A stretch of 64,000 bases of DNA, from assembly GCF_025751495.1 (NCBI RefSeq), contig NZ_JAOWKZ010000002.1, positions 186,001 through 250,000 on the forward strand. Direction: 5' to 3'. The stretch comes from Albidovulum litorale. GTDB taxonomy: Bacteria; Pseudomonadota; Alphaproteobacteria; Rhodobacterales; Rhodobacteraceae. How positions within the stretch are numbered: position 1 is the first letter of the stretch; each line of letters opens with the position of its first letter. The notes beneath the pieces are model-generated. The model did not search any database. It was not told the DNA's origin and saw only the letters and a list, made by a program, of their open reading frames with translations. This document shows, one piece after another, positions 1 to 64,000 of the stretch. The translations under genes were made by a program, and so were the position numbers.

Positions 1-872
1 TCAAGGACCCGGCGCTTGAGCCAAAGCTCGGCGAGCTTTTGACGGATATGCTGATCACCATGACGGATCGCGGCCCGGACAGCGCGGGGATCGCCATCTA
101 TTCGCGGCCCGATGACGGCCTTGCCAAGATTACTGTCCAGTCGCCGAACCCGAACACAGATTTCGCGAACCTCGACAAGGACCTCAAGGAGGCGATCGGC
201 AAGCCCATCGCGCTGAAGGTCAAAAGCACCCACGCTGTTATCGAATTGCCGATGGATCAGGTTGACGCCGCGCGCTCGGCGCTGACACATCTGCGTCCTG
301 AGGTGCGCGTCATGAGCTCGGGCGACAGCCTTGAGATCTACAAGGAAGTTGGCCTGCCCAAAGACGTCGCGGCGCGGTTCGACCTCGCCAAGATGAAAGG
401 CACCCATGGCATCGGCCATACCCGCATGGCGACGGAATCTGCCGTGACCACATTGGGCGCGCACCCGTTCTCCACCGGATCGGACCAGTGCCTCGTGCAT
501 AACGGATCGCTCTCGAACCACAATTCTCTGCGCCGGATGCTGGCACATGAAGGGGTGCGGACCGAGACGCAGAACGACACCGAGGTCGGCGCCGCCTATC
601 TGACCTGGAAGATGCGCGAAGGCGCGACGCTCGGCGAAGCGCTGGAATCTTCCATTGACGATATCGACGGTTTCTTCACCTTCGTCGTCGGCACCAAGGA
701 CGGTTTCGGCGTCATCCGCGACCCGATTGCCTGCAAACCCGCCGTGATGGCCGAGACCGACCAGTACGTGGCCTTTGGCAGCGAATACCGGGCGCTGGTG
801 AACCTGCCCGGCATCGACAATGCCCGCGTCTGGGAACCGGAGCCGTCCACCGTCTATTTCTGGAACCACTGA
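1..872 (+). CDS. Class-II glutamine amidotransferase subunit (GlxB/MgsA-like), 5' truncated by window edge
   Basis: Glutaminase subunit of a split glutamate-synthase-like enzyme: it would release ammonia from glutamine for the partner subunits encoded next. The reading frame is already open at base 3 and reads KDPALEPKLGELLTDM, so the TTG at 39 is not the true start. By family knowledge only about nine residues, including the catalytic N-terminal Cys (MCGIVG), lie outside the window. Visible class-II GATase motifs are DRGPDSAG near the start, GIGHTRMAT, and HNGSLSNH with the following NDTE, which bind glutamine and form the oxyanion hole. The next gene starts 19 bases downstream. The type is shared by GlxB (glxBCD) and N-methylglutamate synthase MgsA; the sequence alone does not separate them. 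Confidence 0.85.
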   Translation, partial: KDPALEPKLGELLTDMLITMTDRGPDSAGIAIYSRPDDGLAKITVQSPNPNTDFANLDKDLKEAIGKPIALKVKSTHAVIELPMDQVDAARSALTHLRPEVRVMSSGDSLEIYKEVGLPKDVAARFDLAKMKGTHGIGHTRMATESAVTTLGAHPFSTGSDQCLVHNGSLSNHNSLRRMLAHEGVRTETQNDTEVGAAYLTWKMREGATLGEALESSIDDIDGFFTFVVGTKDGFGVIRDPIACKPAVMAETDQYVAFGSEYRALVNLPGIDNARVWEPEPSTVYFWNH

Positions 873-891
873 GATTGGGAACGCGGATACA

Positions 892-1587
892 ATGAGCAAA
901 CAGACTTTCGATCTTGCGGCCCAGAGCCTGAGAGAGCTGAACTCGGCCCTTCACGCGCTCAACGGCCAGACCAACCAGACGGCCTGGGACGTCGTCAATC
1001 CGAAAGGGTCGCATGCTATTGCGGCGGGCCTGGACGCGCCGCTCGACGTGACCGTCCATGGATCAACGGGATATTACTGCGCCGGGATGAACAAGCATGC
1101 CACCGTCCGCATCAAAGGATCGGCCGGGCCCGGCGTGGCACAGAACATGATGTCGGGCGCCGTGATCGTCGATGGTGATGCCTCGCAATATGCAGGCGCC
1201 ACCGGTCGTGGCGGGCTTCTGGTGATCAAGGGAAATGCCTCGTCGCGCTGCGGGATTTCGATGAAGGGTATCGACATCGTCGTGCATGGCAATATCGGCC
1301 ATATGTCGGCCTTCATGGCGCAGTCGGGCAACCTCGTGGTTCTGGGCGATGCGGGTGATGCGCTCGGGGACTCGCTCTACGAAGCCCGGATGTTCGTACG
1401 CGGCAAGGTGAAGAGCCTTGGAGCCGACTGCATCGAAAAGGAGATGCGGCCCGAGCATTACGATCTTCTAGAAGACCTTCTCCGCCGTGGCGAGGCCGAC
1501 GCCAAGGCCAAACCGGAGGAATTCCGGCGCTACGGCTCTGCCCGCAAGCTCTACAACTTCAACATCGACAACGCGGACGCATACTGA
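892..1587 (+). CDS. GXGXG-domain glutamate synthase-like subunit (GlxC/MgsB-like)
   Basis: A 231-residue protein matching the C-terminal GXGXG beta-helix domain of glutamate synthase, here a free-standing subunit. The repeated turns are visible: VHGSTGYYCAGM, IKGSAGPGVAQ, VDGDASQYAG, IKGNASSRCG, VHGNIGHMSA and VLGDAGDALGDS, each one helical rung. In GltB this domain spaces the amidotransferase from the synthase site. ATG 892 is preferred over the upstream in-frame ATG at 820 because the latter lies inside the previous gene and adds a non-conserved leader. Spacing to neighbours (19 and 9 bases) supports one operon. Confidence 0.88.
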   Translation: MSKQTFDLAAQSLRELNSALHALNGQTNQTAWDVVNPKGSHAIAAGLDAPLDVTVHGSTGYYCAGMNKHATVRIKGSAGPGVAQNMMSGAVIVDGDASQYAGATGRGGLLVIKGNASSRCGISMKGIDIVVHGNIGHMSAFMAQSGNLVVLGDAGDALGDSLYEARMFVRGKVKSLGADCIEKEMRPEHYDLLEDLLRRGEADAKAKPEEFRRYGSARKLYNFNIDNADAY

Positions 1588-1596
1588 GGAACGATC

Positions 1597-2925
1597 ATGA
1601 CCAGCGAATTTCCCCATACCCCTCCGCGCAAGAGCTATACCTTCAGCGATGCGGCGAATGCCGAAATCCGCCGGGCCGCCGCTTCCGGCATCTATGACAT
1701 CCGCGGCGGTGGCACCAAGCGTTACCTTCCGCATTTCGACGATCTTCTGTTCCTCGGCGCCTCGATCAGCCGCTACCCGCTGGAAGGCTATCGCGAGAAA
1801 TGTTCGACCGATGTCTGGCTTGGCACCCGCTTTGCCAAGAACCCGATTCACCTCGATATCCCGGTAACGATCGCGGGCATGTCCTTCGGTGCGTTGTCCG
1901 GCCCCGCAAAAGAGGCCCTCGGCCGTGGCGCATCTGCGGCCGGAACGTCGACGACCACGGGCGACGGTGGCATGACGGAAGAAGAGCGCGGCCATTCCAA
2001 GACGCTGGTCTATCAGTACCTGCCCTCGCGCTACGGGATGAACCCCGATGACCTGCGCCGCGCTGACGCGATCGAGGTCGTAGTCGGTCAGGGCGCAAAG
2101 CCCGGCGGCGGCGGCATGCTTCTCGGCCAGAAGATCTCTGACCGTGTGGCGATGATGCGCAACCTGCCCAAGGGCATCGACCAGCGCTCGGCCTGCCGCC
2201 ATCCGGACTGGACCGGGCCGGACGACCTTGAGATCAAAATCCTCGAACTGCGAGAAATCACGGATTGGGAGAAGCCGATCTACGTGAAGATCGGCGGGGC
2301 GCGGCCCTACTACGACACCGCGCTGGCGGTGAAAGCCGGGGCCGATGTCGTGGTGCTGGATGGCATGCAGGGCGGCACAGCGGCAACGCAGGACGTCTTC
2401 ATCGAACATGTCGGCCAGCCCATCCTCGCCTGCATCCCGCTAGCCGTGAAGGCGCTGCAGGACCTCGGCATGCACCGCAAGGTGCAACTGATCGTCTCGG
2501 GCGGTATCCGCACCGGTGCAGACGTCGCAAAGGCCATGGCGCTTGGCGCCGACGCGGTTGCCATCGGCACGGCGGCCTTGGTCGCGCTCGGCGACAACGA
2601 TCCGGTATTTGAAGCCGAGTACCAGAAGCTCGGCACCACTGCCGGGGCCTATGACGACTGGCACGAGGGCAAGGACCCCGCCGGCATCACGACGCAGGAC
2701 CCCGAGCTTTACAACCGCTTCGACCCGGTGCTGGGGGGACGACGTCTCAAGAACTATCTCAAGGTGATGACGCTTGAGGCGCAAACGATCGCGCGGGCCT
2801 GCGGCAAGAACCATCTGCACAACCTTGAACCCGAGGACCTTTGCGCCCTGACGATGGAGGCAGCCGCCATGGCGCGTGTGCCTCTGGCGGGGACGGACTG
2901 GTATCCGGGAAAGAATGGCTTCTGA
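1597..2925 (+). CDS. FMN-binding glutamate synthase-like catalytic subunit (GlxD/MgsC-like)
   Basis: A 442-residue FMN-dependent synthase domain, equivalent to the central and FMN-binding parts of GltB. It should condense ammonia (or methylamine, if MgsC) with 2-oxoglutarate in a complex with the two preceding products. Visible hallmarks are AKPGGGGMLLG (the AKPGxGG loop), the barrel strand IYVKIGG, DVVVLDGMQGGTAATQ, and the phosphate-binding stretch VSGGIRTGADVAKAMALGADAVAIGTAAL. Length agrees with GlxD/MgsC. Whether the product is glutamate or N-methylglutamate cannot be read from sequence; no mgd (N-methylglutamate dehydrogenase) genes occur downstream, and the upstream side is outside the window. 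Confidence 0.88.
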   Translation: MTSEFPHTPPRKSYTFSDAANAEIRRAAASGIYDIRGGGTKRYLPHFDDLLFLGASISRYPLEGYREKCSTDVWLGTRFAKNPIHLDIPVTIAGMSFGALSGPAKEALGRGASAAGTSTTTGDGGMTEEERGHSKTLVYQYLPSRYGMNPDDLRRADAIEVVVGQGAKPGGGGMLLGQKISDRVAMMRNLPKGIDQRSACRHPDWTGPDDLEIKILELREITDWEKPIYVKIGGARPYYDTALAVKAGADVVVLDGMQGGTAATQDVFIEHVGQPILACIPLAVKALQDLGMHRKVQLIVSGGIRTGADVAKAMALGADAVAIGTAALVALGDNDPVFEAEYQKLGTTAGAYDDWHEGKDPAGITTQDPELYNRFDPVLGGRRLKNYLKVMTLEAQTIARACGKNHLHNLEPEDLCALTMEAAAMARVPLAGTDWYPGKNGF

Positions 2926-2953
2926 GCCGAATAACGCGAACTGGGAGGAAAAA

Positions 2954-4282
2954 ATGGTCAAAGACCTGGCCAAGTATGCCAAGGAAAACGGCGTCAAGTA
3001 TTTCATGGTGTCCTATACGGACCTATTCGGCGGACAACGTGCAAAACTCGTTCCGGCGCAGGCGATCTCGGACATGCAAGAAGACGGGGCTGGTTTCGCC
3101 GCGTTCGCGACCTGGCTGGACCTGACACCGGCGCATCCCGATATGCTGGCGGTGCCCGACCCGGCCTCCGTCATCCAGCTGCCGTGGAAACCCGAGGTCG
3201 CGTGGCTCGCCTCGAACTGCGTGATGGAAGGCAAGGACGTCGATCAGGCGCCACGCAATGTCCTGCGTCGGCTGATCGACGCAGCCGCGTCTGAAGGGCT
3301 GCATGTCAAGACCGGCGTCGAAGCGGAGTTCTTTCTGCTGACTCCGGATGGAAAGCAGATCAGCGACCCGTTCGATACCGCAGAAAAGCCCTGCTATGAC
3401 CAGCAGGCGGTCATGCGCCGCTACGATGTGATCAAGGAAATCTGCGATTACATGCTGCAACTCGGCTGGGGGCCCTACCAGAACGACCACGAGGACGCCA
3501 ACGGCCAGTTCGAGATGAACTGGAACTTCGACGACGCGCTGGTGACCGCCGACAAGCACTCGTTCTTCAAGTTCATGACCAAGTCGGTGGCCGAAAAACA
3601 CGGCTTCCGCGCCACCTTCATGCCCAAGCCTATCGAGGGGCTGACCGGCAATGGCTGCCACGCCCATATCTCGGTCTGGGACGCGCCGGGCGCGAAGGCA
3701 AAAACGAACGTCTTTGCCGGCAAAGGCGAGGGCCCGACCGGCGAGGTAGGCCTCTCCGAACGCGGCAAATGGTTCCTCGGCGGCATCATGAAGCACGCCT
3801 CTGCGCTTGCCGCGATCACCAACCCGACCGTCAACAGCTACAAGCGGATCAACGCCCCGCGCACGACATCCGGCGCAACCTGGGCACCAAATACGGTGAC
3901 CTGGACCGGCAACAACCGCACCCACATGGTGCGCGTCCCCGGGCCCGGCCGCTTCGAACTGCGGCTGCCCGACGGGGCGGCGAACCCCTACCTGCTGCAA
4001 GCTGTGATCATTGCCGCCGGTCTCGACGGCATCCACAGCAAGGCCGATCCGGGCCGCCGCTGGGACATCGACATGTATGCCGAGGGGCACAAGGTGAGGG
4101 GCGCACCGAAACTGCCGCTGAACATGCTTGATGCGCTGCGCGAATACGACAAGGACAAATCTCTTAAGGCGGCTATGGGCGAAGAGTTTTCCTCGGCCTA
4201 CCTCAAGCTCAAGCACAAGGAATGGAATAGCTTCGTGTCCCACTTCTCCCGGTGGGAACATGATCACACGCTGGATATCTGA
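2954..4282 (+). CDS. Type III glutamine synthetase family ligase (GlnT / gamma-glutamylmethylamide synthetase-like)
   Basis: ATP-dependent ligase joining ammonia (GlnT) or methylamine (GmaS) to the gamma-carboxyl of glutamate. ATG 2954 follows an ideal ribosome site (GGGAGG at 2943-2948) and gives 442 residues, the family length; the open frame extends upstream into the preceding gene without family similarity. Glutamine synthetase motifs are visible: VEAEFFL (metal-binding Glu), GQFEMNW, GNGCHAHIS with the conserved His, NSYKRI, NRTHMVRVP and the active-site RFELRLPDG. It sits 28 bases after the FMN subunit and is last in the operon. The pairing of a type III ligase with this split synthase occurs both in glx clusters and in methylamine (N-methylglutamate) clusters. 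Confidence 0.88.
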   Translation: MVKDLAKYAKENGVKYFMVSYTDLFGGQRAKLVPAQAISDMQEDGAGFAAFATWLDLTPAHPDMLAVPDPASVIQLPWKPEVAWLASNCVMEGKDVDQAPRNVLRRLIDAAASEGLHVKTGVEAEFFLLTPDGKQISDPFDTAEKPCYDQQAVMRRYDVIKEICDYMLQLGWGPYQNDHEDANGQFEMNWNFDDALVTADKHSFFKFMTKSVAEKHGFRATFMPKPIEGLTGNGCHAHISVWDAPGAKAKTNVFAGKGEGPTGEVGLSERGKWFLGGIMKHASALAAITNPTVNSYKRINAPRTTSGATWAPNTVTWTGNNRTHMVRVPGPGRFELRLPDGAANPYLLQAVIIAAGLDGIHSKADPGRRWDIDMYAEGHKVRGAPKLPLNMLDALREYDKDKSLKAAMGEEFSSAYLKLKHKEWNSFVSHFSRWEHDHTLDI

Positions 4283-4306
4283 AATCTACCTCCCCGCGAG
4301 AACCTT

Positions 4307-4333
4307 CGCCGCCCTATAGGGCGGCGTTTTTTT
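4307..4333 (+). terminator. Intrinsic terminator of the glutamate synthase-like operon
   Basis: A perfect 8-bp stem (CGCCGCCC / GGGCGGCG, 4307-4314 and 4319-4326) with a TATA loop is followed by seven T. It lies 24 bases past the glutamine synthetase stop codon. Confidence 0.92.
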
Positions 4334-4582
4334 GCCTCGCGAAAACCTCGCGCGCCGTTAGAATCTTGCAGATTCACTTCTGCAGGTATCTGGCGCGCAG
4401 TCACAGGGTCGAGCATCAGCCTTGAGCCATGGCGAAGCTCCCGCTTCGGCGGGGCAAAACACTCGAGTTTGCGACTCGTGTGAGGGGCGTTAAGGCACAC
4501 AAACCGGCAAACAGGACCAAAACACAAAGCCAGACGCGCGAACTTGCCCGAGCCGGATATACGCTAAGTAATTGGAAAACCT

Positions 4583-4656
4583 TGGAGGCGGGTACCGGAA
4601 TCGAACCGGTCTACACGGATTTGCAATCCGCTGCGTAACCTCTCCGCCAACCCGCC
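4583..4656 (-). tRNA. tRNA-Cys (anticodon GCA)
   Basis: Read on the minus strand this gives a complete 74-base cloverleaf with encoded CCA. The acceptor stem GGCGGGT / ACCCGCC pairs at all seven positions, the T arm contains GGTTCGATTCC, and the anticodon loop TTGCAAA carries GCA (Cys). The discriminator base is T (U73), the known identity element of tRNA-Cys. The overlapping reading frames have no coding support. Confidence 0.96.
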
Positions 4657-4672
4657 GGACCGAGGCTTGCGT

Positions 4673-4701
4673 TGTCTATCGTGGGCGGCGGGCAGCGTCA
4701 A
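4673..4701 (-). promoter_or_regulatory. Putative sigma70 promoter of tRNA-Cys
   Basis: On the minus strand TTGACG (4701-4696) is separated by 17 bases from TAGACA (4678-4673). That places transcription start about ten bases before the mature tRNA 5' end at 4656. The -35 is 5/6 consensus and the -10 is weak, so the call rests on position and spacing. Confidence 0.5.
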
Positions 4702-4778
4702 CGGGCTGTGACGGGGGGTGTTCCGTTTCCCCCTCCAATAGCCTATATGGGGCGATCTTGATCCACAGGACCCGCCAG

Positions 4779-5975
4779 ATGTCTGATGCCAAACCGACCG
4801 TCCCCGTCACGCAGGATGTCGTGACCATTGCCCGCAAGCTGCCGGAAGGCGGGCGGGTGAACCTTGTCGGGCTGACGCGCGACCAGCTCAGCGATGCGCT
4901 GATTGCGGCAGGCACGCCGGAAAAGCAGGCAAAGATGCGTGTCGGGCAGGTCTGGCAGTGGATCTATCACTGGGGCGTGCGCGACTTTGCCGCCATGACC
5001 AACCTCGCCAAGGAGTATCGGGCGATGCTGGCCGAGACGTTCGAAATCGCGCTTCCGGAAATCGTCACCCGTCAGGTCTCGGCCGACGGCACCCGCAAAT
5101 ACCTTCTGCGCATCGCCGGCGGGCACGAGGTCGAGACGGTCTACATCCCCGAGGAAAACCGCGGCACGCTCTGCATCTCGTCGCAGGTCGGCTGCACGCT
5201 GACCTGTTCCTTCTGCCACACCGGCACGCAGAAGCTGGTGCGCAACCTCACGGCGGCGGAGATTGTCGGTCAGGTCATGCTGGCGCGCGACGATCTGGGC
5301 GAATGGCCCGAACAGGGCGCGCCGAAGAATGAAACCCGTCTTGTCTCGAACATCGTCCTGATGGGCATGGGCGAGCCCTTGTACAACTTCGACAATGTCC
5401 GCGACGCGATGAAGGTTGTGATGGATGGCGAGGGGCTGACCCTCTCGCGCCGCCGCATCACGCTCTCCACCAGTGGCGTGGTGCCCGAGATCGCCAAGAC
5501 CGCCGAGGAAATCGGCTGTCTGCTGGCCGTCAGCTTCCACGCAACGACGGATGAGATCCGCGACCGGCTGGTACCGATCAACAAGCGCTGGAATATCGAG
5601 ACGCTTTTGGGCGCGCTGCGGGACTATCCCCGGCTCTCGAACTCCGAACGCATCACCTTCGAATACGTGATGCTGAAGGGCGTGAATGACAGCGACGAGG
5701 ATGCGAAACGGCTGGTGAAGCTCATTCGCGGCATCCCCGCCAAGATCAATCTCATCCCCTTCAACGAATGGCCCGGCAGCCCCTATCAGCGCTCGGACTG
5801 GGAGCGGATCGAGGCCTTTGCCGACATCATCTACAAGGCGGGCTACGCCTCGCCCATCCGCACCCCGCGGGGCGAGGACATCATGGCCGCCTGCGGTCAA
5901 CTCAAGTCGGCAACCGAGCGGGCGCGGAAGAGCCGGGCCGAGATCGCGGCCGAGGTCGGGCTTCCGAACGGCTGA
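4779..5975 (+). CDS. rlmN: 23S rRNA (adenine2503-C2)/tRNA (adenine37-C2) methyltransferase RlmN
   Basis: Radical-SAM enzyme that methylates C2 of A2503 in 23S rRNA and of A37 in some tRNAs. The 398-residue product has the iron-sulfur triad CxxxCxxC at Cys139, Cys143 and Cys146 (CTLTCSFC), Cys132 just before it, and Cys372 in EDIMAACGQ near the C-terminus, the residue expected to carry the transient methyl group. Further family motifs are GMGEPL, TLSTSG, LAVSFHA, and the late NLIPFN strand. ATG 4779 is chosen because the upstream extension runs through tRNA-Cys. It stands alone: the next gene begins 368 bases downstream. Confidence 0.95.
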
Positions 5976-6343
5976 CAGACCACCCGGAAGCGTATCAGGC
6001 GGGCCCATCGCCAATGGCGCCGCCATCGCGTCCGGATCGGACACAGTGGCGCGCTGGCGGGCTATTTGTCGAGCGCCGGCACGATTGCCCAAGATCTCCT
6101 TGCCTTAGTAAAAGCCACCGGTCTACCGTACCCTTCAAACACTGGAACCGCGCCAGACCGGATCGGACTTGGCGTCTGACCTGTCCAGTCCGGGATGGGG
6201 TGTGACTGAACCCAAGGTATTGAATTGACCAGTTTACCTCGACGCTCTTTCCGGTTTTCGGAATGCATCCTGACGGCAACGCGCCTCTACTCCATCCGCG
6301 TCATGGCGGCCCTTGGGTCAGCTGCGCCGGTGCTGGGCGGATC
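5976..6343. other. Intergenic stretch without a recognised gene
   Basis: These 368 bases separate rlmN from the next membrane protein gene. Open frames here extend from rlmN frames or lack start signals and family similarity. I see no tRNA, strong terminator or clear repeat; the right half is less GC-rich than the flanking genes and could hold a promoter, but no convincing -35/-10 pair was found. Confidence 0.5.
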
Positions 6344-8008
6344 ATGAAAAACCGCACACCGTCGCCAAGCATGCCGCCGCTGGCCGGTGGAACCGCGACG
6401 GCCGGTTTTCTTGTCGCGATGAACGTCATTCTGTTTGTCGCTCTGGCAGCCATCTACGGCCGCGGCATCAGCCATGCGGCGCTGTTTGTCAGTGACACCT
6501 TCGTTTTCTTTGACGGGATTCACCGGATCCTGAAAGGTCAGTCCCCGAATGCGGATTTCTGGTCGCCAGTCGGGCCGATTCCCTATCTGCTGCCCTATTT
6601 TGGCTACCGCATCACAGGTACTTTCAGCGGCGCGGTCGAGATGGGATCGCTTCTTCTCGCCGCACCGACATTGACCGTCGCTTCTGTTTTGCTGTGGCGG
6701 CGAACATCGCCGGTGATGGCGCTGCTGATCCTAGGCACCATCGCAGCAGTTATCGTCGTGCCGCTGGTTCCGGGGCAAGGGGCAAACCAGATCTCACACG
6801 CGATGCACTACAACCGCTGGGGTTGGGGCCTTCTTGTAGCACTGTTTTTGCTTGGCTTACCCGGAGGCAACGGTCGGCGATGGGCATTTCTCGCAGCGGT
6901 ACTCTGCGGAGGCTTGCTCGTGGGCCTTTTTCTTACCAAGATCACCTATTTCCTAGTAGCGGTCGCCTATCTCGCTTTGCTTGCGACTCTACCCGGCAAC
7001 GGTCGAAGCAATGCACTGATCGCCCTTGTTACTGGTGCGGCGCTATTGACAGTTATTACTCTGTTCTCCACAGGCGTCATTTTTGGTTATGTCCATTCGA
7101 TACAAGAAGCGCTGCGGTCCGACAGCGCGGTGCGTGGTTCCTATTTCGACGTCGCGTTCTCTAACCGCGACAACATCGGAATTCTGATCCTCGCGACCTA
7201 TGCCGTGTTGCTCAGACCGGGTCTTTCGTGGAGAAGTTTAGCACTGGTCGGCTTCATCATGGTGTCAGGCGTCGCAATCATAGACCAGAACTACCAGTTC
7301 AAGTTCATCGTATCCTTGCCCGTAGCCTTCGCGATCTTGTCAGCAAGTGCCGCGGCGGATGCCAGCGACCGTTTTCGCATTGCATCAATCATCGTCGCAA
7401 GTGCATATCTTGTCGTTGCCCCATACGCGACCGACTGGGCGCGCGTAACGCTGCAACATGTGCGGGCTCCAACTGGTCAATTGCCTGGGATTCAGGATCC
7501 AAGATTTGACAATCTGTACATTTACAATAGTGCGACTGACATAGCCGACAGTCAGGCTGCCGATTCGTCGGTGGATCTCTATGACGGTCCTTACGACATG
7601 ACTTCGCTGCTGGATGGCAAAATCCCCATTTCGCATCTGACGCGAACGGAATTCCTGCCGGTTTTGGAAGAGGGCGCTCGGCTCTTGAAGTCGCTCGGCG
7701 CTGACAAGAGCGAGATAACCACACTCGATTTTGTCAACACGATGCCTCTTATGGTCGATGCCTCGCGCAAGTCGCGCGGCTACTCGTGGATGCATTTCGG
7801 CAGGAACATGAGCGACGATACTTTGCCCGAGGGCGCAGAAATGTTCAAAGACGTTTCATATATCGCGGTGCCGCTGAAATCCGCTACGCATCCAAGCGTC
7901 TACAGGCTCCTGAGTCACTATGGCGACTATCTGACAGCAAATACGCTGGTGGCAGGACATTCTAAGAATTGGGTGGTTCTCAGGCACGAACCGGGTGCGA
8001 AGGGTTGA
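6344..8008 (+). CDS. Polytopic membrane protein of unknown function (possible GT-C-like transferase)
   Basis: A 554-residue protein with a hydrophobic N-terminal part and a more polar C-terminal part. Starting at ATG 6344, roughly ten membrane segments are visible over residues 20-360, for example the segments starting AGFLVAMNVILFVALAAIYG, LLILGTIAAVIVVPLV, FLAAVLCGGLLVGLFLT, LIALVTGAALLTVITLF and IASIIVASAYLVVAP. About 190 mostly soluble residues follow. The loop after the first segment (DTFVFFDGIHRILKGQSPNADFW) recalls the first loop of GT-C enzymes, but I cannot identify catalytic residues with certainty. Codon use looks less GC-biased than in rlmN or the following operon, which could mean a recent acquisition. 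The gene stands alone and converges on the operon to its right. Function not assigned. Confidence 0.75.
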   Translation: MKNRTPSPSMPPLAGGTATAGFLVAMNVILFVALAAIYGRGISHAALFVSDTFVFFDGIHRILKGQSPNADFWSPVGPIPYLLPYFGYRITGTFSGAVEMGSLLLAAPTLTVASVLLWRRTSPVMALLILGTIAAVIVVPLVPGQGANQISHAMHYNRWGWGLLVALFLLGLPGGNGRRWAFLAAVLCGGLLVGLFLTKITYFLVAVAYLALLATLPGNGRSNALIALVTGAALLTVITLFSTGVIFGYVHSIQEALRSDSAVRGSYFDVAFSNRDNIGILILATYAVLLRPGLSWRSLALVGFIMVSGVAIIDQNYQFKFIVSLPVAFAILSASAAADASDRFRIASIIVASAYLVVAPYATDWARVTLQHVRAPTGQLPGIQDPRFDNLYIYNSATDIADSQAADSSVDLYDGPYDMTSLLDGKIPISHLTRTEFLPVLEEGARLLKSLGADKSEITTLDFVNTMPLMVDASRKSRGYSWMHFGRNMSDDTLPEGAEMFKDVSYIAVPLKSATHPSVYRLLSHYGDYLTANTLVAGHSKNWVVLRHEPGAKG

Positions 8009-8116
8009 ATCTCTTCAATGGCGAGCCGACGTGATCATGGAAAGGGTGCCGGCTGGCACAACGCAGCACTGGTGAAGCAGCTCACACGGTTCGGATCGAA
8101 GGTGTAGGACCTGTCC

Positions 8117-10228
8117 TTATCCGACGGCTTCCGATAGACGCCATTCATGCAACAGAACGTCAACCGCCAGACACCCTTCAAAAGTCACGAAGAGTGGGTT
8201 GATCTCTACCTCGGCAATCTCACTAACGTGGGTGATAACGGCTACGGCAAAATCCGCGATCTCGTTTGCAAGAAGACCAATATCCACCGCCTTTGAACCG
8301 CGATAACCGTCAAGTAGGCGCGCGACCTTCAGCCTTCGAAGCGCCGTCTCGATCTCGGCAGCGCCCGCGGGCAGAAGCAGGGTCGTGCTGTCACCGACGA
8401 GTTCGGTCAGTATGCCGCCGGAGCCGAGTGTCAGGGCCATGCCGAATTGCGGGTCGGAGCGGATCGAAAGGATCAGTTCGGCTGCGGGTTTCGGCGCCAT
8501 TGCCTCGACCAGAAAACTGTCGGTGACGGCTTCGGGATTATGGGCGTGGACGGTGCGCCGCATGGTCTCAAGCCCCGTCTGCACCGCGTCGGCATCCGTC
8601 AGGCCCACGGCGACTGCGCCGGCCTCGGTCTTGTGGGCAAGGTGCGGCCCGATCATTTTCAGCACCACAGGAAAGCCGAGATGTTCCGCCGCTGCCACCA
8701 CGTCATTGCCGCTGACCAGTCGGCCCTCTGGCACCGGCAGTCCCAGTTCGCGCAGACGCGCCTTGCCGGCGGCTTCGTCGATCATATGCAGGGCACCCGA
8801 CGGTCGTGCGGGCAACAGCGGTGCAGGTTTCGCCTCGACAATCCGTCTGCGCATCGCGCTCCAGCGCGTGGCGGCGCGGATCGCGTTAAGCGTCTCGTCG
8901 ATCCCCTGCATCGGGGCGACACCTGCTGCGACCAGCGCGTCGCGGGTCTCGGCGTCGATGTTTTCGGGCAGGGTAGCGCAGATTGCGGCGGGGATTCCCT
9001 GACCTCGGGCGACCTCAGTGAAAGCCTTGGCATCGTTAAGGTAGTAGACCTTAGATTCGTCGAGTCCCTCTGCGGGGTAGTCCTGCACCAGCAGGGTCAC
9101 GTCGGCCTCCGCGAGCGCCATGGCTCGACCGAAGACGGGGCCGGTGATGGCAGGCTGGCCCCAGATCGGGGTTGTGTAGTCCAAGGGGTTCGAAACCGTG
9201 GCGATGGGCGGTAATAGCGCCGCAAGTTCGGCGCGGGCAGCCTGATCGAATGAGGGAAAGTTGAGACCTATCGTCTCCGCATGGTCGGCCAGCATCGTTG
9301 CCCCACCGCCCGAACAGGTAAAACCTGCGACTCGATTGCCCTTTGGCGCGCCTGCCACGCAGAGGAATTTCAGGGTTTCCAGAAGCTCCGATGGGTTCTT
9401 GACCCGGATCACGCCGCAGCGATCGAAAAGAGCATTGTGCAGATCGTCGGCACCCGAAAGCGAGCCGGTATGGCTGACGGTCAGGCTCGCCCCGATCTTT
9501 GAAGATCCGGTTTTCAAGGCGACCACCGGCACGCCCCGGTCTAGCGCCTTGAGACAGGCCGCCTCAAACGCGCGGACATCGCGCAGACCTTCGATATGGA
9601 TGCCGATGGCGCGGACGGCGGGATGGTCGGCGAGGTGGTCGACAAAATCCTCGATCGTCAGAACCGACTGGTTGCCACCCGAGATCATGTGGGTCAGGGG
9701 GAGCGAGCGCTGCGCCATGGTGATGTCGGACGACAGCATCCCCGACTGGGTGATGATCGCGGCCCCCCAACCGGGGCAGGTGCCGCCATGGGCGAAGGGC
9801 CAGAGCGCCGCGCGGTCGAGATAGTTGATCATGCCGTAGCAATTGGGCCCGATCAGCGCCATATCGCCAGTGGCTTCGATCAATTGTCGCTCAAGTTCCA
9901 CCCCTATGTCACCGGCCTCACGGAACCCGGCCGTGTAGCAGACGACGCCCCCGGCCCCCATCGCCGCAAGCTCGCGCACCGCCTCCACTGCGGCGGGGGC
10001 GGGAACTGCAAGAAACACGGCGTCGGGTGTCTCGGGCAGGTCGGCCAGATTGCGATAGCAGGGATAGCCGCCAAGCGTGTCGCGCTTGGGGTTCACCGCC
10101 CAGATATCACCCAGAAACCCGCGCCTGTCCGCTTCCTTGATCGCGACCTCAGCGTCGCGCCCGCCGACAAAGGCGATGTGGCGCGGGTTCAGAAGCCGGT
10201 TCAGATTGGCGCGGCGTTCCGGCGTCAT
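8117..10228 (-). CDS. ADP-forming acyl-CoA synthetase (acetate-CoA ligase family)
   Basis: A 703-residue acyl-CoA synthetase with the fused domain order of NDP-forming ligases: an N-terminal CoA-binding Rossmann domain (IAFVGG near residue 20), succinyl-CoA-ligase-like domains with NCYG in LIGPNCYGMINYLD, the phosphohistidine-loop SHTGSLSG, and a C-terminal ATP-grasp domain (GFPVVLKMIGPHLAHKTEAGAVAVGL). It should activate a carboxylate with CoA and ATP. Its ATG (10228-10226) overlaps the stop of the acyl-CoA dehydrogenase gene (ATGA), so it is the last gene of the seven-gene operon; the in-frame extension to 10321 lies inside that neighbour. By context the substrate is probably what the operon's importer brings in, perhaps gamma-butyrobetaine or a related betaine (inference). 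Confidence 0.87.
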   Translation of the reverse strand: MTPERRANLNRLLNPRHIAFVGGRDAEVAIKEADRRGFLGDIWAVNPKRDTLGGYPCYRNLADLPETPDAVFLAVPAPAAVEAVRELAAMGAGGVVCYTAGFREAGDIGVELERQLIEATGDMALIGPNCYGMINYLDRAALWPFAHGGTCPGWGAAIITQSGMLSSDITMAQRSLPLTHMISGGNQSVLTIEDFVDHLADHPAVRAIGIHIEGLRDVRAFEAACLKALDRGVPVVALKTGSSKIGASLTVSHTGSLSGADDLHNALFDRCGVIRVKNPSELLETLKFLCVAGAPKGNRVAGFTCSGGGATMLADHAETIGLNFPSFDQAARAELAALLPPIATVSNPLDYTTPIWGQPAITGPVFGRAMALAEADVTLLVQDYPAEGLDESKVYYLNDAKAFTEVARGQGIPAAICATLPENIDAETRDALVAAGVAPMQGIDETLNAIRAATRWSAMRRRIVEAKPAPLLPARPSGALHMIDEAAGKARLRELGLPVPEGRLVSGNDVVAAAEHLGFPVVLKMIGPHLAHKTEAGAVAVGLTDADAVQTGLETMRRTVHAHNPEAVTDSFLVEAMAPKPAAELILSIRSDPQFGMALTLGSGGILTELVGDSTTLLLPAGAAEIETALRRLKVARLLDGYRGSKAVDIGLLANEIADFAVAVITHVSEIAEVEINPLFVTFEGCLAVDVLLHEWRLSEAVG

Positions 10229-11385
10229 GCCCCAAGCGGCCTCAGGATTGACCGGGTGATGATGTGACGCTGAATCTCTGACGTGCCGTCCCAGATGCGT
10301 TCGATCCGCGCATCGCGCCAAAGGCGCTGCACCGGCATCTCCTCCACCAGCCCCATGCCGCCGAAGACCTGCACGGTGTCGTCGGCGACGCGGTTCAGCA
10401 TCTCAGAGCAATAGACCTTGACCATCGCTGCATCCTCATCGCGCATGATGCCCTGATCGGCGCGGCGCACGGTGTCGGCGACCAGAAGTTCGGCGGTGCG
10501 GAGCCCGATCGTCATGTCGGCCAGGCGGAAGCCGGTCGCCTGAAACTGGCCGATGGGTTGACCGAACTGCTTGCGGGTGGCGCACCAGTCGGTGGCAAGC
10601 GCGATCAGGCGTTCCGCCTTGCCGCAGCACGACGCCCCGATCCAGACCCGCCCCATGCCCAGCCATTTGCCCGCCAGTTCAAAGCCGCGCCCCTCCCCGC
10701 CCAGAACCTGACCGGGGCCGAGGCGGACATTGTCGAAGATCAGCTCGTAGGTCTTGTAGCCGCGATTGGAGACGCATTTGCTGCCCTCGCGGAAGGTCAC
10801 GCCGGGCATATCGCGATCGACGAGAAAGGCCGTGACGCGCTTTCGCGGGCCACGTTTCGTCTCATCCACCCCGGTCGCGGCAAAGACGATGGCGAAATCG
10901 GCCATGGTCGGGGCCGAGATGAAATGCTTCATCCCGTTCAGGATCCAGTCGTCGCCGTCCTGCTGCGCGCGGCTTTGCATCCCCATCGCATCCGATCCCG
11001 CGCCGGGTTCGGTCAGCCCGAAGAGTTCGCGCTTTTCGCCACTGACACACGGCATGAGGTACTTGTCGACCTGTTCACCCTCACAGGCCAGCAGCAGTTC
11101 CGTCGGCCGTGCGATCCAGGAATGCAGCGCATGGCTCGTGCGCCCGAATTCACGCTCGATGATCGACATCTGGGTGTAGTTTAAACCGCCGCCACCCACT
11201 CGTTCCGGCAAGTTGGCGGCAAAAAGACCAAGCTCCTTCGATTTCCGCTCGATCTCGCGGCCGATCTCTTCGGGGACTTCTCCGGTCTGATCGACCATTT
11301 CCTCATGCGGGATCACTTCCTTGTCGAGAAAGGTACGGACAGAGGCGCGCAGAAGCTCGTCCTCATGCGACAGGGTGGCGTTCAT
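10225..11385 (-). CDS. Acyl-CoA dehydrogenase with Asp at the usual catalytic Glu position
   Basis: A 386-residue FAD-dependent acyl-CoA dehydrogenase, introducing an alpha-beta double bond into the CoA thioester made by the neighbouring ligase. Family motifs are LTEPGAGSDA (flavin/substrate loop), RKQFGQPIGQFQ, QVFGGMGLVEEMPVQRLWRDARI and the C-terminal GTSEIQR. In the last motif the residue before GTSEIQ is Asp (IWDGTSEIQ, Asp366), where most family members have the Glu base (YEGT). ATG 11385 overlaps the upstream permease stop by one base (TGATG); the longer frame to 11517 lies within that permease gene. Translational coupling on both sides ties it to the importer and the ligase. Confidence 0.9.
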   Translation of the reverse strand: MNATLSHEDELLRASVRTFLDKEVIPHEEMVDQTGEVPEEIGREIERKSKELGLFAANLPERVGGGGLNYTQMSIIEREFGRTSHALHSWIARPTELLLACEGEQVDKYLMPCVSGEKRELFGLTEPGAGSDAMGMQSRAQQDGDDWILNGMKHFISAPTMADFAIVFAATGVDETKRGPRKRVTAFLVDRDMPGVTFREGSKCVSNRGYKTYELIFDNVRLGPGQVLGGEGRGFELAGKWLGMGRVWIGASCCGKAERLIALATDWCATRKQFGQPIGQFQATGFRLADMTIGLRTAELLVADTVRRADQGIMRDEDAAMVKVYCSEMLNRVADDTVQVFGGMGLVEEMPVQRLWRDARIERIWDGTSEIQRHIITRSILRPLGA

Positions 11386-12182
11386 CAGGTCTCTCCGGAA
11401 TTGCGGGTTCGGCGCGCGTTCAGCGCCTGAATGATGAAGAAGATGAGCGTGATGGCTATCAGCACGACGGCGGCGGCGGCGACCGTTGGATCGGTGTTTT
11501 CGCGGATGCCGTTCCACATGCGACGGGGTAGAGTATAGACGCTGAATTTCGACAGGAAGAGCGTCACCACGATCTCATCCCAAGATGCGATGAAGGCAAA
11601 GATCGCACCCGCCAGTACGCCGGGGCGGATCGAGGGCAGGATCACCCGCCGCATCGTCGTCCAGTTCGAGGCGCCAAGGTTGCGCGAGGCTTGCTCCAGC
11701 CTTGGATCGAAGCCTGCGAGCGAGGCAGAGACGGTGATCAGCACCAGCGGCGCGGCAAGGACGGTGTGCGCAAGGATCAGCCCTGCATAGGTGTCGATTA
11801 GGCCAAGGGGCACCATGAAGCGGTAAAACGCCATGGCCGAGATGATCGGCGGGACCACCAGCGGCAACAGCAGGAAAGCGCGCACAGCCTCGCCCCATTT
11901 CGATGAAACCCGCCAGAGGCCGATGGCGCAAAGCGTGCCAAGTGCCGTGGCAAGCGCCGACGAGGTCAGGCCGATAACCGCGCTTTGCCAGAAGCTCGAC
12001 ATCCATTCCTCGGACGTGAAGAGCTTTTCGAAATGGCGGAGCGACAGTTCCCCTTTGGGCATCGAAAGGAAGCGCTTGGGCGTCAGCGAGACCGGGATGG
12101 CGATCAAAGCCGGTGCCACGAGGAACAAGAGCAGAAGCCATGCCCAGTAACGATTCAGGGTTTCAGAAAAGTTGCGCCTCAT
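11385..12182 (-). CDS. ABC transporter permease (PotC-like, spermidine/putrescine type)
   Basis: A 265-residue inner-membrane permease with about six transmembrane segments, beginning with WAWLLLLFLVAPALIAIPVSL. The cytoplasmic EAA-type loop is LEQASRNLGASNWTTMRRVILPSIRPGVLAG, which contacts the ATPase. Length and pattern match the second permease (PotC class) of polyamine/opine/betaine-type importers. Its ATG overlaps the stop of the first permease (ATGA, 12179-12182), and its stop overlaps the start of the dehydrogenase gene. Confidence 0.9.
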   Translation of the reverse strand: MRRNFSETLNRYWAWLLLLFLVAPALIAIPVSLTPKRFLSMPKGELSLRHFEKLFTSEEWMSSFWQSAVIGLTSSALATALGTLCAIGLWRVSSKWGEAVRAFLLLPLVVPPIISAMAFYRFMVPLGLIDTYAGLILAHTVLAAPLVLITVSASLAGFDPRLEQASRNLGASNWTTMRRVILPSIRPGVLAGAIFAFIASWDEIVVTLFLSKFSVYTLPRRMWNGIRENTDPTVAAAAVVLIAITLIFFIIQALNARRTRNSGET

Positions 12183-13030
12183 GCCTTGGCCCCTCCGAAG
12201 ATGGTCGACAGCTTCATGAAGCGTGACATGAGGAAGAGAAGGGCGAGCACACCGAAGAGCATCAGCGCGGCCAGCATCGCCGCCGTGCCCCAGCGGAGCG
12301 TGACGAGGATCTGGACCGAGATATATTCGGCCACCATCAGCACCTTGCCGCCGCCGAGGATCGCGGGTGTGACGTAGAAGCCGAGTGACAGGATGAAGAC
12401 CAGAAGCGAGGCGGCGACAAGGCCGGGCTTGGTCAAGGGCAGGTAGACCCGCCAGAAAGTCTGGTTGCCCGTGGCGCCAAGGCTGCGCGAGGCGGAGAGG
12501 ACGCGACCGTCGATGTTCTGCATCGAGGCCAGAAGCGGCAGGACGGCATAGGGGATCATGTAGTGCACCATGCCGATCAGCACGCCCAATTCATTGCGCA
12601 TGAACTCGATAGGCTCGACGATGATGCCAATATTCACCAGCGTTTCGTTCACTAACCCCTTGCGGCCGAGAAGCATCAGCCAGGAGAAGGTGCGCACCAG
12701 AACGGATATCCAGAACGACACCAGCAAAAGGCTCAGCATCCGGTTGCGGCTGCCTTGGGCGACATGGACCATCGCATAGGCGATGGAATAGCCGAAGATC
12801 ACCGAAAAAACAGTGGTGATCACGCAGATGCGGATCGTCGTCCAGAGGATTCCGGTGAGGTTGTCCGAGGTGACGAGCGCCGCGTAATTGCCCAGCCCCG
12901 GTTCTGGGTCGGTCACGCTCAGCCACAGGATATTGACGATGGGACCAAGGAAGAGCGTCACCACAAGCGCAAGGAACGGCAGGACGAGAAGCCAGCCAGT
13001 GCCGATGCGCGTGATGGGGGAGCCGTTCAT
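12179..13030 (-). CDS. ABC transporter permease (PotB-like, spermidine/putrescine type)
   Basis: A 283-residue permease with six predicted membrane spans; the first is WLLVLPFLALVVTLFLGPIV. The coupling loop reads LSASRSLGATGNQTFWRVYLPLTKPGLVAAS, the EAA motif of the PotB class. It partners the following permease, with which it is translationally coupled. A 99-base gap carrying a strong hairpin separates it from the upstream binding-protein gene, consistent with lower expression of the membrane components. Confidence 0.9.
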   Translation of the reverse strand: MNGSPITRIGTGWLLVLPFLALVVTLFLGPIVNILWLSVTDPEPGLGNYAALVTSDNLTGILWTTIRICVITTVFSVIFGYSIAYAMVHVAQGSRNRMLSLLLVSFWISVLVRTFSWLMLLGRKGLVNETLVNIGIIVEPIEFMRNELGVLIGMVHYMIPYAVLPLLASMQNIDGRVLSASRSLGATGNQTFWRVYLPLTKPGLVAASLLVFILSLGFYVTPAILGGGKVLMVAEYISVQILVTLRWGTAAMLAALMLFGVLALLFLMSRFMKLSTIFGGAKA

Positions 13031-13095
13031 CTGGTCACTTCCACGGGAAATCTGGAAAGGGGCGGGACCGTCAGGCCCGCGCCAAGTCTCAGGGC

Positions 13096-13120
13096 CGGCG
13101 GCGCGGGAGCAGCGCCGCCG
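13096..13120 (-). other. mRNA hairpin between binding-protein and permease genes
   Basis: Perfect 9-bp stem (CGGCGGCGC / GCGCCGCCG; arms 13096-13104 and 13112-13120) with a 7-base loop in the gap after the substrate-binding-protein stop. No T run follows on the minus strand, so it looks like a 3'-end stabiliser or attenuator of the kind often found after binding-protein genes, not a full terminator. Confidence 0.7.
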
Positions 13121-13129
13121 GGTCGAGGA

Positions 13130-14239
13130 TCACGAGATCGCGTCGAGGAAGGCGTTCACGGCGTCGCCGCCATTCTCGCCCCACCAGGTCGGATCGTTAT
13201 AGACGATGTTGTCGATATTCATCGCCGAGGTGATCGCATAGGGCTGCTGATCCTCGGGGATCTGGGCGAACGCCTCTGGGTTCGAGGGCGTCATGCCGAG
13301 GCAGTCGAGCAATGTCAGTTGCGCGGGCACCGATTGCGCCGTGGCGATGAACTTCATCACCGCATCGCGTCCCGCCGGGTTGCCCTTCGGCACGATATAG
13401 GCGCCGGGCATGGCAAGGGCTTCGTTCATCACCAGCTTGTAGCGGCCGTCGGTGTCGTTCTCGATGTTGCGGCCACGGTTCTGCCAGACCATGCCCATCG
13501 ACACCTCGCCATTGACGACCATCGAATGCGCCTCGGAGCCCGAACCCCAGTAGAGGCTGTCATCCTTGATCGATTTGATCTTGGCGAGCGCCCGGTCCAT
13601 GTCCAAGGGATAGAGCGCGTCCTTGGCCACGCCATCGGCCAGAAGCGCGCCTTCAAGCGCCCCGTTGGCCCATTTGTAAAGCGAGCGCTTGCCCGGGAAC
13701 TTCGCCGTATCGAAGAAATCGGCCCAGGAGTTGGGCGGATTATCCCCGTAAGCCTCGGTGTCATAGACGAAGGCGTAGCCGTAAAGGATGATCGAAACGC
13801 CGTGTTCCAGCGCATATTGCGGCAGCGTCCGGTCTTTCGAGACGATGTCATAATCGATGGCTTCCAGATGGCCCGACGGCCCGAGCGCCACGGCGTCGAA
13901 GAGGTCAGCGTCGCAGACGTCGGCGGTGACATTGCCGCTGTCGACCATCTCCTTGATCTTGCCCTGCAAGGGGCCGGAGGTGTCGAATTTCAAGGGCATG
14001 CCTGTTTCGGCGGTGAAGGGATCGCCGATGGCCGCGCCGTGGCATTCCTCAGACTGGCCGCCCCAGTTCCACATGACGATTTCATTGGCCGCCGCCTCGG
14101 CATCGCCCGCGATCACCGACTGGGTCGCGATCCCGGCCATGCCGCAAAGGACCAGAAAGCTGCGCCGGTCCATCCGGCCTTCCTTGAACGCCCTGGCACC
14201 TTCCAGCGCCGTCTCACGCATGAATTGCTTGTCGTGCAT
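13130..14239 (-). CDS. ABC transporter substrate-binding protein (PotD/PotF-like), Tat-type leader
   Basis: A 369-residue extracytoplasmic binding protein for the importer of this operon. The N-terminal region carries DRRSFLVLCGMAGIA (about residues 24-38), a twin-arginine export motif with a hydrophobic core, followed by a likely cleavage site near AEAA. The mature part shows extracellular-solute-binding family features: IVMWNWGG at its start, VCDADLFDAVALG, GYAFVYDTEAYG and the conserved WADFFDTAKFPGKRSLY. A good ribosome site (AAGGAGGAG) precedes ATG 14239. Ligand is not readable; the neighbouring genes argue for a carboxylated amine such as a betaine. Confidence 0.9.
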   Translation of the reverse strand: MHDKQFMRETALEGARAFKEGRMDRRSFLVLCGMAGIATQSVIAGDAEAAANEIVMWNWGGQSEECHGAAIGDPFTAETGMPLKFDTSGPLQGKIKEMVDSGNVTADVCDADLFDAVALGPSGHLEAIDYDIVSKDRTLPQYALEHGVSIILYGYAFVYDTEAYGDNPPNSWADFFDTAKFPGKRSLYKWANGALEGALLADGVAKDALYPLDMDRALAKIKSIKDDSLYWGSGSEAHSMVVNGEVSMGMVWQNRGRNIENDTDGRYKLVMNEALAMPGAYIVPKGNPAGRDAVMKFIATAQSVPAQLTLLDCLGMTPSNPEAFAQIPEDQQPYAITSAMNIDNIVYNDPTWWGENGGDAVNAFLDAIS

Positions 14240-14306
14240 TCTTGTCTCCTCCTTGTTGGTCGGGCTTTGTGCCCGGTTTGGTCGCGGGTCCGTTCCTCCC
14301 TCCCGC

Positions 14307-15311
14307 TCAGTCGCTTTCCAGCCGGACCGCTGCCGCGTCCGACCAGCTCAGATCCACGTCGGTACCCTCGGGCAAGGGCGCGCCACCGCGCCAGGCATCG
14401 GCATCCACCTCGACCTCATCCATGCCCGGCACGGTAACGTCGTATTTCAGGGTGGAGCCGAAATAGGTCATCGCACGAACCGTGCCCGAAAGCGTGTTCG
14501 GCCCCTGTCCCGCGCCTTTAGGCGCGATGTCGATCTTTTCGGGACGCAGAGCATAAAGCGCGCCGTCCCGGGTCAGGAAATTCGACTTGCCGAGGAAACT
14601 CGCCGCGAAGCGTGTGCGGGGCTTCTGATACAGTTCCTCGGGTGTGCCGACCTGTTCGATGCGGCCCTGCTGCATGATCACGATGCGGTCGGACATCGAC
14701 AACGCCTCTTCCTGATCATGGGTCACGTAAATAAATGTCGTGCCGACGCGGCGGTGAATGTCCTTGAGCTGCGCCTGCACCTCGATTCGCAATTTTTTGT
14801 CGAGCGCGCCCAAAGGCTCGTCGAGAAGCAGGACTGGCGGCGCGAAACAGAGCGCGCGGGCCAAGGCCACCCGTTGCTGCTGGCCACCTGAGAGTTGGCC
14901 CGGCAAGCGGTGGCCGAAGTCCTGCAACTGGACGAGGTCAAGCATCTCATCAACGCGGGCCTCGATCTCGGCCTTCGGGCGTTTCCTGACATCGAGCGGA
15001 TAGGCGATGTTCTGGCGCACACTCATGTGCGGGAAAAGCGCATAGCCCTGAAAGACCATGCCGAAATTACGCTTCTCCGGCGGCATCCCGGCAATGCTGG
15101 TTCCGTCCAGAAGGATGTCACCCTCGGTGATATCTAGAAACCCGGCAATCATCATCAGAAGCGTGGTCTTGCCAGACCCCGACGGGCCTAGCAGCGTCAG
15201 GAACTCCCCGCGCCTGATATCCAGATTGACGTTCTCAGCCGCCGTGAAGCTGCCAAACCGCTTGGTCAGCGCCTGAAGCCTGAGGCCCCCCGAAGCGGCG
15301 CCTTCGGTCAT
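14307..15311 (-). CDS. ABC transporter ATP-binding protein (PotA-like)
   Basis: A 334-residue ATPase of the spermidine/putrescine (MalK-like) class. Walker A is GPSGSGKTT (residues 42-50), the signature LSGGQQQR begins at 140, Walker B LLLDEP is at about 161-166, and the switch histidine is in [12 protein letters not shown]-terminal TOBE-like regulatory domain follows ([10 protein letters not shown] onward). The ATG overlaps the stop of the BKACE gene (ATGA at 15308-15311). It powers import through the two permeases encoded downstream. Confidence 0.92.
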
Positions 15312-16198
15312 GCGTCGGCGCCCCGCAGCTTCAGCTTGTTGCGCGCCTCCTGCGGGGTCAGGACGCGGGCGCCCATCGCCTCTATAATCGTCCGGGCGCG
15401 TTCGACCAGCTGGGCGTTGGTCGCAAGCACTCCGCGCGACAGATAAATGTTGTCCTCCAGCCCCACCCGGACGTTGCCGCCGAGCGAGACAGCGGCAGCG
15501 ACCATCGGCATCTGCATCCGGCTGATGCCAAAACTGGCCCAGCTTGCGCCCGCCGGAAGTTGCGCCTTCATCGCCGCCATCGTCTCGACCGTCTGGTCGG
15601 CACCCCAGGGGATGCCCAGGCACAGCTGGAACATCGGCGGCGCGTCGATCAGCCCTTCCTCCACCATCGCTTTCGCAAAACGGATATGGCCGAGGTCAAA
15701 GACCTCCAGTTCCGGCTTCACGCCCCATTCCTGCGTCAGCGCGGCCATGCGGCGCAGGATCGGCGGGGTCGAGATATAGATCGTGTCGTCATTGCCGAAA
15801 TTCAGCGTCCCGCAGTCGAGCGAGCAGATCTCAGGCAGGCAATCCTTCACATGGGTCAGCCGCTCTTCCGGCCCGATCATGTCGGTCCCCGGCCCCGGCA
15901 TTGCCCAGTTGTCCTTCGATGGTACCCAGTCGCCGCCCATCCCGGCCGTCAGGTTGATGACGACATCGGTGCCAGATGCACGCACCCGGTCCACCACATC
16001 GCGGAAAAGCTTCGGATCGCGTGATCCTTTGCCGGTTTCGGGGTCTCGGACATGGATATGGGCGCAGGACGCCCCGGCCTTGGCGGCCTCGATCGCCTCG
16101 CGCGCGATGGCCTCAGGCGTCACCGGGACATGCGGGCTGATATGGGTCGTGGCACCGGCCCCGGTCACAGCACAGGTTAGAACCACCTCAAAATTCAT
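15308..16198 (-). CDS. Beta-keto acid cleavage enzyme (BKACE), dehydrocarnitine-type candidate
   Basis: A 296-residue zinc-dependent enzyme that transfers the beta-keto acid cleavage fragment to acetyl-CoA, giving acetoacetyl-CoA and a shortened product. The metal-binding HIHVRDP motif (His47, His49) and the late acidic motif VGLEDN (Glu248) are present. The stretches [29 protein letters not shown] and [13 protein letters not shown] resemble my recollection of dehydrocarnitine-cleaving members, which yield glycine betaine. It is the first gene of the operon, with ribosome site GGGAGG four to five bases before ATG, and diverges from a GlxA/CdhR-type regulator, as carnitine loci of other bacteria do. 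No carnitine dehydrogenase gene is in the window. Confidence 0.85.
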
Positions 16199-16279
16199 TC
16201 GACGCCTCCCAGCCTTTTCTCAATCCTTGGGCCGCAAAAGGTCTTTTCCTGTCAGTAATTCGACTGATATGCATATGCC
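16199..16279. promoter_or_regulatory. Divergent promoter/operator region between BKACE operon and GlxA-type regulator
   Basis: An 81-base gap between divergently transcribed genes must hold both promoters and the regulator's binding site. It contains the perfect palindrome ATATGCATAT (16267-16276) directly before the regulator's start codon, and an AT-richer core around 16215-16265. Exact -35/-10 elements are not clear. Confidence 0.6.
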
Positions 16280-17392
16280 ATGTCGAAAATTCGCACCTCA
16301 TCCGACCCTGCTGCCATGGCCCCGCCGCCTCGGGATCAGGCTGCCCGTCACGTGGCATTCCTGATCGTGCCGCGTTTCAACATGATGACGATGATGACCA
16401 TGATCGAGGTGATGCGGATCGCGAATTACCTCTCGCCTGCGCCGCTCTATTCGTGGGAAGTGCTGTCCTTCGACGGACAAGAGATCACCGCCTCAAACGG
16501 CTTCACGGTGGGCACGGCAGTGCCCGACGACCATATACGCCGGGGCGAAACGCTGTTCGTCCTCGGCTCATGGAACGCCGAGAATTACAAGAACACCCAT
16601 ACACTGGCATGGATTCGCAGACAGGCGCGGGGCGGCGTGCGGATGTGCTCGGTGGAGTTGGGCTGCTACCTTCTTGCCCGCGCCGGTCTTCTGTCGGGCA
16701 AGCGAGCGACCACGCATTGGTCCTGGATGTCGGGTTTCGAGGAACAATTCGACGAAGTGACCGTGGCTGAACAGCTCTTCACCATCGACGGACAGATGAT
16801 GAGCTGTGCGGGCGGTCTGGCCGGGGTCGATCTGATGCTGCGGGTGGTGGGGGATGAACATGGCGAGAGGCTGGCCGGAGAGATCGCCGACCAGATGCTC
16901 TATCACCCGATCCGCCCCGCCAATGCGCCGCAACGGCGGACGATGGGACGGGGGATGGAGTCGCTTGCGCCGATGGTGCGCGAGGCGATCACGCTGATCG
17001 AAAAGAACATCGCCGAACCGCTGACCGTGCCCGAGATCGCCGGGGAGCTTGGCGTGTCGCAGCGTCAATTGGAACGGCAGTTCAAAGCCTCGATTGGCTG
17101 CACGGTTGTACAATTCGGCCTGCTGCTCCGCCTCCAGCACGCGCGGGTTCTTTTGATTTCCACCTCGCTCTCGGTCCGCGAGATCGCGACCGCGTCGGGC
17201 TTTAACACGCTGTCGCATTTCGCCTATTCGTTCGGCAAGTGCTTTGGCCGACGGCCATCGGACTACCGTCAGGCCTGGCCTGAGAAGGACGCAACCCCGA
17301 GTTGGCCCGGCACCTTGTCGAAATTCCTCGAGGCGCTGGAGAACCGTGGGGCCGCAAAACCGATGCAAATTCTTAGGAAGACAAGCGGATAA
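16280..17392 (+). CDS. GlxA family AraC-type transcriptional regulator (CdhR/GbdR-like)
   Basis: A 370-residue regulator with an N-terminal DJ-1/PfpI-like (class-I amidotransferase-like) sensor domain (roughly residues 23-200: [15 protein letters not shown], a [15 protein letters not shown] elbow, TTHWSW) and a C-terminal AraC pair of helix-turn-helices (about 235-335: [22 protein letters not shown] and [26 protein letters not shown]). Such regulators control carnitine, betaine and related amine catabolism in Pseudomonas (CdhR, GbdR). It is transcribed away from the BKACE operon and is the obvious candidate activator, with the imported amine or a catabolite as ligand. Confidence 0.9.
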
Positions 17393-17564
17393 ATCGCGGC
17401 GCAGAAACCGGTTCGGCAAAAACACCCGGCAGCCGAATAGATCCTGTCTGCTGCAGCCCCGAACCGGGCGTCACGCGCTGACACGTAGCGAAGCGCTCCC
17501 TCCATTCGCGAGTGAGATCCGTCCCACCTTGCCGCAAACTGAACGATGCAGTATCGCAAAGACC

Positions 17565-18443
17565 ATGCTCGACGACCTCGATGACATCCATCCGCTGTTT
17601 CACGGCGCGCCTGCCTCGACGGAGTTCAAGAAACTCCGCAAAAGGATCGTGCGCGAGACGCGCGAGGCGATCGAGAGCTATGGCATGGTGGAACGCGGCG
17701 CGCGCTGGCTCGTCTGCCTGTCGGGTGGCAAGGACAGCTATACCCTTCTGGCCGTGCTGCACGAGCTGAAATGGCGCGGCCTTCTGCCAGTCGATCTGCT
17801 GGCCTGCAATCTCGATCAGGGACAGCCGGGTTTTCCGGCGACCGTGCTGCCGGAGTTCCTGACCAAGATGGGGGTCGAGCACCGGATCGAATATGCCGAC
17901 ACCTATTCCATCGTCACCGACAAGATCGCGCCGGGGGGCACGATGTGTTCCCTCTGCTCGCGGCTTCGTCGCGGCAACCTCTACCGCATCGCGCGGGAAG
18001 AGGGGTGTTCTGCCGTGGTCCTCGGCCATCACCGCGACGATATCCTCGAAACGTTTTTCATGAACCTCTTCCATGGCGGGCGGCTCGCGACTATGCCGCC
18101 GAAGCTTCTGAACGAGGATGGCAACCTTTTTGTCTACCGCCCCCTCGCCTTCGTGGCCGAAGCCGATTGTGAAAAATTCGCGAAGGCGATGAACTATCCG
18201 ATCATTCCCTGCGACCTCTGCGGTTCGCAGGACGGGCTGCAACGCCAGCAGGTCAAGCAGATCCTTGATGGCTGGGAGGCACGCAGCCCCGGTCGCAGGC
18301 AGGTGATGTTCCGCGCCCTGATGAATGCGCGCCCCTCGCATCTGCTTGACCCGAAACTCTTCGATTTTGCCGGTCTCGCGCCGGGCAAAAGTAAAGCATC
18401 GGATTTTAGAGAAATTCCGAAGCTTTCGTCGGACGACGATTAA
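17565..18443 (+). CDS. ttcA: tRNA 2-thiocytidine(32) synthetase TtcA
   Basis: ATP- and Fe-S-dependent enzyme that thiolates C32 of certain tRNAs. The 292-residue protein has the PP-loop SGGKDS at residues 53-58, the cluster-ligand pairs CSLC (Cys128, Cys131) and CDLC (Cys216, Cys219), and the [19 protein letters not shown] block typical of TtcA. ATG 17565 begins [12 protein letters not shown]; the longer open frame to 17244 overlaps the preceding regulator gene and has no similarity. The 172 bases before it show no clear regulatory element. Confidence 0.94.
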
Positions 18444-18516
18444 CCTCCCACTCACCCCCTCCCCTTAGCGTCGACCCGAAGCCCAATTCCGCGGCCCGGC
18501 GACTGAGGGAACTGCC

Positions 18517-20058
18517 ATGACCCGTGATGGTATACGCACCAGCCTGATCAGAACCGGCGCGGATCTGGTGCGGCCGGAGCTTGTTGTGTTGTTCACCGGT
18601 CTGGCGGTCGCCGGTCATTATTTCGGTCTTGCCGGTGCGGCACTTGTATTCAGCAGCGGTCTGCCCTTGGTCTGGCTCGCACGGCAGCGTTTCCACGATC
18701 CAATGCCCGATCCGATCCGGCAGACTGTTGACGTCGTCACTGGTCTTCCGGCATCGGTCGCGGTTCATGACGCGCTCGACCGCGGTTTCCTGACCGAGGA
18801 AGAAACCGGCAAGACCACCGCCTGCCTTGTCGTGGGTCTCGACGAACCGCACCGCGTGCGCACCGGATTTGGACAAAGCGCACATGAAATGGTCCTGCGG
18901 CGGATCGCTGACCGGTTACAGGGGGTGCTGCGGGATCAGGACGTTCTCGCCCGGGCCGATGGCGAAACATTTGCCGTGGCTTTAGCGCCCGGACGAAGGA
19001 TGGATCTCGAATCGGTCATCCAGGTCGCCGCGCGGTTGAAGGCAGCCGTGGCGGAGCCGATCAGCGTCGATGGGACGACGATCTATGTCAGCGTCTCCGT
19101 CGGTTTCTGTCTTTCGGTCCGGGCGCCGGAACGGACAGGTCAGGCGTTGCTCGCCGCCGCCGCAGCGGCGCTGACTGTCGCGGCGCGCAGCGGCCCGGGA
19201 ACGATCCGCGCCTATACCGCGGATATCGCAAAGGCCGCATCGGCCCATGTCGCCCTTCAGGGGCGCATAGAGGCTGCTCTGGAAACCGGTGAGATCGTTG
19301 CCTACTTCCAACCGCAGCTCTGCACAGATACCGGCGACATCTCAGGTTTCGAGGCATTGGCCCGGTGGCAACACCCGGAGCGCGGAGTTTTGACGCCGGC
19401 CGAATTCCTTCCGGCGATTCTCGACGCAGGGCTCGCCGAACGGCTGGGCGAAATCATTCTGAACCACGCGCTCTCGGCCTTACGGATGTGGGATGCCGAC
19501 GGGCTGAATGTTCCTGGGGTTGCGGTCAACTACTCGCGCGATGAACTCCGCGACCCGTCTTTGGTCAACAAGATCAAATGGCAGTTGGATCGCTTTGACC
19601 TGAAGCCTGAACGACTGACGGTTGAAATCCTGGAAACCGTGGCGGCAGAGACCGAAGATGACATCGTCGTACGAAACATCGCTGCGCTTGCGCAGTTCGG
19701 CTGCCCGATTGACCTTGATGATTTCGGCACCGGCCATGCCTCGATCGCCGCGATCCGCCGGTTCTCCGTAAACCGCATCAAGATCGACCATTCCTATGTC
19801 ACGCAGGTCGACAGTGACCCGGCGCAGCAGCGCATGGTAACCGCCGTCCTATCCATGGCGGAGCGATTGGGGTTGAAGACACTGGCAGAAGGAGTCGAGA
19901 CGATCGGGGAACATGCCATTCTGGCGCAACTCGGCTGCACCCACGTTCAAGGCTACGCCATTTCCCGCCCGTTGCCGGCTCAGGCGACGCGGGACTGGAT
20001 CGTCAGGCATCGCGCAAAGCTTTCCGGTCCGCCAAGCGCAAAACGTCGCACGGGCTGA
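18517..20058 (+). CDS. GGDEF/EAL protein, degenerate GGDEF and apparently intact EAL (c-di-GMP phosphodiesterase candidate)
   Basis: A 513-residue membrane-anchored signalling protein. Two hydrophobic stretches at about residues 20-55 precede a GGDEF-type domain whose signature is DGETF instead of GG(D/E)EF, so cyclase activity is unlikely. The C-terminal EAL domain keeps the key residues: FEALARW, an Asn in VNYSRDEL, VEILET, LDDFGTGHAS, IKIDHSYV and LAEGVET, with QGYAISRP closing it. The likely activity is hydrolysis of c-di-GMP, possibly modulated by GTP binding to the degenerate domain (known for other family members, inferred here). It lies between ttcA and yidC with no obvious operon partner. 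Confidence 0.9.
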   Translation: MTRDGIRTSLIRTGADLVRPELVVLFTGLAVAGHYFGLAGAALVFSSGLPLVWLARQRFHDPMPDPIRQTVDVVTGLPASVAVHDALDRGFLTEEETGKTTACLVVGLDEPHRVRTGFGQSAHEMVLRRIADRLQGVLRDQDVLARADGETFAVALAPGRRMDLESVIQVAARLKAAVAEPISVDGTTIYVSVSVGFCLSVRAPERTGQALLAAAAAALTVAARSGPGTIRAYTADIAKAASAHVALQGRIEAALETGEIVAYFQPQLCTDTGDISGFEALARWQHPERGVLTPAEFLPAILDAGLAERLGEIILNHALSALRMWDADGLNVPGVAVNYSRDELRDPSLVNKIKWQLDRFDLKPERLTVEILETVAAETEDDIVVRNIAALAQFGCPIDLDDFGTGHASIAAIRRFSVNRIKIDHSYVTQVDSDPAQQRMVTAVLSMAERLGLKTLAEGVETIGEHAILAQLGCTHVQGYAISRPLPAQATRDWIVRHRAKLSGPPSAKRRTG

Positions 20059-20334
20059 ACCAGTTCGGTGCACGAAGGGGCCGGCCCACAAGCCTCTGGC
20101 TTCGGTGTGCAGACACGTCTTGGCGATTTCTTTCAAAGTAGCGCCAGCACTGAAAGCAAAACGACTTGACAGAACGGTAGCGTTGTCAGGACATCGCCCC
20201 GGAGCCGCAAATATACCGCTCTGGACACCGGACAGCCCTTGCCAGCAAGGCCAGCACCCGAAAACCGCTTGACCTTTCGCCGCCCGTTCTGTTGAACCTG
20301 CCGAGACTTCGGACAGACGGGTAGTGGCGCCATC

Positions 20335-22158
20335 ATGGATGATCAGAACAAGAACCTCATTCTCGCGACGGTGCTGTCGTTCCTGGTGATCCTGATCTGG
20401 TTCACCCTGTTCCCGCCGCCAACGCCCGAGGCCGACCCGAATGCGCCTTCGACAACCGCTCAGGGTACAGACGCAACGCAATCCGCAAACGCGACAGGCG
20501 AACCCGCCGCCGGTGCGCCTGCCGTCGACACTGCCGCCGCCGAACTGTCGGCTGCCGCGCGCGTCGATATCGACACGCCGCGTCTCGAAGGCTCCATCTC
20601 GCTTCTCGGCGGACGTATCGACGATCTGTCGCTGAAGGACTACAAGGTCTCGCTTGATGCGGACGCAGCGGATGTCCGGTTGCTGGCACCGATCGGCGGC
20701 ACCGAACTTAATGCAGCGAAACCCTATTATGCGGTCTATGGCTGGCTGCCCGCCGGTGGCCTCGACCCGTCGCTTGTGCCCAATGCAAAGACGTTGTGGC
20801 AGGTCGAAGCGGGCGCGACCCTGGCCCCGGGGAAACCCGTGACGCTGAAATGGGACAATGGCGCGGGCCTCGTCTTCCACCGAAAGGTTGAGGTCGATGA
20901 AGATTACCTCTTCACCGTAACCCAGTCGGTCGATAACCAGACCGGCGCAGCGGTCAGGCTCGCGCCTTACGGCATCGTCGCCCGCCATGGAATTCCAGAC
21001 GCCCAGCGTATCTACGTTCTGCATGAGGGCGTCGTCCGCATGTCGGATGGCGTGCTGGAGGAAACCAAGTATTCCGCCATTCCGGATCTCGACATCGACA
21101 ACCGGGAAGGCGCACCCGCAGAGCCCGTCGCCGTCACCACCGATGGCTGGATCGGCTTCACCGACAAGTACTGGATGACGACGCTTGCCCCCGCTCCGGG
21201 CCAGCCCTTCACCTCGGTCGTCAAATACGTCCCGGGCGCGGATATCTACCAGGCCGAGGCACGGCTTCCGGTGATGGATGTCGCGCCGGGTGCGACCTCG
21301 ACCGCGACGACGATGCTTTTTGCCGGCGCAAAGGAATGGGAAGCCATCAAGGGTTATGAAGAAACGGCCGGGATCAAGGGCTTCGTCGATTCCATCGACT
21401 GGGGCTGGTTCTTCTTCTTGACCAAACCGATGTTCCAGCTGCTGCACTGGCTCCATGGCGCCATTGGCAACATGGGCTGGGCGATCATCGCGCTGACCTT
21501 CATCATCAAGCTGATCGTCTTCCCGCTGGCGCGCAAATCCTACATCTCGATGGCGAAGATGAAGGAATTGCAACCCGAGATGGAGGCCCTGAAGGAGGCC
21601 GCCGGCGACGACCGCCAGAAGATGCAAAAAGGCATGATGGAGCTTTACAAGAAGAACAAGGTCAACCCGGCCTCGGGCTGCCTGCCGATCCTCCTGCAGA
21701 TCCCGATCTTCTTCTCGCTCTACAAGGTGATCTACGTCACGATCGAGCTTTACCATGCGCCGTGGTTCGGCTGGATCAAGGACCTGTCGTCGCCCGACCC
21801 GTCGTCGATCCTGAACCTTTTCGGCCTCCTGCCCTGGGCCACGCCTGAACCGGGTTCTCTCTTTTTCATCTTCTCGCTTGGCGTCCTGCCGATCCTTCTC
21901 GGCATCTCGATGTGGTTCCAGCAGAAACTGAACCCGGCGCCGACGGATCCGACCCAGCAGATGATCTTTGCCTGGATGCCGTGGATCTTCATGTTCATGC
22001 TGGGCGGCTTTGCCTCGGGTCTCGTCCTTTACTGGATTGCGAACAACGTGATCACCTTCGTACAGCAGTACTCAATCATGTCGATGCACGGAAAACGGCC
22101 CGACCTCTTCGGCAATATCAAGAGCGGCTTCAAACGCGATAAGTCGGCGTCGAAATGA
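20335..22158 (+). CDS. yidC: Membrane protein insertase YidC
   Basis: Inserts and folds inner-membrane proteins alone or with Sec. The 607-residue product has the gram-negative architecture: an N-terminal anchor (ILATVLSFLVILIWFTLFP, about residues 9-27), a Pro/Ala/Thr-rich linker, a large periplasmic domain to about residue 350, then the conserved core with its positively charged groove (FPLARKSYISMAKMKELQPEME, MMELYKKNKVNPASGCLPILLQIPIFFSLY) and hydrophobic helices ending in VLYWIANNVITFVQQY. Its stop overlaps the MOSC gene start by four bases. The usual upstream partners rpmH, rnpA and yidD are not found before it. Confidence 0.96.
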   Translation: MDDQNKNLILATVLSFLVILIWFTLFPPPTPEADPNAPSTTAQGTDATQSANATGEPAAGAPAVDTAAAELSAAARVDIDTPRLEGSISLLGGRIDDLSLKDYKVSLDADAADVRLLAPIGGTELNAAKPYYAVYGWLPAGGLDPSLVPNAKTLWQVEAGATLAPGKPVTLKWDNGAGLVFHRKVEVDEDYLFTVTQSVDNQTGAAVRLAPYGIVARHGIPDAQRIYVLHEGVVRMSDGVLEETKYSAIPDLDIDNREGAPAEPVAVTTDGWIGFTDKYWMTTLAPAPGQPFTSVVKYVPGADIYQAEARLPVMDVAPGATSTATTMLFAGAKEWEAIKGYEETAGIKGFVDSIDWGWFFFLTKPMFQLLHWLHGAIGNMGWAIIALTFIIKLIVFPLARKSYISMAKMKELQPEMEALKEAAGDDRQKMQKGMMELYKKNKVNPASGCLPILLQIPIFFSLYKVIYVTIELYHAPWFGWIKDLSSPDPSSILNLFGLLPWATPEPGSLFFIFSLGVLPILLGISMWFQQKLNPAPTDPTQQMIFAWMPWIFMFMLGGFASGLVLYWIANNVITFVQQYSIMSMHGKRPDLFGNIKSGFKRDKSASK

Positions 22159-22910
22159 CGCCGACCGTCGCCTCGCTCCAGCGTCACCCGCTGAAATCGC
22201 ACGGCCGCGAGGCGTTGTCCCGCGTCCGGCTGACCGAGGGTCAGGGCTTGCAATGGGACCGGCACTGGGCGGTCGCCCATGACGCGGCCAAGATCGCGGA
22301 AGGAGAATGGTCGCCCTGCCAGAACTTTTCGCGCGGGTCCAAAGCGCCGAAGCTGATGGCGATCAATGCCACGCTGGATGAGGCAGCAGCCACCCTGACG
22401 CTGACCCATCCGGAGCGGCCTGATATCACTTTCCACCCCGACGATAGCTCGGATGCCGCCCGCTTCATCGACTGGGTTCGTCCGATCAGCCCAGCCGACC
22501 GCGCCCTGCCCGCGCGGATATATTCGGTTGAAGGCCGTGGCATGACCGACACGGACTATCCGTCGGTCTCGCTCATCTCGCTCGCCTCGAACCGCGCGCT
22601 GGCGGAGTATATGGGCATTGATCTGTCCCCCCTGCGGTGGCGGGGCAATATCTGGTTGGAAGGTCTGCGCCCCTGGGAAGAGCGGGACTGGATCGGCCGC
22701 AAGCTGCGGGTCGGCGGCGCGGTACTGGAGATCGTCGAACCGAAAGAGCGCTGTCTGGCCACGACCGCGAACCCTGTGACGGGTGAACGGGATGCCGACA
22801 CCCTGCGCGCACTGACAGCGCTGCATGGCGACAAGGATTTCGGCCTTTACGCAAAGGTCATCGAATCCGGAGAGATCAATGTCGGCGACCGGGCGGAGCT
22901 TTTGCCGTGA
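22155..22910 (+). CDS. MOSC domain-containing protein
   Basis: A 251-residue protein with an N-terminal beta-barrel-like region ([19 protein letters not shown]) and a C-terminal MOSC domain. The conserved cysteine expected to bind sulfur or molybdenum cofactor is in [13 protein letters not shown] (about Cys197). Related proteins reduce N-hydroxylated compounds or mobilise sulfur for metal centres; the exact role here is unknown. ATG 22155 overlaps the yidC stop (ATGA) and the gene's stop overlaps the GTG start of engB, so yidC, this gene and engB are translationally coupled. Confidence 0.88.
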
Positions 22911-23557
22911 CCATTCCCTTCCCGCTGGCCCCCATTCCGGACGATGCCAGCCGCGAAAAGGGGCGGCTGATGTTCGCGGGCCCCATCGACTTTCTCAAGG
23001 GCGTCGTCGCGATGTCGGGCCTGCCACCTGCCGACCGGGTCGAGGTCTGCTTCGCGGGCCGATCGAATGTCGGAAAGAGCTCTCTCATCAACGCGCTGAC
23101 GGGCCGCAAGGCTCTGGCGCGTGCCTCGAACACGCCGGGCCGGACGCAGGAGATCAACTATTTCACTGCCGGAGACACCCATTACCTCGTCGACTTGCCC
23201 GGCTATGGCTATGCCGAGGCGCCGGTTGCGGTGGTTGCGAAGTGGCAGGCGCTCTTGAAATCCTATCTCGGCGGGCGCCAGACGCTCCGCCGCGCCTTCG
23301 TGCTGATCGACATGCGCCACGGTATCAAGAAGGTGGATGAGGAGATCCTGAAGCTTCTCGACCGCTCGGCCGTGACCTTTCAGGTCGTCCTCACCAAGGC
23401 CGACAAGATCAAGACCTCGGAACATGAGAAGATCCTGACCCAGGTTCGCGCCGCCCTGCAAAAGCATCCTGCTGCCTATCCCGAGATCGTCGTGACCTCG
23501 TCCGAAAAGGGCGACGGCATCGAAACCCTGCGTTCGATCATCGCGACGATGTCCTGA
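22907..23557 (+). CDS. engB: Ribosome biogenesis GTP-binding protein YsxC/EngB
   Basis: Small GTPase required for late assembly of the large ribosomal subunit. The 216-residue product has G1 GRSNVGKS (residues 51-58), G2 region NTPGRTQ, G3 DLPG (96-99) and G4 TKAD. The start is GTG at 22907, coupled to the MOSC gene by a GTGA overlap. The gene is followed by two perfect palindromes. Confidence 0.95.
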
Positions 23558-23560
23558 GGC

Positions 23561-23609
23561 GGAAGGATTTTTCAAAAATCCTTCCCAAAATCCTTTGAAA
23601 GGATTTTGG
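23561..23609. repeat. Paired AT-rich palindromes downstream of engB
   Basis: Two perfect dyads lie end to end: 12-bp arms around one base at 23561-23585 (GGAAGGATTTTT and its complement) and 12-bp arms around one base at 23585-23609 (CCAAAATCCTTT and its complement). The same paired arrangement with related bases occurs at 43363-43410, suggesting a dispersed repeat family. The first could also terminate the yidC-engB unit. Confidence 0.8.
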
Positions 23610-23677
23610 TACCCACCCTTGGCCAAGGTGGCGGAAAGCGATAACACGGGCTATCCGCCCTTTCAGGTTTTTCGCCA

Positions 23678-24571
23678 ATGAGAAAGCAAGACATGAACCG
23701 TGACTGGATCGCCACCGCCCGGACCCTGTCCGAGGCGCTGCCCTATCTTCAGCGCTATACCGGCGCCGTCGTCGTCGTGAAATTCGGCGGTAACGCGATG
23801 GGGGATGAGGCGGCGATGGCCGAATTTGCCCGCGACATCGTGCTGATGCGTCAGGTCGGGATGAACCCGGTTGTCGTCCATGGCGGCGGGCCGATGATCA
23901 ACGACCTTCTGTCTCGGCTGGGCATCAAATCGGAGTTTGTGCGCGGCAAGCGGGTGACCGACAAGGCGACGGTCGAGGTGGTCGAGATGGTGCTGACCGG
24001 TCTTGTCAACAAGCGCATCGTGCAGGCGATCATGGATGAGGGCGGCCGCGCGGTCGGGCTTTCGGGCAAGGATGACGACCTCATGGTCTGCGAAGCAGAT
24101 GATCCGGAGCTTGGATTTGTCGGCAGACCGGTCGAGATGAACGTGCAGGTCCTGCGTGACCTCTTCACCGCCGGCATCATCCCGGTCGTGGCGCCGGTCG
24201 CAACCGGCATGGACCCCAACGAAACCTTCAACGTCAACGGCGACACGGCGGCCGGCGCGATTGCCGGTGCCTTGCAGGCTGACCGCCTGCTGCTCCTGAC
24301 CGATGTCTCGGGCGTCAAGAACGAGGCCGGTGAGGTCATCACCCAACTGACGCCGGAAGAGGTGCGCGACCTGACCGCCAAGGGTGTCATCGCGGGCGGC
24401 ATGATCCCCAAGACCGAAACCGCGCTGAAGGCGATCGAAGAGGGCGTGCGCGCCGTCGTCATCCTCGACGGGCGCGTTCCCAATGCCTGCCTTCTGGAAC
24501 TGTTCACCGATCATGGCGCGGGCTCGCTCATCCGCTCGACGGAACCGCGTGTGAAACCGCGCGTGCGGTAG
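23678..24571 (+). CDS. argB: Acetylglutamate kinase ArgB
   Basis: Phosphorylates N-acetylglutamate, the second step of arginine synthesis. The 297-residue product shows [10 protein letters not shown] (phosphate binding), [11 protein letters not shown] (substrate), the [15 protein letters not shown] block, LLTDVSGV and GGMIPK near the C-terminus. ATG 23678 is taken; ATG 23693 (MNRDW) is an alternative giving five fewer residues. The palindrome pair after engB suggests a separate transcript. Confidence 0.95.
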
Positions 24572-24638
24572 AGAAAACCGCGCAGTTGTGGTCGCCTTTG
24601 GCATTGCCGGGGACCGAGCGGCACGGCATCGTTCTGTC

Positions 24639-25301
24639 ATGGCGCGGACCGATCTCTCCAGCATCGACAGCATGGCCGCCGGACATCGTCTGGCGGTGTT
24701 CGGCGGATTTCATCCCACACAAGGAGACGATTGTCCGGAAAGTACCGGGACGATCCTGCTCTTAGGCCCTTCCGAACCGGGCTTCTGGGCCCACGTCACC
24801 ACCATGCCAGAATGGCAGGACGGGGCGCCAGACCCACTAGACAGGTGGTCCAAACGGGTTCTAGCCGATATCGCGTTCATCCATGGCGGCGAGGCAATCT
24901 TTCCCTCGGACGGCCCGCCCTATCCCCCCTTCTACCGCTGGGCTCTACGGACGGAACGGGTATGGGCTTCGCCCGTACAGCTTCTCGTCCACGACCGGGC
25001 CGGGCTCATGGTGTCGTTCCGGGGTGCGCTGGCCTTGCCCGATCGGCTGGACCTGCCGCCACCGCCCGCGGCCTCGCCCTGCGAGACCTGCACCGAGCGG
25101 CCCTGCGAGGCGGCCTGCCCGAGCGGAGCGTTGACGCCGGAAGGCTACGATGTGCCCTCTTGCCACGACTTTCTTGACACGCCCTCAGGACAGGATTGCC
25201 TTTCTTCGGGTTGCCGTGTTCGCCGCGCTTGCCCGCTGTCACAAGCCTATGGCAGGCTGCCGGAACAATCCGCCTATCACATGAGGCTCTTTCACAAATG
25301 A
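24639..25301 (+). CDS. Ferredoxin-like Fe-S protein (epoxyqueuosine reductase-like C-terminus)
   Basis: A 220-residue soluble protein whose last third carries clustered cysteines, CETCTERPCEAACPSGAL (CxxCxxxxCxxxCP), with further Cys in DCLSSGCRVRRACPLSQ. This resembles the 4Fe-4S module of QueG-type reductases and small ferredoxin-like proteins. The N-terminal two thirds (MAAGHRLAVFGGFHP, GFWAHV) show no cobalamin-site signature I can recognise. ATG 24639 is preferred over 24588 because the extra leader lacks similarity. Its stop overlaps the start of the phosphatase gene (ATGA). Electron-transfer role inferred; partner unknown. Confidence 0.75.
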   Translation: MARTDLSSIDSMAAGHRLAVFGGFHPTQGDDCPESTGTILLLGPSEPGFWAHVTTMPEWQDGAPDPLDRWSKRVLADIAFIHGGEAIFPSDGPPYPPFYRWALRTERVWASPVQLLVHDRAGLMVSFRGALALPDRLDLPPPPAASPCETCTERPCEAACPSGALTPEGYDVPSCHDFLDTPSGQDCLSSGCRVRRACPLSQAYGRLPEQSAYHMRLFHK

Positions 25302-25816
25302 CCCCTTCCGGCCACCGCCGCCTGATCCTGACACGCCATGCGAAATCCGCGTGGGATGACCCCGCAACCGCCGATCATGACCGCCCCCTGAACGGGCGCG
25401 GGCGGCGGGCGGCACTGGAACTGGGGGAGTGGCTTCATTCTCGCGGCTATGAACCCGATCAGGTCCTGTGCTCAACCGCCGAACGGACCAAGGAGACCTG
25501 GGCCCGGATGGCAGCCGCACCCTTGGAAGTGACCCCGAAGGTGGAGTTTGTGCCCGCACTTTACCACGCAGCGCCAGATGTCATGATGAAATACCTGTCG
25601 AAGGCGACAGGTGATTGCGTACTGATGATCGGGCACAATCCCGGCATCGCAGAGTTCGCAGCCAGACTGCCCGCGCGCGCACCCGTCGACCCGGATTTCC
25701 ATCGCTATCCGACCGGAGCGACGCTGGTCGTCGATTTCCAGATCGACCATTGGTCGGCGATCAAGGCAGGGTCCGGTTCTGTTCTGGATTTCTTTGTACC
25801 ATCCGGCCGCGACTAA
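25298..25816 (+). CDS. SixA-like histidine phosphatase family protein
   Basis: A 172-residue member of the phosphoglycerate-mutase/phosphohistidine phosphatase superfamily. The catalytic LTRHAKSAW (His nucleophile) is near residue 14, the second conserved Arg is probably in the early NGRGRRAA stretch, Glu is in STAERTKET, and the second catalytic His is in MIGHNPG. The short length fits SixA-type enzymes that dephosphorylate phosphohistidine; the substrate here is unknown. It is coupled to the preceding Fe-S gene by a four-base overlap and ends before a bidirectional terminator. Confidence 0.88.
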   Translation: MTPSGHRRLILTRHAKSAWDDPATADHDRPLNGRGRRAALELGEWLHSRGYEPDQVLCSTAERTKETWARMAAAPLEVTPKVEFVPALYHAAPDVMMKYLSKATGDCVLMIGHNPGIAEFAARLPARAPVDPDFHRYPTGATLVVDFQIDHWSAIKAGSGSVLDFFVPSGRD

Positions 25817-25835
25817 CGCCCTGACCATAAATACA

Positions 25836-25863
25836 AAAAGCCCCGGCAAATACCGGGGCTTTT
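25836..25863. terminator. Bidirectional intrinsic terminator
   Basis: Perfect 11-bp dyad AAAAGCCCCGG / CCGGGGCTTTT (25836-25846 and 25853-25863) with a 6-base loop, located between two converging genes. The A/T flanks allow termination on both strands. Confidence 0.9.
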
Positions 25864-25881
25864 CCTTGCATCCGACAGGTG

Positions 25882-26676
25882 TCAGTGCCCGAGAATCTGG
25901 CTCAGGAACAGCTTGGTCCGGTCCGATTGCGGGTTGTTGAAGAACTCTTTCGGTTCGTTCTGTTCCACGATCTGACCCTGGTCCATGAATATGACCCGGT
26001 TCGCCACGGCCTGGGCGAAGCCCATTTCATGGGTCACGCAGAGCATTGTCATCCCCTCTTCGGCAAGCTCGATCATGGTATCGAGCACCTCCTTGATCAT
26101 CTCGGGGTCCAGCGCAGAAGTCGGTTCGTCGAAAAGCATGATCCGCGGCTTCATGCAGAGCGAGCGGGCGATGGCCACGCGCTGCTGCTGACCGCCCGAG
26201 AGCTGACCGGGATACTTGTTGGCCTGTTCGGGGATTTTCACCTTTTCGAGGAAATGCATCGCCGTCGCCTCGGCTTCCTTCTTCGGGACTTTGCGCACCC
26301 AGATCGGGGCAAGCGTGCAGTTTTCGAGGATCGTCAGGTGCGGGAAGAGGTTGAAGTGCTGGAACACCATTCCGACCTCTGACCGCACCTTGTCGATGTT
26401 CTTCAGGTCGTTGGTCAATTCGATCCCGTCGACGACGATCTTGCCCTGCTGGTGTTCCTCAAGCCTGTTGATGCAACGGATCAGCGTCGACTTGCCCGAA
26501 CCGGAGGGGCCGCAGATCACGATCCGCTCGCCCCGGTTCACGGTCACGTTGATATCACGCAGAACGTGGAACGCGCCGTACCATTTGTTCATGTTGGTAA
26601 TCTGGATCGCGACCTCGTCCGAGACCTGCATGTGGCTGCGGTCGATTTCGCGGGTGACTGCATGTGGGTCCGACAT
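25882..26676 (-). CDS. aapP: General L-amino acid ABC transporter ATP-binding protein AapP/BztD
   Basis: A 264-residue ATPase energising the general (or glutamate/glutamine/aspartate/asparagine) amino-acid importer. Walker A is GPSGSGKST, the signature LSGGQQQR, Walker [16 protein letters not shown], and the switch His lies in [10 protein letters not shown] 26676 is chosen over 26700 because AAGGAGG sits six bases before it. It is the last gene of the aapJQMP operon, starting ten bases after the aapM stop. Confidence 0.93.
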
Positions 26677-26686
26677 GGGAACCTCC

Positions 26687-28162
26687 TTAACGGTGTTCAC
26701 GCTTCAGCTTGTTCTCGAGGTACATCGAGTACCGCGACATGCTGAAGCAGACGATGAAGAAAATGGCGCCGACGAAGATGTAGGGCTCCCAATAGATGCC
26801 CTTCCAGTTTATGTCCGCCCGCACGGCGTCGGTGATACCTTTCAACGGGTCGAGGAGCGCCACGAAGACAACAAGCGTGGTGTCCTTGAAAAGCCCAATG
26901 AAGGACGAGACGATTCCCGGGATCGAGATCTTGAGCGCCTGCGGCATGATGATCAGCCGTTGCGCCTTCCAGTAGTCGAGGCCAAGCGCGTCGGCCGCCT
27001 CGTATTGTCCGCGCGGCAGCGCGGCGAGGCCTCCCCGGATGACCTCGGCGATATAGGCCGCCGAGAAGAGCGTCACCATGATGATGACCCGCAGGATGAT
27101 GTCGAAGTTGGTCCCCGGCGGCAGGAAGTAGTTCAGGAGAAGCGAGGCCACGAACAGAAGCGTGATCAGCGGAACGCCGCGGATGAACTCGATGAAGCCC
27201 ACGCAGATCGCCTTCACGAGTGGCATGTCCGACCGGCGGCCGAGAGCGAGGATGATACCCATCGGCAACGAGATGGCGATGCCTGCAATGCCGATGGTGA
27301 AGGCCAGCACGAAGCCGCCGAATTCATCGGAATCGACGCCGCGCAGCCAGAATGGTTGCGTCCGCCCTGTCATCTGCGCCAGCATATCGACGAGCGGTCC
27401 TGCGACGATGTACCACCAGAGCACCGCCGCGATGACCCCGCCAGCGGCACCGACGATTGCACCGGTCGCGTTGCTGGCAAGACGGAAGACGACCCAGCCA
27501 ACGACAAAGCCGAGCAACGCCACGACCGGCAGCCAAACCGTTCCACCCCAGAGCAGCCAGAAGGCAAGGCCGGCATATACGCCCGAAAACCAGAGTAGGT
27601 TCGCAGGCCAGCGGACGCCGCGCATGCCAAGGAAACCCGTGATCGCGGCGGCGATGACAAGGATGCCGACCGGCAGGAACTGGCCATACGAGACCGCGAG
27701 CCATAGGATCAGGGCTGCAGTGACGCCGCCAGCGATCCAGAGCTTGTTTGATTTCTCCGAGAAGAGAACCGGGGCCAATGCCACGAGCAGAAGCAGAAGC
27801 GCAAGAACGGGTCGCCAGTAGAGCTCACGCGGATAGAAGCCGAACATGAACTGGTTCCAGCGTTCACGGATGACCGCCCAGCAGGCACCATGCGCCTGTT
27901 CACCCCAGGTCGCCGCGATGATCTCGCGGCATTCGCCGAGCGAATTGGCGTTCCAGACGCCGTGCAGGAACCACGGCAAGGCGAGTTTCAGGATATAGAA
28001 GATCGCCGCAAGGCCAAGAACCGTCAGGACTGTGTTGACCCAGCCGGAGAACAGGTTCTCCCGCAGCCACTTTATCGCGCCGGACTCAAGCGCCGGCGGG
28101 TCGGTTTGCGGCAGCATCTCTTTGCGGACGAACATTGCCGAATGTGCATGAAGGTCGGACAT
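26687..28162 (-). CDS. aapM: General L-amino acid ABC transporter permease AapM/BztC, long form
   Basis: A 491-residue permease. The C-terminal half is the usual HisM-like domain, with the coupling loop [26 protein letters not shown] and the ending [16 protein letters not shown]. Between about residues 118 and 262 lies an extra hydrophobic block with several predicted membrane spans ([73 protein letters not shown]). As I recall, AapM/BztC proteins are about 380-435 residues, so this form is longer. It pairs with AapQ, which ends one base before its start. Confidence 0.9.
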
Positions 28163-28163
28163 C

Positions 28164-29441
28164 TCAGCGCTCCTTCAACTTGACGGCGTTGTTGTAGACG
28201 TTCATCCCCGACGAGATGAGTAGGCTCAGTGCCAGATAGGTGAGCATGAGGATGAGCATGCATTCCAGCTCCCGGCCGGTCTGGTTCAGCGTAATACCAC
28301 CCAGCGTGCCGCGCAGGTCCATGTAGCTGACCGCGATCGCCAGAGACGAGTTCTTGGTCAGGTTCAGGTATTGCGAGATAAGCGGCGGGATGATGACGCG
28401 CAGCGCCTGTGGCAGGATCACGAGGCTCATGGTCCGGCCCGGGCGCAGGCCCAGCGCATAGGATGCCTCGGTCTGACCCTTGGAAATGGCGAGAATACCG
28501 GCGCGGACGATCTCGGCAATGAAAGCCGCGGTGTAGAGCGTGAGCCCAAGCCAGAGCGCCATCAGTGCGTTCGAAACAAGAATTCCGCCTGTGAAGTTGA
28601 ACCCGCCGAGTGTCGGGATCTCCAGGTGAAAGCCTAGCGCGATCAGAAGGACGATAATCGGCCCAAAGAGCACGAGGAGACTCTTCCACCATGTGACGGG
28701 CCGGACGCCCGTCGCCTCTTGTACCGCGGTCGCGTGTTTCTTGATCGCACGGTAACCAAAGATGCTGGCGATGATCACCGCTAGGATCGCAAGTGTATTG
28801 AGGCTGATGGGCAGAAAACCGATCTGAAACTCGCCAAGCGAGCGTTCGTACAATGCATTGGGAACGAACGTACCACGGTTGGTGATGGCCACGGAATCAA
28901 AGAGGATCATGGAAGCGGCAGGATCCTCTCCGGCCGCGACCATCTCATCAGTGATCCGGAAATCACGGGGCTGAGGGGTGATTTCGGTGAAGACCGCAAA
29001 GATCACGAGGATCCAGAGGAGAACCGGGACGTTGCGGAAACCCTCAACGTAAACTGTCATCAGTCGGCCAACGAGCCAGTTCTTGGACAGCCTCAGGACG
29101 CCGACAATCACCCCGATGATCGTCGCGGCGATACAGCCCAGCAGCGCCACGAGGATCGTATTGATAAGCCCGACGAGCATCGCACGAAAGTGCGTGTCAT
29201 CATTGGTATAGGGAATGAGCGTCTGGTTGATGTCATACCCGGCCCGGTTCCACAGGAACGAGAAGCTCGGCGTTTTTCCCAAAGCTTCGAGGTTCGTCAG
29301 CAGGTTGTCGATCAGCCACCATGCGCCCAGCATGGAAAGCAGTACAACGACAGTCTGAATGGTAAGGGAACGATACCGTGTATCGTAGATAAGCATCCCT
29401 AGCCGAAAGGACTCCCTCGGCGTGTCAGCGGCTGTTGCCAT
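28164..29441 (-). CDS. aapQ: General L-amino acid ABC transporter permease AapQ/BztB
   Basis: A 425-residue permease, first of the membrane pair. An N-terminal span (VVVLLSMLGAWWLIDNL) and a long periplasmic segment precede the core domain: LVGLINTILVALLGCIAATIIGVIVG, EGFRNVPVLLWIL, and the coupling loop TEASYALGLRPGRTMSLVILPQALR. These match AapQ/BztB. A 129-base gap with a hairpin separates it from aapJ. Confidence 0.92.
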   Translation of the reverse strand: MATAADTPRESFRLGMLIYDTRYRSLTIQTVVVLLSMLGAWWLIDNLLTNLEALGKTPSFSFLWNRAGYDINQTLIPYTNDDTHFRAMLVGLINTILVALLGCIAATIIGVIVGVLRLSKNWLVGRLMTVYVEGFRNVPVLLWILVIFAVFTEITPQPRDFRITDEMVAAGEDPAASMILFDSVAITNRGTFVPNALYERSLGEFQIGFLPISLNTLAILAVIIASIFGYRAIKKHATAVQEATGVRPVTWWKSLLVLFGPIIVLLIALGFHLEIPTLGGFNFTGGILVSNALMALWLGLTLYTAAFIAEIVRAGILAISKGQTEASYALGLRPGRTMSLVILPQALRVIIPPLISQYLNLTKNSSLAIAVSYMDLRGTLGGITLNQTGRELECMLILMLTYLALSLLISSGMNVYNNAVKLKER

Positions 29442-29533
29442 GATTTTATCCCCGTTGTCGAAGGCACTTGCGGCTTTGCCGTCTGTTCAGGGCGGAATGC
29501 CCCGGCCTTCGGACTGTTCTTGTTGGAAGAAGA

Positions 29534-29559
29534 AGGCGCGCGGTTGCCCGCGCGCCTTA
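29534..29559 (-). other. mRNA hairpin between aapJ and aapQ
   Basis: Perfect 11-bp stem (AAGGCGCGCGG / CCGCGCGCCTT) with a TTGC loop, 12 bases after the aapJ stop on the minus strand. The downstream sequence is CT-rich with no long T run. Placement directly after the binding-protein gene suggests transcript stabilisation or partial termination favouring aapJ expression. Confidence 0.75.
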
Positions 29560-29570
29560 AGGGGTTCAGA

Positions 29571-30587
29571 TCAGCGGAACGGCGGCGTGTAGAGCAGGCC
29601 GCCCTGGGTCCACTGCGCGTTCAGGCCGCGGGCCAGACCGATCGGGGTCGATTCGCCGAGATACTTGGCGAAGATCTCGCCATAGTTGCCTTCGGCTGCA
29701 ATCGCGCGCTTCGCCCAGTCCTTGTCGAGACCGATCATCGCACCAAGGTCGCCTTCGCTGCCAAGGATCCGGTTCACTTCCGGGTTCTCGGTGCCTTTCG
29801 CGAGTTCCTCAACGTTCGCCGATGTGACGCCGAACTCTTCCGCCGCGATGAGCGCGTTCAGCACCCAGCGGTTGATGTCGGCCCACTGGTCGTCGCCATG
29901 ACGGACGAGCGGCCCGAGCGGCTCTTTCGAGATGATTTCCGGAAGAATGATGTGGTTCTCCGGATCGGCGAAGACGGCGCGCGTCGCGGCAAGGCCCGAA
30001 GCGTCCGTGGTGTAGGCGTCGCAGGCACCGGCAAGGTACTGCTGTTCGCCTTCGGCGTTGGTCTGGATCGCGACCGGCTGGTAGGCCATGTTGTTGACCT
30101 TGAAGAAGTCAGCAAGGTTCAACTCGGTCGTCGTGCCGGTCTGGATGCAGACCGTGGCGCCGTCCAGTTCCTTGGCCGAAGAAACACCAAGGTCTTTCTT
30201 CACCATGAAGCCCTGACCGTCATAGTAGTTTACGCCAGTAAACGTGAACTTGAGGTCTGCATCGCGCGAGAAGGTCCAGGTGGTGTTCCGGGCCAGCATG
30301 TCGATTTCGCCCGAGGCAAGCGCGGTGAAGCGGGTCTCGCCGGTGGTGGGCACGTATTTCACCTTGGACGCGTCGCCAAGCACGGCAGCGGCGACGGCCT
30401 TGCAGATGGCCACGTCGAAGCCCTGCCAGTTGCCGTTCGCATCCGGGGCCGCAAAGCCCGTCAGACCAGTGTTGACGCCGCAGATCAGCTCGCCGCGGGC
30501 CTTGACGTCGTCCAGCGTTGCCGCCGACGCGAAGCCAGCCAGCAGAGCACTCGCTGCCAGCGTCCCGAGGAATAGCGATTTTTTCAT
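29571..30587 (-). CDS. aapJ: General L-amino acid ABC transporter substrate-binding protein AapJ/BztA
   Basis: A 338-residue periplasmic binding protein. ATG 30587 gives the signal peptide MKKSLFLGTLAASALLAGFASA with a probable cut at ASA-AT, and is preceded by GGAAGAGG. The mature start TLDDVKARGELICGVNTGLTGFAAPDANG, then GFDVAICKAVAAAVLGDASKVKYVPTT, is characteristic of AapJ/BztA. First gene of the aapJQMP operon. Confidence 0.94.
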   Translation of the reverse strand: MKKSLFLGTLAASALLAGFASAATLDDVKARGELICGVNTGLTGFAAPDANGNWQGFDVAICKAVAAAVLGDASKVKYVPTTGETRFTALASGEIDMLARNTTWTFSRDADLKFTFTGVNYYDGQGFMVKKDLGVSSAKELDGATVCIQTGTTTELNLADFFKVNNMAYQPVAIQTNAEGEQQYLAGACDAYTTDASGLAATRAVFADPENHIILPEIISKEPLGPLVRHGDDQWADINRWVLNALIAAEEFGVTSANVEELAKGTENPEVNRILGSEGDLGAMIGLDKDWAKRAIAAEGNYGEIFAKYLGESTPIGLARGLNAQWTQGGLLYTPPFR

Positions 30588-30681
30588 ATGTACCTCTTCC
30601 TGAGTTGCCACCCCACGGGGCGGTCTGTCCGGGCCGAGTGGTCGGCCCCTGTTTATTGGGGTTCATTCCCCCGCGCGGCGC

Positions 30682-30710
30682 AGTGTTGAACGATGCGCTG
30701 CGCGCGTCAA
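30682..30710 (-). promoter_or_regulatory. Candidate promoter of the aap operon
   Basis: On the minus strand TTGACG (30710-30705) and AACACT (30687-30682) are separated by 17 bases, about 95 bases before aapJ. The -35 is good and the -10 poor. The spacer sequence is GC-rich. Confidence 0.35.
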
Positions 30711-30789
30711 GGTCGCAAACAGCACGGCAGATGGCGGAATTGCCATTTGACAGCTGGATTTTCGGAATGACGCGACGCCGCGCGTAACT

Positions 30790-31509
30790 TTATTCCGCAA
30801 GCGGGCGCGAAAGTTCCCAAAAGTGGCGTGCCAGAAGAAAGTCTTCCCGCTTCAGTGCGGCTGTCGCGGATGCTTCCTCGTCCTCACCCCATTGCTCGGC
30901 CTGCCAGTCTTCGTCCAGCCGGGACAGTTTCCAGAGGGATTCGGCGTCGAATTCGCCGCGCGCCGCCGCAAGGCCCAGGATCAGCGAACCGCTGAGCCCG
31001 ACCAGATCGTATAACGCGGTGAGCTGAAAAGGCGTCGTGGCGCGGACTGCAGCAGTCAACCTGTCGAGGCAGTCCGCAGGCTGCGCCACCGGTACGACAC
31101 CCCGAGTGACACGAAGGCGTGCACTGAAAGTATCCGCCGCCCAGTCCAGCAGAGGGTCCCAGGCCTGCGCCTGTGCCTCCGCCAGTGCCTCCGGAGCTTC
31201 GGCGCGGTAGCAAATCAGGTCCGACCCGCCATAATCGGCCACTAGTTGCGCCACTTCTTCAAACTGCAGGGCGACCTTGTCGATGGCAGCATTGGCCCGG
31301 CGCGTCACTGGCATCACGCGGGGATCGACCGCCTCCTCGACCGCCTCCCATTCTGCCGCGATCGCCTCGGCCATTGCACGGCGCGGCAGCAATAGCGGCG
31401 CCTTGGCCGGTGTGCGAACAGGTCGTGCGTCGAGCAGGACAGTAAAGCCTCCTTCCGTCCCGACGACTGTCACCGCCTTCCAGAACCGTTTCGCCTTCCA
31501 GCCGCTCAT
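30790..31509 (-). CDS. ATP12-family F1-ATPase assembly chaperone
   Basis: A 239-residue homologue of mitochondrial ATP12, which in eukaryotes chaperones the F1 alpha subunit; found in alphaproteobacteria. Recognisable blocks are KRFWKAVTVVGTEGGFTVLLDARPVRTPAK, IAAEWEAVEEAVDPRVMPVTRRANAAIDKV, DLICYRAE, WDPLLDWA and GSLILGLAAARGEFDAESLWKLSRLDEDWQAEQWGEDEEA. The start overlaps the HAD gene's stop by four bases (31506-31509). Confidence 0.9.
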   Translation of the reverse strand: MSGWKAKRFWKAVTVVGTEGGFTVLLDARPVRTPAKAPLLLPRRAMAEAIAAEWEAVEEAVDPRVMPVTRRANAAIDKVALQFEEVAQLVADYGGSDLICYRAEAPEALAEAQAQAWDPLLDWAADTFSARLRVTRGVVPVAQPADCLDRLTAAVRATTPFQLTALYDLVGLSGSLILGLAAARGEFDAESLWKLSRLDEDWQAEQWGEDEEASATAALKREDFLLARHFWELSRPLAE

Positions 31510-32177
31510 ACCGTCTCCCAGATCTCGTCAATCGCGTCGGCCAGTGCCCCGGCTGTATCGACCACCCTCCCCGCCCCGGCCTCTGCCAGTGCAGTGGCTT
31601 GATGATAGCCCCAGCTGACCCCGATCGTGTGGTACCCGGCCATTCGGCCCATTTGAATGTCAAAAGTCGTGTCACCGATCATTACCGCATCGCGCGCCGG
31701 AACCCCGGTTTCGGCCAAAGCCGCCAGCAGCATCGATGGATGCGGTTTCGACGGGTGATCGTCGGCGACCTGGGTGGTGATGAAATGGTCCTGCAACCCA
31801 TGCCCGGCCAGCACATGGGTCAGACCCCGGCGAGATTTGCCAGTCGCCACGCCTAAAAGCGTCTCCGGCTCAGCGCTTAGTCGAGTGATAAGATCCGCCA
31901 TCCCATCGAACATCGGCGACAGCCGGTCCGCCCGCATGCGCCCGAAACTGCCTTTATAAGCCTCAACTAGATCGGCTTGCGCAACAGCGGGCAGATGCGG
32001 GACAAGCCGCGCCATCGCCTCGGGCAGCGACAGGCCGACTATTGACAGGATATCGGCACGGGACGGCAGGGCATGGCCGGTTGCCGCGAATGCATGCTCC
32101 ATCGCCCCGTGGATATGGTCCTGACTGTCGACGAGCGTGCCATCGACATCAAAAACCACCAGCCGCAGCCCAGTCAT
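31506..32177 (-). CDS. HAD-IA family phosphatase (phosphoglycolate phosphatase-like)
   Basis: A 223-residue haloacid-dehalogenase-type hydrolase. Motif I is VFDVDGTLVDS (nucleophile Asp), motif II ATGKSRRG, motif III Lys in KPHPSML, and motif IV MIGDTTFDIQMG. The helical cap after motif I fits Gph-like enzymes, but the substrate cannot be read. Its start overlaps the stop of the pseudouridine synthase gene and its stop overlaps the chaperone start, so four genes (crcB to the ATP12 gene) form a coupled unit. Confidence 0.87.
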   Translation of the reverse strand: MTGLRLVVFDVDGTLVDSQDHIHGAMEHAFAATGHALPSRADILSIVGLSLPEAMARLVPHLPAVAQADLVEAYKGSFGRMRADRLSPMFDGMADLITRLSAEPETLLGVATGKSRRGLTHVLAGHGLQDHFITTQVADDHPSKPHPSMLLAALAETGVPARDAVMIGDTTFDIQMGRMAGYHTIGVSWGYHQATALAEAGAGRVVDTAGALADAIDEIWETV

Positions 32178-33220
32178 GCCTCCTCCGCGAAGGGGTCGGC
32201 GGGCACATCAGCCTCGGCCCAACCGAGCGTCTTCCAGGTGCGTTTCATGTGGTCGGGCAAGGGCGCGGTCAGGGTGATGCGCTTGCCGGTGATCGGATGG
32301 TCGAAGCTGATCGAACGCGCATGAAGATGCAGCTTGCGGCTGATATCGCCGCCAAGCTGCGCGCCCCAGCCATCGCCGAGGTTCTCCTGCCCTGAGCCGC
32401 CATATTTGCCATCGCCCACGATCGGGTGGCCCAACTCAGCCATATGGGCACGAAGCTGGTGGGTGCGGCCCGTGACAGGAACCAGCGCGACCCAAGCGGT
32501 ACGGGTGCCGAGCGCATCGAGAACGGCGAAATCGGTCGTCGCCCGTTTCGCGCCCTCAATCTCATCGACTTTCGAAGGGTGGACGGCCATCATCCTCTCG
32601 CCCTCGCCGCCCCGTCCGTGACCGGGTGCCTTGACCAGACCGAAGCGGATCGTGCCCATCTTCGGGTTCGGCACACCGGCGACGGCGGCCCAGTAGATCT
32701 TGCGCGTGGTGCGCGACCGGAACGCCTCACTCAGCGCCCGAGCGATGCGGCCGGTGCGGGCCAGCAGGAGAATGCCGGATGTATCCTTGTCGAGCCGGTG
32801 GACGAGCTTCGGCTGGTCCTTGTAGCCGAACATCAGGGCAGCACTCAGCCCATCGACATGGCGGTTGCCCTGCCCCGAGCCGCCCTGGCTTGGCAGGCCA
32901 GGCGGCTTGTTCAGCGCGATGATATGCTCATCCTTCCACAGGACCGCCGCCTGGATCATCTTCGCATCCGCGTCACTGATCCCGGCCTCCGGTTTCGGCG
33001 CGTTGGGTTCGGATTTCGGCAGCGGCGGCACGCGCACCTCCTGCCCCGGCTGCACGCGGGTGGAGGCCTTGACCCGCCCGCCATCGACGCGAATCTGCCC
33101 GGTGCGGCACATCTTCTCGATCTGGCCTTGCGTGATCTGCGTGAACCGCTTCTTCAGCCAGCGGTCGAGACGGCTTTCACCCTCATCCGCGGATACGGTC
33201 AGGAGCTTGACGCCGCTCAT
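32174..33220 (-). CDS. rluC: RluA-family 23S rRNA pseudouridine synthase (RluC-like)
   Basis: A 348-residue pseudouridine synthase with an N-terminal S4 RNA-binding domain (SRLDRWLKKRF, CRTGQIRVDGGRVKAS) and the catalytic domain with VHRLDKDTSGILLLA, whose Asp is the nucleophile, plus GRTHQLRAHMAELGHPIVGD. S4 plus RluA layout suggests RluC or RluD; the HADKT-type detail does not settle which. Overlaps both neighbours by four bases. Confidence 0.88.
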   Translation of the reverse strand: MSGVKLLTVSADEGESRLDRWLKKRFTQITQGQIEKMCRTGQIRVDGGRVKASTRVQPGQEVRVPPLPKSEPNAPKPEAGISDADAKMIQAAVLWKDEHIIALNKPPGLPSQGGSGQGNRHVDGLSAALMFGYKDQPKLVHRLDKDTSGILLLARTGRIARALSEAFRSRTTRKIYWAAVAGVPNPKMGTIRFGLVKAPGHGRGGEGERMMAVHPSKVDEIEGAKRATTDFAVLDALGTRTAWVALVPVTGRTHQLRAHMAELGHPIVGDGKYGGSGQENLGDGWGAQLGGDISRKLHLHARSISFDHPITGKRITLTAPLPDHMKRTWKTLGWAEADVPADPFAEEA

Positions 33221-33594
33221 GCGAACACCCCCCGGGTCACAGCCATGCCCGCGACGATCCCTCCTAGCGACAGGATCACCGAGCCCAATACATAGGCGGC
33301 GGCAAGCCCCGTCTGGCCGCGTTCCCAGATCGTCAGCGCGTCGAGCGAGAAGGCCGAAAAGGTGGTGAAACCGCCCAGAAGGCCAGTCATCAGAAAAGGC
33401 GCCATCCGCGTTGCATCCTTGTGGGCCAGCGCCACGACGATCACCCCCATCAGGAATGACCCCGCGACATTCGCCACGACCGTGCCCCAGGGGAAGCCCG
33501 GTCCGATCAGCCGCATCGCGGCGACATTGGTCATGTAGCGGGCCGAGGCGCCGAGCGCGCCGCCAAGGGCCACCTGAAGCAGGGTCTGGATCAT
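33217..33594 (-). CDS. crcB: Fluoride ion transporter CrcB/Fluc
   Basis: A 125-residue membrane protein with four transmembrane segments forming one half of a dual-topology fluoride channel. The family signatures GGALGASARY near the N-terminus, GTVVANVAGSFLMG with its conserved Asn, and GGFTTFSAFSLDA are present. ATG 33594 gives the standard length; the frame continues upstream to 33639 without similarity. No fluoride riboswitch was recognised upstream. Confidence 0.93.
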   Translation of the reverse strand: MIQTLLQVALGGALGASARYMTNVAAMRLIGPGFPWGTVVANVAGSFLMGVIVVALAHKDATRMAPFLMTGLLGGFTTFSAFSLDALTIWERGQTGLAAAYVLGSVILSLGGIVAGMAVTRGVFA

Positions 33595-33700
33595 GGCGCC
33601 TTCCTCAGGCCTCGCGCGGGCAAAGTCAACTCCGGCCAATGCTCCTCGAAGCCCCTGCGGGGCACTCGCCCCGACGCGAAGCCCGGGCGCACGAGGAGTG

Positions 33701-35011
33701 TCAGCCGCGTTTGTCGCGCAGCTTCGCGAACCACTCGACGCGCTTCTTCAGCTCACGTTCGTAGCCGCGCTCGACCGGCTGATAGAAGACGGGGCGTTTC
33801 ATCGTTTCGGGGAAGTAGTTCTGGCCCGAAAACCCGTCCTCGGCATCGTGATCATACGCGTAGCCGGACCCGTAGCCCTGATCCTTCATCATCTTCGTCG
33901 GCGCGTTGAGGATATGTTTCGGCGGCGGTTCGGAGCCGGTCTTGCGCGCCTCGGCGCGGGCGGCCTTGTAGGCGACATAGACCGCGTTTGATTTCGGCGC
34001 GAGCGCGAGATAGGTCACCGCCTCGGCCAGCGCCAGCTCGCCCTCGGGGCTGCCGAGACGCTCATAGACCTCCCAGGCATGCAGGCAGATCGTCTGCGCC
34101 TGCGGATCGGCAAGGCCGATATCCTCGACCGACATCCGCGTGATGCGGCGGGCAAGGAAACGCGGGTCCTCGCCGCCTTCCAGCATGCGCGCGAACCAGT
34201 AAAGCGCTGCATCCGGGTCCGAGCCGCGCACGGATTTGTGCAAGGCCGAGATGAGGTTGTAATGCTCCTCCCCCGACTTGTCGTATTTCGCAGCCCGCCG
34301 CATCAGACGTTCTGAAAGAGCTGCGGTATCGAGCGGATTGTCGAGCTTCCATGCCGCAACCTGCTCAATCAGGTTCAGAAGGGCACGGCCATCGCCGTCG
34401 GCCATGTTCACCAGCGCCTCGCGCGCCTCGGCCTTCAGGGGCAGAGCGCGGCCGAGTTCCTTTTCCGCCCGCTGTACCAGCAGCTCCAGATCGGCAGGCG
34501 AGAGCCGTTCCAGCACGATCACCTGCGACCGGCTGAGAAGGGCGGCGTTCAGTTCGAATGAGGGGTTTTCCGTCGTGGCGCCCACGAGCACGATGGTGCC
34601 GTCTTCCATATGCGGCAGGAACCCGTCCTGCTGGGCCTTGTTGAAACGGTGGATCTCGTCAACGAAGAGCAGTGTCCCCCGACCCTGCTGACGGCGGAGC
34701 TTGGCCGCCTCGAAAACCTTTCTGAGGTCCGGCACACCGGTGAAGATCGCGCTGATCTGCACAAAGGCCAGATCGGTCGCATCGGCCAGAAGCCGCGCGA
34801 TCGTGGTCTTGCCCACGCCGGGAGGCCCCCAGAGAATCAGCGACGACAGAGAGCCCGAGGCCAGCATCGCGCCGAGCGGACCATCGGCGGACAGAACCTT
34901 CTTCTGTCCGATAACTTCGGCAATCGCGGCAGGCCGCAGCCGGTCCGCCAGCGGACGCGGCGCGTCGCGCAAGGGGGCAGCACTTGTGGTCTGATCGAAA
35001 AGATCCGGCAT
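33701..35011 (-). CDS. rarA: Replication-associated recombination protein RarA (MgsA), AAA+ ATPase
   Basis: A 436-residue AAA+ ATPase of the clamp-loader group acting at stalled forks. Visible are the N-terminal PLADRLRPAAIAEVIGQ, Walker A GPPGVGKTT, Walker B TLLFVDEIHRFNKAQQD, sensor 1 VGATTENPSFELN, and the C-terminal tetramerisation region with LYWFARMLEGGEDPRFLARRI and YGSGYAYDHDAEDGFSGQNYFP. Length matches the family. The 106-base gap to crcB contains an imperfect hairpin formed by CTCCTCG and CGAGGAG, a possible weak terminator. Confidence 0.95.
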   Translation of the reverse strand: MPDLFDQTTSAAPLRDAPRPLADRLRPAAIAEVIGQKKVLSADGPLGAMLASGSLSSLILWGPPGVGKTTIARLLADATDLAFVQISAIFTGVPDLRKVFEAAKLRRQQGRGTLLFVDEIHRFNKAQQDGFLPHMEDGTIVLVGATTENPSFELNAALLSRSQVIVLERLSPADLELLVQRAEKELGRALPLKAEAREALVNMADGDGRALLNLIEQVAAWKLDNPLDTAALSERLMRRAAKYDKSGEEHYNLISALHKSVRGSDPDAALYWFARMLEGGEDPRFLARRITRMSVEDIGLADPQAQTICLHAWEVYERLGSPEGELALAEAVTYLALAPKSNAVYVAYKAARAEARKTGSEPPPKHILNAPTKMMKDQGYGSGYAYDHDAEDGFSGQNYFPETMKRPVFYQPVERGYERELKKRVEWFAKLRDKRG

Positions 35012-35094
35012 GGCCGGGAGACTATCTCAGCGGCAATGCCGATAAAAGCGGAAGCATGGGCCGGCCGCCAAAGGGATGCCGACCCGCCTGGCTT

Positions 35095-35685
35095 TCAATG
35101 CAGGTTCGACGAGAAGTCCATCGACACGACCTGATTGTCGATCCCGTCGATATTCATCACCGGCCCCATCGCCGTCATGTCGACCCCGACCCGTGCGGCC
35201 CAGCGCGGCCAGTTCGCGGCAAGCAGCGTCAGGCAATGCGTTGCGCCAAGACGCCGGGCGGCGCCGCCGAGTTCCATCACCAGCTTCGCATGCACCCGGC
35301 GGCGCAGATGCGCAGGAACGGTGTGAGATACGAACAGGCGCGAACTCTCCCAGACGGTTTCCGCCACCGGCGCCTCCTCATAAAGAAGGTTTGACGGGAT
35401 TGTGTCGAGCAGCCCGCGCTGTGCATCGCGGATCATGTAGGAGTAAATCCCGCAGCGCGCCGTTGTCGGCGTCAGACGGTTCCCTGCCAGAACCTGGCCC
35501 AGTTCGTCATGCACGACGACCCAGCGGCTTGCCGGAGTATCGTACTGATCGTATTCCATGCCGAGCGCCTCGGGCAGGTCCCATTTGTTATGACCGATGA
35601 AAAGTTCTCGCCGGGCACGAAGCATATTGGCAAAGAGCTCCCCATGGTTGTGGAGATTCTCAAAAGAAAGGGTAGTGGTCTGCAT
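35095..35685 (-). CDS. Acyl-homoserine-lactone synthase (LuxI family)
   Basis: A 196-residue autoinducer synthase joining an acyl chain to S-adenosylmethionine to make an acyl-homoserine lactone. Nearly all invariant LuxI residues can be placed: Arg25 and Phe29 (RRELF), Trp35, Glu44/Asp46/Asp49 (MEYDQYD), Arg70 (GNRLTP), Glu113 and Arg116 (WESSRLFV). Acyl chain length cannot be read. It lies 53 bases downstream of a luxR gene on the same strand; a dyad spans the gap. A GGAGGA-like ribosome site precedes ATG. Confidence 0.92.
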   Translation of the reverse strand: MQTTTLSFENLHNHGELFANMLRARRELFIGHNKWDLPEALGMEYDQYDTPASRWVVVHDELGQVLAGNRLTPTTARCGIYSYMIRDAQRGLLDTIPSNLLYEEAPVAETVWESSRLFVSHTVPAHLRRRVHAKLVMELGGAARRLGATHCLTLLAANWPRWAARVGVDMTAMGPVMNIDGIDNQVVSMDFSSNLH

Positions 35686-35730
35686 GACATCCTCCTGCAG
35701 GGTGGGTGGTTAGTTGGTAACCTTGCGGAG

Positions 35731-35756
35731 GACGACCGTCAGAGAAGACGGTAGTC
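35731..35756. other. Inverted repeat between luxR and luxI
   Basis: Arms GACGACCGTC (35731-35740) and GACGGTAGTC (35747-35756) pair over ten positions with one mismatch around a 6-base loop, covering the luxR stop codon. A shorter dyad, GGTTA and TAACC, lies at 35708-35722 beside the luxI ribosome site. Either could be an RNA hairpin tuning luxI or a regulator site; neither matches the classic lux box closely. Confidence 0.45.
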
Positions 35757-36350
35757 TTTTGCCCTCTGGATTGCTTCGGCAGTGGTCCTAGCCATCAGTC
35801 TCTGCCGTGCAGAGTTCAGTCTGGCCTTGAGCGCACTTTCCGATATCCCGAGTTTCGCGGCCGCTGCTGCGTGCCGGTCGCCACCCGCAATGCACTTCAG
35901 TGCTTCGATCTGAGCTGTCGTCAGTTCGCTGGGCGGCTCGGTCGCGTCATGCAGGTCATGCACGATCTCTGCCGCCTGAGCAATTTCGCTATCGGTGAAC
36001 TCACGTTCACTGTGAGCGATGCTGGCGATCGTGCGCGAACTGATCGCTCCGTAGGACACCGTCGCACCGTATTTCAGGCCATACCGTGCGGCTTCCTTGA
36101 AGAGACCGAACGGATCGGGCAGGCGCTCATCGCTCCACCGGATCGTTCCGGTGGTGCTGAACCCCCAGGCCGTCATCGGGTCCCGCAGCACATAGCCATT
36201 GTTGGTATAGTGATCGATCCAAACCTGATCGTATGTCTGAAAAGTCATCAAAGGCGCGGTAAAGCGAATGTGCAAACCGACAAAATAACCTGCCGGGGCC
36301 AGAAGCCCCAGTTCGTGAAGTCTTAGATCTATGCCGCGGTGTGAAGACAT
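35739..36350 (-). CDS. LuxR family quorum-sensing transcriptional regulator
   Basis: A 203-residue acyl-homoserine-lactone receptor. The N-terminal ligand domain has the Trp44-x3-Tyr48 pair (WIDHY), Asp57 (RDPM) and Trp72 (IRWSD). The C-terminal LuxR helix-turn-helix spans about residues 141-200 (LTTAQIEALKCIAGGDRHAAAAAKLGISESALKARLNSARQRLMA). ATG 36350 is chosen over a TTG at 36380 that lacks a ribosome site and overlaps an operator-like dyad. It probably senses the product of the downstream luxI. Confidence 0.9.
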   Translation of the reverse strand: MSSHRGIDLRLHELGLLAPAGYFVGLHIRFTAPLMTFQTYDQVWIDHYTNNGYVLRDPMTAWGFSTTGTIRWSDERLPDPFGLFKEAARYGLKYGATVSYGAISSRTIASIAHSEREFTDSEIAQAAEIVHDLHDATEPPSELTTAQIEALKCIAGGDRHAAAAAKLGISESALKARLNSARQRLMARTTAEAIQRAKDYRLL

Positions 36351-36379
36351 GTCTCTGTAGACAAGTTGCCTTGTCCCCA

Positions 36380-36396
36380 ATCAACTTTAAATTGAT
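36380..36396. promoter_or_regulatory. Operator-like dyad in the luxR / small ORF divergent gap
   Basis: ATCAACTTTAAATTGAT is a near-palindrome (arms ATCAA and TTGAT) flanked by C-rich runs (CCCCA and CCCCGG), between luxR start 36350 and the divergent small ORF at 36411. Its position suits a regulator or polymerase site for one or both genes. It is AT-rich, unlike its surroundings. Confidence 0.4.
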
Positions 36397-36410
36397 CCCC
36401 GGCGGAAGTA

Positions 36411-36617
36411 TTGTCGAGGATCACGTCGTTGCGAACCATCAATCCAGGGCTGTTTGCAAGGCTGATGCAGTTGCCTGAAGCTATCAGAGCCGATTTGCTT
36501 GAATTTCTGGGCGCAACGTCGATGGAAGATGCGCAACTGGCCGTCGTAATCGACGATGCTGCCGCGCGGGCCCGGGCGGTCCGGCTGTCTTCAGGCAGAA
36601 TCGACGACATCATCTAG
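36411..36617 (+). CDS. Small protein of unknown function divergent from luxR
   Basis: A 68-residue open frame starting at TTG 36411, preceded by GGCGGAAG at a usable distance; no ATG is available before codon 19 (36465). Composition looks protein-like: a hydrophobic first half (LFARLMQLPEAIRADLLEFLG), an acidic/Ala-rich middle (AQLAVVIDDAAARARA) and a predicted all-helical fold. Codon third positions in the second half are GC-rich like true genes here. No known family recognised. Location suggests a possible link to the LuxR/LuxI pair, for example a modulator, but that is conjecture. Confidence 0.45.
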   Translation: MSRITSLRTINPGLFARLMQLPEAIRADLLEFLGATSMEDAQLAVVIDDAAARARAVRLSSGRIDDII

Positions 36618-36639
36618 CAGCACACCCATTTAACGAAAC

Positions 36640-36667
36640 AACCCCGCCGATAGTATCGACGGGGGTG
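36640..36667 (-). terminator. Terminator at the end of the ribosomal array
   Basis: An imperfect hairpin (arms about ACCCCGCCGATA and TATCGACGGGGGT) lies 40 bases after the rplQ stop. On the minus strand a T-rich tract (TTGTTTCGTT) follows. It also faces the small ORF from the other side. Confidence 0.6.
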
Positions 36668-36707
36668 TTACTATTTCAATACCGCGCGTTAAGCGGGTGA
36701 CGCTACG

Positions 36708-37127
36708 TCAGGATTCAGCGGCTTCCTCGGCCTCGAGACGCGCCTTGTCGGCAGCGCCCTTGGCAGCCGGGTCGCGGTCGACGAATTCGATGATCGCCAT
36801 CGGCGCCATGTCGCCGTAGCGGAAACCGGCTTTCAGGACGCGGACATAGCCGCCCTGGCGGTCCTTGTAGCGCGGGCCGAGAATCTCGAAGAGCCGCGCG
36901 ACATACTTGTCCTGCTTCAGCTGGGCCGCAGCCTGACGGCGGGCATGCAGGTCGCCGCGCTTGGCGAGCGTGATCAGCTTTTCGATGATCGGACGCAGTT
37001 CCTTCGCCTTGGGAAGGGTGGTCTTGATCTGTTCGTGTTCGATGAGCGAACCGGCCATGTTGGCAAAGAGCGCCTTGCGGTGCTCATGGGTACGGTTCAG
37101 ACGGCGGTAGCCGCGGGCGTGACGCAT
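36708..37127 (-). CDS. rplQ: 50S ribosomal protein L17
   Basis: A 139-residue L17, lining the peptide exit region of the large subunit. The N-terminus [28 protein letters not shown] is diagnostic. An acidic Ala/Glu tail of about 20 residues follows the core. Last gene of the alpha operon, 206 bases after rpoA with no gene between. Confidence 0.97.
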
Positions 37128-37333
37128 TTTGATCTCCTATCGTCTTTTGCTTTGTCCGGCGGGCGTGGTCCTCGCTCCGCTCTCCTTGGGGCTTTCTGCC
37201 CGGGTCTTCCCCGCATCCGGCGGGCATTTCGGGGGGCCGTTTAGGGCCGGCCCACCCGTCTGTCAAGCGTCCCGCATCCGTATGGCATCTGTCGGGCATC
37301 CGTCCCGACACGCCGCACGGCGGATTAGGACTT

Positions 37334-38350
37334 TCAGAACTGGTCTTCGAAGCGCTTCGCGAGGTCTTCGATGTTCTCTGGCGGCCAGTCCTCGACATCC
37401 ATACCGAGGTGCAGACCCATGCCGGAAAGCACTTCCTTGATCTCGTTCAGCGACTTGCGGCCGAAGTTCGGGGTGCGCAGCATCTCGGCTTCGGTCTTCT
37501 GGATCAGATCGCCGATATAGACGATGTTGTCGTTCTTCAGGCAGTTCGCCGAACGGACGCTGAGTTCCAGCTCGTCCACCTTCTTGAGGAGGAGCGGGTT
37601 GAATTCCAACCCGTCGTCCGCGTCCTGCTTGGAGGCCGATTCCGGTTCGTCGAAGTTGACGAAGATGCCAAGCTGGTCCTGAAGGATGCGCGCGGCATAG
37701 GCCACGGCGTCGTCCGGGGTCAGCGAGCCGTCCGTCTCGATCTTCATGGTCAGCTTGTCATAGTCCAGAACCTGGCCCTCGCGGGTCGGCTGAACTTCGT
37801 AGCTGACCTTCTTGACCGGCGAATAGATCGCGTCGATCGGAATGAGACCGATCGGTGCATCTTCCGGACGGTTCTTGTCGGCCGCGACATAGCCCTTGCC
37901 GGTATCGACCGTCAGTTCCATGAAGAGGTCGGCGCCATCGTCGAGATGGCAGATCACGTGGTCCTTGTTCAGAACCTCGATGCCGTTCGATTCCGAGATG
38001 TCGCCAGCGGTGACAACGCCCGGCCCCTTGGCCGAGATCGACAGGCGCTTCGGCCCTTCGACTTCCATCTTCAAGGAGACGCCCTTGAGGTTCAGAACGA
38101 TGTCGGTGACGTCTTCGCGCACACCGGCGACCGAGGAGAACTCGTGCAGGACGTTGTCGATCTGGACGGAGGTGATGGCCGCGCCCTGAAGCGAGGACAT
38201 CAGCACCCGGCGCAGCGCGTTGCCCAGCGTCAGGCCAAAGCCGCGCTCCAGCGGTTCGGCGATCAGCGTCGCCTTGCGCTGCGGGTCGTTGCCCGGCTTC
38301 ACTTCAAGCTGCTGCGGCTTGATCAGTTCGGCCCAATTCTTGTGGATCAT
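37334..38350 (-). CDS. rpoA: DNA-directed RNA polymerase alpha subunit
   Basis: A 338-residue alpha subunit. ATG 38350 ([15 protein letters not shown]), five codons inside the longest frame, fits the alphaproteobacterial start and follows GGAGG. The assembly domain has [17 protein letters not shown]; the C-terminal domain contacts UP elements and activators ([24 protein letters not shown]). A terminator-like hairpin separates it from rpsK. Confidence 0.97.
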
Positions 38351-38407
38351 GCGTTCTGCCTCCATACCTGTTCCCGGTCCATGACCGATGCCCGGGAACG
38401 CCCGAGG

Positions 38408-38456
38408 GAAAAAACGAAAACGCCCCGGGCCGCGCTAGGTCGCACGGCCCGGAACG
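38408..38456 (-). terminator. Hairpin with T-rich tail between rpsK and rpoA
   Basis: Arms CCGGGCCG and CGGCCCGG (38425-38432, 38445-38452) flank a 12-base loop; on the minus strand the stem is followed by GCGTTTTCGTTTTTT. The form is that of an intrinsic terminator, so rpoA-rplQ may depend on partial read-through or a local promoter. Confidence 0.65.
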
Positions 38457-38468
38457 CTGCATAAGTCG

Positions 38469-38858
38469 TCAGACGCGCCGACGCTTCGGCGGACGGCAGC
38501 CGTTATGCGCGATCGGCGTCACATCACGGATCGAGGTGATGTTGAAACCGGCAGCGGCGAGGCCGCGCAGCGCGCTTTCACGGCCCGAACCCGGGCCCTG
38601 CACTTCGACTTCCAGCGTCTTCACGCCGTGTTCCTGTGCCTTGCGGGCCACGTCTTCGGCAGCCATCTGGGCGGCATAGGGGGTCGACTTGCGCGAACCC
38701 TTGAAGCCCATCGTGCCGGCCGAGGACCAGGCAATCGCGTTGCCCTGAACGTCCGAGATCAGGATCTTGGTGTTGTTGAACGAGGAGTTCACATGCGCAA
38801 CGCCAGCGGCGATGTTCTTGCGCTCCTTGCGCTTCATGCGGGTCTTGTCACGAGCCAT
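38469..38858 (-). CDS. rpsK: 30S ribosomal protein S11
   Basis: A 129-residue S11 of the platform. The [22 protein letters not shown] stretch and the C-terminal [10 protein letters not shown] are conserved. It lies 15 bases after rpsM. Confidence 0.97.
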
Positions 38859-38873
38859 CGGTCAAGCCTCCCC

Positions 38874-39242
38874 TTACTTCTTCTTACCGGCAATGGCCTT
38901 TGCGGGGCCTTTGCGGGTACGGGCGTTGGTGTGGGTCCGCTGACCGCGGACAGGGAGGTTGCGGCGATGACGCAGACCGCGGTAGCAGCCGAGGTCCATC
39001 AGACGCTTGATGTTCATCTGCACTTCACGGCGCAGGTCGCCCTCGACCGTGTAGTTGGCGTCGATGTGTTCGCGGATGGCGAGCACCTCGGCGTCGGAAA
39101 GTTCGTTCACACGACGGGTCGGTTCGATCTTCACAGCCTCACAGATCTTGTGGGCGATATCGTTGCCGATGCCGTGGATATACTGAAGGGCGATGGGGAC
39201 GCGTTTCCCCGTCGGGATGTTGACGCCAGCAATACGTGCCAC
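38874..39242 (-). CDS. rpsM: 30S ribosomal protein S13
   Basis: A 122-residue S13 of the head, starting [26 protein letters not shown], with [26 protein letters not shown] near the C-terminus. It follows adk after a 177-base gap that holds a 7-bp hairpin (GGTTCCG / CGGAACC, 39263-39282) just before its ribosome site. rpsD is not in this operon. Confidence 0.97.
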
Positions 39243-39419
39243 GCGTAGCTTCCTTTCGTTGCGGTTCCGTAGTGCCGGAACCTTTTTTCACAACTATGGC
39301 CCGAAGGCTTGGGTGCCGCCGGGCCGGTTCTTCCGAACTGATTCGCTTATGGGAAAACCCAGCAAATCAAGACGATTCTCATCAGAGACGCCGTGACCTA
39401 GTGGGTTTCGCCGGGGACG

Positions 39420-40082
39420 TCAAGTCGCCGTGGCCTGGTCCAGCACATTGGCGATGGATTTGGCGACTGTGTCGATCTCTCCCAACCCGTCGACGGTGAA
39501 GAGATCGCCCATCGCGTAATAGTAGCCGATAAGCGGAGAGGTCTTCTTGTAATACTCCATCAGGCGCTGCTTCAGGCTGTCGGCATTGTCGTCGGCGCGG
39601 CGCTTGAATTCCGCTTTCTGGCCGCAGCTCGTGCAGGTGCCGTCGGCCGGGATCGGCTTGGTGATGTCGTTATAGACCTCGCCGCAATTGCCGCAGGTCG
39701 AGCGCGCCGTGATCCGCTGCACCAGCGCCTCGTCATCCACCCGCATCTCGATCACTGCATCGAGCTGGTTGCCCGAGCGCTTGAGAAGCGCGCCGAGCGC
39801 ATCCGCCTGCGCCAGAGTGCGCGGGAAGCCGTCGAAGATGAAACCCTTGGCCTTGGTATCGGCAAGCTTCTCTTCGATCAGGCCGATGACGATCTCATCC
39901 GTGACCAGATCGCCGCGCGCCATGACGTCAGCGACGATCTTGCCCATCTCGGTTCCGGAGTCCTTGGCTTCGCGCAGCATGTCGCCGGTCGAAAGCTGCA
40001 CCAGTCCGCGTTCTTCGACCAGAAGTCGGGCCTGAGTTCCTTTTCCCGCCCCCGGCGGTCCGAGAAGAATGATATTGGTCAT
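39420..40082 (-). CDS. adk: Adenylate kinase
   Basis: A 220-residue adenylate kinase (ATP + AMP to 2 ADP). ATG 40082 opens with [18 protein letters not shown], the P-loop. The LID domain is the long zinc-binding form with [10 protein letters not shown] and [22 protein letters not shown] and [15 protein letters not shown] supply substrate arginines. It follows secY, as is common; the gap holds a strong hairpin. Confidence 0.96.
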
Positions 40083-40196
40083 GGGTCCCCCTTTAGGCCG
40101 GCCGGCTTTACACCGAATTGCTACCCAAGCCAACGCCTGTGTGCAATCGGATACCGACCGCCTGTGCGGACGTGACAGCGTTCCGGGTTTACAATG

Positions 40197-40233
40197 AAAA
40201 AGAATTCGAACCTTTTTCGTTCGAATTCTTTTT
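40197..40233 (-). terminator. AT-rich 14-bp hairpin between secY and adk
   Basis: Arms AAAAAGAATTCGAA and TTCGAATTCTTTTT (40197-40210, 40220-40233) are perfectly complementary around a 9-base loop. On the minus strand it ends in TTTTT, so it can act as a terminator after secY. Its core resembles the AT-rich palindromes elsewhere in the window. Confidence 0.75.
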
Positions 40234-40264
40234 CACCTTGTTTTCGCTGAAACCCGAAACGCGT

Positions 40265-41626
40265 CTAGCGACGCGAGGGCGCTTTCTTGGCCCCGCCCCG
40301 CTTCTTGCCGCGCAGCTGGGACTTTTCGATCAGCCCTTCATACTGGTGCGCCAGCAGATGCGACTGGATCTGGTTGATCGTGTCCATCGTGACCGACACG
40401 ACGATCAGCACCGACGTACCGCCGAAATAGAACGGGATCGCCAGCTGCGAGCGCAGGATTTCGGGCAAAAGACAGACGGCGGCCAGGTAGCCGGAGCCCA
40501 CGACGAGGATACGCGCCACGACATAGTCGAGGTAATCCACCGTCTTCGCACCCGGACGGATGCCCGGAATGAAGCCGCCCTGGTTCTTCAGGTTGTCGGC
40601 CACATCATCGGATTTGAACGATACGTTCGCCGTGTAGAAATAGGCGAAGAAGACGATCATCGCCGTGAAGAACAGAAGGTAGAGCGGCTGGCCGGGGCCG
40701 AAATAGGCGAGGATCGTCGACATGACCGGGCCGGTCTGCGCGCCCGAGAAAGTCGAAATCGTGGTCGGCAGCAAGAGCAGCGACGAGGCGAAGATCGCCG
40801 GGATAACGCCCGCCGGGTTGACCTTGATCGGCAGATGCGAGGACGAGCCGTCCATGACCTTCATGCCGACCTGACGGCGGGGATACTGGATGTGGATCTT
40901 CCGCAGCGCGCGCTCCATGAAGACCACGAAGGCGATGACGCCGATGACCATCAGGATCACGCCGATGATGACCGGGGCAGAAATCGCGCCGATCCGGCCC
41001 TGTTCAAAGAACTGCGCAAGTGCTGCCGGGATATTGGCGACGATGCCGACGAAGATGATCAGCGAAACGCCGTTGCCGACGCCGCGCGCGGTGATCTGTT
41101 CGCCAAGCCACATCAGGAACATCGTGCCGCCGACAAGCGTGATAACACAGGCAAGCTGGAAGAAGAGCCCGGGATCATGGGCCAGATCGCCCGCCTCAAG
41201 GCTGCGGGCAAGTCCGTAGGCCTGGAAGGTTGCCAGCAGGACCGTACCGTAACGGGTGTACTGGTTGATCTTCTTGCGCCCCTGCTCGCCCTCTTTCTTG
41301 AGCTGCTCGAGCGCGGGCACCATCGCCGTCAGAAGCTGGACGATGATCGAGGCCGAGATATAGGGCATGATGCCGAGCGCGAAGATGCCCATACGGCCAA
41401 GCGCACCGCCGGTGAACATCTGAAGCATGCCGCCGATGCCCTGCGACGCGTCCTTCATGAACTCGCGCAATGCGTCAGCGTCAATGCCGGGCACCGGGAT
41501 ATAGGTGCCAAGGCGGTAGACGATCAGAAGTCCGATGGTAAATAAGATACGCTGGCGAAGGTCGGTGGCCTTGCCAAAGGCCCCCCAGCTGATATTCGCC
41601 GCCATTTGCTCTGCAGCAGATGCCAT
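40265..41626 (-). CDS. secY: Preprotein translocase subunit SecY
   Basis: A 453-residue channel subunit with ten membrane spans. The N-terminus MASAAEQMAANISWGAFGKATDLRQRILFT, the plug-region IPVPGIDADAL, and GNGVSLIIFVGIVANIP are conserved. A long hairpin lies in the 103-base gap after rplO. Confidence 0.97.
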   Translation of the reverse strand: MASAAEQMAANISWGAFGKATDLRQRILFTIGLLIVYRLGTYIPVPGIDADALREFMKDASQGIGGMLQMFTGGALGRMGIFALGIMPYISASIIVQLLTAMVPALEQLKKEGEQGRKKINQYTRYGTVLLATFQAYGLARSLEAGDLAHDPGLFFQLACVITLVGGTMFLMWLGEQITARGVGNGVSLIIFVGIVANIPAALAQFFEQGRIGAISAPVIIGVILMVIGVIAFVVFMERALRKIHIQYPRRQVGMKVMDGSSSHLPIKVNPAGVIPAIFASSLLLLPTTISTFSGAQTGPVMSTILAYFGPGQPLYLLFFTAMIVFFAYFYTANVSFKSDDVADNLKNQGGFIPGIRPGAKTVDYLDYVVARILVVGSGYLAAVCLLPEILRSQLAIPFYFGGTSVLIVVSVTMDTINQIQSHLLAHQYEGLIEKSQLRGKKRGGAKKAPSRR

Positions 41627-41646
41627 TCCGGTCTCGCTTGTATGAC

Positions 41647-41680
41647 AGCGCCGCCGAACCGTTTCCCGGTCGGCGGCGCT
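41647..41680 (-). other. Long hairpin between rplO and secY
   Basis: Arms AGCGCCGCCGA and TCGGCGGCGCT (41647-41657, 41670-41680) are perfectly complementary, and the loop pairs further (CCG with CGG). No T run follows on the minus strand, so it looks like an RNA processing or stability element. Confidence 0.7.
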
Positions 41681-41729
41681 TTGGAAAACTCGTGTCTATG
41701 TAAGCGCCGCTTGCGTCGCCCACAACACC

Positions 41730-42215
41730 TTATTCGGTGGCTTCCGCCGCCGGTGCCGCAGCCGTGACCGAAAGTGCACCACCGGCCTTCTCGACGGCCT
41801 CGATGGCGGCTTTCGACGCGCCAGTGACGGCGAGCTTCAGCTTGGCCTTGACCTCGCCCTTGGCGAGAACGCGGACGCCGTCGAGCTTGCGGCGAACAAC
41901 GCCGGCCTCGACGAGGATATCCTCGGTGATCTCTTTCTTGGCGTCGAGCTTGCCAGCATCGACGAAGGCCTGAAGCTGGCCGAGATTCACGACGGCGAAT
42001 TTCTTGGCGTTCGGCTTGTTGAAGCCGCGCTTAGGCAGGCGCCGGTAGAGCGGCATCTGGCCGCCTTCGTAACCGCCGATGGCTACGCCCGAACGGGACT
42101 TCTGACCCTTGATACCGCGGCCGGCGGTCTTGCCCTTGCCCGAACCGGGACCACGCGCAACGCGCTTCTGTTTCTTGGCGGCGCCGGGATTGTCCCGGAG
42201 TTCGTTCAGTTTCAT
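41730..42215 (-). CDS. rplO: 50S ribosomal protein L15
   Basis: A 161-residue L15, starting [22 protein letters not shown] at ATG 42215, with [12 protein letters not shown] and [18 protein letters not shown]. The frame continues upstream without similarity. The usual partner rpmD is about 1.2 kb away, behind two non-ribosomal genes and two terminators. Confidence 0.97.
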
Positions 42216-42312
42216 GTCGCTTCTCCTTGGCCGGAAGACCCCCGCCAGCGACGGTTGGGGGCACACGGCATTTCTTGATTTCATGAATCGGGCCCCGAGG
42301 GACCACCGGGGG

Positions 42313-42341
42313 CGTATAGACGCGCACAGACGCCAATGCAA
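42313..42341 (-). promoter_or_regulatory. Candidate promoter for rplO-secY
   Basis: On the minus strand TTGCAT (42341-42336) and TATACG (42318-42313) are 17 bases apart, about 100 bases before rplO. The -10 is identical to that of the str operon promoter. It would restart transcription after the terminator at 42350-42382. Confidence 0.5.
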
Positions 42342-42349
42342 GCTTTCAG

Positions 42350-42382
42350 AAAAAACCTTCACCCCCGCCACGGGGCGGGGGC
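42350..42382 (-). terminator. Terminator of the GFA-family gene
   Basis: An 8-bp stem CCCCCGCC / GGCGGGGG (42362-42369, 42374-42381) is followed on the minus strand by TGAAGG and six T. It lies about 50 bases past the GFA-gene stop and would block its transcript from entering rplO. Confidence 0.8.
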
Positions 42383-42431
42383 GATCACATTATATGTCCC
42401 GGATCAGATCAGGAACGGAATCATAGCCTCG

Positions 42432-42872
42432 TCACGCGCCCTTCGGCCAGACGAAGCTCGGCTGCAGGCCCTCATAGACGGGGCGGCCGTCGTCGGGCTT
42501 CGGGTAGCCTTTCGATTCGTCCCAGAACGCGTGGTAGGTCGCCTTCGGGAATTTCGCGTCATCATATCCCATCACGTTCGGCACGGCGACGCGGATGCGC
42601 TTCTGCTTGTCGTCGAGCATAAGGACCGCATTACACTTCTCGCAAAGGCAGATCTCCAGGGGGCCGTCCGGGTTGTCGGCATTGAACGGCACGCGCTTCA
42701 TCGCGGCTTCGTTGTCGGTTTTCAGTTCGCCGTGATTGAAGAATGCAACGTGCGTCGTGTGCTGGCCCGTGACCTTCTTGCAGACATTGCAGTGGCATTC
42801 ATGATTGTCGATTGGTTCTGCGGAGGCGCGCACGGGATGATGCTCGCAGCCGCCAGCATAGTGTTGAGACAT
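42432..42872 (-). CDS. GFA/CENP-V domain zinc-binding protein
   Basis: A 146-residue protein of the glutathione-dependent formaldehyde-activating (GFA) superfamily. Metal-binding cysteines are seen in GGCEHH near the start, ECHCNVCKKVTG and ICLCEKCN. Members bind two zinc ions; some add glutathione to formaldehyde but most have unknown substrates. It sits inside the spc ribosomal operon, between rpmD and rplO, with its own terminator, so it is an insertion and not an operon member. Confidence 0.85.
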   Translation of the reverse strand: MSQHYAGGCEHHPVRASAEPIDNHECHCNVCKKVTGQHTTHVAFFNHGELKTDNEAAMKRVPFNADNPDGPLEICLCEKCNAVLMLDDKQKRIRVAVPNVMGYDDAKFPKATYHAFWDESKGYPKPDDGRPVYEGLQPSFVWPKGA

Positions 42873-43010
42873 GGTTTCCCCCCGGATGGTCGCCTTATGG
42901 CGACAAAGATTTTTCTGAGAAAGACCGGTAACAAAGCACCGCTTACGGGTGCCAGTCTAGCACAGGAAATCATGTTTGGGGAAAATGAGACGAAAGGCGC
43001 CGGCTCAAAA

Positions 43011-43043
43011 CGAAAACGCCCCGGACTGGCCGGGGCGTTTTCG
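43011..43043. terminator. Strong bidirectional terminator between small ORF and GFA gene
   Basis: Perfect 14-bp stem CGAAAACGCCCCGG / CCGGGGCGTTTTCG (43011-43024, 43030-43043) with a 5-base loop and A/T-rich flanks. It lies 20 bases past the small ORF stop at 43063. Confidence 0.88.
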
Positions 43044-43062
43044 GCGCACTCTGTCGCCGGGA

Positions 43063-43206
43063 TCACTTCCGCGTGTCGCGGAGATAGTCGGTCCAGTAGG
43101 GCGCAGGCTCGCCGCGCGTGGCGACGGTGGTCAGGTGGCGGATCGTCGAGCGGATGATCCGCAGCGTCTCCGCGAGAGGTTTGGCGGTGTGCGTAACAGC
43201 AACCAT
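43063..43206 (-). CDS. Small basic protein of unknown function within the spc operon
   Basis: A 47-residue product if ATG 43206 is used (AGGAA lies seven bases or so upstream); ATG 43212 adds two residues. It is basic and helical in its first half (LAETLRIIRSTIRHLTTVATRG) and ends YWTDYLRDTRK. It has perfect terminators on both sides (43011-43043 and 43335-43362), so it forms its own transcription unit. The family is not recognised; it could be a small regulatory or stress protein. Confidence 0.5.
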   Translation of the reverse strand: MVAVTHTAKPLAETLRIIRSTIRHLTTVATRGEPAPYWTDYLRDTRK

Positions 43207-43334
43207 GGTCATATTCCTGATATCGATAACATCTTTCGCTGAAAGACATAGGACGCCGACCGCTGGTCGGCTACCGACAATAGCGAAGAGCCGCCTTGCG
43301 CCCCGTGCAACGCTAACCTGCCGGAACGAAACGA

Positions 43335-43362
43335 AAAGCGCCCCGGCTTCCCGGGGCGCTTT
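43335..43362. terminator. Bidirectional-type terminator after rpmD
   Basis: Perfect 12-bp stem AAAGCGCCCCGG / CCGGGGCGCTTT (43335-43346, 43351-43362) with a CTTC loop, about 60 bases after the rpmD stop. Read on the minus strand it ends in TTTTCGTTTCG, ending the upstream half of the spc operon. Confidence 0.88.
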
Positions 43363-43410
43363 CAAAATTCTTTCGAAGAATTTTGGCAAATTCCTTTGAA
43401 AGGAATTTGC
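43363..43410. repeat. Paired AT-rich palindromes downstream of rpmD
   Basis: CAAAATTCTT / AAGAATTTTG (43363-43385, 10-bp arms, 3-base loop) is followed at once by GCAAATTCCTTT / AAAGGAATTTGC (43386-43410, 12-bp arms, 1-base loop). The arrangement, length and core bases parallel the pair at 23561-23609. Confidence 0.8.
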
Positions 43411-43420
43411 GCCTGCGACG

Positions 43421-43612
43421 TCAGCCGCGCTCTTCGACGATGGTCACCAGATGCGGGATCTTGTTGACCATGCCGCGCACGGCGGGCGTGTCTTCCAGCT
43501 CACGCGTGCGGTTGATCTTGCCGAGGCCGAGCCCTTTCAGCGTCGCGGCCTGAACGGCGGGGCGACGGGCGGACGAGGCGATCTGCTTCACGACGATGGT
43601 TTTCTTGGCCAT
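43421..43612 (-). CDS. rpmD: 50S ribosomal protein L30
   Basis: A 63-residue L30 with the typical [12 protein letters not shown] and [28 protein letters not shown]. Last gene of the upstream part of the spc operon, five bases after rpsE. Confidence 0.96.
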
Positions 43613-43617
43613 GGGTC

Positions 43618-44175
43618 TCAGGCCTCCGCCGCTTCAGCCGTTTCGGGCTTCTTCAGGATGTCGGCCACCTTCTTGCCGCGGCGCTGCGCGACCATGCGGG
43701 GGCTGGCTTCCTGCTTCAGACCGTCGATCGTGGCCCGGATCATGTTGTAGGGGTTCTGCGAGCCGAGCGATTTGGACACAACGTCCTTCACGCCCAGCAT
43801 CTCGAACACGGCGCGCATCGGACCACCGGCGATGATCCCGGTACCTTCCGGAGCGGTGCGCATCACGACGCGGCCCGCACCATGGCGACCCTCGATGTCG
43901 TGGTGGAGTGTGCGGCCATCGCGCAGCGGCACGCGAACCAGCGAACGCTTCGCCTGTTCGGTCGCCTTGCGGATCGCTTCCGGCACTTCCTTGGCCTTGC
44001 CCTTGCCGAAGCCGACTCGGCCGCGCTGGTCACCGACCACCACGAGCGCGGCGAAACCGAAGCGCTTGCCGCCCTTCACAGTCTTCGACACACGGTTGAT
44101 CGCAACGAGGCGATCGGCGAATTCCGGGGTTTCCTCGCGTTCGCGGCGATCCCGGCGGTTCTCACGTTCTGCCAT
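43618..44175 (-). CDS. rpsE: 30S ribosomal protein S5
   Basis: A 185-residue S5, with [31 protein letters not shown] and [25 protein letters not shown] 44175 ([11 protein letters not shown]) follows AAGGAA; the frame's first ATG at 44190 is less well placed. Confidence 0.97.
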
Positions 44176-44228
44176 TAGGCATTCCTTCACTGGTGGCGCG
44201 GCACTGCGCCGTTTGGGCCGATCCTGGT

Positions 44229-44280
44229 GTCCCCGAGCGGTTCGGGGACCCGGATCATCGGGGCGGCACGGGTGCCGCCC
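44229..44280 (-). other. Two hairpins in the rplR-rpsE gap
   Basis: Stem GTCCCCGA / TCGGGGAC (44229-44236, 44242-44249) and stem GGGCGGCAC / GTGCCGCCC (44261-44269, 44272-44280) occupy the 112-base gap. Neither has a T run on the minus strand. The tandem arrangement suggests an RNA structure controlling stability or translation of rpsE. Confidence 0.6.
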
Positions 44281-44287
44281 GCAGTCA

Positions 44288-44647
44288 TCAGAACTTCAGG
44301 CCGCCTTCGCGGGCTGCGTCAGCAAGCGCCTTGATCTTGCCGTGGAAGAGGAAGCCGCCACGGTCGAAGTAGCACTCTTCGACACCGGCCTTCTTCGCAC
44401 GCTCGGCAATCGCCGCGCCGATCTTCTTCGCCGCTTCGACGTTGTTCTTGCCAACGACACCCAGATCCTTCTCGAGGCTGGAGGCCGAGGCGAGCGTCAC
44501 GCCCTTGACGTCGTCGATCAGCTGGACGCTGATGTTCTTGGAGGAGCGATGAACCGAGAGACGCGCGCGCCCGTCGGCCATCTTGCGAAGCTTGTTCCGG
44601 ACGCGCAGGCGGCGCTTGAGGAACAGTTCCCGTTTGCTGTTTGCCAT
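44288..44647 (-). CDS. rplR: 50S ribosomal protein L18
   Basis: A 119-residue L18, a 5S rRNA-binding protein, with [18 protein letters not shown] and the C-terminal [28 protein letters not shown]. Starts 11 bases after rplF. Confidence 0.97.
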
Positions 44648-44658
44648 CTGTCTGGTCC

Positions 44659-45192
44659 TTACTTCTTCTTGCCTTCCTTACGGAAGATGTACTCGTCCTT
44701 GTACTTGATGCCCTTGCCCTTGTAGGGCTCGGGACGGCGCCATTCGCGGATATTGGCCGCGACCTGGCCGACGAGCTGCGGGTCGATCCCTTCGACGACG
44801 ATCTCGGTCTGCTTCGGGGTCGTGACGGTCACGCCCTGCGGCACCTCGAAGTTAACTTCGTGGCTGTAGCCGAGCGACAGTTTCAGGGTGTTGCCCTGCA
44901 TCTGCGCGCGGTAGCCAACGCCGTTGATCTCGAGTTCCTTCTTGAAGCCCGTGGTCACGCCTTCGACGAGGTTCGCCACCATGGAGCGAGCCATGCCCCA
45001 CTGCTGGCGGGCCCGCTTGGACGTGCCGCGCGGCTTCACCGAGATTTCGTTGCCGTCGAGCGTGATCGTGACGTCATCGGTCGCGGTGAAGGAAAGGGTG
45101 CCTTTCGGGCCCTTCACATCCACCTTCTGACCCGAGATCGTCGCGGTGACGCCCGAGGGGACTTCTACGGGTTTCTTGCCGATACGAGACAT
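44659..45192 (-). CDS. rplF: 50S ribosomal protein L6
   Basis: A 177-residue L6 starting [15 protein letters not shown] at ATG 45192, ending with [20 protein letters not shown]. The extension to 45258 overlaps rpsH and is rejected. Confidence 0.97.
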
Positions 45193-45202
45193 GGAACCCT
45201 CC

Positions 45203-45601
45203 TTAGAATACGGTGCAGAGCACTTCGCCACCAACATTGGCAGAGCGTGCAGCTGCATCCGACATCACGCCTTTCGGCGTGGAAACGATGGAAACACCGA
45301 GGCCCTGACGGACCGACGGAAGCTCCTTGGAACCGGCATAGACCCGGCGGCCCGGCTTCGAGACGCGCTTGATCTCGCGGATCACGGGCGTGCCTTCGAA
45401 GTATTTGAGGCTGATTTCCAGCTCCGGGTGGCCGGCGGCCGAGGTTGCGGCTTCATAGCCGCGGATATAGCCCTCGTCCTTCAGCACATCCAGAACCCAG
45501 GCGCGAAGCTTGGAGGCCGGCGTGCGGACGGTGGATTTGCCGCGCATCTGCGCGTTGCGGATGCGGGTCAGCATATCGCCGAGAGGATCGTTCATCGACA
45601 T
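45203..45601 (-). CDS. rpsH: 30S ribosomal protein S8
   Basis: A 132-residue S8 with [18 protein letters not shown] and the C-terminal [30 protein letters not shown]. In E. coli S8 represses the spc mRNA; no S8-like site was identified here. Confidence 0.97.
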
Positions 45602-45613
45602 TTCTCGACCTCC

Positions 45614-45919
45614 TTACCAGCTCGACTTAACCATGCCGGGGATCTGGCCCATGGAGGCGAGATCGCGCAGCATGATGCGGCTGAGCTTGAGTTTGCGGTA
45701 ATAGGCGTGCGGACGGCCCGTCAGCTGGCAGCGGTTATGAACCCGCGTGGCCGAGGAGTTGCGCGGCAGCTTCGCCAGTTTCATCGTCGCCTTGAAGCGC
45801 TCTTCCATCGGCTTCGACTGGTCTTCGATGATTTCCTTCAGTGCGGCGCGCTTGGCAGCATATTGCTTGACCATCTTGGCGCGCTTCACTTCGCGGTTCA
45901 CCATGGATTTCTTCGCCAT
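45614..45919 (-). CDS. rpsN: 30S ribosomal protein S14
   Basis: A 101-residue S14 of the long, zinc-free type: the CxxC pairs of the short zinc form are absent. The C-terminal [40 protein letters not shown] is diagnostic. Confidence 0.97.
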
Positions 45920-45937
45920 ATCTTCTCTCCTCCGCGA

Positions 45938-46498
45938 TCAGCTGGTGAAGGGCATGTTGAATTGCTTCAACAGCGCCTTCGCTTCCGCGTCAGTCTTCGC
46001 GGTGGTGCAGATGATGATGTCCATGCCGAGAACTTCGTCGACCTTGTCGAAGTCGATCTCGGGGAACACGATGTGTTCCTTCAGGCCCATCGCGTAGTTG
46101 CCACGACCGTCAAAGGACGTGCCCTTCACGCCGCGGAAGTCGCGGACGCGCGGCAGTGCGATCGTGATCAGGCGGTCAAGGAATTCGTACATCCGGTCGC
46201 CGCGCAGCGTGACTTTGGTGCCGAGCGGCATCTCTTCACGGACGCGGAAGCCGGCGATCGACTTCTTGGCCTTGTTGATCACGGCCTTCTGACCGGCGAT
46301 GAGCGTCAGCTCTTCGGCGGCCTGCTTGACCTTCTTGGTGTCCTTCACGGCCTCGCCGACGCCCATGTTGAGGACGATCTTGTCCAGACGCGGGATCTGC
46401 ATGTCGTTCTTGTAGGAGAACTGCTCTTTCAGAGCGGCGCGGATCGTCGCCTGATAGGCGGCCTTGAGGCGCGGGGTATAGGTTGCTGTGTCGAGCAT
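45938..46498 (-). CDS. rplE: 50S ribosomal protein L5
   Basis: A 186-residue L5 with [35 protein letters not shown] and the C-terminal [37 protein letters not shown]. Overlaps the rplX stop by one base (TGATG). Confidence 0.97.
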
Positions 46499-46803
46499 CA
46501 GATCACGTCCCCCGTGGTCTTGGCGAAACGAACCTTCTTGTCACCTTCCATGCGGAAGCCGACGCGGGTCGCTTTGCCGTTCTTGTCCATCAGCGCGAGG
46601 TTCGACAGGTCAACCGGCATTGCCTTCGGCTGACGGCCGCCCTGGCTGTTCTGGGTCTGGCGCTGGTGACGGATGGCGATGTTGATGCCCTCGACCACGG
46701 CCTTGCCCGCCTTCGGGTCTACCGAGGTGATCTCGCCCTCTTTGCCCTTGTCCTTACCGGCAAGGACGACGACCTTGTCGCCTTTTTTAAGTTTCGCAGC
46801 CAT
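46498..46803 (-). CDS. rplX: 50S ribosomal protein L24
   Basis: A 101-residue L24 with the KOW motif [19 protein letters not shown] at the N-terminus and [18 protein letters not shown]. Overlaps rplN and rplE by one base each. Confidence 0.97.
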
Positions 46804-47171
46804 CAGAGCACCTCCGGAGCCAACGAGATGATCTTCATGAAGTTCTTGGCGCGCAGTTCGCGCACGACCGGCCCGAAGATACGGGTGCCGACCGGTTCGC
46901 CCTGGTTGTTCAGGATGACGGCGGCGTTGCGGTCAAAGCGGATTGCGGTGCCGTCTTCACGGCGGACTTCTTTGGCGGTGCGCACGACGACGGCCTTGCG
47001 GACGTCACCTTTCTTTACGCGGCCGCGCGGGATGGCTTCCTTGACCGACACCACGATGATGTCGCCGACGCTGGCATAGCGGCGGTGGGAACCACCCAGG
47101 ACCTTGATGCACTGAACCCGGCGCGCGCCGGAGTTGTCAGCAACATCCAGATTGGTCTGCATCTGGATCAT
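46803..47171 (-). CDS. rplN: 50S ribosomal protein L14
   Basis: A 122-residue L14 with [27 protein letters not shown] and ending [21 protein letters not shown]. Confidence 0.97.
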
Positions 47172-47238
47172 TTGGTTTCTCCCGACCTTTGGGGACTATC
47201 CCCAGGGTTTCGATTGATTGGGATCGTGGGGTTAGGCC

Positions 47239-47472
47239 TCAGGCCTCCGTCACGACCGTCCAACGCTTGGTCTTCGAGATCGGAGCGCATTCTTCGATGC
47301 GAACGGTGTCACCGACCTTGAATTTGTTGTCCGCGTCATGGGCGCGGTATTTCTTCGACTTCCGCACGGTCTTGTGCAGCAGCGGGTGCTTGAAGCGACG
47401 CTCGACGAGGACGGTGATCGTCTGCTCGTTCTTGTCCGAGGTCACGACGCCTTGCAGGATACGTTTGGGCAT
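47239..47472 (-). CDS. rpsQ: 30S ribosomal protein S17
   Basis: A 77-residue S17: [31 protein letters not shown], then [17 protein letters not shown]. It lies 11 bases after rpmC. Confidence 0.97.
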
Positions 47473-47483
47473 GGGTGTGTTCC

Positions 47484-47687
47484 TCAGTTCGCCGCCGCTT
47501 CAGCGGCTTTCTGGTTCAGGACCGTCTGGATGCGGGCGACGTCACGGCGGACGGCGCGCATGCGGGCGGTGTTTTCAAGCTGGCCGGTGGCCTGCTGGAA
47601 GCGGAGGTTGAAGGCCTCCTTCTTGAGCGCGACAAGCTCATCGCGGAGCTGGTCGGGCGTCTTCGCTTTCAGTTCAGTGGCGTTCAT
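47484..47687 (-). CDS. rpmC: 50S ribosomal protein L29
   Basis: A 67-residue L29 ([44 protein letters not shown]). It begins a separate transcription unit: rplP, normally next door, lies 1.8 kb upstream behind three inserted genes and a terminator. Confidence 0.97.
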
Positions 47688-47799
47688 GTCGCCTTCTTCC
47701 TTTCAACATCACCGGAAGGCCCGTGGACGGGTTGCCTTCAGCCCGGTGGAGTCAATGATAAACGTACGAATCCGGGAACCCGGAATCGCAGGATGCGTC

Positions 47800-47828
47800 C
47801 CTATAAGGGAGGTGGGGCTGGGGGGCAA
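47800..47828 (-). promoter_or_regulatory. Candidate promoter for the rpmC-to-rpmD unit
   Basis: On the minus strand TTGCCC (47828-47823) and TATAGG (47805-47800) are exactly 17 bases apart, about 110 bases before rpmC. The leader between them and rpmC contains a short CCGGGAACCCGG dyad. Confidence 0.55.
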
Positions 47829-47916
47829 GGGAAAGTTTTTCCCTATATCCGGGCTAAGACGGGGCTTTCGTTCACAGCGTCATAGAGCCATTGCCTTCCG
47901 ATGCAAGCCGACAGCC

Positions 47917-48336
47917 CTAATCCACCAGCCCCAACTGCCGCGCGATGCTGGCGCTGTCGTAATAGTCGCGCCCCTCCACGACCTTGCCGTCCCTGACCCG
48001 CATCACCGAGCAGTAGCGGGACTCCTGCCGTCGTCCGCTGGGCGGAAAGTCCCCGAGGGACGACTTGAGGGTGCCGGTATGTGTGCCCCGGTTCACGAAC
48101 TCCACCACGGCCCAGTCGCCGTCGACGATGACCCGCGTGACCTTGACCTCACCATCCGGGAACGCATCCCGCCAACGCTGGTAATCGGCGCGGTAGGCAT
48201 CGGGGCCGACCTGCGCCTCGCCCCGTGCGACATCCTCGAACTGGCAATCTGCGGCAATGACCGCAGCCCCCCGGTCAGGGTCACGCATGTCCCAGCTCTC
48301 ATGGAACTGGCGGACAATCCTCTCGGTCTCACGCAT
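47917..48336 (-). CDS. SnoaL/NTF2-like family protein
   Basis: A 139-residue cone-barrel protein: IVRQFHESWDMRDPDRGAAVIAADCQFEDVARG, YQRWRDAFPDGEVKVTRVIVDGDWAVVEFVNRGTHTG and the late VRDGKVVEGRDYYD are typical of SnoaL-like (polyketide-cyclase-type) proteins. Their functions vary widely and cannot be assigned here. ATG 48336 follows GGGGAGGGG; the in-frame extension to 48621 overlaps the divergent neighbour. It lies inside the S10 operon insertion. Confidence 0.82.
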   Translation of the reverse strand: MRETERIVRQFHESWDMRDPDRGAAVIAADCQFEDVARGEAQVGPDAYRADYQRWRDAFPDGEVKVTRVIVDGDWAVVEFVNRGTHTGTLKSSLGDFPPSGRRQESRYCSVMRVRDGKVVEGRDYYDSASIARQLGLVD

Positions 48337-48528
48337 GGGCCCCTCCCCGCTGTGGCGCTTTCGAAAGCGTAGGCCTAGCATTTGCATCTGGCAAGAAGAC
48401 GACAGGGCGCCTTTAAAGAAGCAGCCCCTAGGGCAGTTCCACGGATTGGCGGCATGACTGAAATCGCAAATACTGACCCTGCCGAATCCGAGCCATTGCG
48501 CCGGAACGCGCAGAGAGGGAGTTGCGTC

Positions 48529-48831
48529 ATGCCTGCCTACCTGATCGCCGATGAAATCATCACCGACCAAGACACGTTCGACGAGTACAAGCGGCAGGTG
48601 CTGCCGACCATCACCGCCCATGGCGGGCGCTTTCTGTCGCGGGGCGGTGCGCTTGAGGTTCTTGAGTCCGGCAAGGACTGGACCCCAGGGCGCATGGTGA
48701 TCATCGAGTTTCCGAGTATGGAGGCGCTGAAGGGTTGGTACTATTCCCCGGAATACATGGCCATCATGGGCATCCGGCAGAGGTCAACGCAAAGCACCCT
48801 CGTCGCACTCGATTCCGGCAGCGCCTCCTGA
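48529..48831 (+). CDS. DUF1330 domain protein
   Basis: A 100-residue ferredoxin-like-fold protein: PAYLIADEIITDQDTFDEYKRQVLPTITAHGGRFLSRGG, then GRMVIIEFPSMEALKGWYYSPEYMAI are hallmarks of DUF1330, whose function is unknown. ATG 48529 has GAGGGA upstream; ATG 48454 would add 25 residues without similarity. It is the only plus-strand gene between 36617 and the window end and diverges from the SnoaL-like gene. Confidence 0.85.
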   Translation: MPAYLIADEIITDQDTFDEYKRQVLPTITAHGGRFLSRGGALEVLESGKDWTPGRMVIIEFPSMEALKGWYYSPEYMAIMGIRQRSTQSTLVALDSGSAS

Positions 48832-48873
48832 ACGCTTCCGGTCGCGGACCGGTGGCATTTGGCCTCTGCGCGC

Positions 48874-49281
48874 CTATTTCGGGATGATCTTGCCCACGAA
48901 GCTGTGGCTGACGATCTTGCCGCCGTCGACGACAAAGGTATCGGCGGCATAGTCGTAGACATTGTCGGGCGACTCGCCGCTCCATACCATCACGGCCGTA
49001 TTGCCGGCGATGTTCATGCCGTCGGAGTTCATGGTGATGTCCGGTTGCGAAAACTCGGCCACGAAGCCCTCGTAAAACCCCCGGATCTCGCCGTGCCCGG
49101 AATAGACCTTTTCGGGCGTCAGCAGCATGGCGTCATCGGCATAGGTCGCGACGATCTGATCGACGTCGAGTGCCCCGACACCACGAAGGTTCGCCATCAC
49201 GACCTCTTCGGTGCTGTCCTGCGCGGAAACTGGCAATGCCATTGCGGTGGTCAGAAATAATGCTGCGATTGTCCTCGTCAT
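48874..49281 (-). CDS. Secreted SnoaL/NTF2-like protein
   Basis: A 135-residue protein with a clear signal peptide (MTRTIAALFLTTAMALPVSA, cut before QDS) and an NTF2-like fold: VDQIVATYADDAMLLTPEKVYSGHGEIRGFYEGF, then DYAADTFVVDGGKIVSHSFVGK. Likely periplasmic; function unknown. ATG 49281 follows GGGGAGA. It converges on DUF1330, with a weak 6-bp hairpin (48838-48852) between. Confidence 0.82.
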   Translation of the reverse strand: MTRTIAALFLTTAMALPVSAQDSTEEVVMANLRGVGALDVDQIVATYADDAMLLTPEKVYSGHGEIRGFYEGFVAEFSQPDITMNSDGMNIAGNTAVMVWSGESPDNVYDYAADTFVVDGGKIVSHSFVGKIIPK

Positions 49282-49414
49282 GTCATTCTCCCCCTCTCGC
49301 CGGCCCGGGTCACGCAAGGACTGCGGGCAGGATTTCCGTGGGGCAATCCTAACACGTTTGCCCGGTTTCCCGGCTCACGATTGCGAAACCGCGTCTTTCA
49401 CGACCATGAAACAA

Positions 49415-49442
49415 AAAGGGCGGAGAAACCTCCGCCCTTTTC
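49415..49442 (-). terminator. Terminator after rplP
   Basis: Perfect 12-bp stem AAAAGGGCGGAG / CTCCGCCCTTTT (49415-49426, 49431-49442) with an AAAC loop, 21 bases past the rplP stop. On the minus strand it ends in TTTTTGTTTC. It ends the first part of the S10 operon. Confidence 0.9.
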
Positions 49443-49463
49443 GCTGATCCATGTTGGTCAGGC

Positions 49464-49877
49464 TTACCAGTCTTCGCGCACGACAACGCGGGTTTTGACC
49501 GGGAGCTTCATCGCGCCGAGGCGGAGCGCCTCGCGGGCGATGGTCTCGTTCACGCCGTCGATCTCGAACATGATCCGGCCCGGCTTGACCTTGGCCGCCC
49601 AGAAATCGACGGAGCCCTTGCCTTTACCCATCCGAACCTCGGTCGGCTTCGACGAAACCGGCGTGTCCGGGAAGACGCGGATCCAGACCCGGCCCTGACG
49701 CTTCATGTGGCGGGTGATCGCGCGGCGGGCCGCTTCGATCTGGCGCGCCGTGATGCGCTCGGGCTCAGTGGCCTTGAGGCCGAAGCCGCCGAAGTTCAGT
49801 TCAAAACCGCCCTTGGCTTCGCCGTGAATCCGGCCCTTGTGCTGTTTGCGGAACTTAGTCCGTTTCGGTTGCAGCAT
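49464..49877 (-). CDS. rplP: 50S ribosomal protein L16
   Basis: A 137-residue L16: [59 protein letters not shown]. Here it is the last gene of its transcription unit; rpmC is displaced. Confidence 0.97.
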
Positions 49878-49889
49878 CTTTGTCTCTCC

Positions 49890-50612
49890 TTACCGGGCGT
49901 CGCGGCGGTCATCGCGGCGCGGGCCACGGGGGGCCGGACCGTCCTGAGCCTCAGCCGCCTTGCGGTCGCGGGCCTGGGGGTCATGCTCCATGATCTCGCC
50001 TTTGAAGATCCAGACCTTGATCCCGATGATGCCATAGGGGGTCGTGGCTTCGGCGAGCGCATAGTCGATGTCGGCGCGAAGCGTGTGCAGCGGCACGCGG
50101 CCTTCGCGGTACCATTCGGTCCGGGCGATCTCGGCGCCGCCGAGGCGGCCCGCGACGTTGACCCGGATGCCAAGGGCACCCATCCGCATCGCGTTCTGCA
50201 CGCCGCGCTTCATCGCGCGGCGGAACGACACCCGGCGCTCAAGCTGCTGGGCGATCGACTCGGCCACCAGCTGGGCGTCAAGCTCGGGCTTGCGGACCTC
50301 GACGATGTTGAGGTGCAGTTCCGAGTCGGTGAAGTTCGCGAGCTTCTTGCGCAGCGTTTCGATATCCGCGCCCTTCTTGCCGATGATGACACCGGGGCGG
50401 GCGGTATGGATCGTCACGCGGCACTTCTTGTGCGGACGTTCGATGATGACTTTCGAGACACCGGCCTGCTTTGCGTAGTCATGGATGAACTCACGCATCT
50501 TGAGGTCTTCAAGAAGCAGATTGCCGTAGTCTTTCTTGTCGGCGTACCAGCGGCTGTCCCAGGTGCGGTTGACCTGGAGGCGCATCCCGATGGGGTTAAC
50601 CTTCTGTCCCAT
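49890..50612 (-). CDS. rpsC: 30S ribosomal protein S3
   Basis: A 240-residue S3: [26 protein letters not shown]-domain [14 protein letters not shown], and [21 protein letters not shown] followed by a basic Arg-rich tail. Overlaps rplV by one base. Confidence 0.97.
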
Positions 50613-50992
50613 TATGCGGACTCCTCAACTTGACGCACCTTGATCGTCAGTTCGCTGAACGGCTTCATGATCTTGCCAAACCGGCCACGCGCCCGCGGAC
50701 GGCCGCGCTTCATGACCAGGTTCTTGCCGACCCAGGCTTCGGCGACGATCAGACCGTCGACGTCGAGGCCGTGGTTGTTCTCGGCATTGGCGATCGCCGA
50801 TTGCAGGCACTTCTTGACGTCTTCGGCGATCCGCTTCTTCGAGAAGGTCAGATCGGCAAGCGCCTTTTCGACCTTCTTGCCACGGATCATCGCGGCGACG
50901 AGGTTCAGTTTCTGCGGCGAGGTACGGAGCATGCGGCTTTTCGCCATCGCTTCGTTATCGGCCACGCGGCGCGGATTCTTTTCCTTGCTCAT
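50612..50992 (-). CDS. rplV: 50S ribosomal protein L22
   Basis: A 126-residue L22 with [32 protein letters not shown] and the tunnel loop [15 protein letters not shown]. The N-terminal leader [14 protein letters not shown] matches what I recall of related bacteria. Confidence 0.96.
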
Positions 50993-50995
50993 GGC

Positions 50996-51274
50996 TTACT
51001 TCCTCTTGGCTTTCTTGTCGGCGGCGTGACCGTAATAGGTCCGCGTCGGCGAATATTCACCGAACTTCTGGCCGATCATCTCTTCGGTCACGTTGACCGG
51101 GATATGCTTCTGGCCGTTGTAGACGCCGAAGGTGAGGCCGACAAACTGCGGCAGGATGGTGGAGCGGCGCGACCAGATCTTGATCACTTCCGACTTGCCC
51201 GAGGCTTGCGCCTTTTCCGCCTTCTTCAGAAGGTAGGAATCGACGAACGGGCCTTTCCAAACAGAACGAGACAT
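50996..51274 (-). CDS. rpsS: 30S ribosomal protein S19
   Basis: A 92-residue S19: [49 protein letters not shown]. Confidence 0.97.
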
Positions 51275-51277
51275 TGA

Positions 51278-52114
51278 TTAACGCCCTTTCTTCGCGTGGC
51301 GCGAACGGACGATGTACTTGTCCGTCTTCTTGTTCGACCGGGTGCGGTTGCCCTTGGTGCCCTTGCCCCACGGGGTAACCGGGTGACGGCCGCCCGAGGT
51401 CCGGCCTTCACCACCGCCATGCGGGTGGTCGATCGGGTTCATCGCAACACCGCGCACGGTCGGGCGGACGCCCATATGCCGCTTGCGGCCGGCCTTGCCG
51501 AGGTTCTGGTTCGAGTGGTCGGCGTTCGAAACCGCGCCGACGGTCGCCATGCATTCCTGACGGACCATGCGCAGCTCGCCCGAAGACAGGCGGATCTGGG
51601 CGTAGCCGCCGTCACGGCCGACGAACTGGGCATAGGTGCCCGCGGCGCGCGCGATCTGACCACCCTTGCCGGGCTTCATCTCAACGTTGTGGACGATGGT
51701 ACCGATCGGCATGCCCGAGAACGGCATCGCATTGCCGGGCTTCACGTCGGTCTTCGCACCGGCGACAACGCTGTCACCAACCGCGAGGCGCTGCGGCGCG
51801 AGGATGTAGGCCTGTTCGCCGTCCTCATACTTCACCAGCGCGATAAAGGCGGTGCGGTTCGGGTCGTATTCGATCCGCTCCACGGTCGCCGGCACGTCGA
51901 ACTTGCGACGCTTGAAATCTACGATGCGATAAAGGCGCTTTGCCCCACCGCCCTTGTGCCAGGATGTAACACGCCCGGTATTGTTCCGGCCGCCCGTTTT
52001 GGTCAGACCCTCAGTGAGGGCCTTGACCGGGCGACCTTTCCAAAGCTCCGAACGGTCGATCAGTACCAGCCCACGCTGGCCCGGCGTCGTCGGCTTATAC
52101 GACTTGAGTGCCAT
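51278..52114 (-). CDS. rplB: 50S ribosomal protein L2
   Basis: A 278-residue L2: [29 protein letters not shown] and the peptidyl-transferase-near loop [32 protein letters not shown] 117-base gap with a hairpin precedes it. Confidence 0.97.
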
Positions 52115-52190
52115 GCTTCTGTCTTCCGTTGCTTTGGACCTGTCGGTCCGTTGGGTATAGGGCCCCGAAGGTCCCCGGTTAGAAAATCGA

Positions 52191-52213
52191 GCGGCCCCGG
52201 AACCCGGGGCCGC
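52191..52213 (-). other. GC-rich hairpin between rplW and rplB
   Basis: Perfect 10-bp stem GCGGCCCCGG / CCGGGGCCGC (52191-52200, 52204-52213) with a 3-base loop, followed on the minus strand by TCGATTTTC. It may be a partial terminator or processing site. Confidence 0.7.
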
Positions 52214-52231
52214 GAGATTCGGCGCCTTCTA

Positions 52232-52528
52232 TCAGAGCCCCGAAGAGACGTCGATAGTGTTCCCCTCTTCGAGGGTTACATAGGCTTTCTTCACGTCGCT
52301 CCGCACGCCGGGCTGGCCGCGGAAACGCTTGGTCTTGCCCTTGGTGATGGTGGTGTTCACCGCCTTCACCTTTACGCCGAACACCGCCTCGACCGCTTCC
52401 TTGATCTGCGGCTTGGTTGCGGATTTCGTCACCTGGAAGACAACCGCGCCGGCCTCGGAGGCCATGGTCGCCTTTTCGGTGATGATCGGCTTGACGATCA
52501 CGTCGTAATGTTCCGGTTTCACGCTCAT
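52232..52528 (-). CDS. rplW: 50S ribosomal protein L23
   Basis: A 98-residue L23: [16 protein letters not shown] and [26 protein letters not shown]. Confidence 0.97.
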
Positions 52529-53145
52529 TTCAGACGAGCCTCCAGAGCTTCGACACCCGCCTTCGTGAGAACGAGCGTCTCACGCTTGAGGATGTCATAG
52601 ACATTGGCGCCCATCGAGGGCAGCACATCGATGCCCTGGATGTTCGCTGCGGCACGGGCGAAGTTCTCATTCACGTCGGCGCCGTCGATGATCAGGACCT
52701 TCTTCCAGCCGAGTTCCTTTGCCGTTTTGGCGAGGACCGCGGTCTTGGCGTCCTTCATGTCGAGGCTGTCGACGATGATGAGCTGACCGGCACCGGCCTT
52801 GGCCGAGAGCGCGTGCTTCAGACCGAGCGCCCGGAACTTCTTGGGCAGGTCATGGGCGTGGCTGCGCGGGGTCGGGCCCTTGTAGGTACCACCGTGACGG
52901 AAGATCGGCGCCTTGCGGGACCCGTGGCGTGCGCCGCCGGTGCCCTTCTGGCGATAGATCTTCTTGGTCGAGTAGGACACGTCCGATTTGCCCAGCACCG
53001 AATGTGTACCGGCCTGCGCCTTCGCGCGCTGCCAGCGCACGACGCGGTGCAGGATGTCGGCGCGCGGCTCCAGCCCGAAGATCTCGTCGGAGAGATCGAT
53101 CGAGCCTGCCTTCTTGGCGTCGAGCTTGATCACATCGAGTTTCAT
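52525..53145 (-). CDS. rplD: 50S ribosomal protein L4
   Basis: A 206-residue L4: [57 protein letters not shown]. Overlaps rplC and rplW by four bases each. Confidence 0.97.
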
Positions 53146-54017
53146 TCTTTCTCTCCTTCGGGCGCGTCACCGGCATCACCGGCATCGGCTTCACCTTCTG
53201 CGGCAGCAGACGCTTCGGCAGCAGCCAGAGCGGCTTCCTGCGCGGCGGCTTCGGCCTCGGCCGCGGCCTTGCGGGCGGCTTCTTCCTCGGCAGCGGCGGC
53301 AGCAGCGGCTTCTTCAGCGGCCTTGCGGGCAAGTTCGGCCTGCGACTTCAGCGCGGCGGGCAGGATCGCATTTTCAGGGAACGGCTTCTTCACCGCATCC
53401 TTGATGGTGACCCAGCCACCCTTCGAACCCGGAACCGAACCCTTGACCATGATCAGGCCACGGTCGCTGTCGGTGCGGACGACCTGCAGGTTCTGCGTGG
53501 TCACGCGGACAGCGCCGAGATGACCGGCCATCTTCTTGCCTTTGAAGACCTTGCCGGGATCCTGACACTGACCGGTCGAACCGTGCGAGCGGTGCGAGAT
53601 CGACACGCCGTGCGAGGCGCGCAGACCGCCGAAGTTGTGACGCTTCATCGCACCGGCGAAGCCCTTACCGATCGAGGTGCCCGCGATATCCACGAACTGA
53701 CCTTCGAAGTAGTGGTCGGCGGTGATTTCCTCGCCCACGTCGATCAGGTTTTCCGGGGAAACCCGGAATTCCGCGATCTTGCGCTTCGGCGCCACGTTCG
53801 CTTTCGCGAAGTGGCCGCGCATGGCGGCGGTGGTCCGCTTGGCCTTGGCGGTGCCGGCACCGAGCTGAACGGCCGAATAGCCATCCTTCTCGGCCGTGCG
53901 CTGCGCCACGACCTGCAGGTTGTCCAGTTGCAGGACGGTCACCGGAACCTGCCGGCCGTCCTCGAGGAAGAGCCGGGTCATGCCCAGCTTCTTCGCGATA
54001 ACTCCAGAGCGCAACAT
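53142..54017 (-). CDS. rplC: 50S ribosomal protein L3 with long Ala/Glu-rich C-terminal tail
   Basis: A 291-residue L3. The core is typical: [64 protein letters not shown]. Standard L3 ends near residue 210-215. Here about 75 further residues follow, rich in Ala and Glu with some Lys/Arg, predicted as a long helix, ending [11 protein letters not shown]. Start ATG 54017 is 14 bases after rpsJ. Confidence 0.96.
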
Positions 54018-54031
54018 ATCTGATGCCCTCC

Positions 54032-54343
54032 TCAGTTCAGCTTGATTTCGACGTCGACGCCGGCGGCGAGGTCGAGCTTCATCAGCGCGTCCACGGTCTG
54101 CGGGGTCGGATCGACGATGTCGAGAAGACGCTTGTGGGTACGGATTTCCCACTGGTCGCGCGACTTCTTGTCGATATGCGGACCACGGAGAACCGTGAAC
54201 TTCTCGATTTTGTTCGGCAGCGGGATCGGACCGCGGACCTGGGCACCGGTGCGCTTGGCCGTGTTCACGATCTCCTGCGTGCTGGCGTCCAGCACGCGGT
54301 AATCGAAGGCCTTGAGCCTGATGCGGATATTTTGACCAGTCAT
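54032..54343 (-). CDS. rpsJ: 30S ribosomal protein S10
   Basis: A 103-residue S10: [17 protein letters not shown] and [36 protein letters not shown]. Separated from tuf by 76 bases with a small CCGGGC/GCCCGG hairpin. Confidence 0.97.
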
Positions 54344-54419
54344 TTCATTGCCTCTTGCGGGGCTTCAAAGTTGAGAGGCAGACCGGGCCTCATGCCCGGC
54401 CTGCTTCGAACCCGTAGTC

Positions 54420-55595
54420 TTACTTGATGATTTTCGACACGACGCCTGCGCCGACGGTGCGGCCGCCTTCGCGGATGGCGAAGCGGAGCTTCTCTTCCAT
54501 CGCGATCGGGGCAATCAGCTCGACCTCGAACTTCAGGTTGTCGCCCGGCATCACCATCTCGGTGCCTTCCGGCAGCTTCACCGTGCCCGTCACGTCGGTC
54601 GTGCGGAAGTAGAACTGCGGACGGTAGTTGGCGAAGAACGGCGTGTGACGGCCACCCTCTTCCTTGGTCAGGATATAGGCCTCGGCTTCGAACTGGGTGT
54701 GCGGCTTCACCGAACCCGGCTTGCAGAGAACCTGGCCCCGCTCGACGCCGTCACGGTCGACACCGCGCAGAAGCGCGCCGATGTTGTCGCCGGCCTCACC
54801 ACGGTCCAGCAGCTTGCGGAACATTTCCACACCGGTACAGACCGTCTTCTTGGTGTCGCGGATGCCGACGATCTCGATCTCGTCGCCGACATTGATCACG
54901 CCACGCTCGACACGCCCCGTAACAACCGTGCCGCGGCCCGAGATCGAGAACACGTCTTCGATCGGCATCAGGAACGGCTGGTCCACGGCGCGCTCGGGCG
55001 TCGGGAAGTAGGTGTCGACCGCTTCCATCAGCGCGCGGATCGAGTTCTCGCCGATCTCGGCGTCACGGCCTTCCAGAGCGGCCAGAGCCGAACCCTTGAT
55101 GATCGGAATGTCGTCGCCCGGATATTCGTAGGAGGAGAGAAGCTCACGGACTTCCATCTCGACGAGCTCCAGAAGCTCCTCGTCATCCACCTGGTCGACC
55201 TTGTTAAGGTAGACGACCATGTAGGGGATGCCGACCTGACGGCCGAGAAGGATGTGCTCGCGCGTCTGCGGCATCGGGCCGTCAGCGGCGTTCACCACGA
55301 GGATCGCGCCGTCCATCTGCGCCGCACCCGTGATCATGTTCTTCACGTAGTCGGCGTGGCCCGGGCAGTCGACGTGGGCGTAGTGACGGTTCGCCGTCTC
55401 GTATTCCACGTGAGCGGTCGAGATCGTGATCCCCCGCGCCTTCTCTTCCGGCGCCGCGTCGATCTGGTCATAGGCCTTGAAATCACCGAAATACTTCGTG
55501 ATCGCAGCCGTCAGCGTCGTCTTGCCGTGGTCAACGTGGCCAATCGTGCCAATGTTCACGTGCGGTTTGTTACGTTCAAACTTTGCCTTTGCCAT
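54420..55595 (-). CDS. tuf: Elongation factor Tu
   Basis: A 391-residue EF-Tu: GHVDHGKT (P-loop), [23 protein letters not shown], with the C-terminal [15 protein letters not shown]. Start MAKAKFERN at 55595 lies seven bases after an AGGAGG site; the adjacent ATG at 55598 is possible. An 8-bp hairpin (55650-55670) separates it from fusA. Confidence 0.97.
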
Positions 55596-55676
55596 CATGG
55601 CCTCCTGTTCTTTGTTCGGTGCGCTTCCAAGCGCCCTACGGGGTGGTAGGGTGCGCCGCTTTGGCGCACCGAGTTA

Positions 55677-57800
55677 TCAAGCGTATTTCTTCTGGATCTC
55701 GTCCGAGATGTTCTGCGGCACGGCCTCGTAATGGTCGAACTGCATCGTGAACACCGCGCGGCCCGAGGACATAGAGCGCAGGTTGTTGATGTAGCCGAAC
55801 ATGTTGGCGAGCGGCACGAAGGCGTTGATCACGTTGGCGTTGCCGCGCGTGTCCTGGCCCTGCACCATGCCCCGGCGCGACGTGAGGTCACCGATGATGC
55901 CGCCGGTATATTCTTCCGGGGTCACAACTTCGACCTTCATGATCGGTTCGAGAAGCTTGGCACCGGCCTTCTTCATGCCTTCGCGCATACCGGCACGGGA
56001 GGCGATTTCGAAGGCGAGGACCGAGGAGTCGACGTCGTGGAACGCACCGTCAATGAGCGCGACCTTGAAGTCGATGACCGGGAAGCCCGCGAGCGGACCG
56101 GAGTCCATGACCGACTTGATGCCCTTTTCGACGCCCGGAATATATTCCTTCGGCACCGCACCACCGACGATCTTCGATTCGAACGAGTAGCCCTCGCCCG
56201 GCTCGGTCGGGGTGATGACGAGCTTCACGCGGGCGAACTGGCCGGTACCACCGGTCTGCTTCTTGTGCGTGTAGTCGATCTCGGCTTCGCGCGAGATGGT
56301 TTCGCGGTAGGCCACCTGCGGAGCGCCGATGTTCGCCTCGACCTTGAACTCCCGCTTCATGCGGTCGACAAGGATGTCGAGGTGAAGTTCGCCCATGCCC
56401 TTCATGATGGTCTGGCCCGATTCGATGTCGGTCTCGACGCGGAAGGACGGGTCTTCGGCAGCCAGACGCTGAAGGGCAAGGCCCATCTTTTCCTGGTCGG
56501 CTTTCGACTTCGGCTCCACCGCGATCTCGATGACCGGCTCGGGGAAGGTCATGGTTTCCAGAACCACCTGCTTGGACGCATCCGACAGCGTGTCGCCGGT
56601 GGTGGTTTCCTTCAGACCCGCCAGAGCGATGATGTCGCCCGCGAAGGCTTCTTCGATTTCCTCGCGGTTGATGGCGTGCATCATCATCATGCGGCCGATG
56701 CGCTCGCGCTTGCCCTTCGTCGTATTCATGATCTGGTCGCCCTTCTTGAGGACGCCCGAATAGATACGGGTGAAGGTGAGCGAGCCGACGAACGGGTCGT
56801 TCATGATCTTGAACGCCAGCGCCGCGAAGGGCTGCGCGTCGTCCGCAGAACGGGCGATGTTGCGCTCTTCGCTTTCGTCACCCGGCGCGAAGCCCATATA
56901 GGCCGGCACGTCGAGGGGCGAGGGCAGGAAGTCGATGACCGCGTTCAGAAGCGGCTGGACGCCCTTGTTCTTGAAGGCCGAACCGGCGGTGACCGGAACG
57001 AAGGTCAGCGAAAGCGTCCCCTTGCGGATCAGCTTGCGGAGCGTCGGAACGTCCGGCTCTTCGCCTTCGAGGTAAGCCATCATCGCGTCGTCGTCCTGTT
57101 CGACGGCGAGTTCGATGAGCTTGCCGCGCCATTCGTCGGCGACGTCCTTAAGTTCATCGCGGATCGGCTGACGCACCCAGGAGGCGCCGAGGTCTTCGCC
57201 CTGATACACCCACTCTTCCATGGAGATCAGGTCGACGATGCCCTCAAGCTTGTCCTCAGCGCCGATCGGCAGGGCGATCGGGGCCGGGGTCGCACCGGTG
57301 CGGTCCTTGATCATCTTCACGCAGTTGAAGAAGTCAGCGCCGATCTTGTCCATCTTGTTGACGAACACGATCCGCGGGACCTTGTAGCGGTCGGCCTGAC
57401 GCCAGACGGTTTCGGTCTGCGGCTCGACGCCGGCATTGGCGTCGAGAAGGCATACTGCCCCGTCGAGAACGGCGAGCGAACGCTCGACTTCGATGGTGAA
57501 GTCGACGTGGCCCGGGGTGTCGATGATGTTGAACCGGTACTTGGTGTCAGAGGTGCCTTCGGCACTCGGGTCTTCCTGACGCTGCCAGAACGTGGTGGTC
57601 GCAGCCGAGGTGATCGTGATGCCACGCTCCTGCTCCTGCTCCATCCAGTCCATGGTCGCGGCGCCATCATGGACTTCGCCGATCTTGTGGGACTTGCCGG
57701 TGTAATACAGGATCCGCTCGGTCGTGGTGGTCTTGCCCGCGTCGATATGGGCCATGATCCCGAAGTTGCGGTATCGCTGCAGCGGATAATCGCGTGCCAT
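55677..57800 (-). CDS. fusA: Elongation factor G
   Basis: A 707-residue [22 protein letters not shown] (P-loop), [26 protein letters not shown], and C-terminal domains ending [21 protein letters not shown]. The opposite strand carries a long 982-codon open frame, a shadow of this and the next two genes. Confidence 0.97.
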
Positions 57801-57821
57801 CTTTCTTGCCTTCCTTCGGTC

Positions 57822-58292
57822 TTACCAGCGGTAATGGCTGAACGCTTTGTTCGCGTCGGCCATCTTGTGGGTGTCTTCGCGCTTCTTCACCGCAGTGCCA
57901 CGACCGTTGACGGCGTCGGTCAGCTCACCTGCCAGACGCTCTTCCATCGTGTTTTCGTTGCGGTTCTTCGCGGCGGTGATGAGCCAGCGGATCGCCAGCG
58001 CCTCACGGCGCTCCGGGCGGACCTCGACCGGCACCTGATAGGTCGCACCGCCAACGCGGCGCGAACGCACTTCGAGCGACGGCTTCACGTTGTCGAGCGC
58101 TTCGTGGAAGCATTCGACCGGCGAGCGCTTCAGCTTGCCCTCAACACGCTCCAGCGCGTTGTAGACAATCCGCTCGGCGACGGATTTCTTGCCGTCGACC
58201 ATCAGGTTGTTCATGAACTTGGTGAGAACCCGATCACCATACTTGGCGTCGGGCAGGACTTCGCGCTTTTCGGCGGCGTGACGACGAGACAT
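57822..58292 (-). CDS. rpsG: 30S ribosomal protein S7
   Basis: A 156-residue S7: [66 protein letters not shown]. Confidence 0.97.
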
Positions 58293-58304
58293 CTGGTGAT
58301 CTCC

Positions 58305-58676
58305 TTATTTCGGACGCTTCGCGCCGTATTTCGAGCGGCGCTGACGACGATCTTTGACACCCTGGGTATCGAGGACACCGCGCAGGATGTGGTAACGGAC
58401 GCCCGGAAGGTCTTTCACCCGGCCGCCACGGATCAGGACAACGGAGTGTTCCTGAAGGTTGTGCTTTTCGCCGGGGATGTAGCTGATCACCTCGTAGCCG
58501 TTGGTCAGGCGGACCTTGGCCACCTTACGCATAGCCGAGTTCGGCTTCTTCGGCGTCGTGGTGTAGACGCGCGTGCAGACACCGCGCTTCTGCGGGCAGG
58601 ATTCCAGGTGCTGGGACTTGGACTTTTGCGGCTTTGCTTCCCGGGGCTTCCGGATCAGCTGTTGGATCGTCGGCAT
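58305..58676 (-). CDS. rpsL: 30S ribosomal protein S12
   Basis: A 123-residue S12: [33 protein letters not shown] and [10 protein letters not shown]. The streptomycin-site Lys (PKKPNS) and KDLPG are both wild-type. First gene of the str operon. Confidence 0.97.
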
Positions 58677-58906
58677 TAACTCTCGCCTTTGTTTGCAGCC
58701 CGATCAACGATCGCCCGTCAGCGATGTTTCCGGGGGCTTTTCTCACAAGTCGTGCCCTGCGCGTCCGCAAAACACCAAAACCGCAATCGTCCCTTCGCGG
58801 GGCGACGCGGTGGAATTCCAGAGGATCGGGGCTATAGGGCCCGGATCATGACCACTTCAGTTCTGATACCCGTCCACGCGCATTGGACCCGTGGCCGAGT
58901 GGGCGC

Positions 58907-58935
58907 CGTATAGGGGGAGTCGCGGGGGTTGTCAA
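58907..58935 (-). promoter_or_regulatory. Near-consensus promoter of the str ribosomal operon
   Basis: On the minus strand TTGACA (58935-58930, perfect -35) is exactly 17 bases from TATACG (58912-58907, 4/6 -10). Transcription would begin near 58900, giving a leader of about 225 bases before rpsL. That leader holds no gene; a weak TATAGC at about 58830 might be a second -10. Confidence 0.75.
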
Positions 58936-58945
58936 CAAGGGGTAC

Positions 58946-59641
58946 TCAGCGTCGTTCCGTCAGAAGCCAGCGGTGCAGTCCCAGAGCAATGGCAAGCACG
59001 AAAAGGACAGCAAACACTGTGTCGGACAGGAAATGCCGCCCGGTCATGACGCGCAGCGCGAGACCCGCTGCGGGCAGAAACACCGCCAGCACCACATAGG
59101 CGCGGAACAGGAGGTCGGGCAGGACGCGCCGCAGAAGCGGTACGAGGAGCAGGAAGGTGATCGCGAGTGCGACCGCCGCCGACCCTTCGCCGGACACGAA
59201 AGAGCAATTGGATGCGCATTGATCTGACGGCAGCCAGGGGGGCGTGAACGTGAGTGTCCCGCCGAACTCCGTCGTATCGGCCGGCCGCGCCCTTCCCCAG
59301 TGGTTCTTCAGCAGCGCATTTACCAGAAGCACGGGGCCGAGAAGATAAAGCAGGAAGACGAACCCCGCCGGACGCGCGCCGAAGTCGGGCAGCGGCCGCC
59401 GGATCGCGGCGAGGCCGAGAGCGACGAGCGACAGCAGAACCGCGGCGATCGACAGGTTCCAGATGAAATGCCTCAGTGCCTGAACCGATTCCACCCGGCC
59501 CAGCCAGAATCCTTCGCCTTCGCGGAAGAACGCCGCCGACACAGCAAGGTCGATCCCCGGCCAGAGTGCAAAGACAGCGACCGCCATTAGGAAGGCGCCG
59601 GCAAGCCCGATGGCCGCCTTGCGGTGATCAATCCCCGGCAT
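58946..59641 (-). CDS. PAP2-family membrane phosphatase with atypical motif 2
   Basis: A 231-residue integral-membrane phosphatase of the PAP2/LpxE/LpxF type. Motif 1 is KNHWGRARP (residues 112-120). Motif 2 reads SGE (150-152) in CSFVSGEGS, with Glu where PSGH has His. Motif 3 has Arg197, His203 and Asp207 (RVMTGRHFLSD). Five or six spans are predicted. Beside lipid-A-related genes a lipid phosphate is the likely substrate. ATG 59641 overlaps the end of the GT39-like gene; the frame to 59839 has no similarity. Confidence 0.85.
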   Translation of the reverse strand: MPGIDHRKAAIGLAGAFLMAVAVFALWPGIDLAVSAAFFREGEGFWLGRVESVQALRHFIWNLSIAAVLLSLVALGLAAIRRPLPDFGARPAGFVFLLYLLGPVLLVNALLKNHWGRARPADTTEFGGTLTFTPPWLPSDQCASNCSFVSGEGSAAVALAITFLLLVPLLRRVLPDLLFRAYVVLAVFLPAAGLALRVMTGRHFLSDTVFAVLFVLAIALGLHRWLLTERR

Positions 59642-61058
59642 CTCGGCACCCTTCGGGCAAAAGCCAGGCGCGCAACACACGCCCCGCATGGGCCCCGTTT
59701 CCGGTGTCGAACTCCGCCACAGGCGCACCCGCGCAGGCGGGTGCGTCGCCCGCGACCAGAAGCACTCCGGCCACATCGGCGGGAAGCGGGAAGTTCTGCT
59801 CATAATAGCTGCGCGGACGGCCTTTTGGCGGGAGCGCATAGAAGCTCAGCCCCATCCCCTTTCCGGTATGAAAGAGGTCAGCAAGGATATCGCGGTCGCC
59901 CGCGACGATGCCACTGGCCCCGGCCGCGGCCGCCGCGTCGATGATCTGATGGCTGAGGTCGGCGCGGCCCAGATAGCGGGCCAGAAGCGGCTCGCCCCCG
60001 CGTTCAGGGACGGGCGCGATCACCGTCAGGACCGGCAAAAGCACCGACAATGCGCCGTTGATGGCGAACGACCACGGTAAAAGACGCGGCGCGCGATCCA
60101 GAAGGACGGCGACGGCGAGAACCGTTCCGGCGAAATAGGCGGCGACACCCCAATTGGCATAGGCCTGCGCGAGGAAGGCCTGAACGCAGACGATACCCAG
60201 TACGGGCAGTGAGAAAAGCACGAGCGCCCTGCCCCCGGCCGATCCGGGGCGGACATACCCGAACAGCAGTGCCGCAAAGATCACTGGCCCGACGACAGCG
60301 AACTGGCTGAAAAAGAACTCGGCCAGACCGGCGGGATTGAGGTTGGCGAACCACGATGCGTGCTGCACCCAGCCTGCATTGTCCACCGTATGCGCGACGG
60401 TCGTCAGATCGTTCGACAGGTTCCAAAACACATTCGGCAGGATCGCGACCGCAAAAGCGGTCAACACCGCGGCCCAGCCCCGCAAGTCCGGCCGCAAAGC
60501 CGGAACGAAGACCGCCGCCAGCACCGCTCCGATCAGGAAATAGACCGCCGCGTATTTGGCCAGGAATGCGAGCCCAAGGCAGAACCCTGCGAACGCTCCG
60601 AATGCCACCCGGCCGGTGTCGGCTGCTCGGATATAGAATAGCAGCGCTGCCGCGAAGAAGGGCGCCATGATCGTGTCGGTCGAGATGAGCAGGCTGCCGA
60701 GTGCCACCATCGGCAGTGTCGCATAGGTGATCGCGGTCCAGAAGGCCGCGCGGTCCGAGAAGAGGCGCGCCGAGACCGCCCCGAGGATCAGCGCCGTCGC
60801 CCCGTGAAAGATCGCGCCGGGCAGGCGCACCCAGAACGGCGCATCGCTGCCCGCGAGTTCCGTTACCGCCCGGATCACCCAGGCGATCAGCGGCGGCTTG
60901 GAGTAATAGCCCAAATCCAGCCGCTCGCCCCAGAGCCAGTACTGGCTTTCATCGACGAAAAGGTCGGTCTTGTTGAACCACAGCGCCACGAGCCGCGCGA
61001 GCGTGACCGCACCGACCACAAGGGCCGCGCGCGGCAACCAGTCCGCACGCTCAGCCAT
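59628..61058 (-). CDS. GT39/ArnT-like membrane glycosyltransferase
   Basis: A 476-residue polytopic membrane transferase of the GT-C superfamily. The early motif DLFVDESQYWLWGERLDLGYYSKPPLIAWV, with acidic DE in the first periplasmic loop and the YYSKPPL stretch, is typical of ArnT/GT83-GT39 enzymes using a polyprenyl-phosphate-linked sugar. About ten spans precede a periplasmic C-terminal domain. ATG 61058 overlaps the LAB_N gene stop by eight bases. The donor is likely the product of the adjacent GT2 enzyme. Confidence 0.87.
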   Translation of the reverse strand: MAERADWLPRAALVVGAVTLARLVALWFNKTDLFVDESQYWLWGERLDLGYYSKPPLIAWVIRAVTELAGSDAPFWVRLPGAIFHGATALILGAVSARLFSDRAAFWTAITYATLPMVALGSLLISTDTIMAPFFAAALLFYIRAADTGRVAFGAFAGFCLGLAFLAKYAAVYFLIGAVLAAVFVPALRPDLRGWAAVLTAFAVAILPNVFWNLSNDLTTVAHTVDNAGWVQHASWFANLNPAGLAEFFFSQFAVVGPVIFAALLFGYVRPGSAGGRALVLFSLPVLGIVCVQAFLAQAYANWGVAAYFAGTVLAVAVLLDRAPRLLPWSFAINGALSVLLPVLTVIAPVPERGGEPLLARYLGRADLSHQIIDAAAAAGASGIVAGDRDILADLFHTGKGMGLSFYALPPKGRPRSYYEQNFPLPADVAGVLLVAGDAPACAGAPVAEFDTGNGAHAGRVLRAWLLPEGCRDAGD

Positions 61059-61356
61059 TGGCCCGGAGGTCCTTGTGAATGAGCCAGAGGTTGCGGGCAT
61101 AGATGAAGACGCCCGTGGACTGTCCGAGGATGAAGACGACGTCCTTGCGGTAGATCGCATAGGTTAGAAGGATCAGCCCGCCCGCCATCGACAGATACCA
61201 GAAGGACAAAGGCACCACGGATTTCTTCGCCCGTTCCGACGCGATCCACTGGACGAGGAACCGTCCGGTGAACATGAGCTGGCCGAAAAGCCCGAAGGCC
61301 ACCCACCAAAATTCAAGCCATCCCCCGACATGGAGTAAGGCAAAAACCTTGTCCAT
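61051..61356 (-). CDS. Lipid A biosynthesis N-terminal domain (LAB_N) membrane protein
   Basis: A 101-residue protein with three membrane spans: FWWVAFGLFGQLMFTGRFLVQWIASERAKKSVVPLSFWYLSMAGGLILLTYAIYRKDVVFILGQSTGVFIYARNLWLI, the LAB_N domain otherwise found at the N-terminus of some LpxB proteins. Function unproven; possibly helps movement or modification of lipid intermediates. Confidence 0.9.
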   Translation of the reverse strand: MDKVFALLHVGGWLEFWWVAFGLFGQLMFTGRFLVQWIASERAKKSVVPLSFWYLSMAGGLILLTYAIYRKDVVFILGQSTGVFIYARNLWLIHKDLRANG

Positions 61357-61362
61357 GATTTC

Positions 61363-62097
61363 CTAGCCCTTCTTTGCCGCAGCCTCGGTCGGGCGTGCCA
61401 GCTTGCGACGACGCAAAAGCCACATCACGCCCACAAGGTCGATCATGCCAACAAAACCGCGCTGGAGATTGGAATAGTTCGACCGCCCCGCCCCGCGCGG
61501 GCGGTGCGAAACGTCGACATGCGCGACCTGCCAGCCGTCGCGGGCAAAGAGCGCCGGAAGGTAGCGGTGCATGTGGTTGAAGAACGGCAGACGCAGGAAC
61601 CCGTCACGACGGAAAGCTTTCAGCCCACAGCCGGTATCGCGGGTTCCGTCCTTCAGAGCCCAGGACCGGATCGCATTGGCGAAGCGCGAGGCGAGTTTTT
61701 TCGAAACGGTATCCTGCCGCCCGACCCGCTGCCCGGCAACGATGCCGATCGCGTCGGACCCCTCGGCCAGAAGCGGCGCGAAAAGTTTCGGCAGTTCCTC
61801 GGGCGGATTCTGGCCGTCGCCGTCGAGCGTACAGACAATCGACCCGCTGGCCGCCAGCACGCCGCTGTGGACAGCCGCACTTTGTCCGCCCGAGCGGTCA
61901 TGGCGCAGCAGCCGGAGGTTCGGATGGCTGTCCATCCGGCGGTTCACGACGCCGGCGGTGTCATCGTCGGACCCGTCGTCGACGACGATGACCTCGTAAT
62001 CCCCATGCGCGGCGCAGGCTGCGTCGATCCCGTCGAGCAGCGTCTCGATATTCTCCGCCTCGTTCTTCGCGGGAATGACTATGGAAACCGTAACCAT
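61363..62097 (-). CDS. GT2 family glycosyltransferase (dolichol-phosphate mannosyltransferase/ArnC-like)
   Basis: A 244-residue cytoplasmic transferase with GT-A motifs: IVIPAKNEAENI, VIVVDDGSDDDT, TLDGDGQNPPEELPKL and DTGCGLKAFRR; HRPRGAGRSNYSNLQRG is typical of polyprenyl-phosphate hexosyltransferases. It probably loads a sugar onto undecaprenyl phosphate for the GT39-like enzyme. It starts a four-gene unit ending in the PAP2 gene. Confidence 0.88.
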   Translation of the reverse strand: MVTVSIVIPAKNEAENIETLLDGIDAACAAHGDYEVIVVDDGSDDDTAGVVNRRMDSHPNLRLLRHDRSGGQSAAVHSGVLAASGSIVCTLDGDGQNPPEELPKLFAPLLAEGSDAIGIVAGQRVGRQDTVSKKLASRFANAIRSWALKDGTRDTGCGLKAFRRDGFLRLPFFNHMHRYLPALFARDGWQVAHVDVSHRPRGAGRSNYSNLQRGFVGMIDLVGVMWLLRRRKLARPTEAAAKKG

Positions 62098-62192
62098 GGG
62101 CGCCCCGGAAGTCGGCTTGTGTCAATGTATCGGGTCTGCGTCTGGCGGTGGTACTTCACCGGACTGCGATTGTAAATGAGCGCGGGTCGCGG

Positions 62193-63101
62193 TCAGCGCA
62201 AGCGCAGGGGTGGCGTTGCAGGTGTGGCGACGACCTGACCCAGGCGCCGTTCGCGGTGGAACGTGTAGATGCCGGTTGCGATGATGATGCCCGCACCCAC
62301 AAGGGTAAGCGTGTCCGGCAGTTCTGCGAAAGCGACCCAACCCAGTGCAATGGCGAAGACAAGGGCGGTGTAGCGGAACGGCGCGACGACTGCGACCTCT
62401 CCGACACGCATCGCCATCACGATAAGCAGATATCCCAGGATCAGGAACGCGGCGGCCATGCCGATGAGCGCTGCGATGCCCGGCCGGACCGGCGCCCAGC
62501 CGGAAAATGGCAAAAGACAGGCGGCCGCAACGGTGACCGAGGCACCGGCAAGGAAGGCGACGCTGATCGACGGCACCTCCGCCGAAAGGCGACGGGTGGA
62601 AAGGTCGCGGATGACGACAAATCCGACCGAAGCCAGCCCGACAAGCGCCCAGCGGTCAAATCCTTCGGTGCCGGGCCGTACGATCAACAAGACCCCGGCA
62701 AAGCCGACGCCGATCGCGGCCATCCGGCGCCAGCCAACCGGCGCCCTGAGCGCCACAGCGGCGGCCAGAGTGACGGCCAGCGGCAGCGCCTGCATGATGG
62801 CCGAGAGATTGGCCAGCGGCATATGCCGGAGCGCGGCCAAAAAGGTCAGCGTGGCCGCTACTTCGGACAAGGATCGCATGATCAGCAAACGGCCGTCCCC
62901 CGGCGGAAACCGGAACCGAAGCCGACCCTGCCGCATGCCGATCACGACAAGCGCCAGAACCGCGAGCGCGCCGCGCAGAACAATCGCCTGCGCCAGCGGC
63001 AGTTCCGCCGTCACCGCCTTCATGCAGCTGTCGTTGATCGTGAAGGCCGCCATGGCGAGGCTCATATAGAACGCCCCGCGCAGGTTTTCGTTCGCGATCA
63101 T
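62193..63101 (-). CDS. EamA/DMT-superfamily transporter
   Basis: A 302-residue ten-span transporter made of two EamA repeats (AFYMSLAMAAFTINDSCMKAV..., then WALVGLASVGFVVIRDLSTRRLS...). The family exports amino acids and other metabolites; substrate unknown. Its start overlaps the preceding transferase gene by four bases (63098-63101). A 95-base gap to the GT2 gene suggests a separate unit. Confidence 0.85.
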   Translation of the reverse strand: MIANENLRGAFYMSLAMAAFTINDSCMKAVTAELPLAQAIVLRGALAVLALVVIGMRQGRLRFRFPPGDGRLLIMRSLSEVAATLTFLAALRHMPLANLSAIMQALPLAVTLAAAVALRAPVGWRRMAAIGVGFAGVLLIVRPGTEGFDRWALVGLASVGFVVIRDLSTRRLSAEVPSISVAFLAGASVTVAAACLLPFSGWAPVRPGIAALIGMAAAFLILGYLLIVMAMRVGEVAVVAPFRYTALVFAIALGWVAFAELPDTLTLVGAGIIIATGIYTFHRERRLGQVVATPATPPLRLR

Positions 63102-63940
63102 GCCTGCCCCTGATCCCGCGCGGCCATTGAAGCCATCTTCAGCGCTCCGGCAAGGCGGTCGGGCTCAATGCCGAAACGGCGGCGCAGGGTGTAGCGCGCC
63201 GGACCGGGTTCCATCGGGTCAGCGAAGTTGCGACCGGTCACGGTGCTGTCGTTCCACCCGTGGACGCCGCGCACGAACATGATCTGATCCTGAAGGCTGA
63301 GCGTTGTCATGTGACGATAGACCAGATGATGCGGGTAATCGAAGACCGATTTATCGTGATCCGGGGGCATGAAAAGTGTCAGCGCCGGGGTCCAGCAGGA
63401 CGCCGCCACCCTGTGCACGCTGACCTCTTGGCCGGTTCCGTTCAGCGCCAGCCCCTTGCAGTGATCGAGCGCGACGAGCGGCTGAAAGGCATAGGCCGGT
63501 GCGGCGAGGGCCTCGAAATCCGACCGCACGCGCCGGACGTAATCGGTGGCGACCGCGTCGTCATCGTCGAGCCGGAACTGCGCGACGATATCGGCGCTTT
63601 TGTCGACCCGGTCCAGCATCACCTGGCGTGAGACTTCGCGCAGACGTCCGGGCGGCAGGAACAGAAGCTCGATCGGCGGTACATCCGCGACAAGTTGTTG
63701 CAGATGGCCGCGCCATGGTTCGGGATAATCCTCGCCCGTCGCGATCACGAGGTGGAAATCGGGATCGCTCTGCGCCCGGATCGATGGCATGAACACATGC
63801 TCGAACCATGCCATCCGCGTGGTCAGGCGCAGCGGATCGTAAAGCTCGCGTCGGCGCTCTTCGAAATCCTGCGACGGCTTCTGAAACCCGTTGGTCACGA
63901 GAAGCGAAAAGCGGCACATTCCAAGGACCTGAATTCGCAA
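63098..63940 (-). CDS. Rhamnosyltransferase-like protein (putative rhamnosyl transferase family)
   Basis: A 280-residue protein with LLVTNGFQKPSQDFEERRRELYDPLRLTTRMAWFEHVFMPSIRAQSDPDFHLVIATGE at the N-terminus, typical of the putative rhamnosyl transferase family, and the acidic RLDDDDAVATDYVRRV that probably binds metal and nucleotide sugar. No signal peptide. Substrate not established. It is coupled to the DMT transporter gene, an odd pairing. Confidence 0.8.
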   Translation of the reverse strand: MRIQVLGMCRFSLLVTNGFQKPSQDFEERRRELYDPLRLTTRMAWFEHVFMPSIRAQSDPDFHLVIATGEDYPEPWRGHLQQLVADVPPIELLFLPPGRLREVSRQVMLDRVDKSADIVAQFRLDDDDAVATDYVRRVRSDFEALAAPAYAFQPLVALDHCKGLALNGTGQEVSVHRVAASCWTPALTLFMPPDHDKSVFDYPHHLVYRHMTTLSLQDQIMFVRGVHGWNDSTVTGRNFADPMEPGPARYTLRRRFGIEPDRLAGALKMASMAARDQGQA

Positions 63941-64000
63941 GGTTTACCTTTCCGTGCCGGGTCTTCTGCCGGGGGTGGTTCCGGCGGGGGCAGGATGTGG

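Follow-up and report, generated by a model that had tools for sequence, protein, structure and literature searches.

The window, a stretch of 64,000 nucleotides from one contig of Albidovulum litorale, carries at 8117-16198 on the minus strand a seven-gene operon for import and degradation, including a BKACE, a four-part ABC importer, an acyl-CoA dehydrogenase (ACAD) and an acyl-CoA ligase of the ADP-forming (ACD) type, with a GlxA/AraC-type regulator gene divergent from it (Table 1). The seven genes and the regulator are open frames where an earlier note on this DNA had placed them, and each has Pfam support, which bears out that part of the description. The note also had the genes fused by ATGA/TGATG overlaps; this holds for four of the six junctions (ATGA at BKACE/ATPase, permB/permC and ACAD/ligase; TGATG at permC/ACAD) and fails at ATPase-SBP and SBP-permB, having gaps of 67 and 99 bp, respectively. 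The starts of the ligase, ACAD and ATPase genes are set from these overlaps. The operon is more than a chance arrangement, since loci in other named genera have their genes in the same order. The curated NCBIfam cut-offs are passed by none of BKACE, ligase, ACAD and regulator, nor by the hydratase and dehydrogenase discussed below, and these proteins are assigned to broad Pfam families only.

Table 1. Genes and other features of the operon and of its partner pair elsewhere in the genome (C7).
Feature	Position	Strand	Evidence
BKACE	15308..16198	-	PF05853, 338.9 bits (gathering threshold 24.8)
ABC transporter ATPase, PotA-like	14307..15311	-	PF00005 and TOBE_2; ATGA overlap with BKACE
Periplasmic solute-binding protein (SBP)	13130..14239	-	SBP_bac_8
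ABC permease permB, PotB-like	12179..13030	-	PF00528 (BPD_transp_1); PotB model 158.8 bits, cut-off 348 missed
ABC permease permC, PotC-like	11385..12182	-	PF00528 (BPD_transp_1); PotC model 147.3 bits, cut-off 326 missed; ATGA overlap with permB
Acyl-CoA dehydrogenase (ACAD)	10225..11385	-	Pfam acyl-CoA dehydrogenase domains; TGATG overlap with permC; motif WDGTSEIQ
ADP-forming-type acyl-CoA ligase	8117..10228	-	CoA_binding, Succ_CoA_lig, ATP-grasp_5; SHTG motif
GlxA/AraC-type regulator, divergent	16280..17392	+	DJ-1_PfpI and HTH_18
Divergent promoter region, 81 bp	16199..16279	.	Operator-like element TTTTCGACAT...ATATCAGTCGAA
CaiD-like hydratase (ECH)	C7:10683-11480		Best NCBIfam model crotonobetainyl-CoA hydratase (CaiD), 318.2 bits, cut-off 500 missed
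L-carnitine-dehydrogenase-like (DH)	C7:9738-10682		Best NCBIfam model L-carnitine dehydrogenase PRK07066, 316.4 bits, cut-off 414 missed

By Pfam, the importer is complete and of the Pot type (ATPase with TOBE domain, two BPD permeases and periplasmic SBP). The closest solved chains of the SBP are 9d57 (SBP-GFP fusion), 4eq7 (labelled as polyamine SBP) and 6dgv (labelled as fluorescent GABA sensor precursor), of which 4eq7 and 9d57 presumably also bind GABA. From this kinship and the Pot-type permeases, the operon might be read as a GABA or polyamine importer merely adjoining unrelated catabolic genes, but this is very improbable: the importer genes overlap or abut those for BKACE and ACAD, importer genes lie 3' of BKACE in 26 of 53 loci having more than 8 kb downstream (all four genes in 25; best 80 of 192 confirmed loci), and to our knowledge none of these operon enzymes is needed for GABA breakdown. 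The kinship to the GABA-sensor chain also agrees with betaine import, since GABA is gamma-butyrobetaine without its methyl groups. The carnitine importer of Ruegeria pomeroyi is cntTUVW (PMC10130141).

The ACAD motif WDGTSEIQ has Asp at the position which we take to be that of the catalytic base, usually Glu, in acyl-CoA dehydrogenases. The Asp motif is found in 63 of 66 related ACAD rows, the other three having no readable motif. With the CaiA model the window ACAD scores 162.9 bits (cut-off 540). A minus-strand frame of locus L006 (13238-14410), antisense to ACAD, was rejected as a gene. The SHTG motif of the ligase is presumably its phospho-His site, and its PDB relatives are 8wzu, 7cm9 and 9y43. 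DddX-type DMSP lyase/ligase (7cm9) and 4-hydroxybutyrate-CoA ligase (8wzu) belong to the same superfamily (227.8 and 228.4 bits), but the likeness is one of superfamily, and the NCBIfam equivalog cut-offs are missed by far. Breakdown of DMSP or gonyol, considered for the ligase likeness to DddX and the many marine relatives, was set aside as speculation.

In the window BKACE, H47, H49 and E248 are invariant (9-row alignment), and we take these His-x-His and GLEDN Glu residues to be the Zn-binding site. Among the best 80 of the 192 confirmed loci, which include some MAG contigs and two assemblies giving two loci each, the strict HxH pattern occurs in 72 and the GLEDN pattern in all 80. The phylogenetic trees contain 20 window-type rows, of which 17 come from these 80 loci; biochemically tested BKACEs are absent from the trees. 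After four long rows are dropped, the window BKACE is sister of two Caballeronia rows (support 99/97), one of which lies beside an annotated L-carnitine dehydrogenase gene and the other in an unannotated stretch; in the full tree the uniting branch has support of 93/94, and Cupriavidus and Citricoccus rows also fall inside. The Caballeronia cdhC-type gene has a choline-type SBP gene on one side and annotated genes for L-carnitine dehydrogenase and thioesterase on the other, and the grouping with it favours a cationic, carnitine-like beta-keto acid, our best guess from sequence for the BKACE substrate. The betaine/carnitine direction of the earlier note is supported by this grouping and by the conserved CaiD-like and L-carnitine-dehydrogenase-like partners; a grouping of the BKACE apart from dehydrocarnitine enzymes did not occur in these trees.

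Alternatively, the substrate of BKACE and ligase may be a non-cationic beta-keto acid, and common ancestry the sole source of the resemblance to carnitine genes. BKACE is a promiscuous family (PMC4922564), and a Cupriavidus BKACE from an annotated stretch without carnitine dehydrogenase is placed beside the window type. This row is a long branch, however, and the GbdR-like regulator, the cdhC-type sister group and the carnitine-pathway-like character of both DH and ECH, the former being co-inherited, make this substrate class quite improbable.

The earlier note missed a hydratase, a thioesterase and a carnitine dehydrogenase in the operon and supposed that they could lie elsewhere. Genes for a CaiD-like hydratase (ECH) and an L-carnitine-dehydrogenase-like enzyme (DH) are found directly upstream of the window-type BKACE in 62 of 70 loci with more than 3.5 kb upstream (among the best 80 of 192 confirmed loci), and A. 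litorale has an ECH-DH pair together with an LLM monooxygenase gene about 182 kb from the window operon, on the same contig. Candidates for the gamma-butyrobetaine activation and oxidation set (CoA ligase, ACAD, CaiD-type hydratase) are encoded either within the operon or, in relatives, by conserved neighbours of it, but ACAD and hydratase score below the CaiA and CaiD cut-offs. Ligase and ACAD genes follow 3' of BKACE in 52 and 48, respectively, of 53 loci having more than 8 kb downstream (best 80 of 192). In favour of the betaine pathway proposed below, minimal loci retain ECH-DH-BKACE-ligase, and in Aminobacter pSR3 the operon ends with an acetoacetate-CoA ligase gene, in line with BKACE chemistry. 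No description of the locus was found in searches of an open-licence literature library.

Of 390 genomes of the order, nine have the window-type BKACE (at least 76% identity), and the same nine have the DH (E <= 1e-110). Within the genus, both are confined, at identities of at least 84% and 87%, respectively, to an identical set of 5 among 22 genomes. The two genes adjoin in seven of the nine order genomes, and in G377 a distance of 106 kb separates them within one contig; the independent part of the co-inheritance is therefore small and comes from G000, G001 (different large contigs) and G005, whose assembly has 570 contigs. With a looser E-value limit, the genus sample has DH matches also in G002, G019, G020 (39-40%), G024 (40%) and G025 (42%), which are counted as other carnitine-dehydrogenase-like genes.

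The supposition that missing enzymes lie elsewhere thus holds for the putative hydratase and dehydrogenase, both being in the same genome and DH co-inherited. A dedicated thioesterase was not found: Pfam shows none among the seven operon genes, and of four genome-wide PF13279 matches one is a fusion on contig 3 and none lies beside the three located pieces. This CdhA-CdhB fusion (CdhAB) was set aside as the source of the missing steps since a dedicated dehydrogenase with matching presence pattern exists; it is possible that it supplies the thioesterase step.

The fusion, a carnitine 3-dehydrogenase/thioesterase scoring above NCBI's cut-off, is encoded on contig 3 in one operon with a BKACE, a dehydrogenase, a ligase and a hydratase. 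Next to this operon, a second set with the same substrate would be superfluous, which argues against a separate betaine pathway, as do the low identities of DH to its own-genome CdhA (37%) and to Caballeronia CdhA (46%), the lack of a thioesterase gene in the window operon and the missed NCBIfam cut-offs. Plain redundancy would make the window set a second gamma-butyrobetaine/carnitine pathway with the contig-3 substrate and another uptake system. The two sets do share their logic (BKACE, ACAD, ACD ligase, CaiD-like ECH and carnitine-DH-like enzyme), and their BKACEs are close homologues (57% identical); but ACAD is 48%, ligase 38-40% and DH 37% identical between them, and the ACAD base motif has Asp for Glu. 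A second BKACE match (E <= 1e-80) is present, by match count, in all nine order genomes with the window type (rows listed for G000, G114, G168 and G415), and at 56-57% in all five such genus genomes, a stable co-residence that suggests different tasks. Redundancy is therefore rather unlikely, also because a flavin-monooxygenase/aldehyde-dehydrogenase/CoA-transferase module travels with the window set: its CoA-transferase/flavin-reductase fusion is found in 6 of 390 order genomes, all six among the nine with window-type BKACE.

We know of no role for this LLM/flavin reductase/CoA-transferase module in the carnitine route, a point against the betaine pathway. In many loci the genes for aldehyde dehydrogenase (ALDH), LLM, ECH and DH are consecutive and share one strand, and LLM and ALDH are each found anywhere in the locus in 41 of 59 loci having more than 6.5 kb upstream (best 80 of 192). 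In A. litorale, LLM still lies with ECH and DH, and contig 3 has ALDH, alpha/beta hydrolase (ABH), the CoA-transferase/flavin reductase and AmSyn together; a comparison of own-genome stretches found neither RidA nor serine hydrolase in them. This clustering would suit a larger cationic, perhaps N-heteroaromatic, precursor, turned into the acid by LLM monooxygenase, flavin reductase, ALDH, alpha/beta hydrolase and RidA, so that the betaine-type acid would be an intermediate and not the imported compound. We consider such a precursor unlikely, as some ECH-DH-BKACE-ligase loci have no LLM match (L083, L092, L126), the fusion is absent from three of the nine order genomes, and LLM is without a close characterised relative (best NCBIfam model 121.6 bits against a cut-off of 166.9; 83.5 bits for the best PDB chain). 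The opening of the trigonelline ring may offer a comparison for the module; ring opening of homarine/trigonelline type was considered as its role and set aside, a literature search having yielded one paper, on Vibrio osmolytes.

The gene families, synteny, co-inheritance and BKACE phylogeny lead us to favour, with moderate confidence, a dedicated second pathway of betaine beta-oxidation and BKACE cleavage, split into at least three pieces in this genome; each reaction, their order and the substrate are what we infer from them. A zwitterionic, betaine-type omega-ammonium carboxylate would be brought by beta-oxidation to a carnitine-like acid and cleaved with acetyl-CoA. The acid would be taken up by the SBP/Pot-type importer, converted to its CoA thioester by the ADP-forming-type ligase and to the 2-enoyl-CoA by ACAD, after which the CaiD-like hydratase would add water. 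CoA might be released by a thioesterase, the alpha/beta hydrolase of the module, the CdhB domain encoded on contig 3 or the ligase running in reverse; the 3-hydroxy acid would then be oxidised by DH, and BKACE with acetyl-CoA would yield acetoacetate and a betaine-type acyl-CoA, the whole presumably under control of the GlxA regulator. If this scheme is right, chances are about even that the substrate is gamma-butyrobetaine/crotonobetaine itself or a homologue or precursor-derived relative, e.g., delta-valerobetaine or an acid made via the LLM/ALDH module. The operon is probably part of a little-described pathway of many Alphaproteobacteria, by which a carnitine-like nitrogen compound is imported and broken down for food. 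Tentatively, a betaine other than gamma-butyrobetaine/carnitine may be degraded by an undescribed catabolic pathway of Roseobacter, SAR116 and other Alphaproteobacteria, in which a two-component flavin monooxygenase and aldehyde dehydrogenase would first make the acid, followed by ADP-forming ligase, Asp-base ACAD, hydratase, carnitine-like dehydrogenase and BKACE; its locus of about 17 genes would be broken in Defluviimonas-like genomes into unlinked, co-inherited pieces.

The carnitine operon of Pseudomonas and Burkholderiales, which we take to be cdhC-cdhA-cdhB with CdhR, is represented by the Caballeronia sp. M1242 copy (L150). It is alike in its BKACE sister group, a nearby divergent GlxA-type regulator gene and the L-carnitine dehydrogenase model PRK07066, the best for the window-set DH, whereas the window set has a DH 46% identical to that of Caballeronia, another importer type, ACAD, ACD ligase and CaiD-like hydratase, and no thioesterase gene. 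Carnitine operons that employ the CdhA-CdhB fusion are found here on contig 3 and in A. fabrum pAt (L151). The contig-3 one has the same activities as the window set, including ACAD, ligase and hydratase, but its proteins are 37-57% identical to those of the window set. Enterobacterial cai genes (CaiA/B/C/D) have dehydrogenation and hydration at the CoA level in common with it, CaiD being the best match of ECH; in contrast, the window set has an ADP-forming-type ligase, an ACAD far below the CaiA cut-off and BKACE cleavage as the end. For the CdhA-CdhB fusion, a dual-function enzyme of Sinorhizobium is mentioned in the literature (PMC12482172). A SAR11 genomic region combines carnitine dehydrogenase, gamma-butyrobetaine dioxygenase and BKACE; compared by gene list, it is alike in being marine and joining carnitine dehydrogenase with BKACE, but it has the dioxygenase and a glycine betaine importer, and the accessible part of the source names no CoA ligase or acyl-CoA dehydrogenase (PMC12421898).

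Betaines are important currencies of marine nitrogen and carbon, and importers of unknown ligand are a main gap in reading marine metabolism. The locus narrows the possible substrates to a few that can be tested and supplies candidates for the seemingly missing dehydrogenase and hydratase, and co-inheritance over 390 genomes joins unlinked genes in a single pathway. A further lesson is that one genome can carry two parallel carnitine-type sets, which annotation would merge.

The regulator has GbdR as its best NCBIfam model (243.4 bits, cut-off 480). The element TTTTCGACAT...ATATCAGTCGAA between the divergent genes is found again in the corresponding intergenic region of close relatives, and 35 of 60 loci, SAR116 and several distant ones not among them, agree with a loose pattern of half-site pairs. 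An operator motif was derived by home-made EM on 47 intergenic sequences (the 60 minus near-copies) and scored on five own-genome regions. Against random stretches of the same genome, the LLM operon (0.28%) and the second LLM module (0.68%) score within the top 1%. The other three do not: the ALDH/ABH piece of the proposed pathway on contig 3 (16%), the carnitine operon on that contig (14%) and the region upstream of the C7 importer (15%). The scores 5' of ALDH in ten other loci range from -0.5 to 17.4.

The seven operon genes and the divergent GlxA-like regulator reported in the earlier note are all present (table). The operon had been described as fused by overlaps; ATGA or TGATG overlaps occur at four of its six junctions, but 67 bp separate the ATPase and solute-binding protein (SBP) genes, and 99 bp the SBP and permease genes. 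The set is real, conserved and partly understood, and probably forms a dedicated, dispersed second carnitine/BKACE-type pathway in this 4.05-Mb genome (13 contigs; the window is C7:186001-250000). No published description of it was found in the open-licence literature searched.

Features of the window operon, its dispersed partners and the parallel contig-3 set (bare coordinates, window; C3 and C7, contigs 3 and 7)
Feature	Position	Strand	Basis or identity
BKACE, ABC ATPase, SBP, two permeases, ACAD, ADP-forming-type acyl-CoA ligase, in this order	16198 to 8117	(-)	open frames and families
GlxA/AraC regulator	from 16280	(+), divergent from operon	
LLM, hydratase, dehydrogenase	C7:9738-12548		72%, 80%, 77% identical to Parasedimentitalea marina proteins
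ALDH, alpha/beta hydrolase, CoA-transferase/flavin reductase, AmSyn	contig 3, about 982-987 kb		83%, 61%, 66%, 81% identical to P. marina proteins
BKACE, contig-3 copy	C3:46980-47855		57% identical to window BKACE
Carnitine 3-dehydrogenase/thioesterase fusion	contig 3, after small ORF		778 bits, cut-off 592
SDR	contig 3, downstream of BKACE		
ACAD	contig 3, downstream of BKACE		48% identical to window ACAD
ACD ligase	contig 3, downstream of BKACE		40% identical to window ligase
Enoyl-CoA hydratase	C3:54063-54815		top model crotonobetainyl-CoA hydratase, 298.5 bits, cut-off 500

Hydratase, thioesterase and carnitine dehydrogenase, absent from the operon, were expected either to lie elsewhere or to indicate a new substrate. 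This puzzle is mostly solved, since hydratase and dehydrogenase are encoded with an LLM monooxygenase on the same contig, at a distance of about 182 kb from the closer operon end and 191 kb from BKACE. Among NCBIfam models, the hydratase scores highest with crotonobetainyl-CoA hydratase (318.2, cut-off 500) and the dehydrogenase with L-carnitine dehydrogenase (316.4, cut-off 414). The own-genome stretches compared yielded no RidA or serine hydrolase. A second LLM module (C7:704600-714000) has flavin reductase, ALDH (76% to P. marina), LLM (81%), AmSyn, alpha/beta hydrolase, a TPP enzyme nearest sulfoacetaldehyde acetyltransferase models, a CMD protein and an agmatinase-like ureohydrolase; an MttB-family methyltransferase gene is convergent to it.

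Reference proteins were mapped on 80 loci, the best of 192 confirmed matches to the window BKACE in a scan of named genomes (71–97% identical; closest Defluviimonas aestuarii, 97%). By title, Rhodobacterales make up most of these; the rest belong to SAR116, Hyphomicrobiales, other Alphaproteobacteria and, in a few cases, Gammaproteobacteria. The common layout starts with a block of AmSyn, CoA-transferase (often a flavin reductase fusion), alpha/beta hydrolase and RidA on one strand, followed by ALDH, LLM monooxygenase, hydratase and dehydrogenase and by the regulator; BKACE comes next, with the importer, ACAD, ligase and serine hydrolase genes after it. Matches of at least 40% identity, contig ends included, were found for ligase in 69 loci, dehydrogenase 67, ACAD 66, hydratase 64, regulator 60, LLM 50, ALDH 47, hydrolase 38, AmSyn 37, ATPase 35, SBP 34, RidA 33, each permease 32, CoA-transferase 29 and serine hydrolase 21. 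Hydratase and dehydrogenase lie immediately upstream of BKACE in 62 of the 70 loci with enough sequence; the others are L063, L064 and L065 (Defluviimonas or near), L103, L104, L114, L115 and L139. Where more than 8 kb follows BKACE, the ligase is downstream in 52/53 loci (L133 has it upstream, in the opposite orientation), ACAD in 48/53 (not L083, L092, L110, L116, L133) and importer genes in 26/53. The hydratase is annotated as carnitinyl-CoA dehydratase in P. marina pW43B, and the last operon gene in Aminobacter pSR3 as acetoacetate--CoA ligase.

The partners are also co-inherited. Among 390 genomes of the order (completeness at least 90%), window-type BKACE (76–100% identical) occurs in nine (G000, G067, G114, G168, G289, G326, G377, G415, G418), and a search with the C7 dehydrogenase (E <= 1e-110) returned the identical nine. 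Most of this co-occurrence is due to adjacency of the two genes in 7/9 genomes. The CoA-transferase/flavin-reductase fusion (E <= 1e-150) is found in six genomes, all within the nine (not G114, G168, G418). In the genus sample (22 genomes, the window's included), BKACE (at least 84%) and dehydrogenase (at least 87%) occur together in five: the two genes are neighbours in G006, some 18 kb from each other in G021 and far from each other in G000, and G001 and G005 have them on separate contigs. Adjacency does not explain the unlinked cases, but these are few. A second BKACE match (E <= 1e-80) is present in all nine order and all five genus genomes; the window type is thus additional to the contig-3 type and no replacement of it.

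The window genome has four BKACE genes. The contig-3 copy, with a small ORF lacking a Pfam match just downstream, belongs to a parallel carnitine-type operon. A Sinorhizobium 3-hydroxyacyl-CoA dehydrogenase is described as performing both carnitine oxidation and conversion of betainyl-CoA to glycine betaine (PMC12482172); by analogy, the contig-3 type fusion would have the same two activities. The remaining paralogues have an ABC importer (C8:877678-878571) and, read by eye, an aminotransferase-like gene (C10:163911-164636) in their neighbourhoods.

Several features are signs of a task distinct from that of the contig-3 set. Window-type ACADs have Asp before GTxxIQ in 63/66 rows (three lack a readable motif), where the contig-3 ACAD has Glu, the usual catalytic residue at this position. 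The window SBP is closest to chains 9d57 (191.8 bits), 4eq7 (190.7) and 6dgv (185.1; labelled GABA sensor), whereas SBPs of the carnitine clusters compared are annotated as choline-type or are longer and unspecified. Between regulator and BKACE, the window shares an operator-like element with close relatives. This element is partly matched upstream of the unlinked LLM genes, where the score is reached by 0.28% of random stretches from the same genome, but not at the contig-3 ALDH/hydrolase piece (16%).

In the full BKACE tree (36 rows), window types group with Cupriavidus, Caballeronia and Citricoccus (branch 93/94), separate from the contig-3 and Agrobacterium type. After removal of four long rows (own C10 copy, Cupriavidus, Citricoccus, L105), one side of a branch (99/97) holds the window types and two Caballeronia rows, and a topology that joins Caballeronia to the contig-3 type is disfavoured (p-AU 0.035). 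One Caballeronia BKACE is annotated beside L-carnitine dehydrogenase and thioesterase in a choline/betaine region. The dehydrogenases of the compared sets are further apart than the BKACEs: the C7 dehydrogenase is 46% identical to Caballeronia CdhA, 37% to the own CdhA and 54% to Citricoccus, its closest outside row. The long-branched Cupriavidus pinatubonensis BKACE (plasmid p2, L155:8001-8894), near the window type in the tree, has two SDR genes and several hydantoinase genes as neighbours; the annotated stretch around it contains no carnitine dehydrogenase.

Judged from gene family and context at every step, the substrate would be imported, activated with CoA, dehydrogenated, hydrated and released from CoA; the 3-hydroxy acid would then be oxidized, and the resulting beta-keto acid would be split by BKACE into acetoacetate and a betaine-type acyl-CoA. 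A weak candidate for CoA release is the alpha/beta hydrolase of the module, whose matches include, among other hydrolase families, a palmitoyl-thioesterase model just above its cut-off (27.3, cut-off 26.8). For the module of LLM, flavin reductase, ALDH, CoA-transferase, hydrolase, RidA and AmSyn, the simplest idea is that the acid may be made from a larger precursor via an aldehyde. In two Hyphomicrobiales MAGs with no ALDH match in the mapped locus, three Mo-hydroxylase-like genes, read by eye, directly follow the ligase (L083:13060-16738, L092:13054-16645) and would fit an aldehyde oxidation step. Peptidase-M20-like and creatinase/Xaa-Pro-peptidase-like genes, also read by eye, lie downstream of the ligase at L126:15080-17497, possibly as another entry route.

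Elsewhere in the window, a tRNA-Cys gene (4583-4656, (-)) lies opposite the N-terminal extension of an ORF (4572-5975, (+)), rRNA-methyltransferase-like by eye, whose TTG start is probably placed too far upstream.
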